Below, in pieces: positions 1 to 64,000 of a DNA stretch of 64,000 bases. The stretch is from Leadbetterella byssophila DSM 17132 (GTDB lineage: Bacteria > Bacteroidota > Bacteroidia > Cytophagales > Spirosomataceae). The stretch spans positions 2,108,001 through 2,172,000 of the forward strand of contig NC_014655.1 in NCBI RefSeq assembly GCF_000166395.1, given 5' to 3'. A program made the position numbers and the translations under genes. Each line of letters opens with the position of its first letter. Position 1 is the stretch's first letter. The notes beneath the pieces were generated by a model. It made no database searches and had not been told where the DNA came from. It saw only the letters and a list, made by a program, of their open reading frames with translations.

Positions 1-2873
1 CTACAGGTTATCAACAGATTCCGCGGGAGCGCATGACCGGTTCATTCAGCCAGGTTAATCATGAACTGTTTAACCGGCGGGTATCACCAGACCTACTGGC
101 CAGGCTGGAAGATGTGGTGCCCGGGCTGGTTTTTAACCGGCGGCACGGAGCTAACAATATCTCTATCAGGGGTAGAAATACCATAAATGGTGATGGCCAA
201 CCGCTAATTGTGGTAGACAACTTTCCGTTTGAAGGTGATCTGTCATCACTAAACCCTAATGATATAGAGAACGTAACGGTACTCCGTGATGCAGCGGCCA
301 GCTCAATCTGGGGCGCACGTGCGGGAAACGGGGTAATCGTTATCACTACTCGAAAAGGGAGCTATCAGCAGGCACCTGTGATCACTTTTAATGCTAATGT
401 AACCGTTTCTGAAAAACCGGATTTTTATTACCAGCCCCAGATGAGTTCATCCGATTACATAGATTGGGAGCAGTATATGTTTCAGAGGGGCTATTACAAT
501 TCATTTTTAAACAACGCGAATAAAGTAGCCTTCACCCCGGTGGTAGAACTGCTTTTCCAGCAAAAGTCAGGTCAGATTTCAGATGATGCCGCTATGCGAC
601 AAATAGAAGCCATGAAAAATTATGATGTACGGAGAGATATGGAAAAATACCTGTATCAAAACGGGCTAAACAGCCAATACTCCCTGGCTTTAAGTGGTGG
701 AAGCGCCCATCAGAAATATGCGCTTTCAGTGGGCTATGACAGGATCCTGGCCGCTGCAGTAGGAGACGAAAGAGAACGCCTGACGCTGAACGCTAATCAT
801 ACTTATGGGCTGTTTAACAACAGACTTGAGCTGACCACAGGGGTGTATTATGCTTCGCAAACCCAGGATCGCAATTCGCCCGGACAGCTTACCTATACCA
901 GTATCCGGGGTGTGCAGCCGCTGTACCCGTACGGCCGCCTGGCAGATGATCAGGGGAAAGCGCTTATAACCGCAAAAAATCACCGTCTGCCTTATGCTAA
1001 ACAGGCGTTGGAAAACGGTTTATTGGACTGGACCTACAAGCCCCTTGAAGAAATGGAGAAATCAGATAAAACTACCCAGGGTCAGGAAATACGGCTCAGG
1101 GCAGCAGTCACGTATAAGGTATTCCCTTTTCTGAAGACTGAGGTTTCTTATCTGTATCAGAGCAGCTCGGCTTCTTTACGGGATTACTATGGTTTAGATA
1201 CCTATTACACCCGTGACCTGATCAATACCTACACCCAGAAGGGAGCCGATAACGGCCTCACATTTCCCATTCCTAAAGGAGGGATACTCGACAGAGGCCA
1301 AAGTACCGTGGCGGGCCATAGCTTACGGGGCCAGCTTAATTTCAGTAAAAAAGTGGGTATCGGAGAGTTGGATGCCATTAGCGGCGCTGAATTAAGAGAT
1401 CATCATACCGAAAGGATGAACTCGCGGTGGTACGGGTATGATGATGAATACGCCACGGCGGTGCAGGTGGACTATACCCGGTATTTTCCTTCTTATGTGA
1501 ATCCGGGCACCAGTCTTCTGATTCCTTCCAATGCTTCACAGGCTTACCTGATAGACCGTTACCTGTCTTATTACGCTAATGCCGGGTATAGCATAAAGAA
1601 GAAATATGTGCTGTCAGCCAGCGCCCGGCTGGATCAGAGCAATCTTTTCGGAGTGAAAACCAATCAGAAGGGTGTACCATTATGGTCAGGCGGTCTGGCA
1701 TGGGTAGTGTCATCTGAGGAGTTTATGAAAGACGCCCCTTTCTCTTACCTCAGACTCAGGGCTACTTATGGCTCCAGTGGAAATGTAAATAAAAGCCTGT
1801 CTGCCAAAACCACGGCAGCCTTTTCACCCACCGATTTCTTTTCCCTGCTCCCTTATGCTACTATTCAGAACCCGCCTAACCCCACGCTGAGGTGGGAGAA
1901 GGTAAAGATGTTAAATTTTGGACTTGATTTTGAGAGCCGGAATGGCAGATTTGGGGGTTCATTGGAATATTATCGCAAAAGAGGGCTTGACCTTTTCGGT
2001 CAGGTGCCTTACCCGCCCTCCACCGGCATCAGTACATTCAGTGGTAATGTGGCAGAGACCGGGGGGCATGGAATGGATCTTTCTGTCAATATAAAAGCGG
2101 CCCGCGGTAGTGTGCAGTGGGATGTATTTACCTTGTTCAGCTATGTTTCAGATAAAGTAACTGACTTCAAAGTAGAATATCCGGCACGAAACTTTGCGCA
2201 ATCGAACGAGACCGGAGGGTACGCGTTAGTGGGGAAACCCCAGTATGCCCTGTACAGTTATGATTTTGCCGGCCTGGATCCTGAAAATGGTGATCCTCTC
2301 GGTTACCTGGATGGGGAGGTAAGTAACCAGTGGGGAAAGATAATGCAAACCACAGCGGTAGAACAATTGCGATATCACGGGCCTGCCCGGCCCGTGGTGT
2401 ACGGTGCCATAAGGAATAATCTGAGCTGGAAAGGAATCACATTATCCGCTAACCTCAGCTACCGTTTAGGATATTACTTCAGAAGATCTTCTGTAAGCTA
2501 TACCAGTTTATGGCAGGGTTTACCGGTTCATGGCGACTATGAAAAAAGGTGGCGGCAGCCTGGTGATGAACAATTCACCTCAGTACCTTCTGATCCGGGA
2601 GGGCCCAATTCAAACCGTACCACATTCTATCTGTTTTCCAGTGCCTTAATTGACAGGGCCGATCATTTTCGTCTCCAGGATGTTCAGTTGTCATATACTG
2701 TAAATAAGCTGGGGACAGGCACTTTGAAACTGCAGAATACACAGGTTTATGTGTATGCTAATAATTTGGGTATTCTCTGGAAGGCCACAAAAGCCCATCT
2801 TGACCCTGATTATCCAGTTTCGAATTTCCCGCCGCAGCGCTCATTGGCTTTGGGTATCCGGTTTAACTTCTAA
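1..2873 (+). CDS. SusC/RagA-family TonB-linked outer membrane receptor, 5' end outside window
   Basis: Outer-membrane TonB-dependent transporter of the SusC type, which with its SusD lipoprotein imports oligosaccharides or peptides. The reading frame is open from base 3 and already codes for the conserved stretch just before the plug (TGYQQIPRERMTGSF), so the gene starts upstream of the window; the first ATG at 33 is internal. The plug follows, with NISIRGRNTI, PLIVVDNFPFEGD, NDIENVTVLRDAAASSIWGA and GNGVIVITTRKG, then a long beta-barrel that ends in the aromatic-rich RSLALGIRFNF. SusD begins 12 bases after the stop. The signal peptide, carboxypeptidase-like N-domain and any TonB or FecR-interacting segment cannot be seen. 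No hydrolase sits beside it, so the substrate is unknown. The G+C content seems higher than in genes right of 9 kb. Confidence 0.93.
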   Translation, partial: TGYQQIPRERMTGSFSQVNHELFNRRVSPDLLARLEDVVPGLVFNRRHGANNISIRGRNTINGDGQPLIVVDNFPFEGDLSSLNPNDIENVTVLRDAAASSIWGARAGNGVIVITTRKGSYQQAPVITFNANVTVSEKPDFYYQPQMSSSDYIDWEQYMFQRGYYNSFLNNANKVAFTPVVELLFQQKSGQISDDAAMRQIEAMKNYDVRRDMEKYLYQNGLNSQYSLALSGGSAHQKYALSVGYDRILAAAVGDERERLTLNANHTYGLFNNRLELTTGVYYASQTQDRNSPGQLTYTSIRGVQPLYPYGRLADDQGKALITAKNHRLPYAKQALENGLLDWTYKPLEEMEKSDKTTQGQEIRLRAAVTYKVFPFLKTEVSYLYQSSSASLRDYYGLDTYYTRDLINTYTQKGADNGLTFPIPKGGILDRGQSTVAGHSLRGQLNFSKKVGIGELDAISGAELRDHHTERMNSRWYGYDDEYATAVQVDYTRYFPSYVNPGTSLLIPSNASQAYLIDRYLSYYANAGYSIKKKYVLSASARLDQSNLFGVKTNQKGVPLWSGGLAWVVSSEEFMKDAPFSYLRLRATYGSSGNVNKSLSAKTTAAFSPTDFFSLLPYATIQNPPNPTLRWEKVKMLNFGLDFESRNGRFGGSLEYYRKRGLDLFGQVPYPPSTGISTFSGNVAETGGHGMDLSVNIKAARGSVQWDVFTLFSYVSDKVTDFKVEYPARNFAQSNETGGYALVGKPQYALYSYDFAGLDPENGDPLGYLDGEVSNQWGKIMQTTAVEQLRYHGPARPVVYGAIRNNLSWKGITLSANLSYRLGYYFRRSSVSYTSLWQGLPVHGDYEKRWRQPGDEQFTSVPSDPGGPNSNRTTFYLFSSALIDRADHFRLQDVQLSYTVNKLGTGTLKLQNTQVYVYANNLGILWKATKAHLDPDYPVSNFPPQRSLALGIRFNF

Positions 2874-2885
2874 TAGATATTGACG

Positions 2886-4244
2886 ATGAAAAATAAATAT
2901 TTAATTAAGCGCACCTGTTTACAAATGGTTGGGGGGCTTTTCATTCTCTCTGTTTTGTGTGGTTGTGAAAACGGCTTCCTGGATGCTAAACCGAATAAAG
3001 CTATCCTTGTGCCCACTGCTTTGGAGCACTATCAGGCCCTTTTGGATAATGCGCGGGATGTAATGAACAGTACTCCGTATTTAGGAGAAGTATCGGCAGA
3101 TGATTTCTACATGGCAGAAAATACTTTTGAAAGTTACGTGGAAGAAGACCAAAATGCACATGTATGGGCCGATCGCATCTATCCCGAACGTTCTATATCC
3201 GATTGGGATTTACCTTACAAACAGATCTTTTATGCCAATGTGGTCTTGGAAGGTTTAAAGGAATATAGTATCAATCAGGATACAGAAAATCTGAAAGGTT
3301 CGGCTCTTTTCTACAGAGGGTGGGCCCTTTTCCACATAGCTCAGCTTTTTGGGCCGCCTTATAATCCTGAAAATGCAGCAAGTAAAAGGGGAGTCCCCGT
3401 GCGTGTCAGTGCGGATGTAACGCTGCCTTCACAGATTGGCAACTTGCAGGATACCTATGAGCGTATAAAATCAGATTTAGTAGAGGCTATACCTCTTTTA
3501 CCGTTAGAGCAACCGGTTCCTACCCGGCCCTCCAAAGCGGCAGGCTACGCGCTGATGGCCCGGTTGAGCCTGGTCATGCAGGAATATGGGAAGGCCAAAC
3601 AGTATGCTGACAGTACGCTGGCACTGCAAAATGAACTCATAGATTATAACACGGTAGACCCTGCCAAAGCAATGCCTTTCCCGGATCTCTATTTAAATGC
3701 AGGCAGAAACCCGGAGGTCATCTTCCTGTCTGTACTTGTTCCAAATATTTATCTGGGCAGCAGTCCAAACACCCTGGTGGATACTACTCTCTACCGGTCC
3801 TATGCTGATGCGGACCTACGGAAATTATTGTTTATAAATTCAAATAAACAGTTCAGGGGAAGTTACATGGGGCAGAGGTTTTACCAGTTTTCAGGCCTGG
3901 CTGTCGATGAAATGGTTCTTACCCGTGCAGAAGCTAACGTTCGGACAGGAAATACCGAAGCGGCTCTTAATGATTTGAATAGGCTGCTGCTTAAGCGTTG
4001 GCAAAAAGATAAATATGAACCTTTGAGCATAAATGACCCTCAGGAATTACTTGAAAGAATATTGACAGAGAGAAGAAAAGAGCTTGTAGGCAGAGGAATA
4101 AGATGGACAGATCTCAAGCGTTTAAATCAGGAAGCGGGCTTTGAAAAAGTACTCAAAAGAAATGTAAACGGTAAAGAATATACGCTGCCTCCCCACGATA
4201 GCAGATATGCTTTGCCTTTCCCAGATAGTGAAGGCGATTTATAG
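2886..4244 (+). CDS. SusD/RagB-family nutrient-binding outer membrane lipoprotein
   Basis: Surface lipoprotein that caps the SusC barrel and captures substrate. I start it at the ATG at 2886, not the TTG two codons upstream, because this gives a clean lipoprotein signal: basic MKNKYLIKR, a hydrophobic core, then the lipobox VLCGC near residue 27. Typical SusD features follow: GFLDAKPNKA after the lipobox, alpha-helical TPR-like segments (ALFYRGWALFHIAQLFG) and the C-terminal signature of the family (LTERRKELVGRGIRWTDLKR). At 452 residues it is on the short side for the family. It is 12 bases behind the SusC gene and surely cotranscribed. A hairpin lies 25 bases after its stop. The ligand is not predictable from sequence alone. 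Confidence 0.92.
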   Translation: MKNKYLIKRTCLQMVGGLFILSVLCGCENGFLDAKPNKAILVPTALEHYQALLDNARDVMNSTPYLGEVSADDFYMAENTFESYVEEDQNAHVWADRIYPERSISDWDLPYKQIFYANVVLEGLKEYSINQDTENLKGSALFYRGWALFHIAQLFGPPYNPENAASKRGVPVRVSADVTLPSQIGNLQDTYERIKSDLVEAIPLLPLEQPVPTRPSKAAGYALMARLSLVMQEYGKAKQYADSTLALQNELIDYNTVDPAKAMPFPDLYLNAGRNPEVIFLSVLVPNIYLGSSPNTLVDTTLYRSYADADLRKLLFINSNKQFRGSYMGQRFYQFSGLAVDEMVLTRAEANVRTGNTEAALNDLNRLLLKRWQKDKYEPLSINDPQELLERILTERRKELVGRGIRWTDLKRLNQEAGFEKVLKRNVNGKEYTLPPHDSRYALPFPDSEGDL

Positions 4245-4269
4245 GAATGACAGATTGGGTAAATAAAAT

Positions 4270-4298
4270 ATTCCCGCCTTTAACAATGAGGCGGGAAT
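4270..4298. terminator. Hairpin between convergent genes
   Basis: Ten-base arms ATTCCCGCCT and AGGCGGGAAT around a 9-base loop lie between the convergent susD-like gene and the DUF6520-like gene. There is no strong T-run on either side, so it is only a likely bidirectional terminator. Confidence 0.6.
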
Positions 4299-4314
4299 CT
4301 ATAATCAAACGATT

Positions 4315-4554
4315 TCAGGGAAGGGGAGTAAATTTACCCGGTCTTTCATCCGAGATGTTTCCCTCTTCATCCTTATAAGCTGTACACCATCCGCTACCGG
4401 GACATGTATATTGATGCGGTTGCAGCGTCAGTGGTTGCCAATCGTTACCGTCCCAATATACATTAGGATCATTCATTTTTTGTGTAGTAGCCAGCGCAAG
4501 GCCACTTCCGAGAATAATTGCCATTGCAGGCAAAAATTTAATTACCTTTTTCAT
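4315..4554 (-). CDS. Small secreted DUF6520-like protein
   Basis: A 79-residue protein with an N-terminal hydrophobic signal (MKKVIKFLPAMAIILGSGLA followed by LATTQK) and a short mature part holding two cysteines in TCPGSGWCTAY. This layout, with the phrase LPAMAIILGSGLALAT, matches my memory of the small Bacteroidota family DUF6520, which has no known function. It lies 121 bases downstream of a MauE-like membrane protein on the same strand and converges with a SusCD pair. Such small exported proteins often sit beside MauE/DoxX-like and TlpA-like genes in Sphingobacteria and relatives. The two cysteines could be a substrate of that redox partner, but this is inference. Family assignment is moderately sure; a role is not. 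Confidence 0.7.
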   Translation of the reverse strand: MKKVIKFLPAMAIILGSGLALATTQKMNDPNVYWDGNDWQPLTLQPHQYTCPGSGWCTAYKDEEGNISDERPGKFTPLP

Positions 4555-4675
4555 TGCTTTACTAAATTTGAATTGAATTGTTAGTTAAAGTTTCCCTTAC
4601 TCTGTTTTCAGGTTTTCAGGGGAACCCTGGTCCCGGGAGGCAGTTTCTGAAACCGCATTCCGGGATCTTTTTTGT

Positions 4676-5113
4676 TTACGTTTTCTGTGTCACGGCAAAT
4701 TTGTTTTGAGAGTGAAAAATATATATCCCCAAAATTATAAGGGTCAGAAAGAAAAGGTTAAAGACAAGATGCGCCTCAAAGCCCATGGAACGCAGTACAC
4801 CCCCGCAGCTGCAAGGTGTGCGTTCAAAGTAGCTCATCACCACCAGGCCTGTATAACCGGTGAAAAGAGCCATCAGTAGTGCTGAACCGTATAATCCGGG
4901 TAGACGGGTAGCCGGAATGATCAACAAGACGCAAAGGAGAAGTTCAGCAGCCGGAATCAGCCAAACCAGCGGTGCTTTTGACCAGGACGGTAATTCCTGG
5001 CCTGCCAATTGCCGCTCAAACTCGCCCATATCTATGAGCTTGGCAAAAGCCGTATAGCTGAAGAGAATAATCAATGCCACAGCTATTAAAGATACTATTT
5101 CGTTTCGTCTCAT
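4676..5113 (-). CDS. MauE/DoxX-family redox-associated membrane protein
   Basis: Four-helix inner-membrane protein of 145 residues: helices at about 8-25, 48-66, 75-95 and 117-136. It carries FSYTAFAKLIDMGEFERQL near the N-terminus, as in MauE/DoxX-like proteins, and a cysteine pair in ERTPCSCGGVLRSMGFEAHL before the last helix, typical of Bacteroidota MauE-like proteins thought to pass electrons to periplasmic thioredoxin-like partners. The DUF6520-like gene follows on the same strand. About 490 bases with no gene lie upstream. The electron partner is not encoded in the window. The MauE/DoxX fold is well supported; the reaction is not established. Confidence 0.8.
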   Translation of the reverse strand: MRRNEIVSLIAVALIILFSYTAFAKLIDMGEFERQLAGQELPSWSKAPLVWLIPAAELLLCVLLIIPATRLPGLYGSALLMALFTGYTGLVVMSYFERTPCSCGGVLRSMGFEAHLVFNLFFLTLIILGIYIFHSQNKFAVTQKT

Positions 5114-5604
5114 CGCTATGATAATTTAATGTTTAGTGGCTTCAAAAAAACCACGTGATTTGTCTCTACAGAAATGATCTGGTTATGCTCATTTCATTAA
5201 CTCATTTTTAATACAAAGTTCCGGCAGCTTTTTCATCACAAAAAAGAAAATTATGGGCGATTTTCTACCTGTCTGTGTTCAAATCTTGCCATATTTTCCG
5301 GTTTTGAACTTCCGGCCTTGAAAAAGTCAAAAGTGGAGGGGTAGCTAAATAATTATATAGCCTGGTAAAAAACTCGATTGCATCGTTTCAGCAATCGGCC
5401 AGATGAACGATTGTAATACAATCGCTACTGGGGGGGCCGTCCAGGCCTGCCCTTACTCGGAACTCGTGGGCAGAGGAGTTTTTGATGAATTTTCAGCTTT
5501 TGAAACGGTCATTTCGTTTTGATGAGTTACATATTACCAAAACTATTCTTTACCTTTGACTGAAATATCCTTATTTCATCTAAAGAGAAAAGTTATCCGG
5601 TAGT
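5114..5604. other. Gene-free divergent intergenic region
   Basis: 491 bases between divergent genes. No credible coding frame was found. It contains a G-run of seven near 5430 and a possible Bacteroidota -7 box near the right-hand gene. The rest is not explained. Confidence 0.5.
5551..5558 (+). promoter_or_regulatory. Candidate -7 promoter box TACCTTTG
   Basis: Matches the Bacteroidota -7 consensus TAnnTTTG, 46 bases before the ATG at 5605. No convincing -33 TTG was found at the usual spacing, so this is tentative. Confidence 0.35.
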
Positions 5605-6336
5605 ATGCAAAAGCTGAAAACAAATAAGGGCAAAATGAGTAAAGTCAGTTACAAAACTTACTTTAATGACCGTCTGAAGCAGGTGCCCCTGCACGGTCAA
5701 CTAACCTATCCCTTATATATTCAGGTGACTTTTGAGCGCAGGACCATCTTTTTTAAAAGCTACTATTTTGAGCTTTTTTCAAAGGCCAGGTATTACCAGT
5801 CTGCCGCAGGGGTCGGCCGCGGACCTTCTATTGAAGAAATAACGGATAAAGAAAACGAAGTGATTGACTTTATCATCCGTAAGTATAGAGATACTTTTTC
5901 ATTAAGCCTCTTCAAACAGGCATATTCCCTTTACAGCAGGGATCTGTGCGACAGCACGGAAGAAAGCTTTGTTAACTATATGTACCATTTCTTCCAGGAT
6001 AAAGGTATGCCGGACTTTGCCATAACCGTCAGGGAGGGTAGCAGGTATCGGATTGCTTACCATGTGGTACGGGATATGAAACAGGCACTTACAAAACCAC
6101 TTTATGAAGAGCTGGTAGAAAATTCACTCTACTATGCTCCCCCCTATTTACCGCTATATGGTTTTATGCAGCAGACAAAAAAATGGCCCATGCTTTGCCT
6201 GACAGTCATGGAATGGGAAACCGGGAATACAAAAACCGAATTTACAGCGTATCTCCACCAATACTATCCCAAAGATAATGCAGATGAAATAATGAAACAG
6301 GTGGAGAAATGGCTGCAGGCTGTTAAGGGTCAATAA
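5605..6336 (+). CDS. Unrecognised 243-residue cytoplasmic protein
   Basis: I do not recognise a function. It has no signal peptide or membrane segment. The N-terminal part, YPLYIQVTFERRTIFFKSYY at about residues 34-53, recalls the small beta-sheet arm domain at the start of Bacteroidota tyrosine recombinases, but the catalytic Arg and Tyr motifs are absent and the rest looks helical and rich in aromatic residues. The start could be the ATG at 5605 or the one at 5635 (MSKVSYKTYF); the second begins at what looks like the conserved part. It is monocistronic, between the MauE-like gene and the AbiE pair, in a stretch with accessory character. Codon use and length say it is real. Confidence 0.7.
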   Translation: MQKLKTNKGKMSKVSYKTYFNDRLKQVPLHGQLTYPLYIQVTFERRTIFFKSYYFELFSKARYYQSAAGVGRGPSIEEITDKENEVIDFIIRKYRDTFSLSLFKQAYSLYSRDLCDSTEESFVNYMYHFFQDKGMPDFAITVREGSRYRIAYHVVRDMKQALTKPLYEELVENSLYYAPPYLPLYGFMQQTKKWPMLCLTVMEWETGNTKTEFTAYLHQYYPKDNADEIMKQVEKWLQAVKGQ

Positions 6337-6428
6337 ACACACATTGGTTTTTTATGCTTTCTGTGTTTATTCTTATCCGTTGATATGTATTGCTTTTCTG
6401 AATTTATTACATATTTTTACCAATCGAA

Positions 6429-6463
6429 GTACAATAAGACCTAAAAATTGGGTCTTATTGTAC
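6429..6463. repeat. Perfect 13-bp inverted repeat
   Basis: GTACAATAAGACC and its exact reverse complement are separated by 9 bases (6442-6450). It lies 92 bases after the stop of the unrecognised gene and about 170 bases before the end of the AbiEii gene, which reads toward it. It may be a shared terminator, although the flanking T/A-run is weak, or a protein-binding site. Confidence 0.75.
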
Positions 6464-6634
6464 CACAAAAGGTAACATGGCAGACAGCGTTTACATATCA
6501 GAACATCTTACTACTCTATTCGCGATTACTTCTCAATTTCTTATTCGTCTGGTTTGGCCTAGAAAGTGGACGATAGTAAAACAACCGAAAGCACACGTTA
6601 TCTAACGGCCAGGCTTGTCTAACTGCTTACTTGG

Positions 6635-7438
6635 TCATAATTTCATCTTCTTTAACTGCCTTTGTACTTCTCTCTCCACTTTATCGAATTCAGGCAAATC
6701 CTTTATCTGCTCGCTCATAGAGCTTTTCCAACGACCTTTGTATTGGGGTAGGCGTTCTGTTAGCTTCTTATGAAAATCTTTCGGGTTTAATCCCTTTCTT
6801 GCACATTTTTTCCTGAACTCATCTAAGTAAAAATCAGCTTCCATCCCATGCTCTACCAATAAATACCAGATATCGTAAAAATCCCTTGCTGCCATACGCT
6901 GCATTACAGAACGTAGCTTTTCGATCAATACCTCTTCCAGTGGGTAACATTGTAGATCATATTCTTCCAAATCCGTATAATCAATAAAAGCGGGGTTTAA
7001 AACAGGTTCAAACTCCAGCTTTTCACTTCTGGAAATATCTACCTTTACCCGCTTATTGTTTCCTTGTTCACCCAATGGCACTACATAACTGATATAGAAG
7101 TTTATTCCACCATCTTCATGCTCATTATTGTCGATTATGTCAAGGGGAATATTTGCTTCATCCCGGATATATTCAAAGGCTTCTTTAAACCATGCAAATA
7201 TCTGCTCATTAGTAATCTCGCCGGTCAACAATGTAAAATCAAGGTCTTCAGAAAACCTGTAGTCCGGAAAATAGATTTTCTTTAATACAGTGCCGCCTTT
7301 GAATACAATGATTTTTGAGAGCTGGTCGTGTTGAGACACACCTTTTAATATCCAGGAGAGAATATAGTCTTTCTCTATCTGCTGGTCACGAACCCCCACT
7401 TCTCTTGCCTTTTGCTGTATTTCTCCGGGTTTAATCAT
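6635..7438 (-). CDS. AbiEii/AbiGii-family nucleotidyltransferase toxin
   Basis: Toxin-type nucleotidyltransferase of the AbiE family (type IV toxin-antitoxin and abortive phage infection systems). Characterised relatives transfer nucleotides to RNA, for example to tRNA acceptor stems. Visible motifs are FKGGTVLKK at residues 46-54, the acidic pair in FSEDLDFTL at 62-70, KVDIS further in, and the helix EKLRSVMQRMAARDFYDIWY near residue 180, all in the family order. Length 267 is normal. Its ATG overlaps the stop of the AbiEi gene in an ATGA, so the two are translationally coupled with the antitoxin first, as in known systems. The key residues seem intact, so the toxin is probably active. Confidence 0.9.
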   Translation of the reverse strand: MIKPGEIQQKAREVGVRDQQIEKDYILSWILKGVSQHDQLSKIIVFKGGTVLKKIYFPDYRFSEDLDFTLLTGEITNEQIFAWFKEAFEYIRDEANIPLDIIDNNEHEDGGINFYISYVVPLGEQGNNKRVKVDISRSEKLEFEPVLNPAFIDYTDLEEYDLQCYPLEEVLIEKLRSVMQRMAARDFYDIWYLLVEHGMEADFYLDEFRKKCARKGLNPKDFHKKLTERLPQYKGRWKSSMSEQIKDLPEFDKVEREVQRQLKKMKL

Positions 7439-8256
7439 GTGTAAATAGCTGATTTAATGGTTTCTGTTTCCAGATTTTGCTGGATGCCCCATCTGCTTAT
7501 CATTTTTCCTGACCTGGGTAGTTCAGTATCCAATACAACATAAGAGGCCGTCTTCTCCTTTAATAATTTTTCTATAATCGGGTTATCAATTTCTAACAGT
7601 TCCAGGAGAAAGCCAAGCCGCTTAATAACTGCCTGTGATTTAAATCTTTTTGCGTATTCCAGCAGCTTATCAAATTTAATTTGGTTTGCAGAAATGCCGA
7701 TTGCTCTTGCAATCTCAACGATGCCTCCCGCATAATCAGGCTTAAAAAGACAGTCAATAATCGTTTTTTCAAGATCTGAGCATTGCACTTTATGGAAGCT
7801 GTCAATCCAGATTTTTTTCATCCCGAAGAAGTGATCCGGATTATGGTATATAAACTGGAAAGGAACGTTTTTGATCTTAATTACTGAAGGTCTGAGTTGC
7901 CTGGAAACTACAATTTGCTCTTTTAGTGACGGCTGTGTAATAAGATTATGAATTTGCAACGCAGAATAGTAGCCAATATAGTATTGGGCATCTTTTACAA
8001 TAAATTCAGGTACCAGGTGCCAGTCAGGCATAAATGTATCCGCATCTTGTTCGTAGGGAATGATATAATAGACCCCCTCTTTTAAGCGCATTAAAAGACC
8101 TCTTTTGGTCATATCGCTTAATAATTCCTTTACTGCGCTTTCCCCTGATTCGGGTAAAGCCTTAAAAGCCTCTGCATAACTAAAGCAAAATCTGTCTTGT
8201 TCATTAAAATATGACAAGAGTTCATTTGACTGCGTAGAGATGTACTTATTTCTCAT
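7435..8256 (-). CDS. AbiEi-type antitoxin / transcriptional repressor
   Basis: First gene of the AbiE pair. The N-terminal ~75 residues look like the winged-helix domain of AbiEi antitoxins: ESAVKELLSDMTKRGLLMRL followed by KEGVYYIIP, the wing. The remainder matches the AbiEi C-terminal region: HLVPEFIVKDAQYYIGYYSA, then RPSVIKIKNVPFQFIYHN and a C-terminal helical part. Known AbiEi proteins bind inverted repeats in their own promoter and neutralise the toxin without a stable complex with it. Here a perfect 7-bp inverted repeat starts 9 bases upstream of the ATG. Length 273 is usual. The two genes overlap by four bases. Confidence 0.87.
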   Translation of the reverse strand: MRNKYISTQSNELLSYFNEQDRFCFSYAEAFKALPESGESAVKELLSDMTKRGLLMRLKEGVYYIIPYEQDADTFMPDWHLVPEFIVKDAQYYIGYYSALQIHNLITQPSLKEQIVVSRQLRPSVIKIKNVPFQFIYHNPDHFFGMKKIWIDSFHKVQCSDLEKTIIDCLFKPDYAGGIVEIARAIGISANQIKFDKLLEYAKRFKSQAVIKRLGFLLELLEIDNPIIEKLLKEKTASYVVLDTELPRSGKMISRWGIQQNLETETIKSAIYT

Positions 8257-8264
8257 AACATCAT

Positions 8265-8283
8265 AGTCAGGATAAACCTGACT
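8265..8283. promoter_or_regulatory. Candidate AbiEi operator
   Basis: Perfect inverted repeat AGTCAGG-ATAAA-CCTGACT only 9 bases upstream of the AbiEi start codon. Position and symmetry fit negative autoregulation as known for AbiEi proteins. Binding is inferred. Confidence 0.5.
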
Positions 8284-8598
8284 GTATAACTACGAAAAAT
8301 AAATTTTATAATGTCTCAATAATTGCGAACACACTGTATTTGCAATGTTCCGAAATCATTCATTTTCCCAATTTTAACAAAAGATAAAAATGGAAATTCT
8401 AAGTTTTTAGCTACTGGATTTCCCATCAGCAACAGTGGAAATTTTGTAACAGCAAAGCATGCTGTATGATCTTAGGTGAATTGCACCATAATAGCATCAC
8501 GACGATTGCATCATTTAAACCGCCAGGCTTGCCAACTGCTTTAAATCTTCCAAAAAAAGATTCGAAATCTGTACAGGCAGGGCGACTAATTATCGTAA
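8284..8598. other. Gene-free stretch upstream of the AbiE pair
   Basis: About 315 bases, AT-rich for the first half. One 106-codon frame crosses it but continues antisense through the cupin gene and has no family features, so I do not call it. Near 8522 is a sequence resembling one at 6608, on the other side of the AbiE pair. Confidence 0.5.
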
Positions 8599-8618
8599 GG
8601 GCGAATTGCAATTCGCCC
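8599..8618. repeat. Perfect 20-bp palindrome, REP-like
   Basis: GGGCGAATTGCAATTCGCCC is its own reverse complement. Palindromes built on GGGCGAAT...ATTCGCCC are common dispersed REP-type repeats in Bacteroidota and other phyla. It sits 9 bases beyond the cupin stop codon, on the side of the AbiE module, so it could also end transcription. Confidence 0.7.
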
Positions 8619-8627
8619 CAACTGCCC

Positions 8628-8927
8628 CTATCTCCCTACAAAGATAACCCATGTCCTGAAATCATCCGAAAAAGACACAAAACGGTGCTCCGCACGGGCA
8701 GGTACAAATATCAAATCCCCGGGTTCAAAATCCCGTATCTGACCTTCGCACTGAAACCTCCCGAATCCGGAAATTATAACATATAGTTCATCTTCCTCAT
8801 GCGGACCTTGAAGATCCACTTCCTTTGGTCCATAAATTTCTACTGAGATATTGCCAAATCTCCCTAACTCCAGAAACAACTCTCCAGAGTCCTTCAAACG
8901 TTCACAAGCTATCTTTACCGGTATCAT
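8628..8927 (-). CDS. Cupin-domain protein
   Basis: Single-domain cupin of 99 residues. The ATG at 8927 is chosen over a longer frame because it forms an ATGA overlap with the stop of the SDR gene and gives a compact domain (MIPVKIACERLKDSG). Cupin motif 1 is recognisable in GPHEEDELYVIISGFG with metal ligands likely His, Glu and Glu, followed by GDLIFVPARAEHRF as motif 2 with the last His. Cupins of this size are isomerases, dioxygenases or binding proteins; the substrate cannot be read off. It is the last gene of a three-gene unit with an SDR and a ketopantoate-reductase-like enzyme, so a small-molecule pathway role is likely. Confidence 0.82.
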   Translation of the reverse strand: MIPVKIACERLKDSGELFLELGRFGNISVEIYGPKEVDLQGPHEEDELYVIISGFGRFQCEGQIRDFEPGDLIFVPARAEHRFVSFSDDFRTWVIFVGR

Positions 8928-9652
8928 CTTCCCCCTGTCACATCTATAATGGTTCCTGTAGAATAACTGGATAAAGGTGATGCCAACCATAATATGGCTT
9001 CCGCCACCTCCTCCGCATGTCCTCCCCTACGAAGAGGAATACCGGATTTTATGCGATCTACCCTGCCTACTTCTCCCCCGTCAGCATGAATTTCCGTATA
9101 AATAAAAGCCGGCCTCACCGCATTGACACGGATTCCTTCGGGACCTAATTCTTGAGCAAGGCCTTTGGTGAAACACTCTAATGCAGCCTTTGCTGAAGCA
9201 TAATCCATGTATTCTCCAGGAGCACCGCTTCGGGCGGCAATGGATGAGACATTCACTATACTTGCTCCCACTTGCATATACTTCAAAGCCTCTGCTGTAC
9301 ACTGCACAGCCGAGAAGAAATTCAAATGGAACATGTTCTTCCACCTACCCATCTCTATACCACGGAAGGTGCTTTGCAACGCTAATCCTCCGGCATTATT
9401 TACCAGTACATCAAGTTTTCCCCACCGTCTTTGGACTTCAGCAAACACCTTTTTCACCTCCTCTTCGTACCTCAAGTCCGCCTGCACAAAACCTACCTTA
9501 CCTCCCTCCTTTTGTATCTTATTCGCCAGATTTTCTGCCGATTGCAGATCCTTTTTATAGGTAAAAAGAACTTCATACCCTCTTTTGAAAGCCAAATATG
9601 TGGTTGCGGCACCTATACCTCTACTACCGCCGGTGATTAGGATTTTATGCAT
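8924..9652 (-). CDS. Short-chain dehydrogenase/reductase (SDR)
   Basis: Classical SDR of 242 residues. It has the nucleotide-binding TGGSRGIG at residues 7-14, NNAG after LDVLV, catalytic Ser in IVNVSSIAARSG and the YASAK tetrad (Tyr and Lys), then PAFIYTEIHADGG and the C-terminal GTIIDVTGGR. The overall pattern is that of FabG-like or sugar/alcohol dehydrogenases using NAD(P)H. Its start overlaps the end of the ketopantoate-reductase-like gene by 16 bases and its stop overlaps the cupin ATG, so the three are one operon. The neighbouring MocR regulator suggests control by an amine or vitamin-B6-related signal. The true substrate is unknown. Confidence 0.88.
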   Translation of the reverse strand: MHKILITGGSRGIGAATTYLAFKRGYEVLFTYKKDLQSAENLANKIQKEGGKVGFVQADLRYEEEVKKVFAEVQRRWGKLDVLVNNAGGLALQSTFRGIEMGRWKNMFHLNFFSAVQCTAEALKYMQVGASIVNVSSIAARSGAPGEYMDYASAKAALECFTKGLAQELGPEGIRVNAVRPAFIYTEIHADGGEVGRVDRIKSGIPLRRGGHAEEVAEAILWLASPLSSYSTGTIIDVTGGR

Positions 9653-10419
9653 GATTTTATTCGGATTAAGTCGGCTAAAAAATGATTTAATTTCCCCTCT
9701 GATAGGCTACCATTGATATATTCCACCTCTGTTGGTTTACCTTGGAGTATATCTTGATAGGTAGAAATGAGTTGGCCACTCGACCTCTCACTGATCTCCA
9801 ATAAACTTTGCATCAGCTCCTCTTGAGAAAGCATTACACCCTCCTTTTCCGCCAGTAACCTACCTTCTTCCATGATGACCTTTGCCCAGTACAATGCCTT
9901 ATCATCTCTAACAAATATACCGTTATCTACTTCTAATAAGGGACAAAGGGCATTAAAAGCCGAGTTCACAATGAGCTTTTTCCAGACAAGTACATTGATA
10001 TTTTCTTCATATACAAAAGGAAATTCCTGTGTACTTATCAGCTCCGCCAATTCTATGGCCCGTCTCGCAGAACCTTTAACTACACCTAACCTACTGGTGC
10101 TTACTGCTCTAAATGTTCCTTCCTGTCCTGTAGCAAAAATAACGGCCCTATATACCTCCGGAAAATCTGTAAAGGGCATTTCCACACCCTTACCGTTCTG
10201 AAGCAAAATAATGGGACCCTCTTTGAGATATATAGCAATTTCCTCATTAACATAAGCCTTTGTACAAATAATATAGATGCCGGATCCCATCTCAGAAAGT
10301 TGGACAAAAGGAGAATTCTTTTTCCCTACTAATTGCACTTCCAAACCTTTCCATCCTAAGAAATTTGCCAAAGCCTTGCCTATTGCTCCAGGACCAATCA
10401 CATACACCATTTTTTTCAT
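9637..10419 (-). CDS. Ketopantoate reductase PanE/ApbA-like protein
   Basis: NADP-dependent reductase of the PanE/ApbA family, which in pantothenate synthesis turns ketopantoate into pantoate. The start is the ATG at 10419; the TTG six codons upstream is less likely. The Rossmann motif VIGPGAIGKALA is near residue 7. ILLQNGKGVEMP and the helix NVLVWKKLIVNSAFNALCPL carry the Lys/Asn expected in the active site, followed by the C-terminal helical domain with KPTEVEYINGS. Length 260 is slightly short for PanE (about 300). It is the first gene of the operon with an SDR and a cupin and is divergent from a MocR regulator, so it could be a paralogue acting on another 2-oxo acid instead of true PanE. 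Confidence 0.82.
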   Translation of the reverse strand: MKKMVYVIGPGAIGKALANFLGWKGLEVQLVGKKNSPFVQLSEMGSGIYIICTKAYVNEEIAIYLKEGPIILLQNGKGVEMPFTDFPEVYRAVIFATGQEGTFRAVSTSRLGVVKGSARRAIELAELISTQEFPFVYEENINVLVWKKLIVNSAFNALCPLLEVDNGIFVRDDKALYWAKVIMEEGRLLAEKEGVMLSQEELMQSLLEISERSSGQLISTYQDILQGKPTEVEYINGSLSEGKLNHFLADLIRIKSCIKS

Positions 10420-10443
10420 TTTCAATAATTTATGCAATATTCG

Positions 10444-10462
10444 GGTATGGAATTATACCATA
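10444..10462. promoter_or_regulatory. Candidate operator in the divergent promoter
   Basis: Overlapping inverted repeats GGTAT-N6-ATACC (10444-10459) and TATGG-N7-CCATA (10446-10462) in the 67-base gap between the panE-like gene and the MocR gene. This is the natural place for MocR binding. Not tested. Confidence 0.4.
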
Positions 10463-10486
10463 GCAGATGCAGTTTTTTAATTTTTA

Positions 10487-11893
10487 ATGGAAGCAGTTAT
10501 GGAGACGGATTTCTTGTACCGACAAATAGCAGATCCTATTGAGCAACAGATATTGACCGGTATTCTACCCACTGGTACTAAGCTTTGGTCATTGAGAACC
10601 TTGAGCAGAGAATATGGCATAAGCCAAAATACCGCTTTGAACGTGTACTATTATCTGGAAGCCAAAAACCTTATAGAAAGCAGGCCTCAATCCGGGTACT
10701 ATGTCAAATATTCCCCCATAAAAAAGGTACAGCAAGCCAGCTTACCCTCTCCCCGAGCCGTACTCGCAGATGATAGTTATTGGGTTCATTCTGTGTACCA
10801 AAATATTGGGCAGGATCACCCTTTGGCTATGGCGCATCCAGGAGAAGCCTTACTTCCCATAGCTAAGCTTAATAAAGCTTTAATTCAAGCTAGCAGAAGT
10901 CTGCAAGGATCCGGGGTATTGTATGAAAAGCCTGAAGGAAATGCTGAATTAAGAAAACAGGTGGCCAGATGGTCTTTTCCATTGAGAGAAGACGAAATCA
11001 TCACTACTCACGGTTGCCTGAACGCCATCTCCCTTTGCCTGCTTTCTTTAACCCAACCGGGAGACACCATCATCGTAGAGAGTCCGGTATCCTTCGGGAT
11101 GTTGCAAGTGGCGAAGTCGCTTAGCCTAAAGATCATCGAACTTCCTACTCACCCTGAGTACGGCATTTCCCTTTTGGCTTTGGAACGAAATCTAAAGAAA
11201 AGAAGGATTGCAGCCTGTCTGTTTATTCCTACTTTTAGTAATCCTTTGGGCTTCTGTATGTCAGATGAAGACAAGTGGAAACTGGTCCAATTGTGTGAAA
11301 AGTACCAGGTCCCTTTGATAGAAAATGATATCAATGCTGATGTCCATTTTGGGAAAAAGCGACCAAAATCTTGCAAAAGTTTTGATAAAAGCGGCATAGT
11401 ACTCTGGTGCGGTTCCGTATCCAAAACCTTAGCTCCCGGATATAGAGTGGGCTGGGTCGCCCCCGGGAGATTCTACCATGAAGTGCTAAAAACAAAGATC
11501 CAGCACCAAATCTCTAGCACCTCTATCACGCAGGAGGTCATAGCCCATTACCTGAGAACCGGTAGATATGAACACCATTTGCGAAAGTTAAGAGTCTCAC
11601 TACAAGCGCAGTTATTGCATTTCCAGAAAGCTATAGCTGACTATTTCCCAAGAAGCACAAAGGTCACCTCTCCCCAGGGAGGATTTACCATTTGGGTACA
11701 ATTACATAAAGACCTCAATACCTTAGAGATCTTTGAACAATGTAAAAAATATGATGTCAGCTTCGCCCCCGGAGCCTTATTTAGTTTGCAGCATCTTTAT
11801 TCCAACTGCCTCCGACTAAATTTCAGTCTAGGATGGAATTCAGAAGTGGAAGAAAAATTAGAAAGATTAGGAGAGATCCTCAAAAAGGCTTAG
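10487..11893 (+). CDS. MocR/PdxR-type GntR regulator with aminotransferase domain
   Basis: Transcription factor joining an N-terminal GntR winged helix (about residues 10-75; ILPTGTKLWSLRTLSREYGI, then QNTALNVYYYLEAKNLIE) to a fold-type-I aminotransferase-like domain that binds PLP (about 100-468). The PLP-lysine segment is LWCGSVSKTLAPGYRVGWVA, and the upstream ENDINADVHF holds the ring-binding Asp. Start is the ATG at 10487, or the one at 10499 (METDF), four codons later. It is transcribed away from the panE-like/SDR/cupin operon, the usual arrangement of a MocR factor and its target. Known members respond to PLP, GABA, taurine or similar amines. Its 3' end overlaps the convergent GNAT gene by 27 bases. 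Confidence 0.92.
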   Translation: MEAVMETDFLYRQIADPIEQQILTGILPTGTKLWSLRTLSREYGISQNTALNVYYYLEAKNLIESRPQSGYYVKYSPIKKVQQASLPSPRAVLADDSYWVHSVYQNIGQDHPLAMAHPGEALLPIAKLNKALIQASRSLQGSGVLYEKPEGNAELRKQVARWSFPLREDEIITTHGCLNAISLCLLSLTQPGDTIIVESPVSFGMLQVAKSLSLKIIELPTHPEYGISLLALERNLKKRRIAACLFIPTFSNPLGFCMSDEDKWKLVQLCEKYQVPLIENDINADVHFGKKRPKSCKSFDKSGIVLWCGSVSKTLAPGYRVGWVAPGRFYHEVLKTKIQHQISSTSITQEVIAHYLRTGRYEHHLRKLRVSLQAQLLHFQKAIADYFPRSTKVTSPQGGFTIWVQLHKDLNTLEIFEQCKKYDVSFAPGALFSLQHLYSNCLRLNFSLGWNSEVEEKLERLGEILKKA

Positions 11894-12574
11894 CTCCATT
11901 TTGACATCTGCCCTCCTATATAGCTTTCCCTTTAAATCCACTCTTTTGAATCCCAAACGAGAGTATAGCCGAATAGCTGTATCCAAAAGGGAATTTGTAA
12001 AGAGTATAACTTTACCTTGCTGAAACCCTTTTGCTAAGTACAATGCAGAACTTACCAAAAATCCCCCTAAACCTTTGCCTCTATGAGACTTCGCAACCGT
12101 CATTTTCGACAATTCTACTTCTTCATCATTTCGTATAATGAGGGAAACCGTCCCTATAAGTTCCTGCCCCTTACAAGCAAATAAGATGATCCCGCCCTGA
12201 TCCAAAATAGCCTCATGAGGATGGAATAGCACCCATTCATCCTCTTCTTCCACTACAAAATATTCGGATATCCACGCATAGTTCAATTCGGCAAAAGACC
12301 TTTCATCTCCCACTTTGAATTGGCGGATATAAATACCTTCCTCCAAAAACCAGGTAATGCCTGATTCTGTAGCTACTGGAGGAAGATTCTCCATAATTAG
12401 ATTTGGCGAATACTGCGCTACGCAGAATCCTTTGTCTGTAAGATTCAGACCCCAATCTCCTATAGCTTTCCCCCATAAAACGAAAGCACTTCCGGTCTCC
12501 TCCGGAATGTGAGCCTCCTCAGGATCAATGGTCTCAAGACTCAAAGGAGGTGCATCTGCAAACTGTATTATCAT
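11867..12574 (-). CDS. GNAT-family N-acetyltransferase with extra N-terminal domain
   Basis: A 235-residue protein. The C-terminal ~150 residues are a GNAT acetyltransferase: VELSKMTVAKSHRGKGLGGF is motif A with the acetyl-CoA pyrophosphate loop (R/Q-x-x-G-x-G/A form), then LFTNSLLDTAIRLYSRLGFK as motif B. The N-terminal ~75 residues (QFADAPPLSLETIDPEE onward) do not belong to the core and I do not recognise them. The acceptor substrate is unknown. It converges with and overlaps the MocR gene by 27 bases. A role in the same pathway is possible, but the opposite direction makes this weak. Confidence 0.85.
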   Translation of the reverse strand: MIIQFADAPPLSLETIDPEEAHIPEETGSAFVLWGKAIGDWGLNLTDKGFCVAQYSPNLIMENLPPVATESGITWFLEEGIYIRQFKVGDERSFAELNYAWISEYFVVEEEDEWVLFHPHEAILDQGGIILFACKGQELIGTVSLIIRNDEEVELSKMTVAKSHRGKGLGGFLVSSALYLAKGFQQGKVILFTNSLLDTAIRLYSRLGFKRVDLKGKLYRRADVKMELSLFEDLS

Positions 12575-12649
12575 GACTTTTTAGAAGCAAATATCAGCTT
12601 AGAAAAGTTATGATAACAGTTGCATTTTTTTAAATTATGATGGTTACAG

Positions 12650-13429
12650 TTAAACCTTCTTTATCCTTTCAAACAGTTTCTCCATTACACCTTCTTTGTT
12701 CTTAGTAATGACCACCCGAGCTTGATCAGTCAAAACCAAGGTTCCACCTCCTTCTCGTAGAATTTTAACCACCGCATCCGGGTGGATGACATGAGAATGA
12801 TGCACTCTCAGGAATCCATAAGGTTCCAGAATCTGTTCAAACTCCTTTAGAGATCGACAAACCAGGTGCGTTTGTCCGCTTCTGTCTTTAACATGGGTAT
12901 AGTTCCTGTCCGCCTCACAACGTAAAATATTGTTGATTTCCAATATAAAGTATCCTTCCTGATTAGGCAAAGCTATCTTTTCAGGCAACTTTTGCGGCTC
13001 TTTCAAATTCTCCTCTAGTTGCCTCCACTGCAAAGGATGGAAATGCCTGACCCTCTTCTCTTCCCACTTCCTTACTGATTTTTGTAATTCTCCCGGCATA
13101 ATGGGCTTGAGCAGGTAATCCAAGGCATTATTCTGTATAGCCTTTAAGGCATATTGATCATAAGCCGTTTGGAATATGACGTCAAAAGGCAACTGTCGCC
13201 AAGCTTGATGCAGTTCCTGCAATAGCCAAAAGCCCGAAAAAGGACTCATCTCTATATCTAAGAAGAGGAGATTCAGTCCGGATTGAACGTCCCTGTCATT
13301 CAAGAAATCATTAGGTTTATGATAAATCCCCACTATTTCCACTTGGGGACAATAAGTGTGTAATAAATACTGTAAGGTATCAGTTGCATGATCCTCATCA
13401 TCTACAATGGCGCATTTTATTTTTTCCAT
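12650..13429 (-). CDS. LytTR-family response regulator
   Basis: Cytoplasmic response regulator. The start is the ATG at 13429, as the in-frame codon two positions upstream is TTG. Numbering from that TTG, receiver domain residues 5-120 show acidic D12/D13, phospho-acceptor D60 in LNLLFLDIEMS, the Thr of FQTAYDQYALKA and the Lys of DYLLKPI. A LytTR DNA-binding domain fills about 155-255, with LRCEADRNYTHV and FLRVHHSHVIHPDAV. It overlaps the 3' end of the histidine kinase gene by 13 bases, so the pair is cotranscribed. LytTR regulators usually bind direct repeats in promoters of envelope or secreted genes; the divergent surface operon next door is a plausible target, but this is inferred. Confidence 0.93.
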   Translation of the reverse strand: MEKIKCAIVDDEDHATDTLQYLLHTYCPQVEIVGIYHKPNDFLNDRDVQSGLNLLFLDIEMSPFSGFWLLQELHQAWRQLPFDVIFQTAYDQYALKAIQNNALDYLLKPIMPGELQKSVRKWEEKRVRHFHPLQWRQLEENLKEPQKLPEKIALPNQEGYFILEINNILRCEADRNYTHVKDRSGQTHLVCRSLKEFEQILEPYGFLRVHHSHVIHPDAVVKILREGGGTLVLTDQARVVITKNKEGVMEKLFERIKKV

Positions 13430-15129
13430 GTCCAAAAGGTAAAGAGTACTTCAGTGCCCTCCTGATCCAACACCTCAAATTCCACTTCCTTTCCCTGGAG
13501 GTTATAATAGAGTTTTAATTTTTCTTGTACCAAAGGTAGTCCTAGTCCTGTGCTCTTCAGAGGATCTGCTTTCTTCAATTCTTCCGATTTCGTCCTACCT
13601 ATTCCATTGTCCTTAATACTGATTTTCCAACATTCCACCCCATCCCTGAAAATCGAGATCTTCACCCACTTCTCTCCTTCTTTCCACCTCAATCCATGTT
13701 TTACTGCATTTTCAACAATAGGGTGTAATAGTTGGGAGGGCAAGAGCAAAGTCCCCGGATCAAGTTCTTCATCGCATTTTATTTCAAAATGAAATTCAGA
13801 GCCTAATCTCAATTTTTCTATAGTCAGATAGAGTTTAACATACTCTAATTCTTCCTCCAGACTAACTTCTTCCTTTCGGGAGTTCATTAAACTGCTTCTA
13901 AGTAACAGTGCCAAAGTGTTTAAATAGTCCTTAGCTGCCTCCTTTTCATTCTTCATCATCAAGTCCCGCACGGCATTGATCCCATTGAACAAAAAATGAG
14001 GATTCATCTGCGTCTCTATAGCTTGAAGCGTAAGCTTGTTCACTCTCCTTTCCATCGCAAATTGTTGACGTTCCTTTTCGTCTCTTTGCTTTCTGATCAA
14101 AGTGTTATGATAGCCCAAGGCAAAGGCAAAACATGCCGTTTCAGCTAAGATTCCGAGCTGCAGGAAGGTGGCATGAATGAGTCGGTTCTCCCCCCAATAC
14201 AGATAAACATCGCTATAGTTGATCACCACAGAAACCAGTGCTCCTAGTAACATAAAGCCATTGGCTACCAACAAATAAGTCTTTAAAGGACTATTCACCT
14301 TAAAGATGACCAGCGCCAAAATAAAAATATAGAGCGGCAAGAATAAGAGACGAAAACCCAAATAGATTTCATGCAAAAAAGGCACATGTATATGCCAAAT
14401 TCCAATCACCAATTGGAAGAATCCATACAGCCCCAGACCTACATAACAGACCCGAAAAATCCTCTTTAAACTCTTACTTTGGATAGAAATACCAAGTAAT
14501 TCATCACTGAAGGCTATATAGAAAATAAACATCCAAGCCAATGCCGTCTCATCTATGTCCTGATCAATACCTGCTGCCGTTAAAAATTGTTTAGCGGGAA
14601 GTGGAAGTTCATTCGGCATGCTCAGGCAAAAGAGCCAAGCCATGAAAATATAAACTACGTAGAGGTAATAAAGCTTTTGCCTAGCTACAAAACTGTAAAA
14701 AATGAAGAACAACAATAAAAATGTTAGGAACCCTATACTTAGGGTATTGATCAAAAGCTGTAATTCTGTCCTCTGCTTATACCTATAGATATAATCTAAA
14801 ACTTCCTCATAAGTCCAGTAGGGCGGATGGTACTTGATCCCGGTCTTTTGCTCTATCCTCACCAAAGCGCTATTCGCTCGTACAGGCACTTTTGAAATCT
14901 CGGGAAAATCAGGAAAAGTCCTTCCGGTCCTAATGTAACCTAGTCCGCTGGTATCCTTAAAATACACTTCTTCACTCAAGGTATCTACGGCAATCAAATA
15001 GGTTAGCACATCCCTCCTATTCTTTAGGTATACAAATTCACCCTTCTCCTGTGGGATAGGCTCCTTGTAGATCTGCATTTCTTGTGCATAGGGTAATTGC
15101 CCCCATAACAACATCAAGAACAAGAACAT
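13417..15129 (-). CDS. LytS-type membrane sensor histidine kinase (7TM)
   Basis: Sensor kinase of 570 residues. An N-terminal signal-like helix is followed by an extracytoplasmic domain (about 18-120), then seven or eight membrane helices (about 125-345), a short coiled coil (RKQRDEKERQQFAMERRVNK) and a His_kinase domain. The phospho-accepting His is residue 378 in MNPHFLFNGINAV. The ATPase part has LLPSQLLHPIVENAVKHGL, KDNGIGR and STGLGLPLVQEKL. The architecture matches 7TMR-DISM histidine kinases of Bacteroidota. It overlaps its LytTR regulator by 13 bases. The gene starts 148 bases from, and is divergent to, a collagen-like lipoprotein operon. The ligand is unknown. Confidence 0.92.
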   Translation of the reverse strand: MFLFLMLLWGQLPYAQEMQIYKEPIPQEKGEFVYLKNRRDVLTYLIAVDTLSEEVYFKDTSGLGYIRTGRTFPDFPEISKVPVRANSALVRIEQKTGIKYHPPYWTYEEVLDYIYRYKQRTELQLLINTLSIGFLTFLLLFFIFYSFVARQKLYYLYVVYIFMAWLFCLSMPNELPLPAKQFLTAAGIDQDIDETALAWMFIFYIAFSDELLGISIQSKSLKRIFRVCYVGLGLYGFFQLVIGIWHIHVPFLHEIYLGFRLLFLPLYIFILALVIFKVNSPLKTYLLVANGFMLLGALVSVVINYSDVYLYWGENRLIHATFLQLGILAETACFAFALGYHNTLIRKQRDEKERQQFAMERRVNKLTLQAIETQMNPHFLFNGINAVRDLMMKNEKEAAKDYLNTLALLLRSSLMNSRKEEVSLEEELEYVKLYLTIEKLRLGSEFHFEIKCDEELDPGTLLLPSQLLHPIVENAVKHGLRWKEGEKWVKISIFRDGVECWKISIKDNGIGRTKSEELKKADPLKSTGLGLPLVQEKLKLYYNLQGKEVEFEVLDQEGTEVLFTFWTWKK

Positions 15130-15277
15130 AAGAAAGGGTTAATAATGCAAAATATAAAAATTAACTGATAAGTCTACTAAGTTAGTTATCCAGTCAAGTC
15201 AACATTTTGTACAGTGCACCCTAGAGCTTAAAGATTTGATTTCCAACTTGCTCAATACTCAAGCACATCATTGCCAC

Positions 15278-16210
15278 ATGAAAACGATTCTTTCCTGCTA
15301 CGGGATCCTTATATTACTTATTTTTTCCTCCTGTGAAAAAGGGGATCCGGGAGCTATTGGTCCTGCCGGAGAACAAGGCATACCGGGTAAAGATGGATCC
15401 CTCATTTTAAGCGGTAATACTGCACCTGCAGCCAGCCTCGGAAAGGTGGGAGATATGTATTTAGATAAATCAAATGGAAACTTATATGGTCCAAAAACCG
15501 AGGCGGGATGGGGTACTGCATTCTCATTGAGGGGACCGGCAGGAGCGCAAGGGCCTGCTGGAGCGCAGGGACCGGCAGGTGCACAAGGACCCGCTGGAGC
15601 TCAAGGACCTGCCGGGCCACAAGGACCTGCCGGAGCCCAAGGACCCGCTGGAACACCGGGATCAAAGATACATGCCGGGAACGGAGCTCCCTCAGCTAAT
15701 ATAGGTGCCAATGGAGATTATTATCTTGACCAAAGTAACGGGAATTTCTATGGGCCAAAAAACAACTCATGGGGTAATCCTGCTATCAATTTGAAAGGAA
15801 ATGCGCAAGTAGTAAGTTCTCAGTGGGCCAATGTGCCCTGGCAAAACAGTAATGGATTTCTTAGCTATCAGTATACCATTCCAAACCCCGTTTTAAATGC
15901 CTTAAATGTTCCCTCCATCAAAAGTCTAAATGAAAACGGAGGAGTAGTACTGATGTATCTACGCACCTATGTCAATTCCAATGAATTTTGGCAATGGCAA
16001 ATCCCAGGAAGAATAAACCACAGTTGGAACGTTGAAGTGCGGTGGTCCTTACTCGCTAATCAACCTAATTTGGTACACATATCAGCTAGTGAGGCTACCC
16101 CTTCCAACTTTAATTTGATCGGAGCGCAATTCCGATACGTAGTTATTCCCTCAAGTACCGTATTGCAGGCTCTGGAACAGGGCATATCTCTCGAACAGCT
16201 ATTACCATGA
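15278..16210 (+). CDS. Collagen-like repeat lipoprotein
   Basis: Predicted lipoprotein of 310 residues. The ATG at 15278 is chosen because it gives a clean signal and lipobox (LLIFSSC). After the lipid-bearing Cys comes a short Gly-X-Y stretch (GDPGAIGPAGEQGIPGKDG), then a 40-residue module with GDMYLDKSNGNLYGPK, a second Gly-X-Y stretch made of GPAGAQ units, a second copy of the module (GDYYLDQSNGNFYGPK) and a C-terminal beta-rich domain of about 130 residues. Collagen-like triplets form trimeric stalks in bacteria, so this is likely a surface fibre, with the C-domain as trimerisation head or binding part. The stop overlaps the next ATG (ATGA). It is the first gene of a four-gene unit. Confidence 0.87.
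   Translation: MKTILSCYGILILLIFSSCEKGDPGAIGPAGEQGIPGKDGSLILSGNTAPAASLGKVGDMYLDKSNGNLYGPKTEAGWGTAFSLRGPAGAQGPAGAQGPAGAQGPAGAQGPAGPQGPAGAQGPAGTPGSKIHAGNGAPSANIGANGDYYLDQSNGNFYGPKNNSWGNPAINLKGNAQVVSSQWANVPWQNSNGFLSYQYTIPNPVLNALNVPSIKSLNENGGVVLMYLRTYVNSNEFWQWQIPGRINHSWNVEVRWSLLANQPNLVHISASEATPSNFNLIGAQFRYVVIPSSTVLQALEQGISLEQLLP
15533..15661 (+). repeat. Tandem 18-bp repeat encoding collagen-like triplets
   Basis: About seven near-identical copies of an 18-base unit encode Gly-Pro-Ala-Gly-Ala-Gln, with mostly synonymous differences between copies (GCA, GCT, GCC; CAA, CAG). Such arrays change length by slippage, so the stalk length may vary among strains. Confidence 0.85.
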
Positions 16211-17856
16211 GAAGATTATTGTTTCTCTTATGGATATCCTCACTCCCCTGCTTTGCTCAAACATTGGAAAAAGGGGTAAAATTAAACGGTAGTCTGAGCA
16301 TCGGCGCTGCCTATTATACAGGAAACGGTATTAATGCTCGTAGACCGCCGTTCAACTGGTACCTCTCCGGAGCTCCCACCTTGACCCTTTTCGGTATTTC
16401 TATGCCCTTTTCACTGGTGGTATCTGATCAGGATCGAAGATTTTCTCAACCTTTTAACCAATACGGTGTCAGTCCGCGCTACAAATGGGCCACCATCCAT
16501 GCCGGATATAGGAACGTGAGGTTCGGAGAATTCACTTTAAACGGTGCCAATATGCTGGGAGGTGGATTTGAAATCAATCCCGGGAAACTCCGACTAGGCG
16601 CCATGTACGGTCGGCTGAACCGCGCCGTCAATGCTGATTCTATTGATAGCTACGGAAGCCTGGGATACATCCGAGCCACCTATAAACGAATGGGTTACGC
16701 GGCGAAGGTGGGATTTGGCACTTCCAACAGATTTATTGATCTAAGTGTATTCGGAGCTCGTGACGACTCCACTTCCATAGCCCCTACCTCACTGGTGAAC
16801 CCCGAACAGAATTTGGCTACCGGCCTCAAATCACATCTGGGATTCTTTCAAAACCGCCTCCAAATAGATCTCGATGCAGGAATCAGCTTCCTTACACGGA
16901 ATACCAACCTAAATCAACTATTGGATTCGGCCAATAATCCTCTCCTCAGGCAGGCGAGTAAATTCATAAAAGTCAACGCCAGCAGCGGCTTCTTTACGGC
17001 TTGGCAAGGCCAAGTGAACTATTCTACCCGTTGGGGCAACTTAAGGACAGAATACAAAAAGATAGATCCGGGCTATAGAACCTTAGGAGCCTACTACTTC
17101 CAGAATGACGTGGAACAAATCACCCTGAGCCCCTCCTTCCAGGTCTTGAAAGGAAGATTAGGATTCAACCTCTCCTATGGAGCCGGTAGAGACAACTTGA
17201 ATAATAAACGGATTTCTACGACCGTCCGACAAGTCTACTCAGCCAATCTAAACATTGTAGCCAGTAACCAACTGAACATCAATCTGGACTATAGCAATTT
17301 CGGGGTCAGTCAAAACAAAGGATACGGAGATCTCTTCAATGATACCACAGCCATTCAAGTCATCAATAATAATCTGGGAGGAGTGATTTCCTTCCGCCCT
17401 GCATCACAACATCAATTGACTATCTCCACCTTTGTACAGAATACAAATGATTTGAATCGATTTACGGAGTCATTTTCGGAATCCAATTCCCTACTAGGCT
17501 CTCTGAGCTATAGCATCAATAATACTGCACAAAAATGGAATGCGAATGCTGCCATATCTTATAACAATACACGGACAGATACTCGAGAAATCTTATTAAT
17601 CAGTCCCACGATCAGTGCTTCCAAAGTACTGGACAAGTGGAGGTTTTCCTTGACGGAGAATTTCCAACTTAGATCTTCTGATGGTAGCAAAGAAGGGCAC
17701 ACTTCTTCTACTAACTTATCTGTAGCCTATCGACTAGAAAAACATTCCATCTTATGGGGAGCCAGCTACATGAGCAATAAGTACAGTTCCGAATCCATAG
17801 GCTCTGCAAACTTTTCTGAATTCAGATCTAACCTCAGCTATACCCTAAGTTTTTAG
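16207..17856 (+). CDS. Predicted outer membrane beta-barrel protein
   Basis: A 549-residue secreted protein with a signal peptide (MRRLLFLLWISSLPCFAQ). The mature part has alternating hydrophobic and polar residues, aromatic girdle pairs and short turns all along, and ends in NLSYTLSF with a C-terminal Phe, the classic barrel-assembly signal of outer membrane proteins. No TonB plug, OmpA domain or known porin family is recognised. It begins in an ATGA overlap with the collagen-like gene and is followed after 2 bases by the giant gene, so all are coupled. It could be a translocon or an anchor for the surface proteins of the operon; that is inference. Confidence 0.8.
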   Translation: MRRLLFLLWISSLPCFAQTLEKGVKLNGSLSIGAAYYTGNGINARRPPFNWYLSGAPTLTLFGISMPFSLVVSDQDRRFSQPFNQYGVSPRYKWATIHAGYRNVRFGEFTLNGANMLGGGFEINPGKLRLGAMYGRLNRAVNADSIDSYGSLGYIRATYKRMGYAAKVGFGTSNRFIDLSVFGARDDSTSIAPTSLVNPEQNLATGLKSHLGFFQNRLQIDLDAGISFLTRNTNLNQLLDSANNPLLRQASKFIKVNASSGFFTAWQGQVNYSTRWGNLRTEYKKIDPGYRTLGAYYFQNDVEQITLSPSFQVLKGRLGFNLSYGAGRDNLNNKRISTTVRQVYSANLNIVASNQLNINLDYSNFGVSQNKGYGDLFNDTTAIQVINNNLGGVISFRPASQHQLTISTFVQNTNDLNRFTESFSESNSLLGSLSYSINNTAQKWNANAAISYNNTRTDTREILLISPTISASKVLDKWRFSLTENFQLRSSDGSKEGHTSSTNLSVAYRLEKHSILWGASYMSNKYSSESIGSANFSEFRSNLSYTLSF

Positions 17857-17858
17857 CT

Positions 17859-20800
17859 ATGAAAAGATACCTTTTCCTTTTTTTACTGCTTAGTATCCGA
17901 AGTTTCGCACAGGATAAGGTGCAAGTGATGACCACGGTTACGGGCTCCAGAGACATACCCGCAGAGTTCCACGAACTTGAACAATTGATCAATAGAACCT
18001 TAGTAAGGATAACAAACCTGACCAATAACCCCATCACCATAGTAGTGGAAGGCTCTATGACCGCACCTGATTTAGTAGCCAGGACAGTCAGAAGCTCCAT
18101 TAATGAAACCCATTATATCACTTTAGGACCCCGAGCTACCGAGGTTTTCACCGGTGACAGGATCAGAAACACTTTTAGTGTCAGCAATGTAGAATTCTTT
18201 ATCCCCTCAGAAAATAGAATTGTGCCCCTAGAGTATTTCTACTCTTTTTCTGACGGAAGTGGGGGACTACCGGAAGGGAATTATGATTTCTGTTTCAAGG
18301 CTTTTGAAGTAAACCCTAATATGCAGAGGCCGGATTATAGTCGGCCCATTCATAGTACGGCGGGGAGTTGTGTATCTATCATAGGAAGAAGATTTGATCC
18401 ACCTTTACTGCAAAGCTTAAATCAGGTGGCGGGAATTTATACGCATGTTGGTCCTTTCGAATTAAGACCCAATCCTGACGGCTCTCTAAGGATGCAGTGG
18501 CAGGCTCCTTCAGGAATTACACCCGGCACCCCTGTTCAGTATCAAATTCTCATGGCTGAGCTTCTGCCAGAGGATACCAGAGATCCTAATCAGGTCATAC
18601 AGGCCATCGATATTCCCTCTGAACCTTTTGCTTTTTATAGAGAAAATATAACAGATGCAGGGAGAGTGGTCACCCATATCCTCCCACTCGCCGCTTTAGC
18701 CTCTCCTTTTCAGAGTGGAAGAACTTATGCTGTGAGAATCAGGGCTCAATCTACTGATCCTAATCGCCCACTCCCTATACAAAACCAAGGTCGAAGTCCC
18801 GTTTATGCCTTCAGATTTCAGGGAAGTACTGCTGGGCCTTTAGAGCTTCAAGCCTATCCACCTAATTCATCGTACATGCCATTTAGGGGGGCTCCTATTG
18901 TCATAAAATATAGCCCGTATAATGATGCATTCAGGCGTTTTGAATCTCAATTTTCCATTCAAAATACCGTAGCAGGGAGGAATAATCATTCCAGAAATCT
19001 GAGCTGGTCACCTAATCCCCTTGAAGCACAAAGAAACGCTACGGGAGATCCCACTTTGGACCAAACCAGGGCGCAGCATATAGCTATTTCTCCTTCTGCA
19101 TCTGATGCGGGTTATACCTTTTATAATTATTTGCAAAGGGGAGAATCTTATAGGTGGAATGCAGATATCCATATCACCGAAGGGTCTCATGTTCACCGTC
19201 AGTCTATTGCTGGAGAGTTCAAAGCGGGAATGGATAAACCCCAATTAATTCTTCCGGAAAACAGAACTACTGTGGATACCGGAAGGGTAGCGTTGAAATT
19301 CAAAACGTCCAATGCCCCTTCCATGAGTACTCTGACTCCATTTGATATCCTTCAAGCCAGCAGAAGATCCGGTTCAGGAAGTTTTGACATCTCTATCAAG
19401 GAAAAAGGGATCATTGAAGTTGCCAAGACTCCAAGCTTCTCCACAGTTATTCACCATGAAGAAATTAACCTGAATAGAACGTTCTTATCCTCTAGTACAT
19501 CTAATGAGCCGGTAAGTTGGTCAGAGGTAGTAGCTGAAGTCTACAAGGAAGCAGAAGCCGCCGTCACTATTCGGGATACCGGTACCTATTACTGGCGAGT
19601 ACGCTGGTTGACTGACCCGGATGCGGCCTGGAACTCGGTTTCATACAATGAGAGTGAAACCTGGCAATTCAGGGTGGCGGCCAGAGAGCCCGAGAGGGCA
19701 GTTGCCGAGAGAACCCCCTGTGGCTCCCCATGTGAAGTCAGATATACCTTTACTAGCGATGCTGCTCAGGACCTAAGCGTCGGAGAAACCGTTTATTTCG
19801 GCCAATTCAAAGTAGAGATTCTAGAAATAACCCAAAGGTCAGAAGATTTGACCTTTGCCGGAAGAGGGGTCATCACCAATTTTGGCTTCATAGTAGACCG
19901 GGTATTAATTGAATTCAAAGCCCTAAAACTGAAGAATAGTTCAGAAGGGAAAAGAGTAGCTGAGGGATCCGGGAAAGCTATAGGCGGAGGATCCTTAGCG
20001 GGAAATATCATGCATTTGACAGGCTTAGGAAGCATAGGGCCGGAAGGGGTAAGATCAGGCTCATCAGCGCCCACTCTAACCGTGCCATTTGGTTGGGACC
20101 AAAGCATAGACGGACATAAGATCACTGCCCTACTGGATTCCATAGGCTTAAGTCCTACCCAAGCTCGTGCTAAATTTAGAGCAGGATATGAAATGCCGGG
20201 AGAGTTTGCCGGTCATCCTTTGGATTTAGGTGCAGAAGTCTGCATTGCTCCAGGAGGATTCAGAGAAGACTTTGACCTCATGTTAGAAAGAGATCTAGCG
20301 ATAGGAAGTAGTGCAGATGATGCCTACCAACTCCTCATTAAAGGAAGAGCTGCGGGAGCAAATGCAACCAAATTCTCCTGGGATTGCAGAGGCTTTAAGT
20401 CCCTGACCTTAGGTTTAGAGGTACAGTTTTCTCGTGACGCTCTTCTACCTGAAAATGCCAGTACGGGAAAGGTGGACTCTACCGGCAGAGTGTCAGGCAT
20501 CATGACCCTACGATTAGCCAGAGATGCAGGTAGGGATACTTGGGAGTTTATTGGTGCAGTGAACTTCCCTAAACCTTTCCAATTTACCTGCTTACCCGGC
20601 TGGGGGTTCCAGGTACAGGATGCCGTGTTTGACTTCTCAGACACCAAGAATGCCTCAGGTATGCGCTTCCCTAGTAACTATGACGTCTCTTTACTAGGAG
20701 AAGGTGAGGTGAATGATCGTTTGAAGAACACCTGGCAAGGTTTCTATCTGAAAAACATCAGAGTTAGTTTACCTAAAGAACTTACTGAGACAGAAACCCG

Positions 20801-23800
20801 CATGTCCTTTAATGTTCAGGATTTCCTAATAGATAGAACTGGCTTTACTGGCTTCATTGGGGCTTATAACATCGCTTCCGCCTCAGACGACGGGTGGAAA
20901 ATCAGTGTGGATACTGTAAGACTAGGTATAGTCCAAACCCGAAGCCTCTCCGGATTTATTGCAGGAGGTATAAGTGCGCCCTTCTTCAAAGATGATAGCA
21001 GGATGAATTATAGATCCTTGTTAAACATTGGTTTTTCCGGAAAGGTAGAGTATCAATTTATGATCAATGTGCCTTCCAATAAACCTCTGAAGATGAAGCT
21101 TTGGCAGGCTGCAATGAAATTGGAAAAATCATCCTACCTAAAACTGGATCTGTCCACGGAAAGCAAGGCCAGGATTCAAGGTAAATTTGACGGGACTATT
21201 GGAATAGATTCCTCAGAAATAGGAAATGTGCCGGCCCTAAGTCTTTCAGGAATAAAATTTGAGAACTTTGCTTTTGACACAGAAGACCCCCGGTTCTTCA
21301 AATTTTCCAGGGTGAACCGGACGGAAACGGGAGGTCAAATGGTTTTCGCCTTCGCTTCTCCTCAACATAGTGCAGCTGGCTTCCCACTAAATATTACAGA
21401 TATACGCCTGTCTATGAGTCAGGAAGGAGGTAATTTCCTACCCACTTTAGGGTTTACAACAGAACTCACCTTATCTGACATAGGATTCAAAGCCAAATTT
21501 GGCCTTGATATAGTGGGAGAAATGCAGATATCTCCATTTAACTTCCGGGTACGTGAAGCCGTAGTGAAAGAAGTAGGTATTGATGTAAATTATAATGGCT
21601 TCCAGCTGAGCGGAGAGTTAACTTTTTACAATGCAGATGCCACATATGGAGATGGGATCAAAGGCAAGATCACCGTTTCTCTGCCCATGGGAATAAGCGG
21701 AAAGCTTGAAGCGAGATTCGGAACTGTAGGTCAGGTAACTAATCCTAGTTCCTACTATGACTATTGGTACGTAGACGGGCTGATTAAGATCAATCCCGGA
21801 ATCACCATCTTCTCCGGTTTTGCCATATATGGTTTCGGTGGCGGAGCCTATTATAACATGAAGCTTGAAGCTCCTCCTAGACCTGAAAATGCACAAAGTA
21901 CCCAAACTGCCCCATCCTCTCTTACTGGAGGAGCGGCATCAGGTCTGAAATATCTTCCAAATAAAGGCTCTTTTGGTATCATGGCTACCGTCATCTTAGG
22001 AACACAGCCAAATGCTGATGTATTTAATATGGACGTCACGCTTCAGGCCCAGTTCAACACGCGCACCTGTGGACTGGAGATGCTAAGATTCGAAGGAAAT
22101 GGTTATGTGATGACACAGATGAGTAATCGTAGCGGAGAACCTCCTGTGAAAGCGAAGGTGGTTATTGGGTATTACAATACAGGCGGAAGAGAGTTTGTGC
22201 AAGGCTCCTTCCAGGTTCACGTGAATGTCTATAATGTCTTACGCGGAGCAGGACCAGAGAATAAATTCATAGATGCAGAACTTTATGCAGACATGAAAAG
22301 CGACCAATGGTGGTTCTACATGGGCAAAGACAGACCTCTGGAAGCCAGAGGAGGTATTATCTTAGATTTACCAGGTATAGCTATAGATGCCAGATCATAT
22401 ATAATGGTTGGCCACGGTATTCCTGCAGATTTGCCTCCACTTCCTGAAGAGATCAGGCAAATTCTTTACGCCGGAGCGCAATTAGAGAATCAGCTATCAG
22501 ATGCTCAAGTCAACAAACTTAGAAGCACAGGTACCATGCAGAATGGGCAAGGTTTTGCCTTTGGGGTGCATTTCAAGAGTGAGTTCGAGTTGAATTTCTT
22601 AATGTTCTACGCCAAAATGGGTATAGCACTAGGTTTTGATGCCAATATCTCGCAGAACTTCAGTAGGATATGTGCAGAATCAGGAAACTCTCCCGGAATT
22701 AACGGTTGGTATGCCCAAGGTCAGGCCTATGCTGCGCTTAGCGGAGAGATGGGCGTGAAGGTAGATTTGTTCTTCATCAAAGGAGAATTCAAGTTCATAG
22801 AACTAAAAGCTGCAATAGCTATGCAGGCCAAACTGCCTAATCCTAATTATTTCCAAGGAAGAGCGGCGCTGCAGTATAATATCCTGAACGGAATGGTACA
22901 CGGAAGATGTAACTTCAATATAGAACTTGGTGAGCAGTGCACCCCGGTTTCCACAGATCCACTCCAAGGTTTGAGTTTCATCAGTGAGATGAATGAAACG
23001 GATCCGGGGTCTGTATTTACAGACATCCAGACAGCCTTTAACTTTGGAATGAATGAGGTATTGGAACTGGAAGAATCATCTTCAGGTGAAACAGTTATCA
23101 GGAGATTTATGCCATTTGTTCACCGTTATCAGGTAAAGAAAGGAAGTACTCTCCAAACGGGAACACGATGGGATATCAGCGAAAGAGGTTATCTATCTAC
23201 TTTGACCAAAAATGAAGCTTATGATCCATATACAGAATACAAAGCAGAGGTAGAAGTTAGATGTTATGAACTATTCCCGAACGGAACTAGAAGCATCATG
23301 ATGAAGGATGGAGGCATAGGTAAGGAGATCAGAGAATACACTTTTACCACAGGGGCGCGTCCGTCTACCATCAACCAAGTATTGGCATCTTATCCTCTTA
23401 TAGGTCAAAAACACTTTATGCCCGGAGAAAGTAAGAACCCTGCCCTGGGTACTTTTACGAATAAAGGCTATATCAAGATCAAGCAACAAGACTATCTGTT
23501 TGAAAACTCTACAACCACACTAAGCCCATACATTTACACTCATGTGGTTCAATTTACCCCTTCTGAGGGTGGAGAGGGTATAGAAGTACCTATAACTTAC
23601 CAGCCTTCTCAAGACCTGATTGTCTTTGATCTACCTACACTGGAACTGAACAAGAGCTACAAATTATCAGTAGTCACCAAGTCAAGCCCTAATCCTGCTT
23701 ATCCCAGAGCTCAAAGTCAGGTAGTGCAAAGAAGCACTCGTCAATTAAGAATGGATGAAGTAAGGATCTTAGAAGCTGATAATCATACCGTATCCACTAT

Positions 23801-24647
23801 TAGAAACGAAGTAAACATAGAAAACCGTAGCTTAAGTAGAGGCAACTCGAATTCGAGACAAACACAACTGTATCAATACTCTTTTAAGACCAGTAAGTAT
23901 GCTACTTTTAAAGAGAAGATGTCTACCATGCAACTCTCAGATGCAACGTACAGGAATGGTATTAAGACTTTATCAGCGCAGTGGGCGGAGAATTGGGACG
24001 AGTGGGATAATCAGATTCTACTACATATTCGCTCAGGTAATTATAGGTCGAACGCACAATTAGAAGCCCTACATGCATTTTATCAAGCGTTCAACTCACA
24101 TAGGCCGTCCATAACTAAGGATCACGTATTGCCTTCTAACCTTCGTATTGACAAGGCACATGTATTGAATCCAAGCGCATATGTAACGCTATTGATTAAT
24201 AGGAATAAGACTGCTCAATCCTTTGCCCGCATGGCCGGACCAGAGGCTTCCATTCCAAAAGCCACTTATTCCTTATCCGGCAATTTCGCAGAACCTCACT
24301 CTTATACGAAGCAAGTGCCTTCCGCATTGAGCCGTCAAACCTATACTCTTCACGACAGCTTCGACTGGCATGCGCATCTGGACATGGATAGGCTAAAGAG
24401 ACAGCTGATCACCTTTGCTCAATTATCTTTAACTCGGGTGACCCTCTCCTCTTCGCCGGCTTATACAGGCTTATTTGAAACCATAGATGGGTCAAAAAGG
24501 GCGCAGTTGATCCGCCTGGGTACACAAGAATATCCTATGCCACAATCGAAATACAGATACACGGTGGAGTTTGTTTATAGAATTCCACTTCCAGTTGGAA
24601 ACCCTGTGGAAACATCTGTTCACCCTTGGGAATATAGCATAAAATGA
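17859..24647 (+). CDS. Giant secreted protein, 2262 residues (possible TANFOR-type N-domain)
   Basis: The largest gene of the window. Signal peptide MKRYLFLFLLLSIRSFAQ. Residues ~40-120 contain VRITNLTNNPITIVVEGSM and ITLGPRATEVFTGDRI, which recall the TANFOR domain described from Tannerella and other Bacteroidota. Residues ~190-340 look fibronectin-III-like (LRMQWQAPSGITPGTPVQY). A two-Cys segment (TPCGSPCEVRYTF) follows near 625, then roughly 1000 residues of beta-strand-rich sequence with repeated Gly-rich patches. The C-terminus (HPWEYSIK) is not a recognisable sorting domain. Likely surface-exposed or outer-membrane-associated. It overlaps the next gene in an ATGA. Function unknown; size and position in a surface operon suggest adhesion or a structural layer. 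Confidence 0.85.
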   Translation: MKRYLFLFLLLSIRSFAQDKVQVMTTVTGSRDIPAEFHELEQLINRTLVRITNLTNNPITIVVEGSMTAPDLVARTVRSSINETHYITLGPRATEVFTGDRIRNTFSVSNVEFFIPSENRIVPLEYFYSFSDGSGGLPEGNYDFCFKAFEVNPNMQRPDYSRPIHSTAGSCVSIIGRRFDPPLLQSLNQVAGIYTHVGPFELRPNPDGSLRMQWQAPSGITPGTPVQYQILMAELLPEDTRDPNQVIQAIDIPSEPFAFYRENITDAGRVVTHILPLAALASPFQSGRTYAVRIRAQSTDPNRPLPIQNQGRSPVYAFRFQGSTAGPLELQAYPPNSSYMPFRGAPIVIKYSPYNDAFRRFESQFSIQNTVAGRNNHSRNLSWSPNPLEAQRNATGDPTLDQTRAQHIAISPSASDAGYTFYNYLQRGESYRWNADIHITEGSHVHRQSIAGEFKAGMDKPQLILPENRTTVDTGRVALKFKTSNAPSMSTLTPFDILQASRRSGSGSFDISIKEKGIIEVAKTPSFSTVIHHEEINLNRTFLSSSTSNEPVSWSEVVAEVYKEAEAAVTIRDTGTYYWRVRWLTDPDAAWNSVSYNESETWQFRVAAREPERAVAERTPCGSPCEVRYTFTSDAAQDLSVGETVYFGQFKVEILEITQRSEDLTFAGRGVITNFGFIVDRVLIEFKALKLKNSSEGKRVAEGSGKAIGGGSLAGNIMHLTGLGSIGPEGVRSGSSAPTLTVPFGWDQSIDGHKITALLDSIGLSPTQARAKFRAGYEMPGEFAGHPLDLGAEVCIAPGGFREDFDLMLERDLAIGSSADDAYQLLIKGRAAGANATKFSWDCRGFKSLTLGLEVQFSRDALLPENASTGKVDSTGRVSGIMTLRLARDAGRDTWEFIGAVNFPKPFQFTCLPGWGFQVQDAVFDFSDTKNASGMRFPSNYDVSLLGEGEVNDRLKNTWQGFYLKNIRVSLPKELTETETRMSFNVQDFLIDRTGFTGFIGAYNIASASDDGWKISVDTVRLGIVQTRSLSGFIAGGISAPFFKDDSRMNYRSLLNIGFSGKVEYQFMINVPSNKPLKMKLWQAAMKLEKSSYLKLDLSTESKARIQGKFDGTIGIDSSEIGNVPALSLSGIKFENFAFDTEDPRFFKFSRVNRTETGGQMVFAFASPQHSAAGFPLNITDIRLSMSQEGGNFLPTLGFTTELTLSDIGFKAKFGLDIVGEMQISPFNFRVREAVVKEVGIDVNYNGFQLSGELTFYNADATYGDGIKGKITVSLPMGISGKLEARFGTVGQVTNPSSYYDYWYVDGLIKINPGITIFSGFAIYGFGGGAYYNMKLEAPPRPENAQSTQTAPSSLTGGAASGLKYLPNKGSFGIMATVILGTQPNADVFNMDVTLQAQFNTRTCGLEMLRFEGNGYVMTQMSNRSGEPPVKAKVVIGYYNTGGREFVQGSFQVHVNVYNVLRGAGPENKFIDAELYADMKSDQWWFYMGKDRPLEARGGIILDLPGIAIDARSYIMVGHGIPADLPPLPEEIRQILYAGAQLENQLSDAQVNKLRSTGTMQNGQGFAFGVHFKSEFELNFLMFYAKMGIALGFDANISQNFSRICAESGNSPGINGWYAQGQAYAALSGEMGVKVDLFFIKGEFKFIELKAAIAMQAKLPNPNYFQGRAALQYNILNGMVHGRCNFNIELGEQCTPVSTDPLQGLSFISEMNETDPGSVFTDIQTAFNFGMNEVLELEESSSGETVIRRFMPFVHRYQVKKGSTLQTGTRWDISERGYLSTLTKNEAYDPYTEYKAEVEVRCYELFPNGTRSIMMKDGGIGKEIREYTFTTGARPSTINQVLASYPLIGQKHFMPGESKNPALGTFTNKGYIKIKQQDYLFENSTTTLSPYIYTHVVQFTPSEGGEGIEVPITYQPSQDLIVFDLPTLELNKSYKLSVVTKSSPNPAYPRAQSQVVQRSTRQLRMDEVRILEADNHTVSTIRNEVNIENRSLSRGNSNSRQTQLYQYSFKTSKYATFKEKMSTMQLSDATYRNGIKTLSAQWAENWDEWDNQILLHIRSGNYRSNAQLEALHAFYQAFNSHRPSITKDHVLPSNLRIDKAHVLNPSAYVTLLINRNKTAQSFARMAGPEASIPKATYSLSGNFAEPHSYTKQVPSALSRQTYTLHDSFDWHAHLDMDRLKRQLITFAQLSLTRVTLSSSPAYTGLFETIDGSKRAQLIRLGTQEYPMPQSKYRYTVEFVYRIPLPVGNPVETSVHPWEYSIK

Positions 24648-26656
24648 AAAAACTAATTTATATCCTACTCCTGTTCAGTCCCTTTTGGGCTTCGGCTCAA
24701 CAGGACTCCACAAAGGTCCACTTATCGTTGATAAGTCACTATCAGGGTGATTCCGTTTTGTTACGCTGGGCACCGGATAGAGCCGGAGCCTGGTCTTTAC
24801 TTTTGAAAACCGGCTATACCCTTCAAAGGTCTGAAGTAAGTTCAGATACTTCAAAAATGAGGTGGGTAAATCTTCACAGTAATCCTATATTACCTGAACC
24901 TTTAGATAAGTGGAAACATTTTAAGACGGAATATCCCTTAATAGCTGCCCAAGCCATTTACGGTAAAACCTTTGCCCAAACCATGATGGAGAAATCAGAT
25001 GAACTAAGCAATAGATACTCCTACACTCTACTGGCCTCTGATTTAGATTTTACAACTGCCAGGTATGCTGGTTTAGCCTTTGTAGACAAAAAAGTTGACG
25101 CAAATAAGCAATATGTATACAGGTTAATGGCTGCTCAACCTTTAAAAAAATACTTACCTGTAGATACAGCTTATACAGCAGTTTCTTCTATTCCGACCAA
25201 ACCTTGGGATGGACCCGGTATTTTGAAAACAGATGAATTAGAAAGAAAAATAAATATCTATTGGATAAGTAATATACATTCGGCCTTTTACATAGAGAGG
25301 TCTGAGGATGGCAAAAACTTCAAACGCTTGAACCAACTGCCTTTTGTTCCAATGAAAAACCCCCAACTTGAGGAGCAAGAGTTCCATACGTATTCAGATA
25401 CTTTGGTACAGAATTATAAAAAATATTGGTACAGGATCATAGGTATAGATGCATTTGGAATTCTTAGTCCTCCGGGCGAGGTTATTACGGCTATGAGCAG
25501 AGATAAAACCCCTCCTCCTCCTGCAAAAAACTTACAAACCAAGGTACTTAAGAACGGAACTGTAGAATTAACCTGGGAAGCAGATTCCGATCCGGATCTT
25601 GCCGGATTCAGTATAGGAAGAAGTTCTGAAAACTCCTTGAGCGGATATGAGCTATTGACTAAAAACCTGCTTCCCAAAACCACGCGCAGATATATCGACA
25701 CTCAACCTTACAAGGACAAACCTAATTATTACATCGTCCTTGCCTCTGATACGGCTAAGAATGCCTCCGCGAGCATGGCCTCATTAATGGTCTTTGCTGA
25801 TACTACAGCGCCCGCTACCCCTACCGGACTCAAAGGCAGCATAGACAGCCTAGGAATCCTAACTTTGAGATGGAATCCTAATACAGAAAAAGATTTGAAA
25901 GGGTATATTGTTTACTATTCCAATGACCCTAAACATATTTTTACCGCCGCCTCTGACAGTGCCGTTGCTGAGAACTTCTTCATAGATAGTTTATCTTTAA
26001 TCACACTAACGGAAGACATCTATTTCAAGGTTCGCGCGGTGGATTTCAATCACAACCGTTCAGCGGAATCAGAAGTCATTAAAGTGTCTAAGCCGGATAA
26101 AATTCCACCTGCAGCTCCACAATTTTCACATTACACTATTGAGGATAAGAAAGTCAGTTTGCACCTCATTCCAAGTTCAAGTACTGACGTAGTGGAACAT
26201 CAAATCTTTAGAAGGAAAGAGGGGGAAACGGTCTGGAAAACCTTGGGAAAATTAAAGGGGAATATCTATGTAGACACTAGTGCACATTCCGGTTCCACTT
26301 ATTTTTATATGGCCAAAGCCTTAGACGATGCCCAACTTCTATCTCCCGAATCAGCACCTTTACGTATACAGACCATCCGGAACCTGAAAGGCCCTTCTTT
26401 GACAGGGACAAAAATAAAGAGGGAAGAAAATAAGGTGATTCTTACATGGATTCCTCCAAAAGGTGAGATCAAACAAATAGTTTGGTACAAAGCCGTAGAC
26501 AAAGGAGGATTTGAAACCTTTGCCGTTAGTGCTGCTACCGACAAAGAACTTGTAGATACTGGAGTAGAAAAAGGCAAAGCTTACGAATATACCAGCAAAG
26601 TCTTTTATAAAGATGGAAGAAGCTCCGGATTTTCACCCGTAGTGAAGACGCCTTAA
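24644..26656 (+). CDS. Secreted fibronectin type III-like multidomain protein
   Basis: A 670-residue exported protein (signal MKKLIYILLLFSPFWASAQ). From about residue 185 it consists of successive fibronectin-III-like domains, each with the strand motifs L-x-W (TVELTWEADSDPDLAGFSI, ILTLRWNPNTEKDLKGYIVY, KVILTWIPPKGEIKQIVWY), loop prolines (DKTPPPPAKNL, DTTAPATPTGL, DKIPPAAPQF) and a final Y-x-Y. The first ~180 residues are different and unassigned. No C-terminal sorting signal is evident. It is the last gene of the coupled four-gene operon, and its stop overlaps by three bases the stop of the convergent BatA-like gene. Probable role: extracellular protein-protein or carbohydrate contacts. Confidence 0.83.
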   Translation: MKKLIYILLLFSPFWASAQQDSTKVHLSLISHYQGDSVLLRWAPDRAGAWSLLLKTGYTLQRSEVSSDTSKMRWVNLHSNPILPEPLDKWKHFKTEYPLIAAQAIYGKTFAQTMMEKSDELSNRYSYTLLASDLDFTTARYAGLAFVDKKVDANKQYVYRLMAAQPLKKYLPVDTAYTAVSSIPTKPWDGPGILKTDELERKINIYWISNIHSAFYIERSEDGKNFKRLNQLPFVPMKNPQLEEQEFHTYSDTLVQNYKKYWYRIIGIDAFGILSPPGEVITAMSRDKTPPPPAKNLQTKVLKNGTVELTWEADSDPDLAGFSIGRSSENSLSGYELLTKNLLPKTTRRYIDTQPYKDKPNYYIVLASDTAKNASASMASLMVFADTTAPATPTGLKGSIDSLGILTLRWNPNTEKDLKGYIVYYSNDPKHIFTAASDSAVAENFFIDSLSLITLTEDIYFKVRAVDFNHNRSAESEVIKVSKPDKIPPAAPQFSHYTIEDKKVSLHLIPSSSTDVVEHQIFRRKEGETVWKTLGKLKGNIYVDTSAHSGSTYFYMAKALDDAQLLSPESAPLRIQTIRNLKGPSLTGTKIKREENKVILTWIPPKGEIKQIVWYKAVDKGGFETFAVSAATDKELVDTGVEKGKAYEYTSKVFYKDGRSSGFSPVVKTP

Positions 26657-28719
26657 GGCATAAATCTGTATATCAAGATTTCTGCAAGAAGGAAGAACAA
26701 TGCAAGAACAATAAAGTATTTCCAATAGGCTTTATCTAGCCCAGCGCTCCTAAAGTCCTCAATAAAATCACTGTCGTCTACATCATCGTAGACCATAATT
26801 TGAGGGTGGTCTTTAAAGATATTCTTTAGTTCATCTGCGGAATAATAATCCATTTTAGACTCTGTCCTACTATGGTTTAAGGCTATACTTTTCTCCACCT
26901 TTCCGTTGATTTCCAACTCATAAATACCGGCTCCCATGCTTTGATTTTCTTGCAGGTCTGAAGATTTAGGAAGGGTCAAAGTCAAAATGTTCCCTCTCAA
27001 ACTTTGGGTAGGAATCATCTCTAATTCTTTATTTCTCAACTTGTACACCGCGTTCTTAGGTACTTCAGGAAGATTCAGACGCACAAAACCTTCAGAAAAA
27101 TTATAAGCCAAACGCTCTGTCTTGCCGCTTAGATAAGCCATTCGTATGAAAGTGGGAACAAATAAGGCATGTTCCGCAAAATTTCCGTACTCCTTCAATA
27201 ATGGTGCGGCGAAAAGGTATAATTGTCCGTTAGCTGCCCTAGTTCGGGTAAGGAAAGATTTTCCACTTTTTAGGTTTAAAATCTTCTCTCCTACTCCCTC
27301 CCAATTCATTTTAGGATATACTTTCGGAAGGCTCATTAGCCGGGGTGCTCCACCTTTTTCAAAAACATCTGCGAAGAAAGGGGATTGTCGCTCAGGGGCA
27401 TTAAGTTCTATTTGTCCTTCTACTTTCGGGACATGAGCGTCCACCTGAAGGTTCCTGAGTCCGTAGTCGGCGAGGAAATTTTGTAAGCTTACTTGAGAAA
27501 CCTGATTTCCAGGAATCAAGGCTACATGTCCCCCTTGTTGTAAGTAAGCGGTTAAGGTTGACTTCGTTTCTCCTTCTATAGCCGTAATCCCTTCCAGTAC
27601 TACTAAATCAGCATTTAGAATCTCTCCGGGATTATAATTATCTAAAGAATAACTTCTATAGTGGAAGAGGCTATCGTTTGAAAAGATCTTACTTACATAG
27701 TTTTGAGGACTTCTCTGGCCATACAAATGCAGCACTCTCAAGGAAGGGGAAGCATCTAAAACGAAATAATAATTGTTGTCAAAGGTGATGGGTTCATCAT
27801 CAAAACTGATTCTGCCTTTGTGAATTCCCCTGGCACTTACAGTGAAATTAAAACTTGCAGTACCGTAAGCATTAGGTTCTAAATCTACACTGGAGGTGGA
27901 GATCTGAATATCATCCAGATATAACTTTAGAGGTAATTTCTCTACCGCCTGATTACCGGAGTTAAATACCCTTACGGTCATCACATTGTTTTGCATCTCA
28001 CGAACGAAAGGGACATCTAACCAAAGGGTATCCACAAATACATTTTGGGTCAATTTTCCTGCCACTGGGATGAGATGTAAGCGATCCAGACCGTCGACAT
28101 TTAATAAGGATAGATCACCTACGGTGCTTTTTTGGAAATCAGAAAACCAAAAAAAATGGTTTCCTCCTGAAGGATTATGTTTCTGGGCTATAGACCTTTC
28201 TCGCTTATAGACCTGTTGTAATTCTCTTTCGGTTTCTGAATACCTGACTGTGGTTAATCTATCTTTCAGTGCAGATGCTCCGCTGACCCATTGGTCTGCT
28301 CCGTCAAAATCATTAGTAGTCAGTTGTAGATTAGACGATCGATTAAGCAGAGTCAAAAGTTCGTCTATCTTGATAATGGCCAAATCAAGCAGGCGCTTCC
28401 CATCGCGCATGTTCTGCATGCTTTGGGAATTATCTAAATAAATGCCGTTGATGCCTTTTGGAGTATCAGAAAAACTCAGGGCTTTCTTAACCGGTTGAGC
28501 AAAAGCGATTACCAATGCCGTGATGAACAGCATTCTGCTCAAAAGCAATAAAAAATGCTTTAATTTCCTGGCTGAGGAAACCTTGGTATCTACTTGCTTA
28601 AGGAGGGTGACGTTAGAGAAATATACACGTTTTGTCTTCCGAAAATTAAACAGGTGAACCAGCAATGGAATAGCCAATGCCAGCAGACCCCATAACATGT
28701 TCGGATTCAAAAACTGCAT
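26653..28719 (-). CDS. BatA-domain membrane protein (aerotolerance-type)
   Basis: Inner-membrane protein of 688 residues. The start is the ATG at 28719, since the longer frame begins with TTG and MQFLNPNMLWGLLALAIPLL is the typical BatA N-terminus. Two N-terminal helices (about 7-22 and 54-75) flank the conserved NFRKTKRVYFSNVTLL. A von Willebrand-like segment follows (GINGIYLDNSQSMQ, with a degenerate MIDAS), then an immunoglobulin-like and a glutamine-amidotransferase-like segment (YLQQGGHVALIPGNQ), and a last helix at the C-terminus (YFIVLALFFLLAEILIYRF). Proteins of this layout are common in Bacteroidota near BatA/MoxR genes, but no MoxR or vWA partner is present here. Function is not established. 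Confidence 0.85.
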   Translation of the reverse strand: MQFLNPNMLWGLLALAIPLLVHLFNFRKTKRVYFSNVTLLKQVDTKVSSARKLKHFLLLLSRMLFITALVIAFAQPVKKALSFSDTPKGINGIYLDNSQSMQNMRDGKRLLDLAIIKIDELLTLLNRSSNLQLTTNDFDGADQWVSGASALKDRLTTVRYSETERELQQVYKRERSIAQKHNPSGGNHFFWFSDFQKSTVGDLSLLNVDGLDRLHLIPVAGKLTQNVFVDTLWLDVPFVREMQNNVMTVRVFNSGNQAVEKLPLKLYLDDIQISTSSVDLEPNAYGTASFNFTVSARGIHKGRISFDDEPITFDNNYYFVLDASPSLRVLHLYGQRSPQNYVSKIFSNDSLFHYRSYSLDNYNPGEILNADLVVLEGITAIEGETKSTLTAYLQQGGHVALIPGNQVSQVSLQNFLADYGLRNLQVDAHVPKVEGQIELNAPERQSPFFADVFEKGGAPRLMSLPKVYPKMNWEGVGEKILNLKSGKSFLTRTRAANGQLYLFAAPLLKEYGNFAEHALFVPTFIRMAYLSGKTERLAYNFSEGFVRLNLPEVPKNAVYKLRNKELEMIPTQSLRGNILTLTLPKSSDLQENQSMGAGIYELEINGKVEKSIALNHSRTESKMDYYSADELKNIFKDHPQIMVYDDVDDSDFIEDFRSAGLDKAYWKYFIVLALFFLLAEILIYRFMP

Positions 28720-28798
28720 AGGTTGATCATTAATGAAAAAGTGATTCCACAATTCTACTAAGGAATTATGAAATCACTCTCATATTTAAAGGGAAATC

Positions 28799-29044
28799 TT
28801 ACTTAAGAGATGTAGTATCCGGATTTGGATACAATTTCTCCTGAATTTCCATAGCACGAACTTCGTTCTCTGAATCAGGAGTGTACTGAACCTTTCTTTG
28901 ACGCGCTGTAGAGTCCGGATGACCGTATACATAGTCATTACCCTCATTTACGTCCTTCTGGTCTATACGGTTGTTTTTTTGGTAAGTACAAGCCGAAACA
29001 AGCAGCGTCAGTGCTAAAGCAAGAAATCCTACGTTTTTCTTCAT
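28799..29044 (-). CDS. Small lipoprotein, 81 residues
   Basis: Short predicted lipoprotein. Start at the ATG at 29044 (MKKNVGFLALALTLLVSAC) gives a standard signal with lipobox VSAC. The mature ~62 residues are polar and charged, with DVNEGNDYVYGHPDSTARQ and no known domain. It lies between the BatA-like gene (75 bases downstream) and an SDR gene (upstream), all on the minus strand, but the spacing does not compel cotranscription. Typical of small Cytophagales-specific envelope proteins. Real gene by signal and codon pattern; role unknown. Confidence 0.75.
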   Translation of the reverse strand: MKKNVGFLALALTLLVSACTYQKNNRIDQKDVNEGNDYVYGHPDSTARQRKVQYTPDSENEVRAMEIQEKLYPNPDTTSLK

Positions 29045-29116
29045 TATGTTCAATTAATAAATTCACACAAAATTACTTTGGGGATTTTAAAAAGCCAAAG
29101 TTTCTCTTGGGTTTGT

Positions 29117-29809
29117 TTACTTCACTTTTGCAGGTCTAACCTCAATTTTACTTGGAAGAGTTCTTGGATTCATTTTCAGAAGGTCTGCAACTAAATCACC
29201 GATGTCTTCCGGTTGGATCTTCCACGCATCATTTTCATTAGGCACATGGTGGTTAAAATAGGTAGCAACTGAACCCGGCATGATGGTACTTACTTTTACT
29301 CCTTTGGATCTTACATCAAGCATCAAAGCTTGAGAGAAACCGGTCACCCCGAACTTACTTGCGTTGTAAGCTGTACCGTTTTCAAAGAAGTTAGTACCTG
29401 CTAAACTTGAAATAGTAATGATATACCCTTCTTGTGCTATTAAAGCATCTAAAGTGGCCTTAACCGTATTGAACACACCCGTTAGGTTTGTATCGATGGT
29501 ATCATTCCACTCTTCTAAACTTAAATCGGTAATATTCTTGAAAACACCCACACCTGCGTTTGCAATGACTGCATCAATTCTACCCCACTTATTTAATGTC
29601 TCAGCTACCGCCTTTTGCAAAGAAGAAGCATCACGTACATCTGCTACCACACCCAAAACCTCTCCTAAGGCTTTTAAAGACTCAGTTGCAGTATCAACCC
29701 CTTCCTGAGATCTTCCTGTAAAAGTTACTGCATATCCTTCCTTAAGAAGACGCTCAGCTACACCGTATCCAATCCCCTTCGTTCCTCCTGTAATAAATGC
29801 TACTTTCAT
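29117..29809 (-). CDS. Short-chain dehydrogenase/reductase (3-oxoacyl-ACP-reductase-like)
   Basis: Classical SDR of 230 residues: TGGTKGIG at residues 7-14, VIANAGVGVF as the NAG motif, catalytic Ser in ITISSLAGTN, and YNASKFG with the Tyr-x-x-x-Lys pair. Cys is absent and there is no membrane segment. It resembles the small NADP-dependent FabG-like enzymes common in Bacteroidota, often annotated as SDR of unknown substrate. It starts divergently from the dihydrofolate reductase gene; the ATGs lie 37 bases apart, so the two promoters overlap. Confidence 0.9.
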   Translation of the reverse strand: MKVAFITGGTKGIGYGVAERLLKEGYAVTFTGRSQEGVDTATESLKALGEVLGVVADVRDASSLQKAVAETLNKWGRIDAVIANAGVGVFKNITDLSLEEWNDTIDTNLTGVFNTVKATLDALIAQEGYIITISSLAGTNFFENGTAYNASKFGVTGFSQALMLDVRSKGVKVSTIMPGSVATYFNHHVPNENDAWKIQPEDIGDLVADLLKMNPRTLPSKIEVRPAKVK

Positions 29810-29822
29810 GATTGCTTGTTTT

Positions 29823-29830
29823 TATATTTG
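29823..29830 (+). promoter_or_regulatory. Candidate -7 box TATATTTG for folA
   Basis: Exact TAnnTTTG match 16 bases before the dihydrofolate reductase ATG. No clear -33 box. The leader would be about 10 bases. Confidence 0.4.
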
Positions 29831-29846
29831 TGCAAAATTAAGCATT

Positions 29847-30341
29847 ATGGAGATAGCATTACTCGTAGCGGTAGCAGAAAATGGTGTAATTGGGAAAGAT
29901 AACCAACTTCTTTGGAAGCTACGTGATGATCTTCAACTCTTCAAGAAAAGAACGCTGGGACACCCCATTATCATGGGAAGGAAAACCTATGAATCCATAG
30001 GAAAACCACTTCCTGGTAGGACAAATATCGTGATCTCTAGAAATGCAGGATTAAAATTAGAAGGCTGTACCGTAACCTCATCTCTGGAAGAGGCTTTAGA
30101 AGTTGCCCAAAACCTTCATCCGGAACAAGAAATTTTTGTAATTGGAGGTGGAAAAATTTATGAACTTGCCACTCCGATAGCCACCAAACTCTACCTCACT
30201 AAGGTTAATGTAGTATTGGAAGGAGATACCTATTTTGATCTAAAACCTTTTGAAAACTGGCAGATAGTAGAACAAATTTCCCTCCCTAAATCAGAGCATA
30301 ACGAATATGACGCTGAAGTCATAACTCTTACTAGATCGTAA
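29847..30341 (+). CDS. folA: Dihydrofolate reductase
   Basis: Reduces dihydrofolate to tetrahydrofolate with NADPH; target of trimethoprim. The ATG at 29847 is chosen because it gives the canonical N-terminus MEIALLVAVAENGVIGKDNQ; the upstream TTG is not needed. Family motifs: LLWKLRDDLQLFKKRTLGHP with the catalytic acidic residue, IIMGRKTYESIG, LPGRTNIVISRN, EIFVIGGGKIYELA and TKLYLTKVNVVLEGDTYF. Length 164 is normal for the bacterial enzyme. Thymidylate synthase, often next door, is not in the window. Single gene, divergent from an SDR. Confidence 0.97.
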   Translation: MEIALLVAVAENGVIGKDNQLLWKLRDDLQLFKKRTLGHPIIMGRKTYESIGKPLPGRTNIVISRNAGLKLEGCTVTSSLEEALEVAQNLHPEQEIFVIGGGKIYELATPIATKLYLTKVNVVLEGDTYFDLKPFENWQIVEQISLPKSEHNEYDAEVITLTRS

Positions 30342-30394
30342 AAAGTCTAAATTACAGAAAATTCTACTGCATTTCCCCCATCCATCCATATTTT

Positions 30395-30408
30395 CTTAAT
30401 ATATTAAG
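30395..30408. promoter_or_regulatory. 14-bp perfect palindrome upstream of susC-like gene
   Basis: CTTAATATATTAAG is located 54 bases before the SusC ATG. It is AT-only apart from its ends, so chance is possible, but it lies where an operator would be. Confidence 0.3.
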
Positions 30409-30461
30409 GACAAATTAAGAATCACTCATTCTTGTACTAATCTTATTTAACCAATTATTCT

Positions 30462-33400
30462 ATGAAAAAAAAGCTACTTTTTCTTTTCATGCTATTGGGT
30501 ATTTTCCAATTAGCATGGTCCCAGGAAAGAAAAGTCTCCGGTAAAGTGAGTGCAGCCTCAGACGGCTCATCCTTACCAGGTATTACGGTGAGAATACAAG
30601 GTTCTTCCGTAGTCACTCAAACAGACGCAAACGGAGATTTCAGTATCTCAGCACAATCTGGTGACGTTCTCCAATTTACTGGAGTAGGTTACAAAGCCGT
30701 TACAAGAAACATTGGTTCTCAGACCATTCTTACCATTTCCATGGAAGATGAGGACAGTGTACTGGATGAAGTAGTGGTTGTAGCTTACGGTACCGCGAAA
30801 AAGGGTACCTTTACTGGTTCTGCTTCTGTACTTAATGCAGACAAGATCAAGGACAATCCCGTCACTTCATTTGAGAACAACCTAATAGGTAGAATTGCCG
30901 GCGCTCAGGTGACTCAAGCCAGTGGCCAGGCCGGAAGCACACCTACTATTCGTATCCGCGGTATAGGTTCTATGAATGCCTCTAATGATCCACTTTACGT
31001 GATTGATGGCGTTCCAGTAGTATCCGGTGGAGGTGGTCAGTTAGGAGATTATATCCTAAGATCAAATAACATCATGGCCTCCATCAACCCAGGTGACATA
31101 GAATCCATCACCGTTTTGAAAGATGCGGCAGCTGCTTCCCTTTATGGATCAAGGGCCGCTAACGGTGTAGTGGTTATTACCACAAAGAAAGGAAAGACTG
31201 GAAAACCTTCTGTGAACCTAAAATCTTCTGTGGGTTTCACGCCTAGTTGGGCTACAGACAACTATGAAACAGCAGGAGTTCAGGAGCAGATCAACATGCT
31301 TTACCAAGTATTCCACGACTTGAATACTTCTGCCGGTAGAGATGATGCCTATGCCAGTAGCAATGCTATCACACGTTTGAACTCAAGATTTGCCGCCCAC
31401 GGGTACGAATTCTCTGCTACAGGTAGCGGAAGATTAGATAATGTAACTATCAAAGGGAAAACGGATGGAGTAGAGAACAGAGACGGTCGTTATTTCGACT
31501 GGCAAGATGCATTGTTCCGTACAGGTGTTTATAACACAAATGAAGTTTCAGTAAACGGTGGTAATGATGCAACCAAATACTACACCTCCCTATCGTACAC
31601 TTTGGATCAAAACAGAATCAAAGTAAATAATTTTGACAGGATTGGAGGTAGATTAAATCTGACTCAAAAAATAGGCAAAGTAGCGGAAATAGGTAGCAAT
31701 ATCAACATTTCTAGAAACAGCTTAGAAGGTTTCAATGACACCCGAAACACAGGTTCTAACTACTTCATGCAGGTAAGAAACTTGTTATGGCCTATTTACT
31801 GGCCTACCAACTATAAAACGGGGCTACCGTACACCGCCCGATTTGGTAGTTTAGCACAAAATAACCTGTATCATGATAAAGAGTGGGAAAACAGTTCCAT
31901 TACTCAACGCCTAAGCGCCGTAGAATCCCTTTCTCTTTTCTTAATGAAAGGTTTAACCTTCAAAACGGTATTTTCATATGATAATACCAGTGTGAAGGAT
32001 CATTTATACTACAGCGCAAATCACTGGAATGCGCAAACTACCAGAGGAGCAGTGCATGAAATGACCACTTCTTATAATAAAATCTTAAGCTCAAATACCC
32101 TTAACTACGCTACAACAATAGCAAATAAGCATGATTTAGGATTATTATTCGGTTATGAAGTAGAAAAGAACGAGACTGACTTTATGCGTTCTTCAGGAAC
32201 TGACCTTCCTTCAAGTGTATTACATACTGTAGCTACTGCGGGTACTACAAATGCTTCAGCATACTCATGGGGATATAACATGATGTCCTTCTTTAGTAGA
32301 GCAGAGTATAATTTTGACCAAAAATATTATGCTTCAGCATCCTTCCGTAGAGACGGTTCCTCCCGTTTAGGACCTGAGACAAGATGGGGTAATTTCTGGT
32401 CGGTTGCCGGTTCATGGAGAATCAGCAGAGAAGAGTTCTTACGTGACAATGAGTACATCAGCAACCTTCGTCTGCGTGCTTCTTACGGTACTAACGGTAC
32501 CCTTCCATCAAACAACTACGGATGGAGATCCCTGATTGGCTACGGTAATAAGTACATGGAGCAAGCCGGCGGAGGTATAACCACCATTGCTGACAGGAAC
32601 TTAACCTGGGAGACTTCATACTCTACTAATATTGCATTAGAGTTCGGATTGTTCAAGAACCGCCTGAACGGTAGCGTGGAATATTTCAATAGAGATTCCA
32701 AGGATCTATTGCAAGACGTGCCTATTTCTACAGTTACCGGATTTAGCTCTACTTTGAAAAACGTGGGTGAAATCAATAACAAAGGCATAGAAATTGAACT
32801 TAATGGAGACATCATCAGAAATAATAATTTCCGTTGGAGTGCAGGTGTAAATGCTACCACATTAAAATCTAAAGTAACCAAACTTTACGGCGGGCAACCT
32901 ATCATCTGGAATGATCCTACCGGTGGAGATGCTCGTTCACAATTTATCTATCAGGAAGGAGAATCGACCCTTGCTTTCTACGGTTACGAATGGGCAGGCG
33001 TAGATCCTGAAAACGGTAAGAACGTTTGGTACATGAACAGCCCTGACGGAGATCAAGTAGGTGATTTCCAATTTAACGGTAGAGGCGCAACTTACACCTA
33101 TACTAAGGCTACTCGTAAGATCATTGGTGACGCTACTCCTAAGTTATTTGGTGGTTTCCAAACGGATTTAGAGTACAAAGGCTTTAGTCTAGACCTTAAC
33201 TTCATTTACAAATTAGGTGGAAATCTATACGATGGGGCCTTCAAAGATGTGGCAGATGACGGTTACTATTGGGAGAGAATCCGTGCTCAAGAGTACTACG
33301 ATAACATGTGGACTCCAGCAAATACCAGGGGTACCCTGCCAAAATTGGACGGTAATGACCTGACGGATGCTATGCAGCACTCTACTCGCCAAATGCATAG

Positions 33401-33626
33401 CGCCAGCTTTGTAAGATTGAAAAACCTGACTCTTGCCTATAGAATTCCAAAACAAGTACTTCAGAACCTGAAGATAGAGAATTGTAGAGTTTACTTTAAC
33501 GGAACGAACCTATGGACAGCTTCTAAATTCAAGATTGCTGACCCTGAAGTTAACCAGTACGGTACTAGAGGATGGGAAACACCATTCGGCAAAACTTATA
33601 CCTTCGGTATTGAACTAGGCTTTTAA
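30462..33626 (+). CDS. SusC/RagA-family TonB-linked outer membrane receptor (complete)
   Basis: Complete TonB-dependent SusC-type transporter, 1054 residues. Signal peptide (MKKKLLFLFMLLGIFQLAWS), a carboxypeptidase-regulatory-like domain (about 22-95: RKVSGKVSAASDGSSLPGIT), then DEVVVVAYGTAKKGTFTGS leading into the plug with IRIRGIGSM, DPLYVIDGVPVVSGGG, GDIESITVLKDAAAASLYGS and ANGVVVITTKKGK. The barrel carries the usual ASYGTNG and VGEINNKGIEIEL motifs and ends FGIELGF. The matching SusD gene starts 19 bases after the stop. The substrate is unknown because no enzyme lies beside it. The gene is lower in G+C than the partial SusC at the left edge and clearly a different paralogue. Confidence 0.96.
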   Translation: MKKKLLFLFMLLGIFQLAWSQERKVSGKVSAASDGSSLPGITVRIQGSSVVTQTDANGDFSISAQSGDVLQFTGVGYKAVTRNIGSQTILTISMEDEDSVLDEVVVVAYGTAKKGTFTGSASVLNADKIKDNPVTSFENNLIGRIAGAQVTQASGQAGSTPTIRIRGIGSMNASNDPLYVIDGVPVVSGGGGQLGDYILRSNNIMASINPGDIESITVLKDAAAASLYGSRAANGVVVITTKKGKTGKPSVNLKSSVGFTPSWATDNYETAGVQEQINMLYQVFHDLNTSAGRDDAYASSNAITRLNSRFAAHGYEFSATGSGRLDNVTIKGKTDGVENRDGRYFDWQDALFRTGVYNTNEVSVNGGNDATKYYTSLSYTLDQNRIKVNNFDRIGGRLNLTQKIGKVAEIGSNINISRNSLEGFNDTRNTGSNYFMQVRNLLWPIYWPTNYKTGLPYTARFGSLAQNNLYHDKEWENSSITQRLSAVESLSLFLMKGLTFKTVFSYDNTSVKDHLYYSANHWNAQTTRGAVHEMTTSYNKILSSNTLNYATTIANKHDLGLLFGYEVEKNETDFMRSSGTDLPSSVLHTVATAGTTNASAYSWGYNMMSFFSRAEYNFDQKYYASASFRRDGSSRLGPETRWGNFWSVAGSWRISREEFLRDNEYISNLRLRASYGTNGTLPSNNYGWRSLIGYGNKYMEQAGGGITTIADRNLTWETSYSTNIALEFGLFKNRLNGSVEYFNRDSKDLLQDVPISTVTGFSSTLKNVGEINNKGIEIELNGDIIRNNNFRWSAGVNATTLKSKVTKLYGGQPIIWNDPTGGDARSQFIYQEGESTLAFYGYEWAGVDPENGKNVWYMNSPDGDQVGDFQFNGRGATYTYTKATRKIIGDATPKLFGGFQTDLEYKGFSLDLNFIYKLGGNLYDGAFKDVADDGYYWERIRAQEYYDNMWTPANTRGTLPKLDGNDLTDAMQHSTRQMHSASFVRLKNLTLAYRIPKQVLQNLKIENCRVYFNGTNLWTASKFKIADPEVNQYGTRGWETPFGKTYTFGIELGF

Positions 33627-33645
33627 TTAAAATTTGCAAGAAAGT

Positions 33646-35112
33646 ATGAAGAATATAATTAAAATATTAGCTGTTACAGGTCTCCTCAGCCTTAGCTCAT
33701 GCGAAGGTTTTTTGGACGTGGAACCTACGAACTCCGGTGATTCCACCACTGCTATCAAAACTCCAGATGACGCTAAGATCATCATGAGTGGAGTGATGCG
33801 GAGACTAACCAGCTCCAGCTATTACGGTAGAGATTTCATTATGTATGGTGATGCCAAAGGTGGGGATATGACTATCTATTCAGCCGGACGCGGAAACGAT
33901 GCCCTCTATACCTTTAACCATAACCCTAATGCAAATGCTTATAGTGGATTCTGGACTTCTGCATACAATACCTTAATGCAGATCAACAACCTTTTGGAAA
34001 GTATTGACAAGATCAAAGCAGAAGGAAGCACGGAAAACTTTGACAACTACAAAGGTCAAGCTTTAACCACTAGAGCGCTAATCTACTTTGACCTAGTTAG
34101 ACTATATGGGAAGCCTTACAATTTGGATAAATCAGCATTAGGTGTACCTAACATTACTTCTACACTTCCTGCTAATGCTCAACCGAACAGGGACAAAGTA
34201 GAAGATAACTACAATCAGATCCTGGCTGATTTAAAGGCAGCAGAAACCCTTTTGCCTAAAACCAAGACCAACGGCTTCTTGAACTACTACGGAAATAAAG
34301 CCATCCAGGCTAGAGTTAATCTGTTTATGGAGCGCTATGCAGATGCTTTAGCTGCTGCAGAAGATGTGATTAATAATGGTGGTTACACCTTATACACACC
34401 GGCTAACTGGGTAGAATCTTGGACCAAGCAGTTTGGTTCGGAGTCCATTTTTGAACTAGGAATGTTTCCGAATGAAGGTGATTTAGGAACAGCGTCACTT
34501 GGTTTCTACTTGAGAAGAAGAGCTCATGGAGCAAGTACAGCTCTGGGATGGTTCGGTGCTAGTGACTACTTCCTTAATAGACTGGGTCAAGATCCTACAG
34601 ATGTGAGATGGGGTGTAATGGCAGCTGACGAGATCTCCACTAATGCTAACCCAAGGCTTGGATCCCTGTATAAATACAGCGGAAACACGACTCTTGCAGG
34701 CGATGGAAAATCTACAGCAACAGCTGTTAACATCAAAGTCATCCGTTCTTCTGAAATGTATTTGATCGCTGCGGAGGCAGCTCTACAGACAGGAAATGCT
34801 GAAAAAGCCGCTACTTATCTGAATGCCATCCGTAGAAGAGCGCCGGGACTAGAAGCAGCTACAGCAGCCACGGTGAGTATGGATATGATCTTAGACGAGC
34901 GCAGCAAAGAATTATTTGGTGAAGGCCACAGATTCTTTGATATGATCCGCTTGAACAAAACCATCACCTTTAATGACGAGATCATAGGTACCATCATTAA
35001 CCTTCGTCCGAAGAGTATAGACAGAACCTATTTTAAAACGATCTTACCTATTTCAATAGGCGAAATCAATGCCAATCCGGGAATGGCTACACAGCAGAAT
35101 CCGGGATACTAA
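33646..35112 (+). CDS. SusD/RagB-family outer membrane lipoprotein
   Basis: Partner of the preceding SusC. The ATG at 33646 is preferred over the TTG at 33634; it gives MKNIIKILAVTGLLSLSSC with lipobox SLSSC. The mature protein has GFLDVEPTN, the long helical TPR-like core (ALTTRALIYFDLVRLYGKPY) and the SusD C-terminal region (MILDERSKELFGEGHRFFDM). Length 488 is typical. The two genes form a pair ended by a strong terminator, so this is a stand-alone SusCD locus without glycoside hydrolases or a regulator. It could serve peptides as well as glycans. Confidence 0.95.
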   Translation: MKNIIKILAVTGLLSLSSCEGFLDVEPTNSGDSTTAIKTPDDAKIIMSGVMRRLTSSSYYGRDFIMYGDAKGGDMTIYSAGRGNDALYTFNHNPNANAYSGFWTSAYNTLMQINNLLESIDKIKAEGSTENFDNYKGQALTTRALIYFDLVRLYGKPYNLDKSALGVPNITSTLPANAQPNRDKVEDNYNQILADLKAAETLLPKTKTNGFLNYYGNKAIQARVNLFMERYADALAAAEDVINNGGYTLYTPANWVESWTKQFGSESIFELGMFPNEGDLGTASLGFYLRRRAHGASTALGWFGASDYFLNRLGQDPTDVRWGVMAADEISTNANPRLGSLYKYSGNTTLAGDGKSTATAVNIKVIRSSEMYLIAAEAALQTGNAEKAATYLNAIRRRAPGLEAATAATVSMDMILDERSKELFGEGHRFFDMIRLNKTITFNDEIIGTIINLRPKSIDRTYFKTILPISIGEINANPGMATQQNPGY

Positions 35113-35120
35113 AAATCAAA

Positions 35121-35146
35121 GGCCGCTATCACTAGCGGCCTTTTTT
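35121..35146 (+). terminator. Rho-independent terminator after SusD
   Basis: Stem GGCCGCTA/TAGCGGCC with a 4-base loop followed by six T. It ends the SusCD unit; the convergent PEP carboxylase gene ends at the last T-run bases. Confidence 0.92.
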
Positions 35147-37699
35147 CTATGCTGAATTTCTACTTGCATTAATATTCCCAAATAAGGAGCGGGTAACCAT
35201 CTTTTGGTACACCTTCTTCAATTCCTCATCTGTGGTTTCTTCAATCTTCTGCAAGGCGTATTGTTGGATAGCCAACAAAGGCAAGACGATTTGTTCTCTA
35301 TAGTTAACCGACAATGAGCCTACTACCTCCGTTTCCATTAAGGTCTTTTGATCAGAGATGGCTAACATGTATTTTACACTTTTCTCATATTCCTCATACA
35401 TGATCTTCCAAAGCTCTCCGTATTCTTTGTCCTCTTTCATATAAGAGGTCAATGGGAAATAGGTCTTTGACATGGCCATCATACTGTTTTGGATCAAGGT
35501 CTTGAAGTAGAGTGAACCATTATAAAGTTCTCTTAACTCCTTTTCTCTACCGCTTTGAATGATCTTTTCCATAGCCGTACCCAAACCATAGAAGCCCGGG
35601 ATATTTTGTTTCAACTGGCTCCATGCCCCTACAAATGGGATAGCACGAAGATCTGAAAGCTTTAGCTTACCACCGGTACTTCTCTTGCTAGGTCGACTTC
35701 CAATATTGGTTTGCCCATAATATTTCAGAGGACTCTTATTTTCTAGATAAGGGACAAAGAGTTTATGATTCTTCAATTCCAGATATTTCTTACCTCCTAT
35801 CTCCGCCATTTCTTCAATCAAAGCCCTATCCTTCTCAGAGATATTTGCCCTCTGATCCCCGAATACATCATTTAGAACACCTGCAGTTAGCAATTGCTCG
35901 AAATTAAATCTGGCCTGAGGTCTGGAACCATACATTGAAGTGATGGTTTGCCCCTGTATGGTGACCTGAATCTGATTATTGGCAATTGTAGGACCCTGTG
36001 AGGCATAAAACTGGTGGGTTTTACCTCCTCCCCGAGCCGGTGGACCTCCCCTACCATCAAAGAAAATGACACTCACTTCATTCTCTTTGGATACAGCAGA
36101 AAGTCTTTCTTTCGCACGGAAAATCTCCCAATTTGCCTTAATATACCCTCCATCCTTTGTTCCATCTGAGAAACCAAGCATGATGGTTTGTGTATTTCTT
36201 CTGATGTTTAAATGTCTTCTATAAGCTAAGTTATTATAGAGCTCTTCCATGGTCTCTTTCGCGGAATCCAACCCTTCTATGGTTTCAAAAAGAGGTATAA
36301 TATCCACAGAAATATCAGCATCTCTATAGCCGCAGAATTTAAACAGAGCCAATACTTCAAGTACGGAACAAGCTGAAGTAGAATTGGATATGATATAACG
36401 ATTACAAGCATTCTCACCGTTATGAGCCTGAATTTCTTTGATCACACGTATAGTCTTGAAGGTATCTTTTACCAATGGATCCGTGAAATCATCCTCCCAA
36501 ACCTCTATGGTACTGGTGGTTAAGAATTCCACCTTCTGATCATGTGTCCATTCAGAATATGGTACAGGAGAAACCTTGAACTTCTCGTTTACTGCCTGCA
36601 TCACCTTTTCATGGATACTGCTGTCCTGACGGATATCCAAGGTGGCAAAATGCAAACCAAAAAGTTTCACCCTCCTGATAAATCGATCTAACTCATCTAA
36701 GAACATACTACTATGCTGGGTAACCATCACTTCCCTTACCTCCTCTAATCTACTTATTAAAGCATTATAAGAGAGGTCATTATTAAGACCAAACATATTG
36801 GTATAGATCTTATTATTGATCTTGTCCAAAAGTGGAATAACCCCCTTGAAGGTGAATCGTCTTCGAATACTCTTGAAGTGATTATAATAACATTTTAGGA
36901 TGTTCGAGCGTAACTCTTGGGCCACCTTCCGGGTGATATCAGCCGTAACAAAGGGATTACCGTCTCTGTCTCCTCCCGGCCAGAATCCCAGCTCTATGAC
37001 CGGCGAAATATCTTCTCCTTCAAAGATTTCTTGTGAAACCACTTCCTGGATTTGGGACAAAACCTCATAGTATACATGACGTAAATAGAAAATGATACTC
37101 TGAGCCTCTTGTACAGGGGTAGGTTGTTCGCTATTAAAGAATGGCGTCTTTCCTAGTTGTTGCAATAGCTGATCAATAGCATTGATATCATTCACCAGGA
37201 TATATTGTTCCAAATCCTGAATGATTCTTAAAACGGAGTTCGGATAAAACTGCGTAGGGTGAGCAGTGAATACTACTCTAACCTTAAAGTTTCTTAACTT
37301 CTCTCTTACCTCCTCTTTTTTATCGTATTGTCTAGCCAAAGCTAAGATAGCCTTCAGCGTACCCGGCGAATCTTGAGGGGTTAGCTTTTCAAAGGCCGCA
37401 TCTTCTACACTATCAAATAATACAACTTGACGTTCTACATAACTGATCAGGCGGAATAAAAGATCTATCTTCTCCTTCTCTGTGCTTATCACCGTAAACT
37501 TCTCAAAGAAAGCGTCTATTATTTCTTTAGGCGTCTTTCCTTCATCAAAACCTTGCTTTGCATTATCATAAAGAAATGGCATCAACGACCCTATTTTAGC
37601 CATTTTATCATAAGGCAACCTAGAAAAGAGGGTATTAAATACCAAGTACTTATTGTGCACCTCCTGTGTAAATATGGCCTCTAGATTTTGTGTCGGCAT
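35147..37699 (-). CDS. ppc: Phosphoenolpyruvate carboxylase
   Basis: Carboxylates PEP to oxaloacetate, refilling the TCA cycle. 850 residues, close to the usual 850-900. Catalytic motifs: VVFTAHPTQFYP with the essential His, LGFWPGGDRDGNPFV, MLGFSDGTKDGGY and FFDGRGGPPARGGGKTH, with a C-terminus rich in the motifs around LRAIPFVGAWSQ and LVTRSLFGNINASRNSA. The FTAHPTQ in place of the common FTAHPTE is a feature I recall from Bacteroidota enzymes. It has its own TAnnTTTG box 25 bases upstream. Together with pyruvate kinase further right it controls the PEP node, but the two are not in one operon. Confidence 0.95.
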   Translation of the reverse strand: MPTQNLEAIFTQEVHNKYLVFNTLFSRLPYDKMAKIGSLMPFLYDNAKQGFDEGKTPKEIIDAFFEKFTVISTEKEKIDLLFRLISYVERQVVLFDSVEDAAFEKLTPQDSPGTLKAILALARQYDKKEEVREKLRNFKVRVVFTAHPTQFYPNSVLRIIQDLEQYILVNDINAIDQLLQQLGKTPFFNSEQPTPVQEAQSIIFYLRHVYYEVLSQIQEVVSQEIFEGEDISPVIELGFWPGGDRDGNPFVTADITRKVAQELRSNILKCYYNHFKSIRRRFTFKGVIPLLDKINNKIYTNMFGLNNDLSYNALISRLEEVREVMVTQHSSMFLDELDRFIRRVKLFGLHFATLDIRQDSSIHEKVMQAVNEKFKVSPVPYSEWTHDQKVEFLTTSTIEVWEDDFTDPLVKDTFKTIRVIKEIQAHNGENACNRYIISNSTSACSVLEVLALFKFCGYRDADISVDIIPLFETIEGLDSAKETMEELYNNLAYRRHLNIRRNTQTIMLGFSDGTKDGGYIKANWEIFRAKERLSAVSKENEVSVIFFDGRGGPPARGGGKTHQFYASQGPTIANNQIQVTIQGQTITSMYGSRPQARFNFEQLLTAGVLNDVFGDQRANISEKDRALIEEMAEIGGKKYLELKNHKLFVPYLENKSPLKYYGQTNIGSRPSKRSTGGKLKLSDLRAIPFVGAWSQLKQNIPGFYGLGTAMEKIIQSGREKELRELYNGSLYFKTLIQNSMMAMSKTYFPLTSYMKEDKEYGELWKIMYEEYEKSVKYMLAISDQKTLMETEVVGSLSVNYREQIVLPLLAIQQYALQKIEETTDEELKKVYQKMVTRSLFGNINASRNSA

Positions 37700-37723
37700 T
37701 ATTATTTAAGATTTGAGTGAAGA

Positions 37724-37731
37724 CAAATATA
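37724..37731 (-). promoter_or_regulatory. Candidate -7 box TATATTTG for ppc
   Basis: Minus-strand TAnnTTTG match 25 bases upstream of the ppc ATG and immediately after the terminator hairpin of the preceding gene, which fits an independent promoter. Confidence 0.5.
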
Positions 37732-37733
37732 GA

Positions 37734-37760
37734 AAAACCCCATGCACTGCATGAGGTTTT
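37734..37760 (-). terminator. Hairpin terminator after mannose-1-phosphate guanylyltransferase
   Basis: Inverted repeat AAAACC(C)CAT...ATG(A)GGTTTT with one mismatch; on the minus strand the stem ends in a T-run before the ppc promoter. It separates the two genes. Confidence 0.65.
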
Positions 37761-37838
37761 GAATAAAAAAGTAGTAATACCTATTTTAAAATAATATTTT
37801 TTAGTCAATAACTTGTATTTTCTAAAGAATATTTACTT

Positions 37839-38906
37839 TTATATATATTGCTTACCAAAATCTTCGGCCTTAGCTACAAATTCTTTAACTAATTGCTCGT
37901 CGTCTTTCGGACAGATCATCAGTACGTTATCGTGCTCTGCGATGATGTATCCTTTTAGGTCTTTGACAACTACTAACTTATCAGAGGCCATTTTCAAAAT
38001 GGAATCTTCTACGTTATAAAGCAGGGTTTTACAATTGACCACATTGTTTACTTCATCCTTTTCTGAGTTCTCGTACAAGGATTTCCAGGTTCCGAGATCA
38101 GACCATCCTATATCACAAAGTACCACATACACATTCAAGGCCTTTTCCATGACTCCATTATCTATGGAGATGGCACGGCACCTTGGATATGCTAAGTCTA
38201 AAGCCTCCTTCTCTTTATCTGAGTAGAAGTGTATTTGAGCCTCCCTAAAAGCATCTGCTACTTCAGGAAGATGCTCATCCATAGCTTTTAGTATGGAAGG
38301 GATACTCCAGATAAAGATGCCACCGTTCCACACGTAGTCTCCACTTGCGATAAACATCTTAGCGATGTCCAAGTTCGGTTTTTCCGTGAAAGTTTTCACC
38401 TTTTTAACGTCTGAACTATCTGAATCATCAAACTGAATATATCCATAGCCGGTGTCAGGACGGGTAGGCTGAATGCCCAAGGTTACCAAAACATCATTAG
38501 ATGAGGCATATTTCAAAGCCAAACTGATCTTCTCACGGAAAACATCCGGCTTAAGGATAATATGATCAGCCGGAGCCACTACCACATTTGCATTAGGGTC
38601 TTTTTTGGCAATCTTGAAACAGGCATAGGCAATACATGGGGCTGTATTCCTCCTACTAGGTTCTAAAAGGATTTGTTCATCAGAGAGGAAAGGCAGCTGC
38701 TCCTTAGTGATATCATAGTACTCTTGAGAGGTTACTACGTAAATGTTTTCCTTCGGGCAAATGCCTTCAAACCTTTCAGCGGTTTGTTGGATCAGGGTAG
38801 ATCCTGTACCTAAAATATCGTGAAATTGTTTTGGGAATGATTGTCTGCTAAATGGCCAAAAACGGGTTCCAACTCCACCGGCCATGATTATAAGATAATT
38901 GTTCAT
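37839..38906 (-). CDS. manC: Mannose-1-phosphate guanylyltransferase
   Basis: Makes GDP-mannose from mannose-1-phosphate and GTP for glycan and exopolysaccharide synthesis. 355 residues; nucleotidyltransferase start IIMAGGVGTRFWPFSRQSFP, KQFHDILG, then FTEKPN and ENSEKDEVNNVVNC. This is the single-domain type without the C-terminal phosphomannose isomerase of ManC/CpsB fusions, as usual in Bacteroidota. The gene lies 16 bases after the DEAD-box helicase gene on the same strand, so the two may share a transcript. The symbol follows the family; no other polysaccharide genes are next to it. Confidence 0.93.
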   Translation of the reverse strand: MNNYLIIMAGGVGTRFWPFSRQSFPKQFHDILGTGSTLIQQTAERFEGICPKENIYVVTSQEYYDITKEQLPFLSDEQILLEPSRRNTAPCIAYACFKIAKKDPNANVVVAPADHIILKPDVFREKISLALKYASSNDVLVTLGIQPTRPDTGYGYIQFDDSDSSDVKKVKTFTEKPNLDIAKMFIASGDYVWNGGIFIWSIPSILKAMDEHLPEVADAFREAQIHFYSDKEKEALDLAYPRCRAISIDNGVMEKALNVYVVLCDIGWSDLGTWKSLYENSEKDEVNNVVNCKTLLYNVEDSILKMASDKLVVVKDLKGYIIAEHDNVLMICPKDDEQLVKEFVAKAEDFGKQYI

Positions 38907-38922
38907 AACATTGCAAATTAAC

Positions 38923-40125
38923 TCAGGCTTGTCTTCTCTTTTTAAAAAATTTTCGAGGCTTGGGAGCCTTATAAACCTTGAATTCCGGTGCTGGCCCCAG
39001 CCCTAAATTTTCAGTAATACGCTGTACTTCTACTTCTTTTTCCAATAGAGCTTCTATATCCTTAACGGCTTTTCTGTCTTTTTCTGTCAGAAAAGTTATA
39101 GAAACTCCTTCTGTATCTGCTCTCGCGGTTCTGCCAATTCGGTGGATATAATCTTCTGCGTCCCGCGGGACATCAAAGTTCACTACCAAATTGAGGTTTG
39201 AGATGTCAATTCCTCTTGATAAAACATCCGTAGCTACCAGGATATTGAACTTACCTGCCTTAAAATCCCGGAGAGCCACTTCTCTCTCATCCTGTTCTAT
39301 ATCAGAGGATACTCCTTTGGCTTTCAGTTTATTCCTAGATAAATCTTTCAAGATCTTATGGATCATAGATCTTTGGGAAGTAAAAATGATGATTTTCTGC
39401 CCTTCAAATGGAGAAAGTAAGTGATTTAGAAGGGCCAATTTCTGTTCATCAGCGGCCATGTAAAACCTTTGATCTATCTTCTCTGCAGGTTTCGAAACGG
39501 ATAGGCTGATTTCCTTAGGGTTTTTCAGGATATTTCTGGCAAAGGTCCTGATCTTAGGCGGCATAGTAGCTGAAAACATCAGCGTTTGCCTCTCTTTGGG
39601 CAAGTGCTTGATGATAAAATTTATATCATCAGAAAAACCCATGTCCAGCATCTTATCTGCCTCATCTAAAACTAGGCGCTTGATAGTATCAAATTTGATC
39701 TTCCCAGACTGCATATGAGCCAATAATCTACCGGGTGTAGCAATGATAATATCAGCTCCTTCTATCAAAGCTGTTCTTTGTTGACCCCAGTTTTCTCCTT
39801 TCCCTCCTCCATAAATGGCTAAACTGGTCACGCCAACAAAATAGCCTAAACCTTCTACTTGCTCATCTATCTGTTTGGCTAACTCACGGGTAGGTACAAG
39901 GATTAAGGTGGAAAGTTGATCTCCCCCTTCTTCTCTAATCAGACTCAAAATAGGAATTAAAAAGGCCGCAGTTTTTCCGGTACCTGTCTGAGCACAAGCC
40001 AGAAGGTCTTTTTTTTCCAGGACCAAGGGAATGGCCATTTCTTGTATGGGAGTGGTATCCTGGTAATTCATGGCTTCGATTCCATTTTTCACATCAGGAT
40101 GTAAATTCAGTTCTTCAAATTTCAA
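38923..40125 (-). CDS. DEAD-box RNA helicase (RhlE-like)
   Basis: ATP-dependent RNA helicase, 400 residues. Q motif (FEELNLHPDVKNGIEAMNY), motif I AQTGTGKTAA, Ia PTRELAKQ, Ib TPGRL, II VLDEADKM, III SATMP, IV, V and VI HRIGRTAR are all present. The basic tail (KPRKFFKKRRQA) is that of RhlE-like proteins. The start must be the TTG at 40125: an in-frame TAG lies two codons upstream and no ATG precedes the Q motif. Likely roles are ribosome assembly or cold adaptation. Its divergent neighbour is purF, across 221 bases with a small TGGTAA/TTACCA hairpin. Confidence 0.94.
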   Translation of the reverse strand: MKFEELNLHPDVKNGIEAMNYQDTTPIQEMAIPLVLEKKDLLACAQTGTGKTAAFLIPILSLIREEGGDQLSTLILVPTRELAKQIDEQVEGLGYFVGVTSLAIYGGGKGENWGQQRTALIEGADIIIATPGRLLAHMQSGKIKFDTIKRLVLDEADKMLDMGFSDDINFIIKHLPKERQTLMFSATMPPKIRTFARNILKNPKEISLSVSKPAEKIDQRFYMAADEQKLALLNHLLSPFEGQKIIIFTSQRSMIHKILKDLSRNKLKAKGVSSDIEQDEREVALRDFKAGKFNILVATDVLSRGIDISNLNLVVNFDVPRDAEDYIHRIGRTARADTEGVSITFLTEKDRKAVKDIEALLEKEVEVQRITENLGLGPAPEFKVYKAPKPRKFFKKRRQA

Positions 40126-40346
40126 ATTCTACTTTTATTTAATTCCTTTTGACTTAGGGCTGATTTTCAACTCCATAGGCCAGTTTATCACAGACCTGTG
40201 TAAATACTACACTTTCTTGGTAATTTTTACCAGGTATTTATTGTTATAAGAGAAACGATAGGTAAAAGTAAATAATTCGTTCGTAAAAAATAATTTGTCA
40301 GAGGAAACAATAATTCGGAAATTTGTACCTCCAATTACTAGCAATA

Positions 40347-42230
40347 ATGAGTGATTCTATTAAACATGAGTGCGGTATAGCCATGATTCGCCTCCGCAAG
40401 CCTCTTGAGTATTATATACAAAAGTATGGCACGCCTCTCTACGCGATTAACAGGCTCTACGTACTTATGGAAAAACAGTCTAACCGCGGACAAGACGGTG
40501 CAGGTGTAGCTAACGTGAAGATTGAAGTACCTCCGGGAAGTCGATATATAAGTCGCTACCGCTCCGTAGAAAACAGACCGGTTGTAGATATCTTCAAAAA
40601 AATTAACGAAAAGTTCATCGAAGTACAAAAACAAGATCCTTCACTCCTTAAAAATTCTGATTGGCTTCAGAAGAATATAGCCTTCACAGGTGAGGTTTGG
40701 TTAGGTCACCTTCGCTACGGTACTCACGGTAAAAATGAAATTGAAAACTGCCACCCTATGCTTCGTCAGAGCAACTGGAGAAGTAGGAACTTAGTGGTGG
40801 CCGGGAACTTCAACATGACAAATGCGGATGAATTGTTCAAGAAGCTTGTAGATCTTGGTCAGCATCCAAAAGATACTGGTGATACCATCACCGTACTAGA
40901 GAAAATTGGTCATTTCCTCGATGAAGAGAATCAACGCATCTTTGACAAATTCAAAGGGCAATATGAAAATCCTGAGCTAAGTGATGTCATCGAAGACAAT
41001 ATGGACATGCAAAGGGTATTACACCGTGCATGCCGCGATTTTGACGGAGGTTATGCCATGGCCGGTATCACAGGATTCGGAGCTGCTTTCGTAGTACGTG
41101 ACCCAGCAGGTATTCGTCCTGCATATTACTGGTACGATGATGAAGTAGTGGTGGTTGCATCTGAGAGAGTTGCCATCAAGGCCGCTTTTGGTGCCAAATA
41201 CAATGACATACTTGAAATTACTCCGGGAAATGCACTCATCATCAATAAGAACGGAGATTTCGCGGAACATAATGTACTTCCAAGATTAGAAAAGAAATCA
41301 TGTAGCTTCGAAAGGATTTATTTCTCCAGAGGCTCAGATCCAAATATTTATAGCGAAAGAAAGGAACTAGGTAGAAGATTGATCCCTCAAATTTTGAAGG
41401 AGATCAATTATGATCTAGAAAATACGGTGTTCTCTTATATTCCAAATACCGCTGAGCCTGCATTCTATGGCATGGTAGAAGGTATTGAACAATACTTGAC
41501 CACATGGAGAAAAGAGAGAATCCAATCCGGAAGTCTATCAGAAGAAGAGCTTGAAAAAGTTTTAGACTTCAAACCGCGCTTTGAGAAACTGGTTTCCAAA
41601 GACGTTAAATTACGTACTTTCATTACAAACGATGATGACCGCTCCGAAATGGTCTCTCACGTATATGAAATGACCCACGGGGTAATTCGGAAGAAGACAG
41701 ATACTCTAGTGATCATAGATGACTCCATAGTTAGAGGAACAACCCTGGAGAAAAGTATTTTGAAACTCCTAGATAAATTAGGACCTAAGAAGATCGTAAT
41801 CGTTTCATCTGCACCTCAGATTCGTTACCCTGACTGCTATGGTATAGACATGTCAAAGGTGAAAGAATTTGTGGCCTTCAGAGCCATGTTAGCGCTTCTG
41901 GATGAAAGAGGTCTTTCTGATATGAAAGAAGAGGTTTACCAAAGAATCTTAGCCATGGATGACCTTAGAAAGGAAAACTTGGTGAAGGACCTTTTTGCAC
42001 AATTTACAGATGATGAAATCTCTAAAAAGATATCAGAAATCATTGCTCCTAAAGATATTGAAGCTGAAGTTTCTGTAGTATTCCAAACGGTAGAAAACCT
42101 CAACGCCGCTTGCCCTCAGCACTTAGGTGATTGGTATTTTACCGGAAATTATCCTACTCCTGGAGGAAACAAAGTAGTAAACAGAGCATTTGTTAACTTC
42201 ATGGAAGGAAAGTACGTCAGGGCTTACTAA
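40347..42230 (+). CDS. purF: Amidophosphoribosyltransferase (long Bacteroidota form)
   Basis: First step of purine synthesis: PRPP plus glutamine gives phosphoribosylamine. The ATG at 40347 (MSDSIKHECGIAMIRL) is chosen, as the catalytic Cys follows the short leader normally removed. The N-terminal glutamine amidotransferase half has NRGQDGAGVA and GHLRYGTHG; the C-terminal phosphoribosyltransferase half has VIIDDSIVRGTTLEK for PRPP binding. Length 627 exceeds the E. coli enzyme (about 500), with the extra C-terminal region seen in Bacteroidota. Single gene in its own unit, divergent from the RhlE-like gene. Confidence 0.93.
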   Translation: MSDSIKHECGIAMIRLRKPLEYYIQKYGTPLYAINRLYVLMEKQSNRGQDGAGVANVKIEVPPGSRYISRYRSVENRPVVDIFKKINEKFIEVQKQDPSLLKNSDWLQKNIAFTGEVWLGHLRYGTHGKNEIENCHPMLRQSNWRSRNLVVAGNFNMTNADELFKKLVDLGQHPKDTGDTITVLEKIGHFLDEENQRIFDKFKGQYENPELSDVIEDNMDMQRVLHRACRDFDGGYAMAGITGFGAAFVVRDPAGIRPAYYWYDDEVVVVASERVAIKAAFGAKYNDILEITPGNALIINKNGDFAEHNVLPRLEKKSCSFERIYFSRGSDPNIYSERKELGRRLIPQILKEINYDLENTVFSYIPNTAEPAFYGMVEGIEQYLTTWRKERIQSGSLSEEELEKVLDFKPRFEKLVSKDVKLRTFITNDDDRSEMVSHVYEMTHGVIRKKTDTLVIIDDSIVRGTTLEKSILKLLDKLGPKKIVIVSSAPQIRYPDCYGIDMSKVKEFVAFRAMLALLDERGLSDMKEEVYQRILAMDDLRKENLVKDLFAQFTDDEISKKISEIIAPKDIEAEVSVVFQTVENLNAACPQHLGDWYFTGNYPTPGGNKVVNRAFVNFMEGKYVRAY

Positions 42231-42345
42231 TAGGCTTACGTATCACTTTGGGTAATACAAAGATATTCGCTGTAGCTTCCGTCATGCCTAAACTTTTTAG
42301 GCATTCGCGGATGCTGATGTTTTCTAGTTTGAGTGTCGATTTCAT
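42217..42345 (-). CDS. Possible 42-residue small protein
   Basis: A frame on the minus strand in the gap between purF and hemH reads MKSTLKLENISIRECLKSLG, then MTEATANIFVLPKVIRKPIS. The length is short and the frame overlaps the end of purF by 14 bases. The amphipathic sequence and absence of rare codons are mildly in favour, but there is no homologue that I know. It may be chance. Confidence 0.3.
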   Translation of the reverse strand: MKSTLKLENISIRECLKSLGMTEATANIFVLPKVIRKPISKP

Positions 42346-42414
42346 TGTATTGCAAGCATTGTGAACTTCAAATATAAATATAATTACAAGATATAGTACA
42401 ATCTTTTTTAGTAA

Positions 42415-43449
42415 ATGGCAAAAACAGGCGTACTTCTGGTGAACTTAGGAACACCGGACTCTCCATCCGTACCGGACGTCAGAAAATACTTAAGAGAGTT
42501 CCTAATGGACGAAAGAGTGATTGATATCCCTTTCTTGAATCGCTGGTTATTAGTTAACTTGATCATTGCTCCATTCCGCGCTCCTAAATCTGCTAAAATT
42601 TACCAAGAAGTATGGCTACCTAATGGCTCACCGTTAAAGGTGTATGGATTAAGCAATGAAAAGGTGCTGGGTGAGGAACTTGGTTCGGAATATGTAGTAC
42701 GCTTAGCCATGCGTTACCAAAACCCAAGCATACCCGCTGTTTTAGCAGAGATGGAGAAGATGTACTTGAAAAAGATCATTGTAATTCCTTTCTTCCCTCA
42801 GTACGCCTCGGCCACATCTGGCTCCGTTCACCAAAAAGTGATGGAAACCGTAAAAACTTGGCAAAATATCCCGGAAATAGTATTTGCCGGCGATTTTTAT
42901 AAGCATCCTTTACTAGTACAGGGTTTTGCAGATAATGCAGGAAAATTCTTACAAAACAATTCTTATGAGCACTATGTGTTCAGTTACCACGGTCTACCGG
43001 AAAGACAAACCGTTAAAGCTCACCACGGAAAAACCTGTTCAGAACTAGGATGTGAAGAGGGCATAACGGAACAAAACTACGCCTGCTACAAAGCTCAGTG
43101 CTTTGAAACTACCCGTCTTCTGGCAGAAAAACTAGGCCTTTCAAAAGAAATGTATACCACTTGTTTCCAATCACGTCTGGGTAAAGAAGTCTGGATACAG
43201 CCTTATACGGAAGATGTAGTGAAGGAACTGGCCGGTAAAGGGATCAAGAAGGTATTAGCTTTTTCCCCCGCATTTGTAGCCGACTGTCTTGAAACCACCA
43301 TTGAGGTGGGTGAAGAGTACAAGGAAATGTTTATTGAACTGGGCGGTGAACAATGGGACTTAGTGGAATCTCTGAACGACACTCCCATTTGGATAGAATT
43401 ATTAAAAGATCTGGTGAAAACGTATGATCAGCCATCGGTTTTCCGTTAA
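42415..43449 (+). CDS. hemH: Ferrochelatase
   Basis: Inserts ferrous iron into protoporphyrin IX, the last step of heme synthesis. 344 residues. Family motifs: GVLLVNLGTPDSPSVPDVRK, YLREFLMDERVIDIP, FPQYASATSGSV, FSYHGLPERQ with the catalytic His, TTCFQSRLGKEVWIQPYTE, SPAFVADCLETTIEVGEEY. Four Cys (SELGC, YACYKAQCFE) resemble those that bind an iron-sulfur cluster in some bacterial ferrochelatases; this is only a visual hint. A lipoprotein gene begins 20 bases downstream. Confidence 0.95.
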   Translation: MAKTGVLLVNLGTPDSPSVPDVRKYLREFLMDERVIDIPFLNRWLLVNLIIAPFRAPKSAKIYQEVWLPNGSPLKVYGLSNEKVLGEELGSEYVVRLAMRYQNPSIPAVLAEMEKMYLKKIIVIPFFPQYASATSGSVHQKVMETVKTWQNIPEIVFAGDFYKHPLLVQGFADNAGKFLQNNSYEHYVFSYHGLPERQTVKAHHGKTCSELGCEEGITEQNYACYKAQCFETTRLLAEKLGLSKEMYTTCFQSRLGKEVWIQPYTEDVVKELAGKGIKKVLAFSPAFVADCLETTIEVGEEYKEMFIELGGEQWDLVESLNDTPIWIELLKDLVKTYDQPSVFR

Positions 43450-43469
43450 TTAGTAATAAAAAACCCACT

Positions 43470-44363
43470 TTGAGATTAATCACCTCCATACTACTTTCCT
43501 TAAGCCTAAGCTCCTGCTGCTGGTTTGGGGAATGTGAGGATACCCCTACTGAGCCGGAAGTTCAATTACCGGAATTCACGAACTCTCCAAAGATTAGCAA
43601 TTTAAATGTAGATGGCCTGGACGAGGTATCCGGCATGGGAGCCTCATTTCTATTTCCCGGGCATCTATGGCTAATGGAAGATTCAGGCACTGAACCGAAG
43701 ATCGATCTAATACGCCAAGATGGCACTTATGCCAGAAAGGTAACCTTTGGTGGGCGAAACAGAGATTGGGAAGATATGGCAGTTGCTCCCGGTCCGGTAG
43801 ATGGGAAAAAATACATCTATATAGGCGAAACCGGCGACAATAACGCTATCTATAAAGATTACTATATCTATCGATTTGAAGAGCCTTCCGGCACTCACGT
43901 AAGCCAGTACGAAACCATACATTTTCGATACCCTAACGGGGAATCTTATGACGCGGAAACCATTATGGTAGATCCTTGGACAAAGGACATCTTTGTAATC
44001 ACCAAGAATCAATTAAACGTTAGAGTTTACAGATTAGCCTATCCACAAAATACTAACGGACTTAACGAAGCTGAGTTTTTGGGCACCATCAAGTATTTTT
44101 TAGTGGTAAGTGGAGATGTATCAGAAGATGGTACGGAAGTACTATTAAAATCTTATAGTACTTTATACTATTGGAAGAGGAAAGAAGGAGAAACCCTGAT
44201 GGATGTGCTGAAGAGAAGTCATGATATGACTGTACCTTATGTGCTGGAGCCTCAAGGCGAATCCGTTTGTTGGTCGGCCAATGCTGATGGCTATTATACT
44301 ATCAGTGAGAAAGGGGAAAACATGACGAAGAATCCTCCCCTTTACTTTTATATGAGGAAATAA
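43470..44363 (+). CDS. Predicted lipoprotein, beta-propeller-like
   Basis: Secreted protein of 297 residues. It has no ATG near its start; the TTG at 43470 opens MRLITSILLSLSLSSCCWFG with lipobox LSSC. The mature part shows repeated short beta motifs: HLWLMEDSGTEPKIDLI, RDWEDMAVAPGPVDGKKYIY, IYIGETGDNNAIYKDYYIY and SYDAETIMVDPWTKDIFVIT. Such a pattern recalls six-bladed propeller or SdiA-regulated-like proteins of Bacteroidota. The product may bind or hydrolyse a ligand at the outer membrane. It follows hemH by 20 bases and ends at a strong hairpin. No defined function. Confidence 0.8.
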   Translation: MRLITSILLSLSLSSCCWFGECEDTPTEPEVQLPEFTNSPKISNLNVDGLDEVSGMGASFLFPGHLWLMEDSGTEPKIDLIRQDGTYARKVTFGGRNRDWEDMAVAPGPVDGKKYIYIGETGDNNAIYKDYYIYRFEEPSGTHVSQYETIHFRYPNGESYDAETIMVDPWTKDIFVITKNQLNVRVYRLAYPQNTNGLNEAEFLGTIKYFLVVSGDVSEDGTEVLLKSYSTLYYWKRKEGETLMDVLKRSHDMTVPYVLEPQGESVCWSANADGYYTISEKGENMTKNPPLYFYMRK

Positions 44364-44364
44364 A

Positions 44365-44388
44365 AAAAGCGGTGATTACACCGCTTTT
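44365..44388. terminator. Bidirectional terminator between lipoprotein and ffh
   Basis: Ten-base stem AAAAGCGGTG/CACCGCTTTT with loop ATTA; A-run and T-run on both sides allow it to end transcription from both convergent genes. Confidence 0.9.
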
Positions 44389-44391
44389 CTT

Positions 44392-45708
44392 TTATCTGAA
44401 CATCCTAGCCTTTCCTCCTGGGGTCATGGCATTGAACTTCTTCATCATCTTTTTCATTTGCTCGAATTGCTTCAGTAAGTTATTCACTTCCTGAATTGAT
44501 CTACCTGCACCCGTTGCAATTCTTTTTCTACGACTACCATCAATGATATCCGGTTGAGATCTTTCTTTTGGCGTCATACTCTTGATGATAGACTCTATAG
44601 GTTTGAAGGAATCATTGCTGATATCTACGTCTTTAATAGCCGCCCCCATACCCGGAATCATACCCATGACATCTTTCAGGTTACCCATTTTTTTGATCTG
44701 CTCCAATTGGCCCAGGAAGTCATTCAAGTCGAAGTTGTTTTCACGCATCTTCTTGTTCAACTTCCTTGCTTCGTCTTCATCAAAGGCCTGTTGGGCACGC
44801 TCCACTAGGGATATAACGTCACCCATACCTAGAATACGGGAAGCCATCCTGTCCGGGTGGAAGATATCCAAATCCTCCATCTTTTCACCGGTACTCATAA
44901 ACTTCACCGGCTTATCTACTACTGCACGGATAGAGAGCGCCGCACCACCTCTGGAGTCACCGTCTAACTTAGTGAGGACCACACCATCAAAGTCCAGTCG
45001 ATCATTAAATGCTTTAGCCGTATTCACTGCATCCTGACCAGTCATGGAATCCACAACAAATAGGATTTCTGAAGGAGAGATGGCTTTCTTGATGTTTTCC
45101 ACCTCCGTCATCATGACTTCATCTACAGCAAGACGACCAGCAGTATCGACAATCACTATACTCTTACCTTTGCTTTTCGCTTCAGCAACAGCATTACGAG
45201 CTATGTTAACGGCATCTTTGTTTTCAGGTTCTGCGTAAACGTCTACGCCTATCTGCTCTCCTAAAACTTGCAACTGCGTAATGGCGGCCGGACGATAAAC
45301 GTCAGCAGCTACCAGCATTACCTGCTTACCTTGCTTCTTAAGGTAGTTAGCAAACTTACCTGAGAAAGTAGTTTTACCCGAACCTTGAAGACCAGCAATA
45401 AGTACTACAGCCGGAGAACCTTTAAGATTGACGGTCTCAGCCTTACCTCCCATGAGGGCAGTAAGTTCTTCCTGAACGATTTTTACGAACAATTGGCCAG
45501 GTTCTACCGCGATCATTACTTTACGATCGATGGCCTCTTGTTTTACTTTATCTGTAACTTCTTTGGCAACTTTATAGTTAACGTCTGCGTCCATCAAAGC
45601 ACGACGAATCTCCTTCACCGTACTGGCGATGTTGATATCAGTAATCTTACCTTTACCCTTTAGGGTTTTAAACGCTCCGTTAAGTTTGTCCTGAAGACTT
45701 TGAAACAT
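44392..45708 (-). CDS. ffh: Signal recognition particle protein Ffh
   Basis: GTPase of the signal recognition particle, which targets membrane proteins to SecYEG with 4.5S RNA and FtsY. 438 residues. N domain, then G domain with GLQGSGKTTFSGKFA, DVYRPAAITQL, DTAGR and TKLDGDSRGG; the M domain includes GMGDVISLVERAQ, SMTPKERSQPDIIDGSRRKR and the Met-rich tail MKKMMKKFNAM. Its promoter lies at the very edge of the repeat array: a TAAATTTG box at 45741-45734 is 26 bases upstream of the ATG. The 4.5S RNA gene is not seen in the window. Confidence 0.97.
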   Translation of the reverse strand: MFQSLQDKLNGAFKTLKGKGKITDINIASTVKEIRRALMDADVNYKVAKEVTDKVKQEAIDRKVMIAVEPGQLFVKIVQEELTALMGGKAETVNLKGSPAVVLIAGLQGSGKTTFSGKFANYLKKQGKQVMLVAADVYRPAAITQLQVLGEQIGVDVYAEPENKDAVNIARNAVAEAKSKGKSIVIVDTAGRLAVDEVMMTEVENIKKAISPSEILFVVDSMTGQDAVNTAKAFNDRLDFDGVVLTKLDGDSRGGAALSIRAVVDKPVKFMSTGEKMEDLDIFHPDRMASRILGMGDVISLVERAQQAFDEDEARKLNKKMRENNFDLNDFLGQLEQIKKMGNLKDVMGMIPGMGAAIKDVDISNDSFKPIESIIKSMTPKERSQPDIIDGSRRKRIATGAGRSIQEVNNLLKQFEQMKKMMKKFNAMTPGGKARMFR

Positions 45709-45733
45709 ATGCTATTCTGTAGAAAATGAACTG

Positions 45734-45741
45734 CAAATTTA
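45734..45741 (-). promoter_or_regulatory. Candidate -7 box TAAATTTG for ffh
   Basis: TAnnTTTG match on the minus strand between the ffh ATG and the first unit of repeat array 1. A -33 box is not clear. The array is thus immediately upstream of an essential gene's promoter. Confidence 0.5.
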
Positions 45742-45750
45742 GGAAAAAAA

Positions 45751-46760
45751 CATGAATATTCTTTCTCTACTTTTTTGGCGCAAGGGTCCAGCCGTTAGGC
45801 AAGTAACCAAAAAACATGAATTTTATGATGTCCTCTTTCGCTTCGCTCAAACGGACCATAAAATTCGGTCAAAGGAACATTAGTATTTATTCTTTCGACA
45901 CTATTAAATATTAGTTAATCGCGAGGCGTCTATTAGGATAAAACTGGACTTTAATTATAAGAAGCGCCCCTTAAGCTAAAAGACATGAATTTTAATTCTC
46001 TACTTTTTTTGGCGCAAGGGGCCGTCCTTACGGAAAGTAACCAAAAAACATGAATTTTCTTCTTGTTACTTTTTTGGAGCAAGGGTCCGTCCTTACGGAA
46101 AGTAACCAAAAAACATGAATTTTATGATGTCCTCTTTCGCTTCGCTCAAACGGACCATAAAATTCGGTCAAAGGAACATTAGTATTTATTCTTTCGACAC
46201 TATTAAATATTAGTTAATCGAGAGGCGTCTATTAGGATAAAACTGGACTTTAATTATAAGAAGCGCCCCTTAAGCTAAAAGACATGATTCTTCTTGTTAC
46301 TTTTTTGGAGCAAGGGTCCGTCCTTACGGAAAGTAACCAAAAAACATGAATTTTATGATGTCCTCTTTCGCTTCGCTCAAACGGACCATAAAATTCGGTC
46401 AATGGAACATTAGTATTTATTCTTTCGACACTATTAAATATTAGTTAATCGAGAGGCGTCTATTAGGATAAAACTGGACTTTAATTATAAGAAGCGCCCC
46501 TTAAGCTAAAAGACATGAATTTTAATTCTCTACTTTTTTTGGCGCAAAGGGTCCGACAGTTCGGATAGTAGCAAAAAAACCATGAATATTCTTCTTGTTA
46601 CTTTTTTGGAGCAAGGGTCCGACCGTTCGGAAAGTAACCAAAAAACATGAATTTTATGATGTCCTCTTTCGCTACGCTCAAACGGACCATAAAATTCGGT
46701 CAAAGGAACATTAGTATTTATTCTTCCGATACCCAAATAGCTCATTAAGCTAAAAAGCAT
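45751..46760 (-). repeat. Repeat array 1: modular tandem repeats with hairpins
   Basis: Four imperfect copies of a unit containing a long hairpin (GAATTTTATG...CATAAAATTC), a short hairpin (TCCGT-N4-ACGGA type), an AT-rich spacer with ATTAGTATTTATTCTTTCGA, and GAGGCGTCTATTAGGATAAA...AAGCGCCCCTTAAGC. Distances between copies are about 299, 231 and 299 bases, the difference being one short-hairpin submodule. The minus strand here equals the plus strand of array 2. Units end about 30 bases before the 3' boundary of the group II intron. Short frames across the array are translations of the hairpins and are not genes. Confidence 0.88.
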
Positions 46761-46787
46761 CGAATCCTAAGATAACCTCAAAAAACA

Positions 46788-48726
46788 ATCGAGTAGGAAG
46801 ATAGGGATTATTTCCCTATCTGTCCTCTCACACCACCCGGCATACGGATCCGTACCAAGGCGGTTTGTTAGAATAACGTCGTTTGATGCGTTGTTCTCCA
46901 GTAATAGTAGTCTGCAAATCCTTCGTAACCTAATTTAGTAAAGTATGAGTTTGTTAGCGTTGTTTGAACGATAGGGCTTGTCCCTGTCCGAGTATAGGAT
47001 TTACGGGTGTTCGCATGTTGGTAGGCAAGCCAGCGTTTGGCTCCCAGTTTCATTAAGTTCCGAATTCGATTACCTGCGGTCTTCCATTGCTTCCAAAGCA
47101 GAACACGCAAGCGTCTTCGCACTAGTTCATCTAGTGTTACCATCACCTTCTTATTCGTTGCTATACGAAAGTAATCCACCCAGCCGTGAATAATTTGCCG
47201 TAGTTTAGTCAGTCGCTCATGCATAGGAGTAGCTGTATTACGTCGAGTATTTTGACGTAACTTCTCTCGGATTCGTTCGATACTCTTTGCAGAGATACGA
47301 ATCTGCCAATCTCCTTGAGTTTTGAAGAAACTAAAGCCGAGTAAACTACTTTGGGAAGGTTTGCTTACCTTACTCTTTTCACGGTTCACTTTCAGTTTTA
47401 GTGTAGATTCGATGTAACTGGTGATGTTGCGCATAATACGAGTGGCGGATTTATTGCTCTTCGCGTAGATACTACAGTCATCCGCATAACGTACAAATCG
47501 ATGTCCACGGGAGCTGAGTTCCGTATCCAGTTCGTTCAGGATGATGTTTGACAAAAGTGGACTTAAAGGACTGCCCTGTGGTGTGCCCTTGGTTCGCTTT
47601 TGTTCAAGACCATGATCCATAATCCCACAACGAAGGTATTTCCCGATCAGCGCTAGGACTCGACGATCCGTAATCTTCTTGCTCAAAAGATGCATCAGTA
47701 TGTCGTGGTTCACTTGATCGAAGAATTGTTCCAAATCAAGTTCAACGACCCACGTGTAGCCCAAGTTCAGATACTCTTGCGCTTTAATGACGGCCTGATG
47801 AGCATTACGATTCGGACGGAAGCCGTAGCTGTTATCGTGAAAATCACCCTCATACTTTAACCCAAGCCATTGGGAAATGCTTTGCTGAATAACACGGTCG
47901 ATGACCGTTGGGATACCCAGCATACGCTTGCCCCCACTTGCTTTGGGAATCTCTACTTTCCGAACAGCTTGTGGGCGGTAAGTGCCAGAGAGAATATCCG
48001 AGCGCAGGGATTGCCAGTGCGTGTTAAGGTAGTCACGAAGATTATCGATCTGCATACCATCAACTCCGCTAGCACCTCCATTAGAGATGACACGATCAAC
48101 TGCGTGTTTGACATTTCGGATGTGTAATATCTCTTCCAACATAGTATTACTAAAAAAAACCTCAGGCATTGTGTTCACTTCGTTGCACGACTCAGCTAAG
48201 CTCCTCTTGCATTTTACTATCAGTTTCCGACCTACCCTCATGCAAGCAGTTCTCTTATGTGGTTCGGCTTTTAACACTTCGTCATAAACTTCATGGTTCC
48301 TTTGCCATTCTAACATTCAGACCTTCCCCTGTATAAAGTAGAGAAACAGGGTACTATGTCTTCTGCTGACTTCTGACTAAAGCATACTAGCATTATTATT
48401 CTGCTATATGTTTCTTCGCGGGCATTCGCGTATACCTTTGACAGAGTTTAGTCAGATCTCCCCAGGTAAGAACAATAACTTTCACCTCATATATCCGCTA
48501 CATTTACCATAGTGTTTCCGTACAGTTTAGGGCTTTGGCTTGTTTTGCAGCCTCACCCAACACTTGCGGCCTTGTATGTAGTTTCTGTTCGTCGGATCGA
48601 GGTTTTGCCTCAGACTTCCTTCAGATTCCACCTCACGGTGGACACCCTTGTCATAAGCTAACACTTCCCACTGTAAAGGCGTGTTCGGGACTTACACCCT
48701 AGAGTTATTGCACATGCTGGGCACAC
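46788..48726 (-). mobile_element. Group IIC intron, apparently complete
   Basis: Self-splicing retroelement. The 5' end GTGTGCCCAGC at 48726 follows directly on the T-run of a terminator; the 3' end is CCTACTCGAT at 46788. From memory of the Oceanobacillus iheyensis group IIC intron, the 5' domain (AGGGTGTAAGTCCCGAAC), the GGAATCTGAAGGAAG segment, the stretch AGAAGTCAGCAGAAG with CATAGTACCCTGT, domain V at about 46831-46864 with CCGCC...GGTGGTGTGAGAGG, and domain VI (AGATAGGGA...TCCCTATCT) all match in order. Length 1939. It encodes its own reverse transcriptase. Insertion after a rho-independent terminator is the hallmark of class C introns. Confidence 0.93.
46868..48316 (-). CDS. ltrA: Group II intron-encoded reverse transcriptase/maturase
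   Basis: Intron protein that helps splicing and copies the intron into new sites. RT motifs: GGASGVDGMQ (RT-0/1), IPKASGGKRMLGIPTVIDRV, NSYGFRPNRNAHQA, ELDLEQFFDQVNHDIL, GTPQGSPLSPLLSNIILNEL and the catalytic FVRYADDCSIYA with YADD at residues 277-280. The maturase (GIIM) part follows with IIHGWVDYFRIA and RRRLRVLLWKQWK. No HNH endonuclease domain, as expected for class C. The first ~49 residues are translated from the intron RNA core; the likely true start is the Met at residue 50 or 60. The stop lies just before domain V. Confidence 0.94.
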   Translation of the reverse strand: MLEWQRNHEVYDEVLKAEPHKRTACMRVGRKLIVKCKRSLAESCNEVNTMPEVFFSNTMLEEILHIRNVKHAVDRVISNGGASGVDGMQIDNLRDYLNTHWQSLRSDILSGTYRPQAVRKVEIPKASGGKRMLGIPTVIDRVIQQSISQWLGLKYEGDFHDNSYGFRPNRNAHQAVIKAQEYLNLGYTWVVELDLEQFFDQVNHDILMHLLSKKITDRRVLALIGKYLRCGIMDHGLEQKRTKGTPQGSPLSPLLSNIILNELDTELSSRGHRFVRYADDCSIYAKSNKSATRIMRNITSYIESTLKLKVNREKSKVSKPSQSSLLGFSFFKTQGDWQIRISAKSIERIREKLRQNTRRNTATPMHERLTKLRQIIHGWVDYFRIATNKKVMVTLDELVRRRLRVLLWKQWKTAGNRIRNLMKLGAKRWLAYQHANTRKSYTRTGTSPIVQTTLTNSYFTKLGYEGFADYYYWRTTHQTTLF

Positions 48727-48732
48727 AAAAAA

Positions 48733-48758
48733 AAGGTCAGAACTTCCGTCCTGACCTT
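48733..48758 (-). terminator. Terminator used as the intron target
   Basis: Stem AAGGTCAG/CTGACCTT with a 10-base loop and a run of eight T on the minus strand, ending at 48727; the intron begins at the next base. It terminates the secreted-protein gene at 48780. Confidence 0.92.
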
Positions 48759-48779
48759 CTCACCCATAAGGGTATTTTC

Positions 48780-49130
48780 TTAGTTCACTGATGCTACTCT
48801 GTTAACTGTAGTGTTAATTTTAACTTCTTTTGACACTACTTTTCCGTCCACTTTTACTTCAAATGCATACTCTCCATCAGGAAAACCAGCTAGATTATAT
48901 ACTTTAGAGAAAACTGTACTCTCACCCACATATTCTTTATAAAGAACTTCACCAACGTTGTTCTTAATCATCACAGTAGCTTTCTCTGTAAGTTCAGGAA
49001 TCACTACTTTGAACTTCAAACCGTCCAACACTTTAACTTCCACTTTCTTAGCTACTGATGGTAAAGTATCGTTAGCAAAAGAAGTACTCACCCCTAATAA
49101 AAGCACCAATGCGATCGCAAGCTTTTTCAT
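48780..49130 (-). CDS. Small secreted beta-rich protein
   Basis: A 116-residue exported protein. Start at the ATG at 49130 (MKKLAIALVLLLGVSTSFAN) gives a signal peptide cleaved after SFA. The mature part is a single beta-sandwich-like domain: FKVVIPELTEKATVMIKNNV, GEVLYKEYVGESTVFSKVYN, LAGFPDGEYAFEVKVDGKVV. This pattern is like DUF3244 and Secretion-system C-terminal sorting-like beta folds of Bacteroidota; full assignment is not possible. A strong promoter lies 50 bases upstream and a terminator downstream, so it is a well expressed single gene. The group IIC intron sits behind its terminator. Confidence 0.8.
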   Translation of the reverse strand: MKKLAIALVLLLGVSTSFANDTLPSVAKKVEVKVLDGLKFKVVIPELTEKATVMIKNNVGEVLYKEYVGESTVFSKVYNLAGFPDGEYAFEVKVDGKVVSKEVKINTTVNRVASVN

Positions 49131-49180
49131 AACTAATTCTGGTTTTATGATTATTAAAATACTATTTCTAATTGACACTA

Positions 49181-49212
49181 CAAATTTACGCAACTATCTA
49201 ATTACGTGTCAA
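49181..49212 (-). promoter_or_regulatory. Bacteroidota promoter: TTGACA -33 and TAAATTTG -7
   Basis: On the minus strand, TTGACA at 49212-49207 and TAAATTTG at 49188-49181, giving a 21-base gap after TTG. This matches the TTG-N17-23-TAnnTTTG pattern and is the best promoter in the window. It serves the secreted protein gene at 49130. Confidence 0.7.
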
Positions 49213-49407
49213 TTACATTTTAAAAGTTCCTCCCAGGATGCTACGAAAATATTAGAATAATACCATACTTCGCAGAAAAGTACAAGCATTCGTTTAAATT
49301 GTAATAAATATTGATTTTGCAAGCTTAGGACTTAACTAAGAAAATGATAGGATTCTAGGAAGATGCAGAATAAAATTACTTATATGGAGGGATTGGTAGA
49401 ATAAAAA

Positions 49408-49430
49408 AAGCCTGCTTAAACAGCAGGCTT
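49408..49430 (-). terminator. Terminator after the sigma factor operon
   Basis: Stem AAGCCTGCT/AGCAGGCTT with 5-base loop; T-run on the minus strand. The last codons of the small partner gene are inside the stem. Confidence 0.88.
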
Positions 49431-49652
49431 ATAATTTCTTGAATAAGAAAATATACGTTCTAAGGTTTGATCTTGAGGAACTAGACGAATCTGGTCCATT
49501 TCTTCTTTGATCTGCAGGCAATCCAGATAAAAATCTAAATTATCCGTATCACCGGCTATTTGCTCCTCTATCCATTCATTTTCCGAAGGAGAAGTTTCAT
49601 GGTAAACGTAACGTATTATCTCATTCTGAGTCGATGTAAAGGTTTGTATCAT
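49416..49652 (-). CDS. Small partner of ECF sigma factor, possible anti-sigma-like
   Basis: A 78-residue soluble acidic protein: MIQTFTSTQNEIIRYVYHET, then SPSENEWIEEQIAGDTDNLD and a C-terminal part with LERIFSYSRNY. Similar short proteins directly behind an ECF sigma gene are widespread in Bacteroidota, and I recall the pattern N/Q-E-I-I-R-Y-V/I-Y. It overlaps the sigma gene by 32 bases, so translation is coupled. No membrane helix and no zinc motif, unlike usual anti-sigma factors. A regulator of the sigma factor is the simplest idea, but it is not shown. Confidence 0.75.
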   Translation of the reverse strand: MIQTFTSTQNEIIRYVYHETSPSENEWIEEQIAGDTDNLDFYLDCLQIKEEMDQIRLVPQDQTLERIFSYSRNYKPAV

Positions 49653-50226
49653 AGGCGTATTTCGTTTTACTCATCAATTTTCGCAGATTGATAAGAGCGT
49701 AACGCATACGTCCTAATGCAGTATTGATACTTACTCCCGTAGCTTCAGCAATCTCCTGAAAGCTCAGGTCCTCGTAGTGACGCATCACCAGTACTTCCCT
49801 TTGCTGCTGAGGGAGTTTTTTAATGAGACTTCGTAAATGCTCATGAGACTCCTTCTTGATCTGAGCGGACTCTACAGAATCCTCTGCAAAATTCAGCGAG
49901 TTAAATACACTGCTGCCATCCTCAAACACCACATTCGGATAACGTTTAGCTCTTCGAAAATAGTCAATGGCAAGATTGTGAGCAATTCTTAAAATCCACG
50001 GCAAGAATTTACCTTCTTCGTTATACCTCCCCTCCTTCAGAGTTCGGATAGCCTTTATAAAGGTATCCTGGGTTAAATCTTCAGCTACATAACTGTCCTT
50101 CACCACCAAATAGATGGTTGTATATACCTTAGACTTATAACGATTAACAAGAATTGTGAAAGCATTCTCATCACCTCTTATATAGGCGGATATAAGCTCA
50201 CTTTCGTTAACTTTGTTTTTGTCCAT
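49621..50226 (-). CDS. RNA polymerase ECF sigma factor
   Basis: Sigma-70 family group 4 protein, 201 residues. Region 2: FTILVNRYKSKVYTTIYLVV, SYVAEDLTQDTFIKAIRTL, and LPWILRIAHNLAIDYFRRAK. Region 4: LPQQQREVLVMRHYEDLSFQ, EIAEATGVSINTALGRMRYA and LINLRKL. Regions are complete. It is followed, with overlap, by a small acidic protein. This is a different sigma factor from the one at 61.7 kb. Its target regulon is unknown; in Bacteroidota such factors often respond to stress or envelope signals. Confidence 0.95.
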   Translation of the reverse strand: MDKNKVNESELISAYIRGDENAFTILVNRYKSKVYTTIYLVVKDSYVAEDLTQDTFIKAIRTLKEGRYNEEGKFLPWILRIAHNLAIDYFRRAKRYPNVVFEDGSSVFNSLNFAEDSVESAQIKKESHEHLRSLIKKLPQQQREVLVMRHYEDLSFQEIAEATGVSINTALGRMRYALINLRKLMSKTKYAYDTNLYIDSE

Positions 50227-50452
50227 TATATTTTCACATTAGTTAACGTAGAGCTTTATATCATATTGTATCTTTTAAGTGATGATTATTAGTTAAGCAG
50301 AGGGTACTTCCCTTTTGTTTTGTTCAAAAATCTAAACTATATATGACTTTTGCAAATTTTTGCACAAATATTATAGTCAATATTACGATTTAATATTTTT
50401 TTAAAGACTGGTACGATTTTTGGAATCACGCATAATACAACATTTTGTGCGT

Positions 50453-51367
50453 ATGGTTTTCAGATTACTCGTGATCTTCCTATTCTTCTCTTTTTCTGCC
50501 TTTGGCCAAAGGGACCTGATCATTACCCAAGCAGGGGAACAGATTCGCTGTAAGATTACAGGCGAAACTTCTATGCGCTTTTCTTATTCATATACTAATG
50601 AGAAAGGCAAAACCGTTCACTCCGAAATCTTTAAAACCCTGGTTTCTTCTTACAAATATAATTTCTTTCAAGATGATAAGGCTGCAACCCCTAAAACGTT
50701 AGTCCAAAAGCCGACAAAAACGTATAATTCCCCTTTAAAAGAAAAAACAGAATTCTCCAACTACCTCAAGTATAGAGTAGGTTTCAAAGGTGGACTAAGT
50801 AACTTACTAGATGGCAGCACGGACAAATCAGATTACGGACTTTTCACAGAAAAACTAAAAAGAGGATGGCATTACGGTGCTGACGCTACCATCTTCTTCA
50901 ATGACCACATAGGTTTAGGTGTTCAATACAATAGCTATCAAGCCTCCAATAAAAACAGAAAACTAGATTTCCCTCATCGCCTAAACGGAGGTGAAGTAAG
51001 AAACGGCTCTTTGGAAACCAAAATCAATCACAAATTTGTGGGTCCAATGCTGGTAGGTAGAATCCCTCTGGATTACAAAACCTTTGTCATGGCCTCCGCC
51101 GGACCAGGATATTATTTCTATACCGATAAAGGCCTAGAAAACGAGAAAGCTTACTCCTTCAAAGGAAAAGATTGGGGCGCAGCCGCCTCTCTAGGACTTG
51201 AATTCCTACTTGGCAACAACGATTCAGGACGCGATGTTATGCTAAGTATAGAGTGCGGGTACCAATACGGAAAGGTACTGGTGGAAACTCAGTCTATAGA
51301 TTTAAGCCGACTAGACTTCTCCGTAGGCTTACGCTTCAACCGTTTTCCAAGACACCTTAGACAATAG
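50453..51367 (+). CDS. Outer membrane beta-barrel family protein
   Basis: A 304-residue secreted protein. The ATG at 50453 (MVFRLLVIFLFFSFSAFGQ) begins a signal peptide; the TTG 33 bases upstream is less likely. A short N-terminal domain (RDLIITQAGEQIRCKITGE) is followed by a linker and an outer-membrane-like barrel with YRVGFKGGLSNLL, HYGADATIFFNDHIGLGVQY, FVGPMLVGRIPL and LDFSVGLRFNRF at the end. It resembles the small porin-like domain of PorT/OmpA-like Bacteroidota proteins. It overlaps the convergent rimO gene by 11 bases. Function unknown. Confidence 0.8.
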   Translation: MVFRLLVIFLFFSFSAFGQRDLIITQAGEQIRCKITGETSMRFSYSYTNEKGKTVHSEIFKTLVSSYKYNFFQDDKAATPKTLVQKPTKTYNSPLKEKTEFSNYLKYRVGFKGGLSNLLDGSTDKSDYGLFTEKLKRGWHYGADATIFFNDHIGLGVQYNSYQASNKNRKLDFPHRLNGGEVRNGSLETKINHKFVGPMLVGRIPLDYKTFVMASAGPGYYFYTDKGLENEKAYSFKGKDWGAAASLGLEFLLGNNDSGRDVMLSIECGYQYGKVLVETQSIDLSRLDFSVGLRFNRFPRHLRQ

Positions 51368-52667
51368 GTGTACCGTATAAATCAAATTCAGTAGCTGAAT
51401 CTATACGCACTTGCGTAAAGTCGCCTATGCGTACATAGTGCTCAGCAGGAATAAGCACCTCATTATCCACCTCAGGAGAGTCAAATTCTGTTCTACCTAC
51501 AAAATGCCCACTCTCCTTCTTATCTACAAGGACTTTAAATACTTGTCCCACTTTCGCCTTGTTCCTCTCTTCTGAGATTCCTTGCTGAAGTTCCATGATG
51601 ATGTCTGCCCTCTCCTGTTTTACTTCCGCAGGAACATCGTCTACAAAAGAATAGGAATGGGTTTGCTCCTCATGGGAATATTGGAAAACACCAAGACGAT
51701 CAAACTTCTGGCTCTCCACAAACCTATACATCTCCTCAAACATGTCTTCCGTCTCTCCTGGGTGACCCACTATCAAGGTAGTTCTCAAATGTATACCCGG
51801 AACCTTTTCACGAATGGTTTCTAATAACTTCTCCGTTTTAGGTCGGTCTATACCTCTCCTCATCTTCTTCAACATCTCAGAAGAACCATGCTGCAAAGGC
51901 ATATCCAAATACTTGCATATATTTGTACGTTCAGCCATCACCTCTAGGATATCCATAGGGAAGCCTGCAGGATAAGCATATTGTAGTCTAATCCAATCTA
52001 AACCTTCTACATCTGAAAGTCTGGCCAGTAGCTCAGATAAGTTCCTCTTCTTATATAAATCTAATCCGTAATAGGTAAGATCCTGGGCAATAAGGATCAG
52101 CTCCTTAGTACCTTTGGCTACCATATTCTTGGCACTCAATACCAACTCGTCCATTGGGCGGGAAACATGAGACCCTCTCATCAAAGGGATGGCACAAAAG
52201 CTACAAGGCCTGTCACAACCTTCAGCAATCTTCATGTAGGCATAATGAGAAGGAGTAGTCAGCAAACGCTCTCCTATCAACTCGTGCTTGTAGTCGGCTT
52301 TAAGCGTCTTTAAAAGTCTAGGCAATTCATTTGTACCAAACCAAGAGTCCACTTGTGGTATTTCCACCTCAAGCTCGTCTTTGTATCTGTGCGACAAGCA
52401 ACCGGTCACGTATACCTTCTCCACTATGCCGGACTCCTTTGCGTCCACATAGCGTAAAATGGTATCAATACTTTCCTGCTTGGCATTATCAATAAAACCG
52501 CAGGTATTGATAACCACAATCTGTGAATCATCTTCCGGAGACTCGTGGCTCACATCCATGCCGTTACCGCGTAATTGCGTATAAAGCATCTCGGAGTCCA
52601 CTAAGTTTTTGGAACAACCTAACGTTACTATATTGATTTTTGATTTCCTGTTGCCTTTGGTTTTCAT
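51357..52667 (-). CDS. rimO: Ribosomal protein S12 methylthiotransferase RimO
   Basis: Radical SAM enzyme that adds a methylthio group to an Asp of ribosomal protein S12. The ATG at 52667 (MKTKGNRKSKINIVTLGCSKN) is chosen over the longer frame. N-terminal UPF0004 domain with GCSKNLVDSE and VINTCGFIDNAK (Cys for the first cluster) and VTGCLSHRY; radical SAM core with EGCDRPCSFCAIPLMRG, the CxxxCxxC; and a C-terminal TRAM domain (FKVLVDKKESGHFVGRTEFD). Length 436 is usual. Tail-to-tail with the outer membrane protein gene. Confidence 0.95.
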   Translation of the reverse strand: MKTKGNRKSKINIVTLGCSKNLVDSEMLYTQLRGNGMDVSHESPEDDSQIVVINTCGFIDNAKQESIDTILRYVDAKESGIVEKVYVTGCLSHRYKDELEVEIPQVDSWFGTNELPRLLKTLKADYKHELIGERLLTTPSHYAYMKIAEGCDRPCSFCAIPLMRGSHVSRPMDELVLSAKNMVAKGTKELILIAQDLTYYGLDLYKKRNLSELLARLSDVEGLDWIRLQYAYPAGFPMDILEVMAERTNICKYLDMPLQHGSSEMLKKMRRGIDRPKTEKLLETIREKVPGIHLRTTLIVGHPGETEDMFEEMYRFVESQKFDRLGVFQYSHEEQTHSYSFVDDVPAEVKQERADIIMELQQGISEERNKAKVGQVFKVLVDKKESGHFVGRTEFDSPEVDNEVLIPAEHYVRIGDFTQVRIDSATEFDLYGTPIV

Positions 52668-52716
52668 TACCTGCCCACTTTTGGGGTGCAAAGGTCGTGG
52701 AAATAAAAAAGTTTTC

Positions 52717-54726
52717 CTAATGGATGACTACAAAACTACCGTTTTTACTCAGCACCTGACCGCTCTTCATCTCGGCTTTTATCTGGTAGAAATAGGACCC
52801 GGTGGGCGCTAATAGGCCATTTGGCAACTTCCCATCCCAGCCGGACATGGGATCTGTCACTTCCGCTATTTTTTGTCCGTTTGGCGCAAATATGTCCATT
52901 TGGAATTTCTCTATGCTCGTCAAACTGCCTTTAGCTCCGAATGTATCATTATGACCGTCACTGTTTGGCGTGAAAGCATTAGGTAAAAACAGAGCCCCTC
53001 TTACAAAGAATCTAACCGGATTTGAGTCAGAAACTCTACCGTCACTAGCTACCGCACGCACTATAAAGGTCCCTTCCGTTACCACTTCTGCGGTGCTTAC
53101 GGGATGCGTATTTACTTGCGCTGATTCTTTAAAGGTTTCTCCAGAATTTACATACATTACCTCGTAATGAGAAATCGTACTACCATCAAATGGATTTCCA
53201 GAGGTCCAATCCAAGATGTTATCTCCATCTTCTGATAAGAACACAGAAGTCACTTCACCGGAATAGGGAGATTCGTTCTTACAAGCGTCAAAGAAACGAA
53301 CCTTGTATGTCTCCGCTTTGGTCACTCCTTCATCTGTAAATTTCGTCACATCTTCTTCTGTTTGCGACAAAGTAAAGGTAGTCCCCTCCTTCTTATACAA
53401 TTCCCAGGTTACAGGTTTGTATTGAATATCCCCAGGAGGATTGAACGATATAATATTATCTTGCTCCTCCGCACTCACCAAGAGGCCCAAAGGTGGATCT
53501 TGAAGATCCAGTCTATGATCCAAACAGACCGTATTAGAATAACTCCTGCTTTGGAAATTAGCACCACTAATGTGCCCTGTATGATCTAATCTAATGCGGT
53601 AGCAGTACTTCTTTGAACAGTCAACATTCTTATCTACGTACTGTACATCCTGATCTAATAAGCGCTTGGTCTCTAAGTTTTCCTCTGACCTAGCTATCTC
53701 CATCCAGGAAGAAGTGGATAAGGCGCCTGAAGGTGTAAATGCTCTATAATCCACCGGTCCACTGTATCTCTGCCATGTTAATACATTCTCCTTTATATTT
53801 GCGCTATTACCCTCCTTCAAGGGTATAGTACATATCTCAGCACTTCGGAACTGCATTTGAACACATGCCACTCTATCCGCTTTAATAAAGTAACAATAGG
53901 ATTTATCTAGGGAAGGTGGAATGTCACTCACTAAATCTCCCGTTTTAATTCCCGTTTTCACGGCTTGCGCCACGTTATAATTCGCGCCAGCTGCATAACG
54001 GTATAAAGTATGGGTTTGATCATATTGACCTGTAATTTCCATACGGGGAATCAGGTCATCACCTAAAGTCAAGGTAGTGATTTCAGGATAGTAATCCCAG
54101 TCTCTTCCCCCCCCAAAAATGGGAACTTCAATCTCTGAGCTAGTGGCTGGACAAGTCTTAGGAGATCCATTTGCCGTCACATGTAGTTTAATAGGCTGAT
54201 TGGGCACGGTAAAAGCGTCTCTATAAGTAAGTGCATCCGTGTAATAATTTTGGCCATTCACCTTGATGGAGTAATCCTGAAAATCATTCAACTCATGTTG
54301 AGGTATAGTAATCTCTAATTTAATAGTAGGTCCCGGACAGTAGGTATAACTATACACCGGAACATCCATATACCTCACCTTAATTTTCTTGCAAGCTACA
54401 GATTCTTTACCGTCGACTTTACCTACTTGAATGACGGTAAAAACGGAGGGTTTCTTTAGCTTTTCCATGTATTCGCTAAAATCTAAACGGGTCTCACCCT
54501 GACTGTAAGCCATCTCGTAGGTTTCTCCTTTATAATTAAAGTAGTACCTAGCATCCTGGACCTTCTCATCACCTGTAATTCTGATGTTTTCATTATGACA
54601 GATATCATAACTACTCAATTCAAAAGAACCTGTTGCATAAGCACGTGGGTCTTCACAAAGATTTTGCGCAGTTAAAGAAGGCAAGACACAGAATAGAAGA
54701 AAAGCTATTGCGACCAGTTTTCTCAC
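52717..54726 (-). CDS. Secreted protein with gliding motility-associated C-terminal domain (T9SS)
   Basis: A 669-residue exported protein. Start is the GTG at 54726, giving signal MRKLVAIAFLLFCVLPSLTA. Three to four PKD/fibronectin-like segments fill the middle. The C-terminus is the type B sorting domain seen in CHU_C proteins: LFLPNAFTPNSDGHNDTFGA, then FQMDIFAPNGQKIAEVTDPM, SGWDGKLPNG and GSYFYQIKAEMKSGQVLSKN. This directs export through the type IX secretion system to the cell surface, as in gliding Bacteroidota. Several Cys in the N-terminal half suggest disulfides. It is divergent from a short membrane protein gene. Confidence 0.92.
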   Translation of the reverse strand: MRKLVAIAFLLFCVLPSLTAQNLCEDPRAYATGSFELSSYDICHNENIRITGDEKVQDARYYFNYKGETYEMAYSQGETRLDFSEYMEKLKKPSVFTVIQVGKVDGKESVACKKIKVRYMDVPVYSYTYCPGPTIKLEITIPQHELNDFQDYSIKVNGQNYYTDALTYRDAFTVPNQPIKLHVTANGSPKTCPATSSEIEVPIFGGGRDWDYYPEITTLTLGDDLIPRMEITGQYDQTHTLYRYAAGANYNVAQAVKTGIKTGDLVSDIPPSLDKSYCYFIKADRVACVQMQFRSAEICTIPLKEGNSANIKENVLTWQRYSGPVDYRAFTPSGALSTSSWMEIARSEENLETKRLLDQDVQYVDKNVDCSKKYCYRIRLDHTGHISGANFQSRSYSNTVCLDHRLDLQDPPLGLLVSAEEQDNIISFNPPGDIQYKPVTWELYKKEGTTFTLSQTEEDVTKFTDEGVTKAETYKVRFFDACKNESPYSGEVTSVFLSEDGDNILDWTSGNPFDGSTISHYEVMYVNSGETFKESAQVNTHPVSTAEVVTEGTFIVRAVASDGRVSDSNPVRFFVRGALFLPNAFTPNSDGHNDTFGAKGSLTSIEKFQMDIFAPNGQKIAEVTDPMSGWDGKLPNGLLAPTGSYFYQIKAEMKSGQVLSKNGSFVVIH

Positions 54727-54772
54727 AATTGATTTTAGCTAATTTTGTTTTAAATATAGGGGATTGATAGGA

Positions 54773-55324
54773 ATGGGCGATGAAAAGAAAATAAAAAGAT
54801 ATGAGCCTTGGGGCTTTCTTTTAGTTTTAGGCATACTTTCTATGTCTCTTTCCTTTATTTACGCCATTTTTAAGATCCATATCCACTCAAGAATGGGGGG
54901 AGTATCAGTAGCTCCCATGGATCTACTTCGCATGTTAAGAACGCTATTCCTCACCCTGTCCTTTGTGAGTTTAGGAGGAGCAAGGCAATATATTTTGAAA
55001 CAAGAATTCCCTAAAGTAAAACCCCTGCTTACTTTATCTTTCTTTTTACTGCTGCTTTTCATCCTTATCCCTTTGGCTTACCGAATTACTCCAGACATCA
55101 GTCAATTTATCATTCTATTGCACTTGTTGTACAGTTTACTGGCCTTGGTTGCGTTAGGGGGATTAATAGCCCAGATCTTCAGGAAGACTAATTATGTAGA
55201 CACTTACATCTTCAGCGTAAATCCACCAAATGTGCTTAAATTGAAGTTACTTTGGTATTATTTTCTATTTATCTGCCTTAGTTGGTGGATAATACTAATC
55301 CTATTATCATCCTATGCTGCATAA
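54773..55324 (+). CDS. Multi-pass membrane protein, unassigned
   Basis: A 183-residue protein with five hydrophobic helices (about 15-34, 47-65, 77-97, 107-130 and 157-178). Start at the ATG at 54773, since the longer frame begins with TTG. The sequence RYEPWGFLLVLGILSMSLSF has a faint likeness to cytochrome oxidase subunit III-type proteins of Bacteroidota, but the defining residues are not clear. It overlaps the start of recO by 11 bases, so translation is coupled. The neighbour does not explain its role. Not a shadow frame: hydrophobicity pattern and codon use are those of a real gene. Confidence 0.72.
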   Translation: MGDEKKIKRYEPWGFLLVLGILSMSLSFIYAIFKIHIHSRMGGVSVAPMDLLRMLRTLFLTLSFVSLGGARQYILKQEFPKVKPLLTLSFFLLLLFILIPLAYRITPDISQFIILLHLLYSLLALVALGGLIAQIFRKTNYVDTYIFSVNPPNVLKLKLLWYYFLFICLSWWIILILLSSYAA

Positions 55325-56000
55325 GACCAGAGGAATAGTCTTAAACTACATAAAATACAGAGAGACCTCCATCATTGCCAAGATTTATACAGAGGAATTT
55401 GGCTTGCAGTCGTACGTAGAAAACGGAGTCAGAAGTCCCAAGAGCAAAGGCAGAATTGCCCTATTTCAACCGTTGAATCTGGTGGATTTAGTAGTTTACT
55501 TCAAGCCACAAGCAGATATCCAAAGAATCTCTGAAATCAAATGCACTCATCCTTTCTTCAATATTCCTACTGACATCCGAAAAACTACTTTAGGCATTTT
55601 CGTAGGAGAAATATTAGTTTTAACCTTAAAGGAGAATGCTGGGAATCCTCTACTCTTTTCTTTCTTACAAGAGGCATTGATTCACCTAGAACATCAGGAT
55701 GAGGGCGTGGAAAATTTCCATCTCTATTTCTTAATGACCCTCAGCGCTTACTTGGGATTTGGTCCTCACACCGCTCAGGATATACGAATGGCTTTAGCTG
55801 AAAACGGTATTCCACTAACCAGATCTGCCTTACAGACTTTGCAAAGAATCTTGGAAAATCCTTTTGGAAATCCTTTGAATATATCGAAAACCCAGAGAAT
55901 GGAGGCTCTAGATCATCTATTGGCCTTTTATAGCTATAACCTCGACTCCTTTCATGGAGTAAGATCCTTGCAGATCTTGAAAGATGTGTTGGAGGCTTAG
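55314..56000 (+). CDS. recO: DNA repair protein RecO
   Basis: Recombination mediator that with RecF/RecR loads RecA on SSB-coated DNA. 228 residues: MLHKTRGIVLNYIKYRETSI, IAKIYTEEFGLQSYVENGVR, the OB-fold N-terminal domain, then the helical C-terminal region. The Cys cluster of zinc-binding RecO proteins is absent, as usual in Bacteroidota. The start overlaps the membrane protein gene by 11 bases. Its stop overlaps the convergent plsY stop by 4 bases, so this is a very compact segment. Confidence 0.92.
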   Translation: MLHKTRGIVLNYIKYRETSIIAKIYTEEFGLQSYVENGVRSPKSKGRIALFQPLNLVDLVVYFKPQADIQRISEIKCTHPFFNIPTDIRKTTLGIFVGEILVLTLKENAGNPLLFSFLQEALIHLEHQDEGVENFHLYFLMTLSAYLGFGPHTAQDIRMALAENGIPLTRSALQTLQRILENPFGNPLNISKTQRMEALDHLLAFYSYNLDSFHGVRSLQILKDVLEA

Positions 56001-56569
56001 ATTTTACTTTCCTTGCCTTGTATGATACGGGAGATGTTCTTTCTATGAGATACTATCAATAGTATGGCGAGCACAGTACTGATCCACCATAAAGGTCCCA
56101 TCTCTTTGGTTATCAAAATATAGATCCAAAAAGTTAAGACCCCGAAAATTGAACCTAAAGACACCATCTTTGAGAAATAAAGAACTGCACCAAAAACTAA
56201 AACGGCGCACAAAGCCGCCAGTGGACTAAAACCTAGAATTACCCCAAAAGCCGTAGCTATACCTTTACCCCCTCTAAAATTTAAGAAAGGGGAAAATAGA
56301 TGGCCCAAAACGGCAAATACGCCAGCCAATAGCACATTTTCCGAAGAAAAGTCCAAATATTTAGCCAATAAAACAGGTATTAAACCCTTTAGAAGATCAA
56401 TGAATAATACAATTATTGCCGCTTTTTTGCCGATAACCCTATAGGAGTTTGTTGCCCCTATATTACCGCTACCATGCTGGCGTATATCCAGATTATGAAA
56501 AAATTTCGCGTACCAAAAGCCCGTAGGAATAGAGCCAATTAGAAATGCTAGCGCAAATTCTAAAAACAT
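55997..56569 (-). CDS. plsY: Glycerol-3-phosphate acyltransferase PlsY
   Basis: Inner-membrane enzyme that transfers an acyl group from acyl-phosphate to glycerol-3-phosphate, the first acylation in phospholipid synthesis. Start at the ATG at 56569; the longer frame starts with TTG. Motif 1 GSIPTGFWYAK, motif 2 HGSGNIGATNSYRV, motif 3 NFRGGKGIATAFGVILG are all present in the right order, with five membrane helices. Length 190 is normal. It has its own TAGCTTTG box 22 bases upstream. Confidence 0.95.
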   Translation of the reverse strand: MFLEFALAFLIGSIPTGFWYAKFFHNLDIRQHGSGNIGATNSYRVIGKKAAIIVLFIDLLKGLIPVLLAKYLDFSSENVLLAGVFAVLGHLFSPFLNFRGGKGIATAFGVILGFSPLAALCAVLVFGAVLYFSKMVSLGSIFGVLTFWIYILITKEMGPLWWISTVLAILLIVSHRKNISRIIQGKESKI

Positions 56570-56590
56570 AATGTCCAATTAAAATTTGCG

Positions 56591-56598
56591 CAAAGCTA
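56591..56598 (-). promoter_or_regulatory. Candidate -7 box TAGCTTTG for plsY
   Basis: TAnnTTTG match on the minus strand 22 bases upstream of the plsY ATG. The -33 element is not evident. Confidence 0.45.
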
Positions 56599-56635
56599 CA
56601 AAAAGGATTTCGTACTACACATTAAAATAGTACAA

Positions 56636-57784
56636 TCAAACTGCTAGTTTCATGAGATCAACCAAATGACCATCATTTACTTCCTTGATTTCATCAGCCA
56701 AAACCAGGAATCTCTGATAGGTACTATCTAGCTCTTCTTTTTCCAGTTCAAATCCAAGCAAAGACAAACGATGCTTCAAGGCGTGTCTACCGCTACGTGC
56801 TGTCAGAATGATATCAGATTTATCAACACCCACCTCTTGAGGAGTCATGATTTCATACGTCTCCGCATGTTTCAAGAAGCCGTCTTGATGGATTCCGGAA
56901 GAATGAGCAAATGCGTTTCTACCCACGATAGCCTTGTTTGCTTGTACCGGCATACGCATCGTGGAAGACACCAACTTACTCAGAGGAGCTAACATCTCCG
57001 ACTTGATATCTGTATGTAAACCCAAATCCTTATGAAGCTTTAGAATCATGGCCACTTCCTCTAAAGAAGTATTACCTGCTCTTTCTCCAATACCGTTAAT
57101 GGTCACTTCTACTTGTCGGGCACCGGCCGTAATACCAGCTATGGTGTTTGCCGTGGCTAATCCCAAGTCATTGTGATTATGCATAGATAAAATGGCTTTA
57201 TCTACATTTGGGACATGATTCATCAGATAGGAAATACGAGAATGCATCTGATGAGGCAATAAATATCCTGTAGTATCCGGAAGATTCACCACGGTAGCTC
57301 CTGCAGAAATCACCGCTTCTGTCAGACGAGCTAAGAATTCCAGATCCGCTCTCCCCGCATCTTCAGCATAAAATTCTACATCCTCTACGAAGGTTTTAGC
57401 ATATTTTACCGCATCAATGGCTCTTTGAAGAATATCTTCCCTGGTACTATTAAATTTATACTTAATATGGGTATCTGAGGATCCAATACCCGTATGAATT
57501 CTAGGTCTTCTAGCAGGTTTAAGGGCTTCTGCAGCCACTTCAATATCTTTTTTTACGGCACGTGTCAATCCACAAACCGTAGCATTTTCTACTGCCTTTG
57601 CTATGGCTTCAACTGCCCTGAAATCACCCGGACTGGATACTGGAAAGCCTGCCTCTATGATGTCTACTCCCAGCTTGTCCAGCTCTTTCGCTATCATGAT
57701 TTTTTCGTCAATGTTCAACTGACAACCAGGAACTTGCTCACCGTCACGGAGAGTAGTGTCAAATACATATATTTTTTCGCTCAT
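56636..57784 (-). CDS. leuA: 2-isopropylmalate synthase, short form
   Basis: Condenses 2-oxoisovalerate with acetyl-CoA, the first committed step of leucine synthesis. 382 residues: [16 protein letters not shown], the DRE-TIM barrel metal site with Asp and the HNHNDLGLA His pair, NGIGERAGN near residue 230, and IHQDGFLKH. The C-terminal LeuA regulatory domain is lacking, so leucine feedback by that domain is absent; such short forms are usual in Bacteroidota and related homocitrate or citramalate synthases share the core. The rest of the leu operon is not next to it. A TATTTTTG box lies 24 bases upstream. Confidence 0.88.
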
Positions 57785-57808
57785 CCTTTTGTTAGGTAAT
57801 TACGGTCA

Positions 57809-57816
57809 CAAAAATA
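57809..57816 (-). promoter_or_regulatory. Candidate -7 box TATTTTTG for leuA
   Basis: TAnnTTTG match on the minus strand, 24 bases upstream of the leuA ATG. No -33 TTG at normal spacing. Confidence 0.35.
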
Positions 57817-57994
57817 GGTCATTTCTTCAGGTCATAAAAGGAAGCCCCTGCTTTATGCCATAATTAAGAATAATATGCCAAGCAACTGAAAACAATCTGA
57901 AATTTTATTCTGTTACTATGAACGAATATGTCTAATTTTACACGCGAATTTTTTGTTTAGCAGGAATAAATACCTGTTTTGAAAAGAAAATACT

Positions 57995-59452
57995 ATGATA
58001 AAGAAGACCAAAATCGTGGCTACGGTAGGCCCAGCCTCAGAAAGTGAAGAGATGTTAGTGGCATTGGCCAAGGCAGGGGTAAACGTATTCCGACTGAATT
58101 TTTCTCACGGTACGCATGAAGAACACCAGGTGAGAATAGATCGGATCAAAAAGATCAACCGAGAACATGGTTTTAACTGTGCAATCCTGCAAGACCTTCA
58201 AGGTCCAAAGATCCGTGTAGGTCTGATGGAAGGCGGAAATGCAGGGGTGCCTCTAGAAACGGGACGCCGTTTCATCTTTACCAATGACGATATTGTAGGA
58301 AACTCTGAAAGAGCCTCCACTCCTTACGACGGCATGTACAAGGACGTGAAGGTAGGTGACCGCATCCTAATGGATGACGGTAAACTTGAGGTAAAAGTGA
58401 TAGAGATAGACGAAGAAAAACACGAAGTGATCACGGAAGTGGTTTACGGAGGTCTATTGAAGCAAAAGAAAGGAGTCAACCTTCCTAATACCAATATCTC
58501 TCAGCCTTCCGTAACGGATAAAGACTATAGAGATTTAGATTTCGGTCTGAAAAACGATGTAGACTGGATCGCTTTATCTTTCGTAAGAACAGCTGAAGAG
58601 ATCATTAAGATCAAGGAATATATCCGTTCCAAAGGTTCAGAAGCAAAGGTTATCGCCAAAATGGAGAAACCGGAAGCTATACAAAACATGGACGCAATCA
58701 TTGATGCCGCAGACGGAGTCATGGTAGCCCGTGGCGACCTAGGCGTGGAGATGCCTTCGGAAGAAGTGCCAATTATCCAAAAAACACTGGTAGCTAAATG
58801 TCATTTAGCGGTTAAGCCGGTAATAGTAGCTACTCAAATGCTGGAAAGCATGATTGACAGCCCTACTCCTACCCGCGCCGAAGTGGGTGATGTAGCAAAT
58901 GCCGTACTAGACGGTGCAGACGCTGTGATGTTGAGTGCTGAAAGTGCCTCTGGCAAATACCCACTATTGGCGGTACAAACCATGACTCGAACTATCCAAC
59001 ATATTGAAGAGTTCGGAAATCCATCCGTATTATACTACCGCCATCATACTCGTGTTACTGAACCCACTTACGTATCAAAAGAAAAGGACAATGATAACGT
59101 GATCATGATGGGATGTAGGTTAGCACGTGACTTGAAAGTTAAGGCTATAGTAGGTGTAACTACTTCCGGATATACCGCCTTCCGCTTGTCGCATCACCGA
59201 CCAAAATCTCAAATCTATATCGTAACGGGTAACGAGAAATTATTGACTCAATTAAGCCTTTACTGGGGTGTTAATGCTTTCTCTATTAAAGAACTTGATC
59301 AACCTGAAAACGAGTTACAACTCATAGATGAAGCAAATAAGCTGATGGTTAAGAAAGGCCTTTTACAGCCGGGAGATAAATTCATCAATATGTCCAGCTA
59401 CCCTCTGGGTAAGCAGCATAGAACGAATAATTTGACACTCATGACAGTGTAA
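57995..59452 (+). CDS. pyk: Pyruvate kinase
   Basis: Final step of glycolysis: PEP and ADP to pyruvate and ATP. 485 residues with TKIVATVGPASESEEMLVAL, NVFRLNFSHGTHEEH, LQDLQGPKIRVG, DWIALSFVRTAEEI, IAKMEKPEAI, MVARGDLGVEMP and the catalytic MLSAESASGKYPLLAVQTM. The C-terminal domain is that of the usual tetrameric type. It is a single gene ended by a strong terminator, after which repeat array 2 begins. Confidence 0.97.
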   Translation: MIKKTKIVATVGPASESEEMLVALAKAGVNVFRLNFSHGTHEEHQVRIDRIKKINREHGFNCAILQDLQGPKIRVGLMEGGNAGVPLETGRRFIFTNDDIVGNSERASTPYDGMYKDVKVGDRILMDDGKLEVKVIEIDEEKHEVITEVVYGGLLKQKKGVNLPNTNISQPSVTDKDYRDLDFGLKNDVDWIALSFVRTAEEIIKIKEYIRSKGSEAKVIAKMEKPEAIQNMDAIIDAADGVMVARGDLGVEMPSEEVPIIQKTLVAKCHLAVKPVIVATQMLESMIDSPTPTRAEVGDVANAVLDGADAVMLSAESASGKYPLLAVQTMTRTIQHIEEFGNPSVLYYRHHTRVTEPTYVSKEKDNDNVIMMGCRLARDLKVKAIVGVTTSGYTAFRLSHHRPKSQIYIVTGNEKLLTQLSLYWGVNAFSIKELDQPENELQLIDEANKLMVKKGLLQPGDKFINMSSYPLGKQHRTNNLTLMTV

Positions 59453-59458
59453 AAAAAA

Positions 59459-59480
59459 GCCCGAATTTTCGGGCTTTTTT
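59459..59480 (+). terminator. Rho-independent terminator after pyk
   Basis: Stem GCCCGAA/TTCGGGC, very short loop, followed by seven T; an A-run precedes it. Confidence 0.93.
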
Positions 59481-59546
59481 TAAAATTAATAGCTAATAAT
59501 TTCGGAAGAATAAATACTAATGTTCCTTAATTTATAGTTCTTAGTG

Positions 59547-59582
59547 ATTAGTTTTTAGTCCAAAAAGCCAAAGGTTTTTTAG
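59547..59582. repeat. Left copy of a direct repeat flanking array 2
   Basis: ATTAGTTTTTAGTCC followed by AAAAAGCCAAAGG and a T-run. The same block recurs at 61121, on the other side of repeat array 2. Confidence 0.75.
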
Positions 59583-59599
59583 GTAGCTCTTCCTTAAAT

Positions 59600-61065
59600 A
59601 TTAAATAAAATAAACTTCCTTTGACCGAATTTTATGGTCCGTTTGAGCGAAGCGAAAGAGGACATCATAAAATTCATGTTTTTTGGTTACTTTCCGTAAG
59701 GACGGACCCTTTGCGCCAAAAAAAGTAGAGAAAGAAAAATCATGTCTTTTAGCTTAAGAGGCGCTCCTTTTAATTAAGGTCCAGTTTTATCCTAATAAAC
59801 GCCTCTGGATTAACTAATAATTAATAGTTTCGGAAGAATAAATACTAATGTTCCATTGACCGAATTTTATGGTCCGTTTGAGCGAAGCGAAAGAGGACAT
59901 CATAAAATTCATGTTTTTTGGTTACTTTTTTGCGCCAAAAAAGTAACAAGAAGAACATTCATGGTTTTTTTGCTACTTTCCGTAAGGACGGACCCTTTGC
60001 GCCAAAAAAGTAGAGAAAGAAAAATCATGTTTTTTAGCTTAAGGGGCGCTTCTTTTAATTAAAGTCCAGTTTTATCCTAATAAACGCCTCTGGATTAACT
60101 AATAATTAATAGTTTCGGAAGAATAAATACTAATGTTCCATTGACCGAATTTTATGGTCCGTTTGAGCGAAGCGAAAGAGGACATCATAAAATTCATGTT
60201 TTTTGGTTACTTTTTTGCGCCAAAAAAGTAACAAGAAGAACATTCATGGTTTTTTTGCTACTTTCCGAACGGTTGGACCCTTTGCGCCAAAAAAAGTAGA
60301 GAAAGAAAAATCATGTCTTTTAGCTTAAGAGGCGCTCCTTTTAATTAAGGTCCAGTTTTATCCTAATAAACGCCTCTGGATTAACTAATAATTAATAGTT
60401 TCGGAAGAATAAATACTAATGTTCCTTTAATCGAATTTTAGAGGCCGTTCGAATGTAGTGAGAGAGGCCATTCTAAAATTCATGTTTTTTTTGCTACTTT
60501 CCGTAAGGACGGACCCTTTGCGTCAAAAAAAGTAGAGAAAGAATATTCATACTTTTTTTTTGCTACTTTCCGAACGGTCGGACCCTTTGCGCCAAAAAAG
60601 TAGAGAAAGAAAAATCATGTCTTTTAGCTTAAGAGGCGCTCCTTTTAATTAAGGTCCTGTTTTATCCTAATAGACGCTTCGCGATTAACTAATATTTAAT
60701 AGTGTCGAAAGAATAAATACTAATGATCCTTTGACCGAATTTTATGGTCCGTTTGAGCGAAGCGAAAGAGGACATCATAAAATTCATGTTTTTTGGTTAC
60801 TTTTTTGCGCCAAAAAAGTAACAAGAAGAATATTCATGTTTTTTGGTTACTTTCCGTAAGGACGGACCCTTGCGCCAAAAAAGTAACAAGAAGAACATTC
60901 ATGGTTTTTTTGCTACTTTCCGAACGGTCGGACCCTTTGCGCCAAAAAAAGTAGAGAAAGAAAAATCATGTCTTTTAGCTTAAGAGGCGATGATTTTTAT
61001 TTTAGTGTATTTTAATCCTAATAGAGGCTATCGGACTAACTAATAATTAATAGTTTGGGATCAAT
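59600..61065 (+). repeat. Repeat array 2: modular tandem repeats with hairpins
   Basis: Five imperfect copies of the repeat of array 1, but on the opposite strand, starting with the long hairpin at 59627, about 59862, 60147, 60433 and 60737. The fourth copy (60433-60481) is a divergent version with a different stem and loop. Short hairpins with TCCGT/ACGGA or TCCGA/TCGGA stems lie between, and some submodules form GTTACTTTTTT/AAAAAAGTAAC inverted repeats. Frames through this stretch, such as one at 59856-60062, translate the hairpins and are not genes. The last unit degrades after about 60985. Confidence 0.88.
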
Positions 61066-61120
61066 AAGTGTTATTTATGAGGGTAATTATGACCATTTCA
61101 ATCCTCAATATTCCTAAACT

Positions 61121-61158
61121 ATTAGTTTTTAGTCCCAAAAAGCCAAAGGCCTTTTGGG
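61121..61158. repeat. Right copy of the direct repeat flanking array 2, with hairpin
   Basis: ATTAGTTTTTAGTCC then CAAAAAGCCAAAGG, as at 59547. Here the 3' half forms a hairpin CCCAAAA...TTTTGGG with an inner GCC/GGC, 28 bases downstream of the SCP2 gene, so it may also serve as its terminator. Confidence 0.75.
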
Positions 61159-61185
61159 AATCCACTTCATCTAATTATTAAACTT

Positions 61186-61494
61186 TCACATTAGTCCCAG
61201 GATCTTCGCATACTTCATCATCGCTCCCGGATTTGAGATCTTTAGCTTGCCCATCATCATGGCCATCATGGGATTAGTATTGCCTTGAATAATAGAAAGT
61301 AGATCATCTTCTTTAACGGTGATGTTCACTTCAGCCCCATCTGCTACCCCTTCTGACACATCAATGTGGTTATCTTTCACGGTAACGAACATGTTCTTTC
61401 CTTTTAGATCAAAATTGATCTTCGTATCTATACCCTGTAAATCTGCAGGACTAACCTTTTCCTTAAGTGAGTTAAAATAATCTGTTAATGTCAT
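61186..61494 (-). CDS. SCP2 sterol-binding-domain protein
   Basis: Small protein of 102 residues. The ATG at 61494 (MTLTDYFNSLKEKV) is chosen, as the codon of the longer frame is TTG. It is an almost bare SCP2 domain: NFDLKGKNMFVTVKDNHIDV, ADGAEVNITVKEDDLLSIIQ, GNTNPMMAMMMGKLKI and the closing helix PGAMMKYAKILGLM. SCP2 domains bind lipids or acyl chains in a hydrophobic tunnel; in bacteria the ligand is usually unknown. It is transcribed toward repeat array 2. Single gene. Confidence 0.88.
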   Translation of the reverse strand: MTLTDYFNSLKEKVSPADLQGIDTKINFDLKGKNMFVTVKDNHIDVSEGVADGAEVNITVKEDDLLSIIQGNTNPMMAMMMGKLKISNPGAMMKYAKILGLM

Positions 61495-61700
61495 ATTGTA
61501 AACTTTATTATGCAAGCATACTATTTTTTATCTTCATATACAAATGACGTTAGAAATTAGAATATTTGTATTTTTTTGAAATAGCGAATTAAAATGTAGC
61601 ATGCATTTGCTACAAGAAATAAAAAAACTATAGTTTTGTTGGAATAATCGTATATAAACCTACGGTTTCCATGTTACTTTTTTAATAAACCCAGTCAAAA

Positions 61701-62300
61701 TTGAAATCCTCAAAATATACCAGTTATAAAGATGAAGAATTGGTAAGCTTGTATATTACCAGTCAGAAGAACGAGTATTTTGAAGAAATCTATGAACGAT
61801 ATGCAAACAAAGTATATCGAAAATGTTATTCCTTTGTATACAATCAAGAAAAAGCGGAAGACTTAACGCACGATATCTTTTTGAAGTTGATTGTTAAAAT
61901 CGGCACTTACAAAGAGACATCAAAGTTTTCTACTTGGCTGTATTCCATTACCTATAACTACTGTATGGACCAAATAAGGACTCGGAAAAAGAAGACCGAG
62001 GTGCCTTTACCGGATCAGATTGATATTAGTGATGAGGACGACGCAGACTTCCTAGATTTCCAAAGTGCAGAATTGGAGAAGAGCTTAAAGCAAATGCCGA
62101 GTGAGGAGAGAGCAATTCTTCAAATGAAATATCAGGAAGATTTCAGCATTAAAGAGATTGCTGAAACCATGAAAATCTCTGAGAGTGCTGTAAAAATGCG
62201 ACTTTTGAGGAGTAAGGAAAAATTGAAGAAATACTATCTGGAAAATATCACTGTCTTTGTACTTATAGTTATGAAGATTTTAAGCCTTTTTGAAAAATGA
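61701..62300 (+). CDS. RNA polymerase ECF sigma factor
   Basis: Group 4 sigma factor of 199 residues. Region 2: FEEIYERYANKVYRKCYSFV, AEDLTHDIFLKLIVKIG, STWLYSITYNYCMDQIRTRK; region 4: MPSEERAILQMKYQEDFSIK, EIAETMKISESAVKMRLLRS. The start codon is TTG at 61701 because no ATG occurs upstream in frame before a stop and region 2 begins soon after. The C-terminal hydrophobic tail (VFVLIVMKILSLF) is unusual and may attach it to the membrane. Next comes a 58-residue gene in an ATGA overlap and then an MscS-type channel. The four genes form one operon. Confidence 0.92.
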   Translation: MKSSKYTSYKDEELVSLYITSQKNEYFEEIYERYANKVYRKCYSFVYNQEKAEDLTHDIFLKLIVKIGTYKETSKFSTWLYSITYNYCMDQIRTRKKKTEVPLPDQIDISDEDDADFLDFQSAELEKSLKQMPSEERAILQMKYQEDFSIKEIAETMKISESAVKMRLLRSKEKLKKYYLENITVFVLIVMKILSLFEK

Positions 62301-62473
62301 CAACCATAGATGAAGATAATTTAGAAGTCTCCCCTAATTTGAAGAAACTTCTGATGTCAGAAGTGGACTTAATCCGGGATGCTCTAGCCGTCCTTGAAGT
62401 ATTTACTGAAGGAGCTGTAAATACCACCTTAAAATTTATTGAAGAACTAGAACACGAAAAAACCGATGAATGA
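62297..62473 (+). CDS. Small acidic protein, 58 residues, coupled to sigma and MscS genes
   Basis: MTTIDEDNLEVSPNLKKLLM, then SEVDLIRDALAVLEVFTEGA and NTTLKFIEELEHEKTDE. It is soluble and mostly helical; I do not recognise a family. Its ATG overlaps the sigma stop (ATGA) and its stop lies 8 bases inside the MscS gene, so translation is coupled on both sides; this compact layout supports a real gene. It could be a regulator of the sigma factor, taking the place of an anti-sigma factor. This is inference. Confidence 0.7.
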   Translation: MTTIDEDNLEVSPNLKKLLMSEVDLIRDALAVLEVFTEGAVNTTLKFIEELEHEKTDE

Positions 62474-63302
62474 GTTTCCTGACATCAGACAAATTTTGGT
62501 AGACACCTTTTCTAAATTGATAGAACAGTCAAGTACCTTTATCTCCAATTTGATCAGTGCCATACTAATCTTAAGTATCGGTTGGCTTGTAGCCAAAATC
62601 TGTTCATATATTCTTCGTTCCTTCTTGTCCAGGGTAGGAATAGATCAGTTGGGCGAAAAGATCCAGAACATGGAGCTTCTTCGTAAATACCAATTAGACT
62701 TTAAGCTGAGCAAGGTGCTGGCCACCATAGTCTATATCCTGATCATGCTCTTCCTTTCTGTATCTGCTGCAGATACACTAGGAGTGCCGGCCATTTCTAA
62801 TATGTTTATGATGCTCGTAGACTTCATTCCGAAGTTGGGCGTAGCCATACTCATGACCCTTTTAGGTCTCTTCGTTTCTGATCTGGCCAGAAAATTTGTA
62901 GAAACGCTTTGTAAGTCCTTTAAGATCTCTTCCGGCAAATTGATTAGCATGGGAGTATTCTTCTTCTTGAGCTTCATCTCCGTGATCCTAGCTTTAGGAC
63001 AAGCAGGCATTAACACTACTTTGTTAGAAAGCAGCTTCAACATACTTATTGCAGGCTTAGTATTAGCCTTTTCTATTGGATATGGAATTGCTTCTAAAGA
63101 GATCCTTCTTAACATCTTAAGTTCTATTTACTCGAGAAAGAGAGTTAGAGAAGGCGACTGGCTAGAGATACAGGGTGTAAAAGGCCAAGTGATTAGTATA
63201 GATAACACAACCATAGTTTTAAGATCCGAAGGTCAAGACGTATCCTTCCCTTTGCGCGTTATGCAAATGGAAAAAATTACTTTGTTCCATAAAAATGATT
63301 GA
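62466..63302 (+). CDS. MscS-family small mechanosensitive channel
   Basis: Membrane protein of 278 residues with an MscS-like pattern. Helices at about 24-50, 78-98, 107-130 and 152-170 precede the pore-type helix NILIAGLVLAFSIGYGIASK, rich in Gly and Ala. Then comes the short beta domain EGDWLEIQGVKGQVISIDNT, TIVLRSEGQDVSFPLRVMQ. The C-terminal domain is shorter than in E. coli MscS. Such channels release solutes when membrane tension rises. It lies in one operon with an ECF sigma factor and a DUF3078-like protein, so osmotic or envelope stress is a likely theme. Confidence 0.88.
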   Translation: MNEFPDIRQILVDTFSKLIEQSSTFISNLISAILILSIGWLVAKICSYILRSFLSRVGIDQLGEKIQNMELLRKYQLDFKLSKVLATIVYILIMLFLSVSAADTLGVPAISNMFMMLVDFIPKLGVAILMTLLGLFVSDLARKFVETLCKSFKISSGKLISMGVFFFLSFISVILALGQAGINTTLLESSFNILIAGLVLAFSIGYGIASKEILLNILSSIYSRKRVREGDWLEIQGVKGQVISIDNTTIVLRSEGQDVSFPLRVMQMEKITLFHKND

Positions 63303-63305
63303 TAC

Positions 63306-64000
63306 ATGAAAAAAACAACTTTCCTCATTCTCTTACTTGCCGCTTTTTCGGCCCATGCACAAGAAGTTCCAAAGTCAGACGAAGCTCAAAAAAAGGTAGC
63401 TGATGCTTTGACCACAAAAGATCTAAAAGGAGATTTTAAAGAAGGGTGGAACAAGAATTCCAGCTTTGGAACCACCGTTAATATCACTGGTTTCAGTGAC
63501 AGCTGGAGACAAGTGAATACCGGAGTGGTAGGAAACACTAACCTTCACTTCATTTTGAAACATCAAAATGCTCTAGTGAAAGGAAAGAATATATGGATCA
63601 ATGATTTTGAAGGTCAGCTAGGTTTCCAAAGTACCGGAAAAGATGAAGTAACGCGTAAAAAGGTTTTCAATAGAAACATTGACAAACTGTTCATCAACTC
63701 TCTTTACGGTAGGAAAATCTCCGATAAGGTATCCGCCTTTGCAGAAGGTAACTTTATTTCCCAGTTCCTGGCAGTTAAAGATAAAAACGCAGAGACGAGA
63801 AGAAATATAGCTTCAGCTTTCATGACTCCGGGATATTTAACCATCTCTACAGGTATTGAATATCGTCCTGCAGATTACTTTACAGTGAAGTTTGCACCAA
63901 TTGCAAACAAATGGACATTTGTGAGTCATAAAAATGTTCAAATAGATACTACCTCAGGATTAGCTTATGGTGTTAATATAGCAGATGGTAAAAAATCCCT
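63306..64000 (+). CDS. DUF3078-like outer membrane protein, 3' end outside window
   Basis: The gene begins 3 bases after the MscS stop with MKKTTFLILLLAAFSAHA as signal peptide and runs off the right edge; 231 residues are visible. The mature part shows beta-barrel-like strands and phrases I associate with DUF3078: WNKNSSFGTTVNITGFSD, SWRQVNTGVVGNTNLHF, SLYGRKISDKVSAFAEGNF. Function unknown; an outer-membrane location is likely. Member of the sigma/58-residue protein/MscS operon. Confidence 0.78.
   Translation, partial: MKKTTFLILLLAAFSAHAQEVPKSDEAQKKVADALTTKDLKGDFKEGWNKNSSFGTTVNITGFSDSWRQVNTGVVGNTNLHFILKHQNALVKGKNIWINDFEGQLGFQSTGKDEVTRKKVFNRNIDKLFINSLYGRKISDKVSAFAEGNFISQFLAVKDKNAETRRNIASAFMTPGYLTISTGIEYRPADYFTVKFAPIANKWTFVSHKNVQIDTTSGLAYGVNIADGKKS

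Follow-up and report, generated by a model that had tools for sequence, protein, structure and literature searches.

A repeated hairpin of Leadbetterella byssophila belongs to an intergenic element family whose stems change by compensatory pairs

Is it the sequence or the shape of a repeated intergenic hairpin that is kept, and what might read it? Most of what is known of intergenic repeats whose hairpin shape is read comes from REP sequences and their Y1 enzymes. The question arises in the genome of Leadbetterella byssophila (a single contig of 4,059,653 bases), from which we analysed a stretch of 64,000 nucleotides, positions 2,108,001–2,172,000, called here the window. An earlier note had described a hairpin at 60433–60481 that differs in both arms from more common copies, such as that at 59627–59675. 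Both it and the common copies exist as described, and we call this hairpin H1. It is 49 nt long and the whole genome holds 49 copies in nine arrays, a count reached in two ways, by an array scan and by running covariance model R1 over the whole genome. Besides the two window arrays (Table 1), there are seven more on the chromosome and a few small fragments. The copies comprise 41 of class A, seven of class B and one of a degraded class C, which is terminal in its array (L016:2423).

Table 1. Repeat features located in the window (position 1 is the first letter of the window)
Feature	Position	Strand	Remarks
Tandem array 2, five H1-bearing units	59484..61067	+	pyruvate kinase gene on one side, convergent SCP2-domain gene on the other; neighbours by Pfam
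Tandem array 1, four H1-bearing units	45740..46732	-	group II intron on one side, SRP54 (ffh) gene on the other; neighbours by Rfam, Pfam
H1, class B copy (hairpin of the earlier note)	60433..60481	+	one base off the other six class B copies
H1, class A copy	59627..59675	+	
H1, class A copy	59862..59910	+	
H1, class A copy	60147..60195	+	
H1, class A copy	60737..60785	+	
H1, class A copy, tip with GTA	46649..46697	-	
H1, class A copy	46348..46396	-	
H1, class A copy	46117..46165	-	
H1, class A copy	45818..45866	-	
H2, short form, example (GTTACTTTTTT..AAAAAAGTAAC)	59921..59947	+	read from sequence and unit layout; cf. H2 of the relatives
Small inner hairpin in the long form of H2, example (CCGTAAGGACGG; elsewhere CCGAACGGTCGG)	59694..59705	+	by eye
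H3-like unit end, example (AGAGGCG..CGCCTCT)	59757..59806	+	by eye; cf. H3 of the relatives

The surroundings of some arrays were also examined. Directly adjoining array 1 is a group II intron with a reverse transcriptase/maturase (46868–48730, minus strand; Rfam, Pfam), and a near-identical but split version of its reading frame adjoins the array of L014 (L014:4146–5595, minus strand). Class C introns are sited right behind a hairpin with a T run, and by eye the window copy of the intron begins right after one. Within the longest array, with an H1 unit on each side, lies a two-gene module encoding HTH_3 and Gp49/DUF891 proteins (L015:5676–6309, minus strand; Pfam) that looks like a HigBA-like toxin-antitoxin pair.

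H1 folds better than all of 200 dinucleotide shuffles, both for class A and for the window class B copy (fold z of -4.66 and -5.71, respectively, with RNA parameters, and of -3.79 and -5.31 with DNA parameters). The two classes differ at 11 of the 49 bases; ten of these make up five compensated pairs (from A to B: T-A>G-C, G-C>A-T, T-A>G-C, T-A>C-G and G-C>A-T), and the last one sits at the centre of the tip, where GAA becomes GTA. Five compensated pairs with none broken were obtained in 0 of 200,000 random placements of 11 substitutions. This own-genome covariation is real, yet it comes from a single contrast, that of class A with class B. All 19 pairs are intact in 48 of the 49 copies, the remaining one having three broken; the earlier note had named stems broken as often as intact as the finding that would speak against it, and the copies are far from that.

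The 19-base loop of that note does keep its length in both classes, but it is itself foldable, as TTT-GA-GC[GNA]GC-GA-AAG (T·G, T-A and T-A, then G·A and A·G, then two pairs round a GNA triloop), and two of the five compensated pairs lie inside it. The tips, GCGAAGC or GCGTAGC in class A and ACGTAGT in class B, we take to be of the GNA triloop type. They thus resemble the d(GCGNAGC) mini-hairpin, except that here the tip caps a long bulged hairpin; such a tip is absent from the relatives described below, which carry a long stem and loop instead. With RNA parameters the plus strand folds better than the minus strand (-17.9 vs -13.5 kcal/mol for class A, -20.0 vs -16.4 for class B), because G·A and T·G turn into C·T and A·C on the latter; with DNA parameters the gap is small (-9.8 vs -9.0 and -9.9 vs -9.4).

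Within L. byssophila the H1 core is nearly frozen in sequence. Mean pairwise difference among the 41 class A copies is 0.011, as against 0.26 and 0.18 in the 60-nt flanks on its 5′ and 3′ sides, figures that are inflated by mosaicism, the flanks being mosaics of H2 and H3-like modules.

When 29 genomes were scanned with model R1, a single hairpin came up beyond the own copies, in a genome of the same genus (G009, E 3.9e-6). Most of its outer stem differs in sequence (TCACAAAATA/TATTTTGTGA) but pairs fully, the AT bulge is kept, and an 8-nt tip is missing. Models R2 and R3 then brought copies from five own-genus genomes (G002, G003, G006, G007, G009) and from a second genus of the same family (G101, G119, G140, G586). 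A family-wide covariance-model search yielded copies in at least 10 of 222 genomes, own genome included; it scored 18 candidates per genome (18 of the 49 copies were recovered in the own genome), so that its counts are lower bounds. Rescoring of 14 chosen genomes with 150 candidates each gave matches in nine, with one extra copy in G003, and no match in G001, G004, G005, G008 and G035. A pattern for the 3′ arm only added one copy in G004, the sixth other genome of the own genus to carry the element, and further copies in G007, where BLAST with one whole element returned 12 long matches plus shorter ones to the H2 part. Each relative has 1 to 12 dispersed copies, vs the tandem amplification to 49 in nine arrays in L. 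byssophila.

In the relatives H1 measures about 105 nt, with the exception of G009a (51 nt). It is composed of a 10-bp outer stem, one or two pairs by the bulge, CC/GG, a G·A mismatch and a second stem of at least 13 pairs, closed by a loop of 33–40 nt that is unrelated between most paralogues. A T run follows on the 3′ side, then a second hairpin, H2 (e.g., CCTACTTTTTTTC/AAAAAAAGTAGG), and in many own-genus copies a small G+C-rich hairpin, H3. H1 is the first of up to three hairpins in a discrete unit present in two genera. The non-canonical positions are conserved: the G·A mismatch occurs in 25 of 26 copies (G101a has an insertion there), and the T·G pair in all 26 distinct rows of a model-fitted alignment and in 12 of 13 distinct rows when the arms were anchored by sequence. 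The long loop is lost in the L. byssophila copies and in G009a.

The earlier note held that structure, not sequence, is maintained. This is supported and holds across species, where 17 of 23 stem pairs have changed on both sides, with the qualification that within L. byssophila the sequence, too, is nearly frozen. In the model-fitted alignment, with 26 distinct rows among 30 matches, 97.7% of the cells are paired and 13 of 17 pairs show both-sided change. Its covariation score of 0.594 was reached by 0 of 500 shuffles, sliding one arm by 1 to 3 columns lowered the paired cells to 43–58%, and RNAalifold predicted the identical 17 pairs; the number of pair types, reached by 24 of 500 shuffles, was the sole measure not beyond all of them. 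Among distinct rows with sequence-anchored arms, 129 of 130 outer-stem cells are paired and nine of ten positions show change on both sides (G101a and G007k omitted); for the second stem the figures are 167 of 169 cells and seven of 13 positions (omitting G007k, G009a, G009b and G009c, which have no loop or a shifted register; G009b and G009c, shifted, have 11 and 12 of 13 second-stem pairs intact).

A tree-aware test (FastTree tree, parsimony-based null, 1000 simulations, 19 distinct rows) found 99.2% paired cells vs a null maximum of 84%, and the 17 pairs changed on both sides vs a null maximum of 12; each value was reached in 0 of 1000 simulations. This test omits G101a and G007k, and the second stem past three pairs was blanked in G009a–c and the own classes. 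The 3′ offset was chosen for maximal pairing in the intact-pair, anchored-arm and tree-aware counts, a choice that the tree null did not include. G004a and the twelfth G007 copy are absent from all pair counts, and alignment A4 includes eight own copies out of 49 and is without G003c, G004a, G007i, G007j and G007k.

The relatives came mostly from structure-aware models, which biases the collection towards intact stems. The 3′-arm-only pattern served as a check on this bias: at 11 of its 14 places none of the 23 stem pairs is broken, and at G006a a single one is mismatched; the 5′ outer arm of G007k and of G004a is interrupted by an insertion, and their second stems keep 12 and 13 of 13 pairs, respectively. 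In the twelfth G007 copy, found by BLAST, the insertion is in the 3′ outer arm and all 13 second-stem pairs are present. Whole-pair changes between species were also read off for H2 (CCTAC/GTAGG, CTTAC/GTAAG, AATAC/GTATT; no statistic), and by eye, again without a statistic, H3 appears to change in the same manner.

Copies c and g of G007 match each other from TTGTTCCTTTG to GGCGACG, a stretch of about 170 nt in which the loops agree at 39 of 40 bases, and have unrelated flanks; a discrete unit was therefore copied, in the one such event seen. Their H2 hairpins differ by one compensated pair, and no clear target-site duplication is visible by eye at this pair, whose flanks are A+T-rich. G119b and G586a occupy the same gene junction in two genomes, with loops 0.89 identical, and copies are therefore also inherited in place.

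The reading that we favour, to which we give about an even chance, is a non-autonomous, REP/BIME-like intergenic element whose folded strand is recognised by its shape and which was tandemly amplified in L. byssophila. H1 would open a small non-coding element that lies between genes, is not autonomous, has been copied as a unit and measures about 170 nt in the relatives. Anatomy, covariation, the single copying of a discrete unit and the tandem amplification are observed; we infer that the folded plus strand, most likely as single-stranded DNA, would be read by a putative trans-acting protein, through the bulged base stem, the G·A mismatch beside the T·G pair and the second stem, and that a mobilising enzyme would act on the unit. 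With shape read and not base identity, the stems would be free to drift by compensatory change, while mismatch, bulge and pairing would persist. In L. byssophila the second stem and loop would have shrunk to the short GNA-triloop tip, and tandem amplification has turned the unit into mosaic arrays that recall bacterial interspersed mosaic elements. The strand-specific bulge and mismatch, the drifting stems, the indifferent loop, the copying as a unit and the tandem amplification all fit such a shape-read element; counting against a REP/BIME-like one are the lack of a cognate enzyme, of a GT[AG]G or CGTC foot and of a clear target duplication, and a co-orientation with neighbouring genes (see below) that is not predicted for a neutral repeat.

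REP sequences are short, species-specific intergenic hairpins, some of them bulged, that are dispersed or clustered and recognised as folded single strands, and REP/BIME hairpins are cut and joined by Y1 enzymes, as described in PMC6006769. H1 resembles the REP/BIME/REPIN sequences that go with RAYT (TnpA-REP) in being short, intergenic, species-specific, bulged, and dispersed or clustered. Like the GTAG-type REPs with RAYT it is a multi-copy intergenic palindrome (49 copies; in the relatives all 26 dispersed copies examined sit between predicted genes), but it has neither a GTAG/GTGG foot (0 of 26) nor, in this genome, a copy-flanked Y1 gene. Its element further differs from REPs in the three hairpins in direct succession, the long second stem and the paralogue-specific loop. 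Neither strand shows GT[AG]G or CGTC up to 6 nt from the H1 base in any of 26 sequences (G007k, G101a and G004a left out).

Two Y1 transposase (Y1_Tnp) genes are present in the L. byssophila genome, and model R1 had no match in the 3.3 kb surrounding them (L039, L040). By eye their proteins resemble subclass 1.2, for which the table in PMC6006769 gives no REP. The genes themselves sit, by eye, among restriction-modification-like genes, and near the one in L039 lie a short tandem repeat (ATTGCCTCCAGATTTTGC) and several hairpins resembling GGCTAAAGCC.

CGTC-tagged REPs, palindromic and reported also from Bacteroidetes, are described in PMC3733652 as having no known dedicated transposase, with a CGTC foot, stems of 8–9 bp and loops of 4–5 bases; H1 is far longer and has no CGTC foot (0 of 26). 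The G007 unit ends in GGCGACG, so that its minus strand starts with CGTC before the small H3, the stem of which is by eye too short for a CGTC-tagged REP. IS200/IS605-type elements have strand-specific subterminal hairpins and no obvious target duplication (in part after PMC6006769). Our element likewise has strand-specific hairpins. At its one copied pair, a discrete unit of about 170 nt between A+T-rich flanks, no clear target duplication is seen, and no such transposase was found next to its copies. The parts of the open-access literature consulted on REP-like hairpins, palindromic repeats and structured RNA motifs in Bacteroidetes do not describe it. The family, found in Bacteroidota, joins up to three hairpins with compensatory change to an unchanging non-canonical core, with no enzyme found, and one genus spans the range from 1–12 dispersed copies to 49 tandem ones. 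It opens two questions to experiment in harmless bacteria: by which protein such a shape is read, and whether selection or template switching lies behind the compensatory changes of DNA hairpins.

Because of the position bias of the copies, the main rival is a cis-acting structured RNA: the element would lie in a 5′ untranslated region or operon junction, where H1–H3 would act on the next gene through its stability or translation. At 20 of the 26 dispersed copies the right-hand gene runs in the same direction (two-sided 0.0094; 19 of 25, 0.0146, minus one orthologue), all three G009 copies are within about 100 nt of the next start codon, and covariation that includes a wobble pair is typical of RNA. 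We nevertheless consider this reading rather unlikely, since the next genes appear to be of many kinds, since the unit was tandemly amplified to 49 copies, and since one of the two window arrays comes after the pyruvate kinase gene and what is by eye a terminator. The units also lack promoter-like sites. TTTG/TANNTTTG, which we take to be the promoter motif, is absent from 17,230 bases of arrays on either strand, the window itself having only 6 and 4 per 64,000 bases, and absent within 200 nt from the start of the 26 dispersed copies, two of which have it in the 120 nt upstream. No intrinsic terminator was called in 59400–61200, a result of little weight, as the scan also missed the evident hairpin and T run behind the pyruvate kinase gene. 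Rfam 15 at curated score gave only two group II intron matches in the window and none for the array or four relatives' loci, with sub-threshold matches there at chance level. Tandem amplification and the lack of promoters incline us to DNA rather than RNA as the working form of the shape-read element. Stand-alone small RNA genes were rejected as well, the lack of a promoter-like site in the arrays arguing weakly against them.

Could the stems stay complementary with no selection on shape? Arm-to-arm template switching in replication would achieve this by mutation alone, and the process has been described for RNA hairpins (PMC8794818). It would agree with the A/B contrast of five whole pairs, with no intermediates among 49 copies, and with the young c/g pair being already one compensated pair apart in H2. 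We judge it improbable as the explanation, as the G·A mismatch, the T·G pair and the one-sided bulge, which arm copying should erase, persist amid changing stems, and as the near-frozen H1 core of L. byssophila is left unexplained. Template switching may still help to make the compensatory changes.

The loops raise a further possibility. Among ten G007 copies (45 pairs) stem identity is 0.93 and loop identity 0.62, vs 0.59 for shuffled loops, and all 25 loops measured are 33–40 nt long. In a constant-stem system with bespoke loops, new elements would be born with a fresh 33–40 nt recognition loop on species-specific stems, and L. byssophila would have lost the loops and amplified empty frames; we give this very little credence. 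Very improbable, too, is a guide element, in which each loop would be a specific recognition sequence on constant stems, as the divergent loops of 33–40 nt would allow: 0 of 25 loops match their own flanks longer than the best of 30 shuffles, a search of the whole G007 genome with the copy c element, loop included, brought up other element copies, one degraded copy-like stretch and, beyond these, nothing but weak matches that touch the loop (best E 0.011), the whole copy c element had no match in plasmids or phages, the orthologous G119b and G586a keep their loop, so that loops are not actively renewed, and the L. byssophila copies and G009a have lost it.

Several other candidates were set aside. 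A phage or plasmid origin was rejected on searches without match, the window unit against plasmids and the H1 core pattern against viral contigs adding to the copy c result. A CRISPR-like array does not agree with an H1 core spaced by related mosaic modules instead of unique spacers of one length. Integron attC sites carry R-box motifs, and these were not seen by eye in H1.

The tip TTTGAGCGNAGCGAAA is present in 16 of 395 genomes of the class, own one included. We inspected 19 tip loci: four (G244, G425) have a short CCTTT/AAAGG stem around the tip, and most have none. Some of five G190 loci have a longer stem. We treat the tip shared with these distant Bacteroidota as convergent. A tip-pattern scan of genome contigs, own genome left out, gave nine single hits in unrelated organisms, which were taken as chance. 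The loci L072–L075 (G190) and L085, L095, L096 and L099 (G244, G425) have other stems with the tip TTTGAGCGNAGCGAAA or a close one, and are possibly a separate repeat family.

H2-like palindromes of the GTTACTTTTTT..AAAAAAGTAAC type also occur without H1, as in the shorter G007 matches to the H2 part and in G035, G005 and G057 loci that match positions ~100–150 of the window unit. Copies in two genera adjoin the same kind of gene, on different sides (L154 for G119b, L148 for G586a, L151 for G003a); its protein begins MNLIQQAFQ or MKSIKQAFE, and by eye it is an ebo-operon gene. A G+C-rich mini-hairpin of about 16–17 nt (e.g., CGGACCGCCGAAGCGG or CCGAAACGTCGGACCGA) is inserted in an H1 arm of four copies (G007k at L180, G004a at L170, G101a at L153, and the twelfth G007 copy at L183). 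Other copies carry similar pieces in their H2, as does the long form of H2 in L. byssophila, and the mini-hairpin may be a second, nested repeat.
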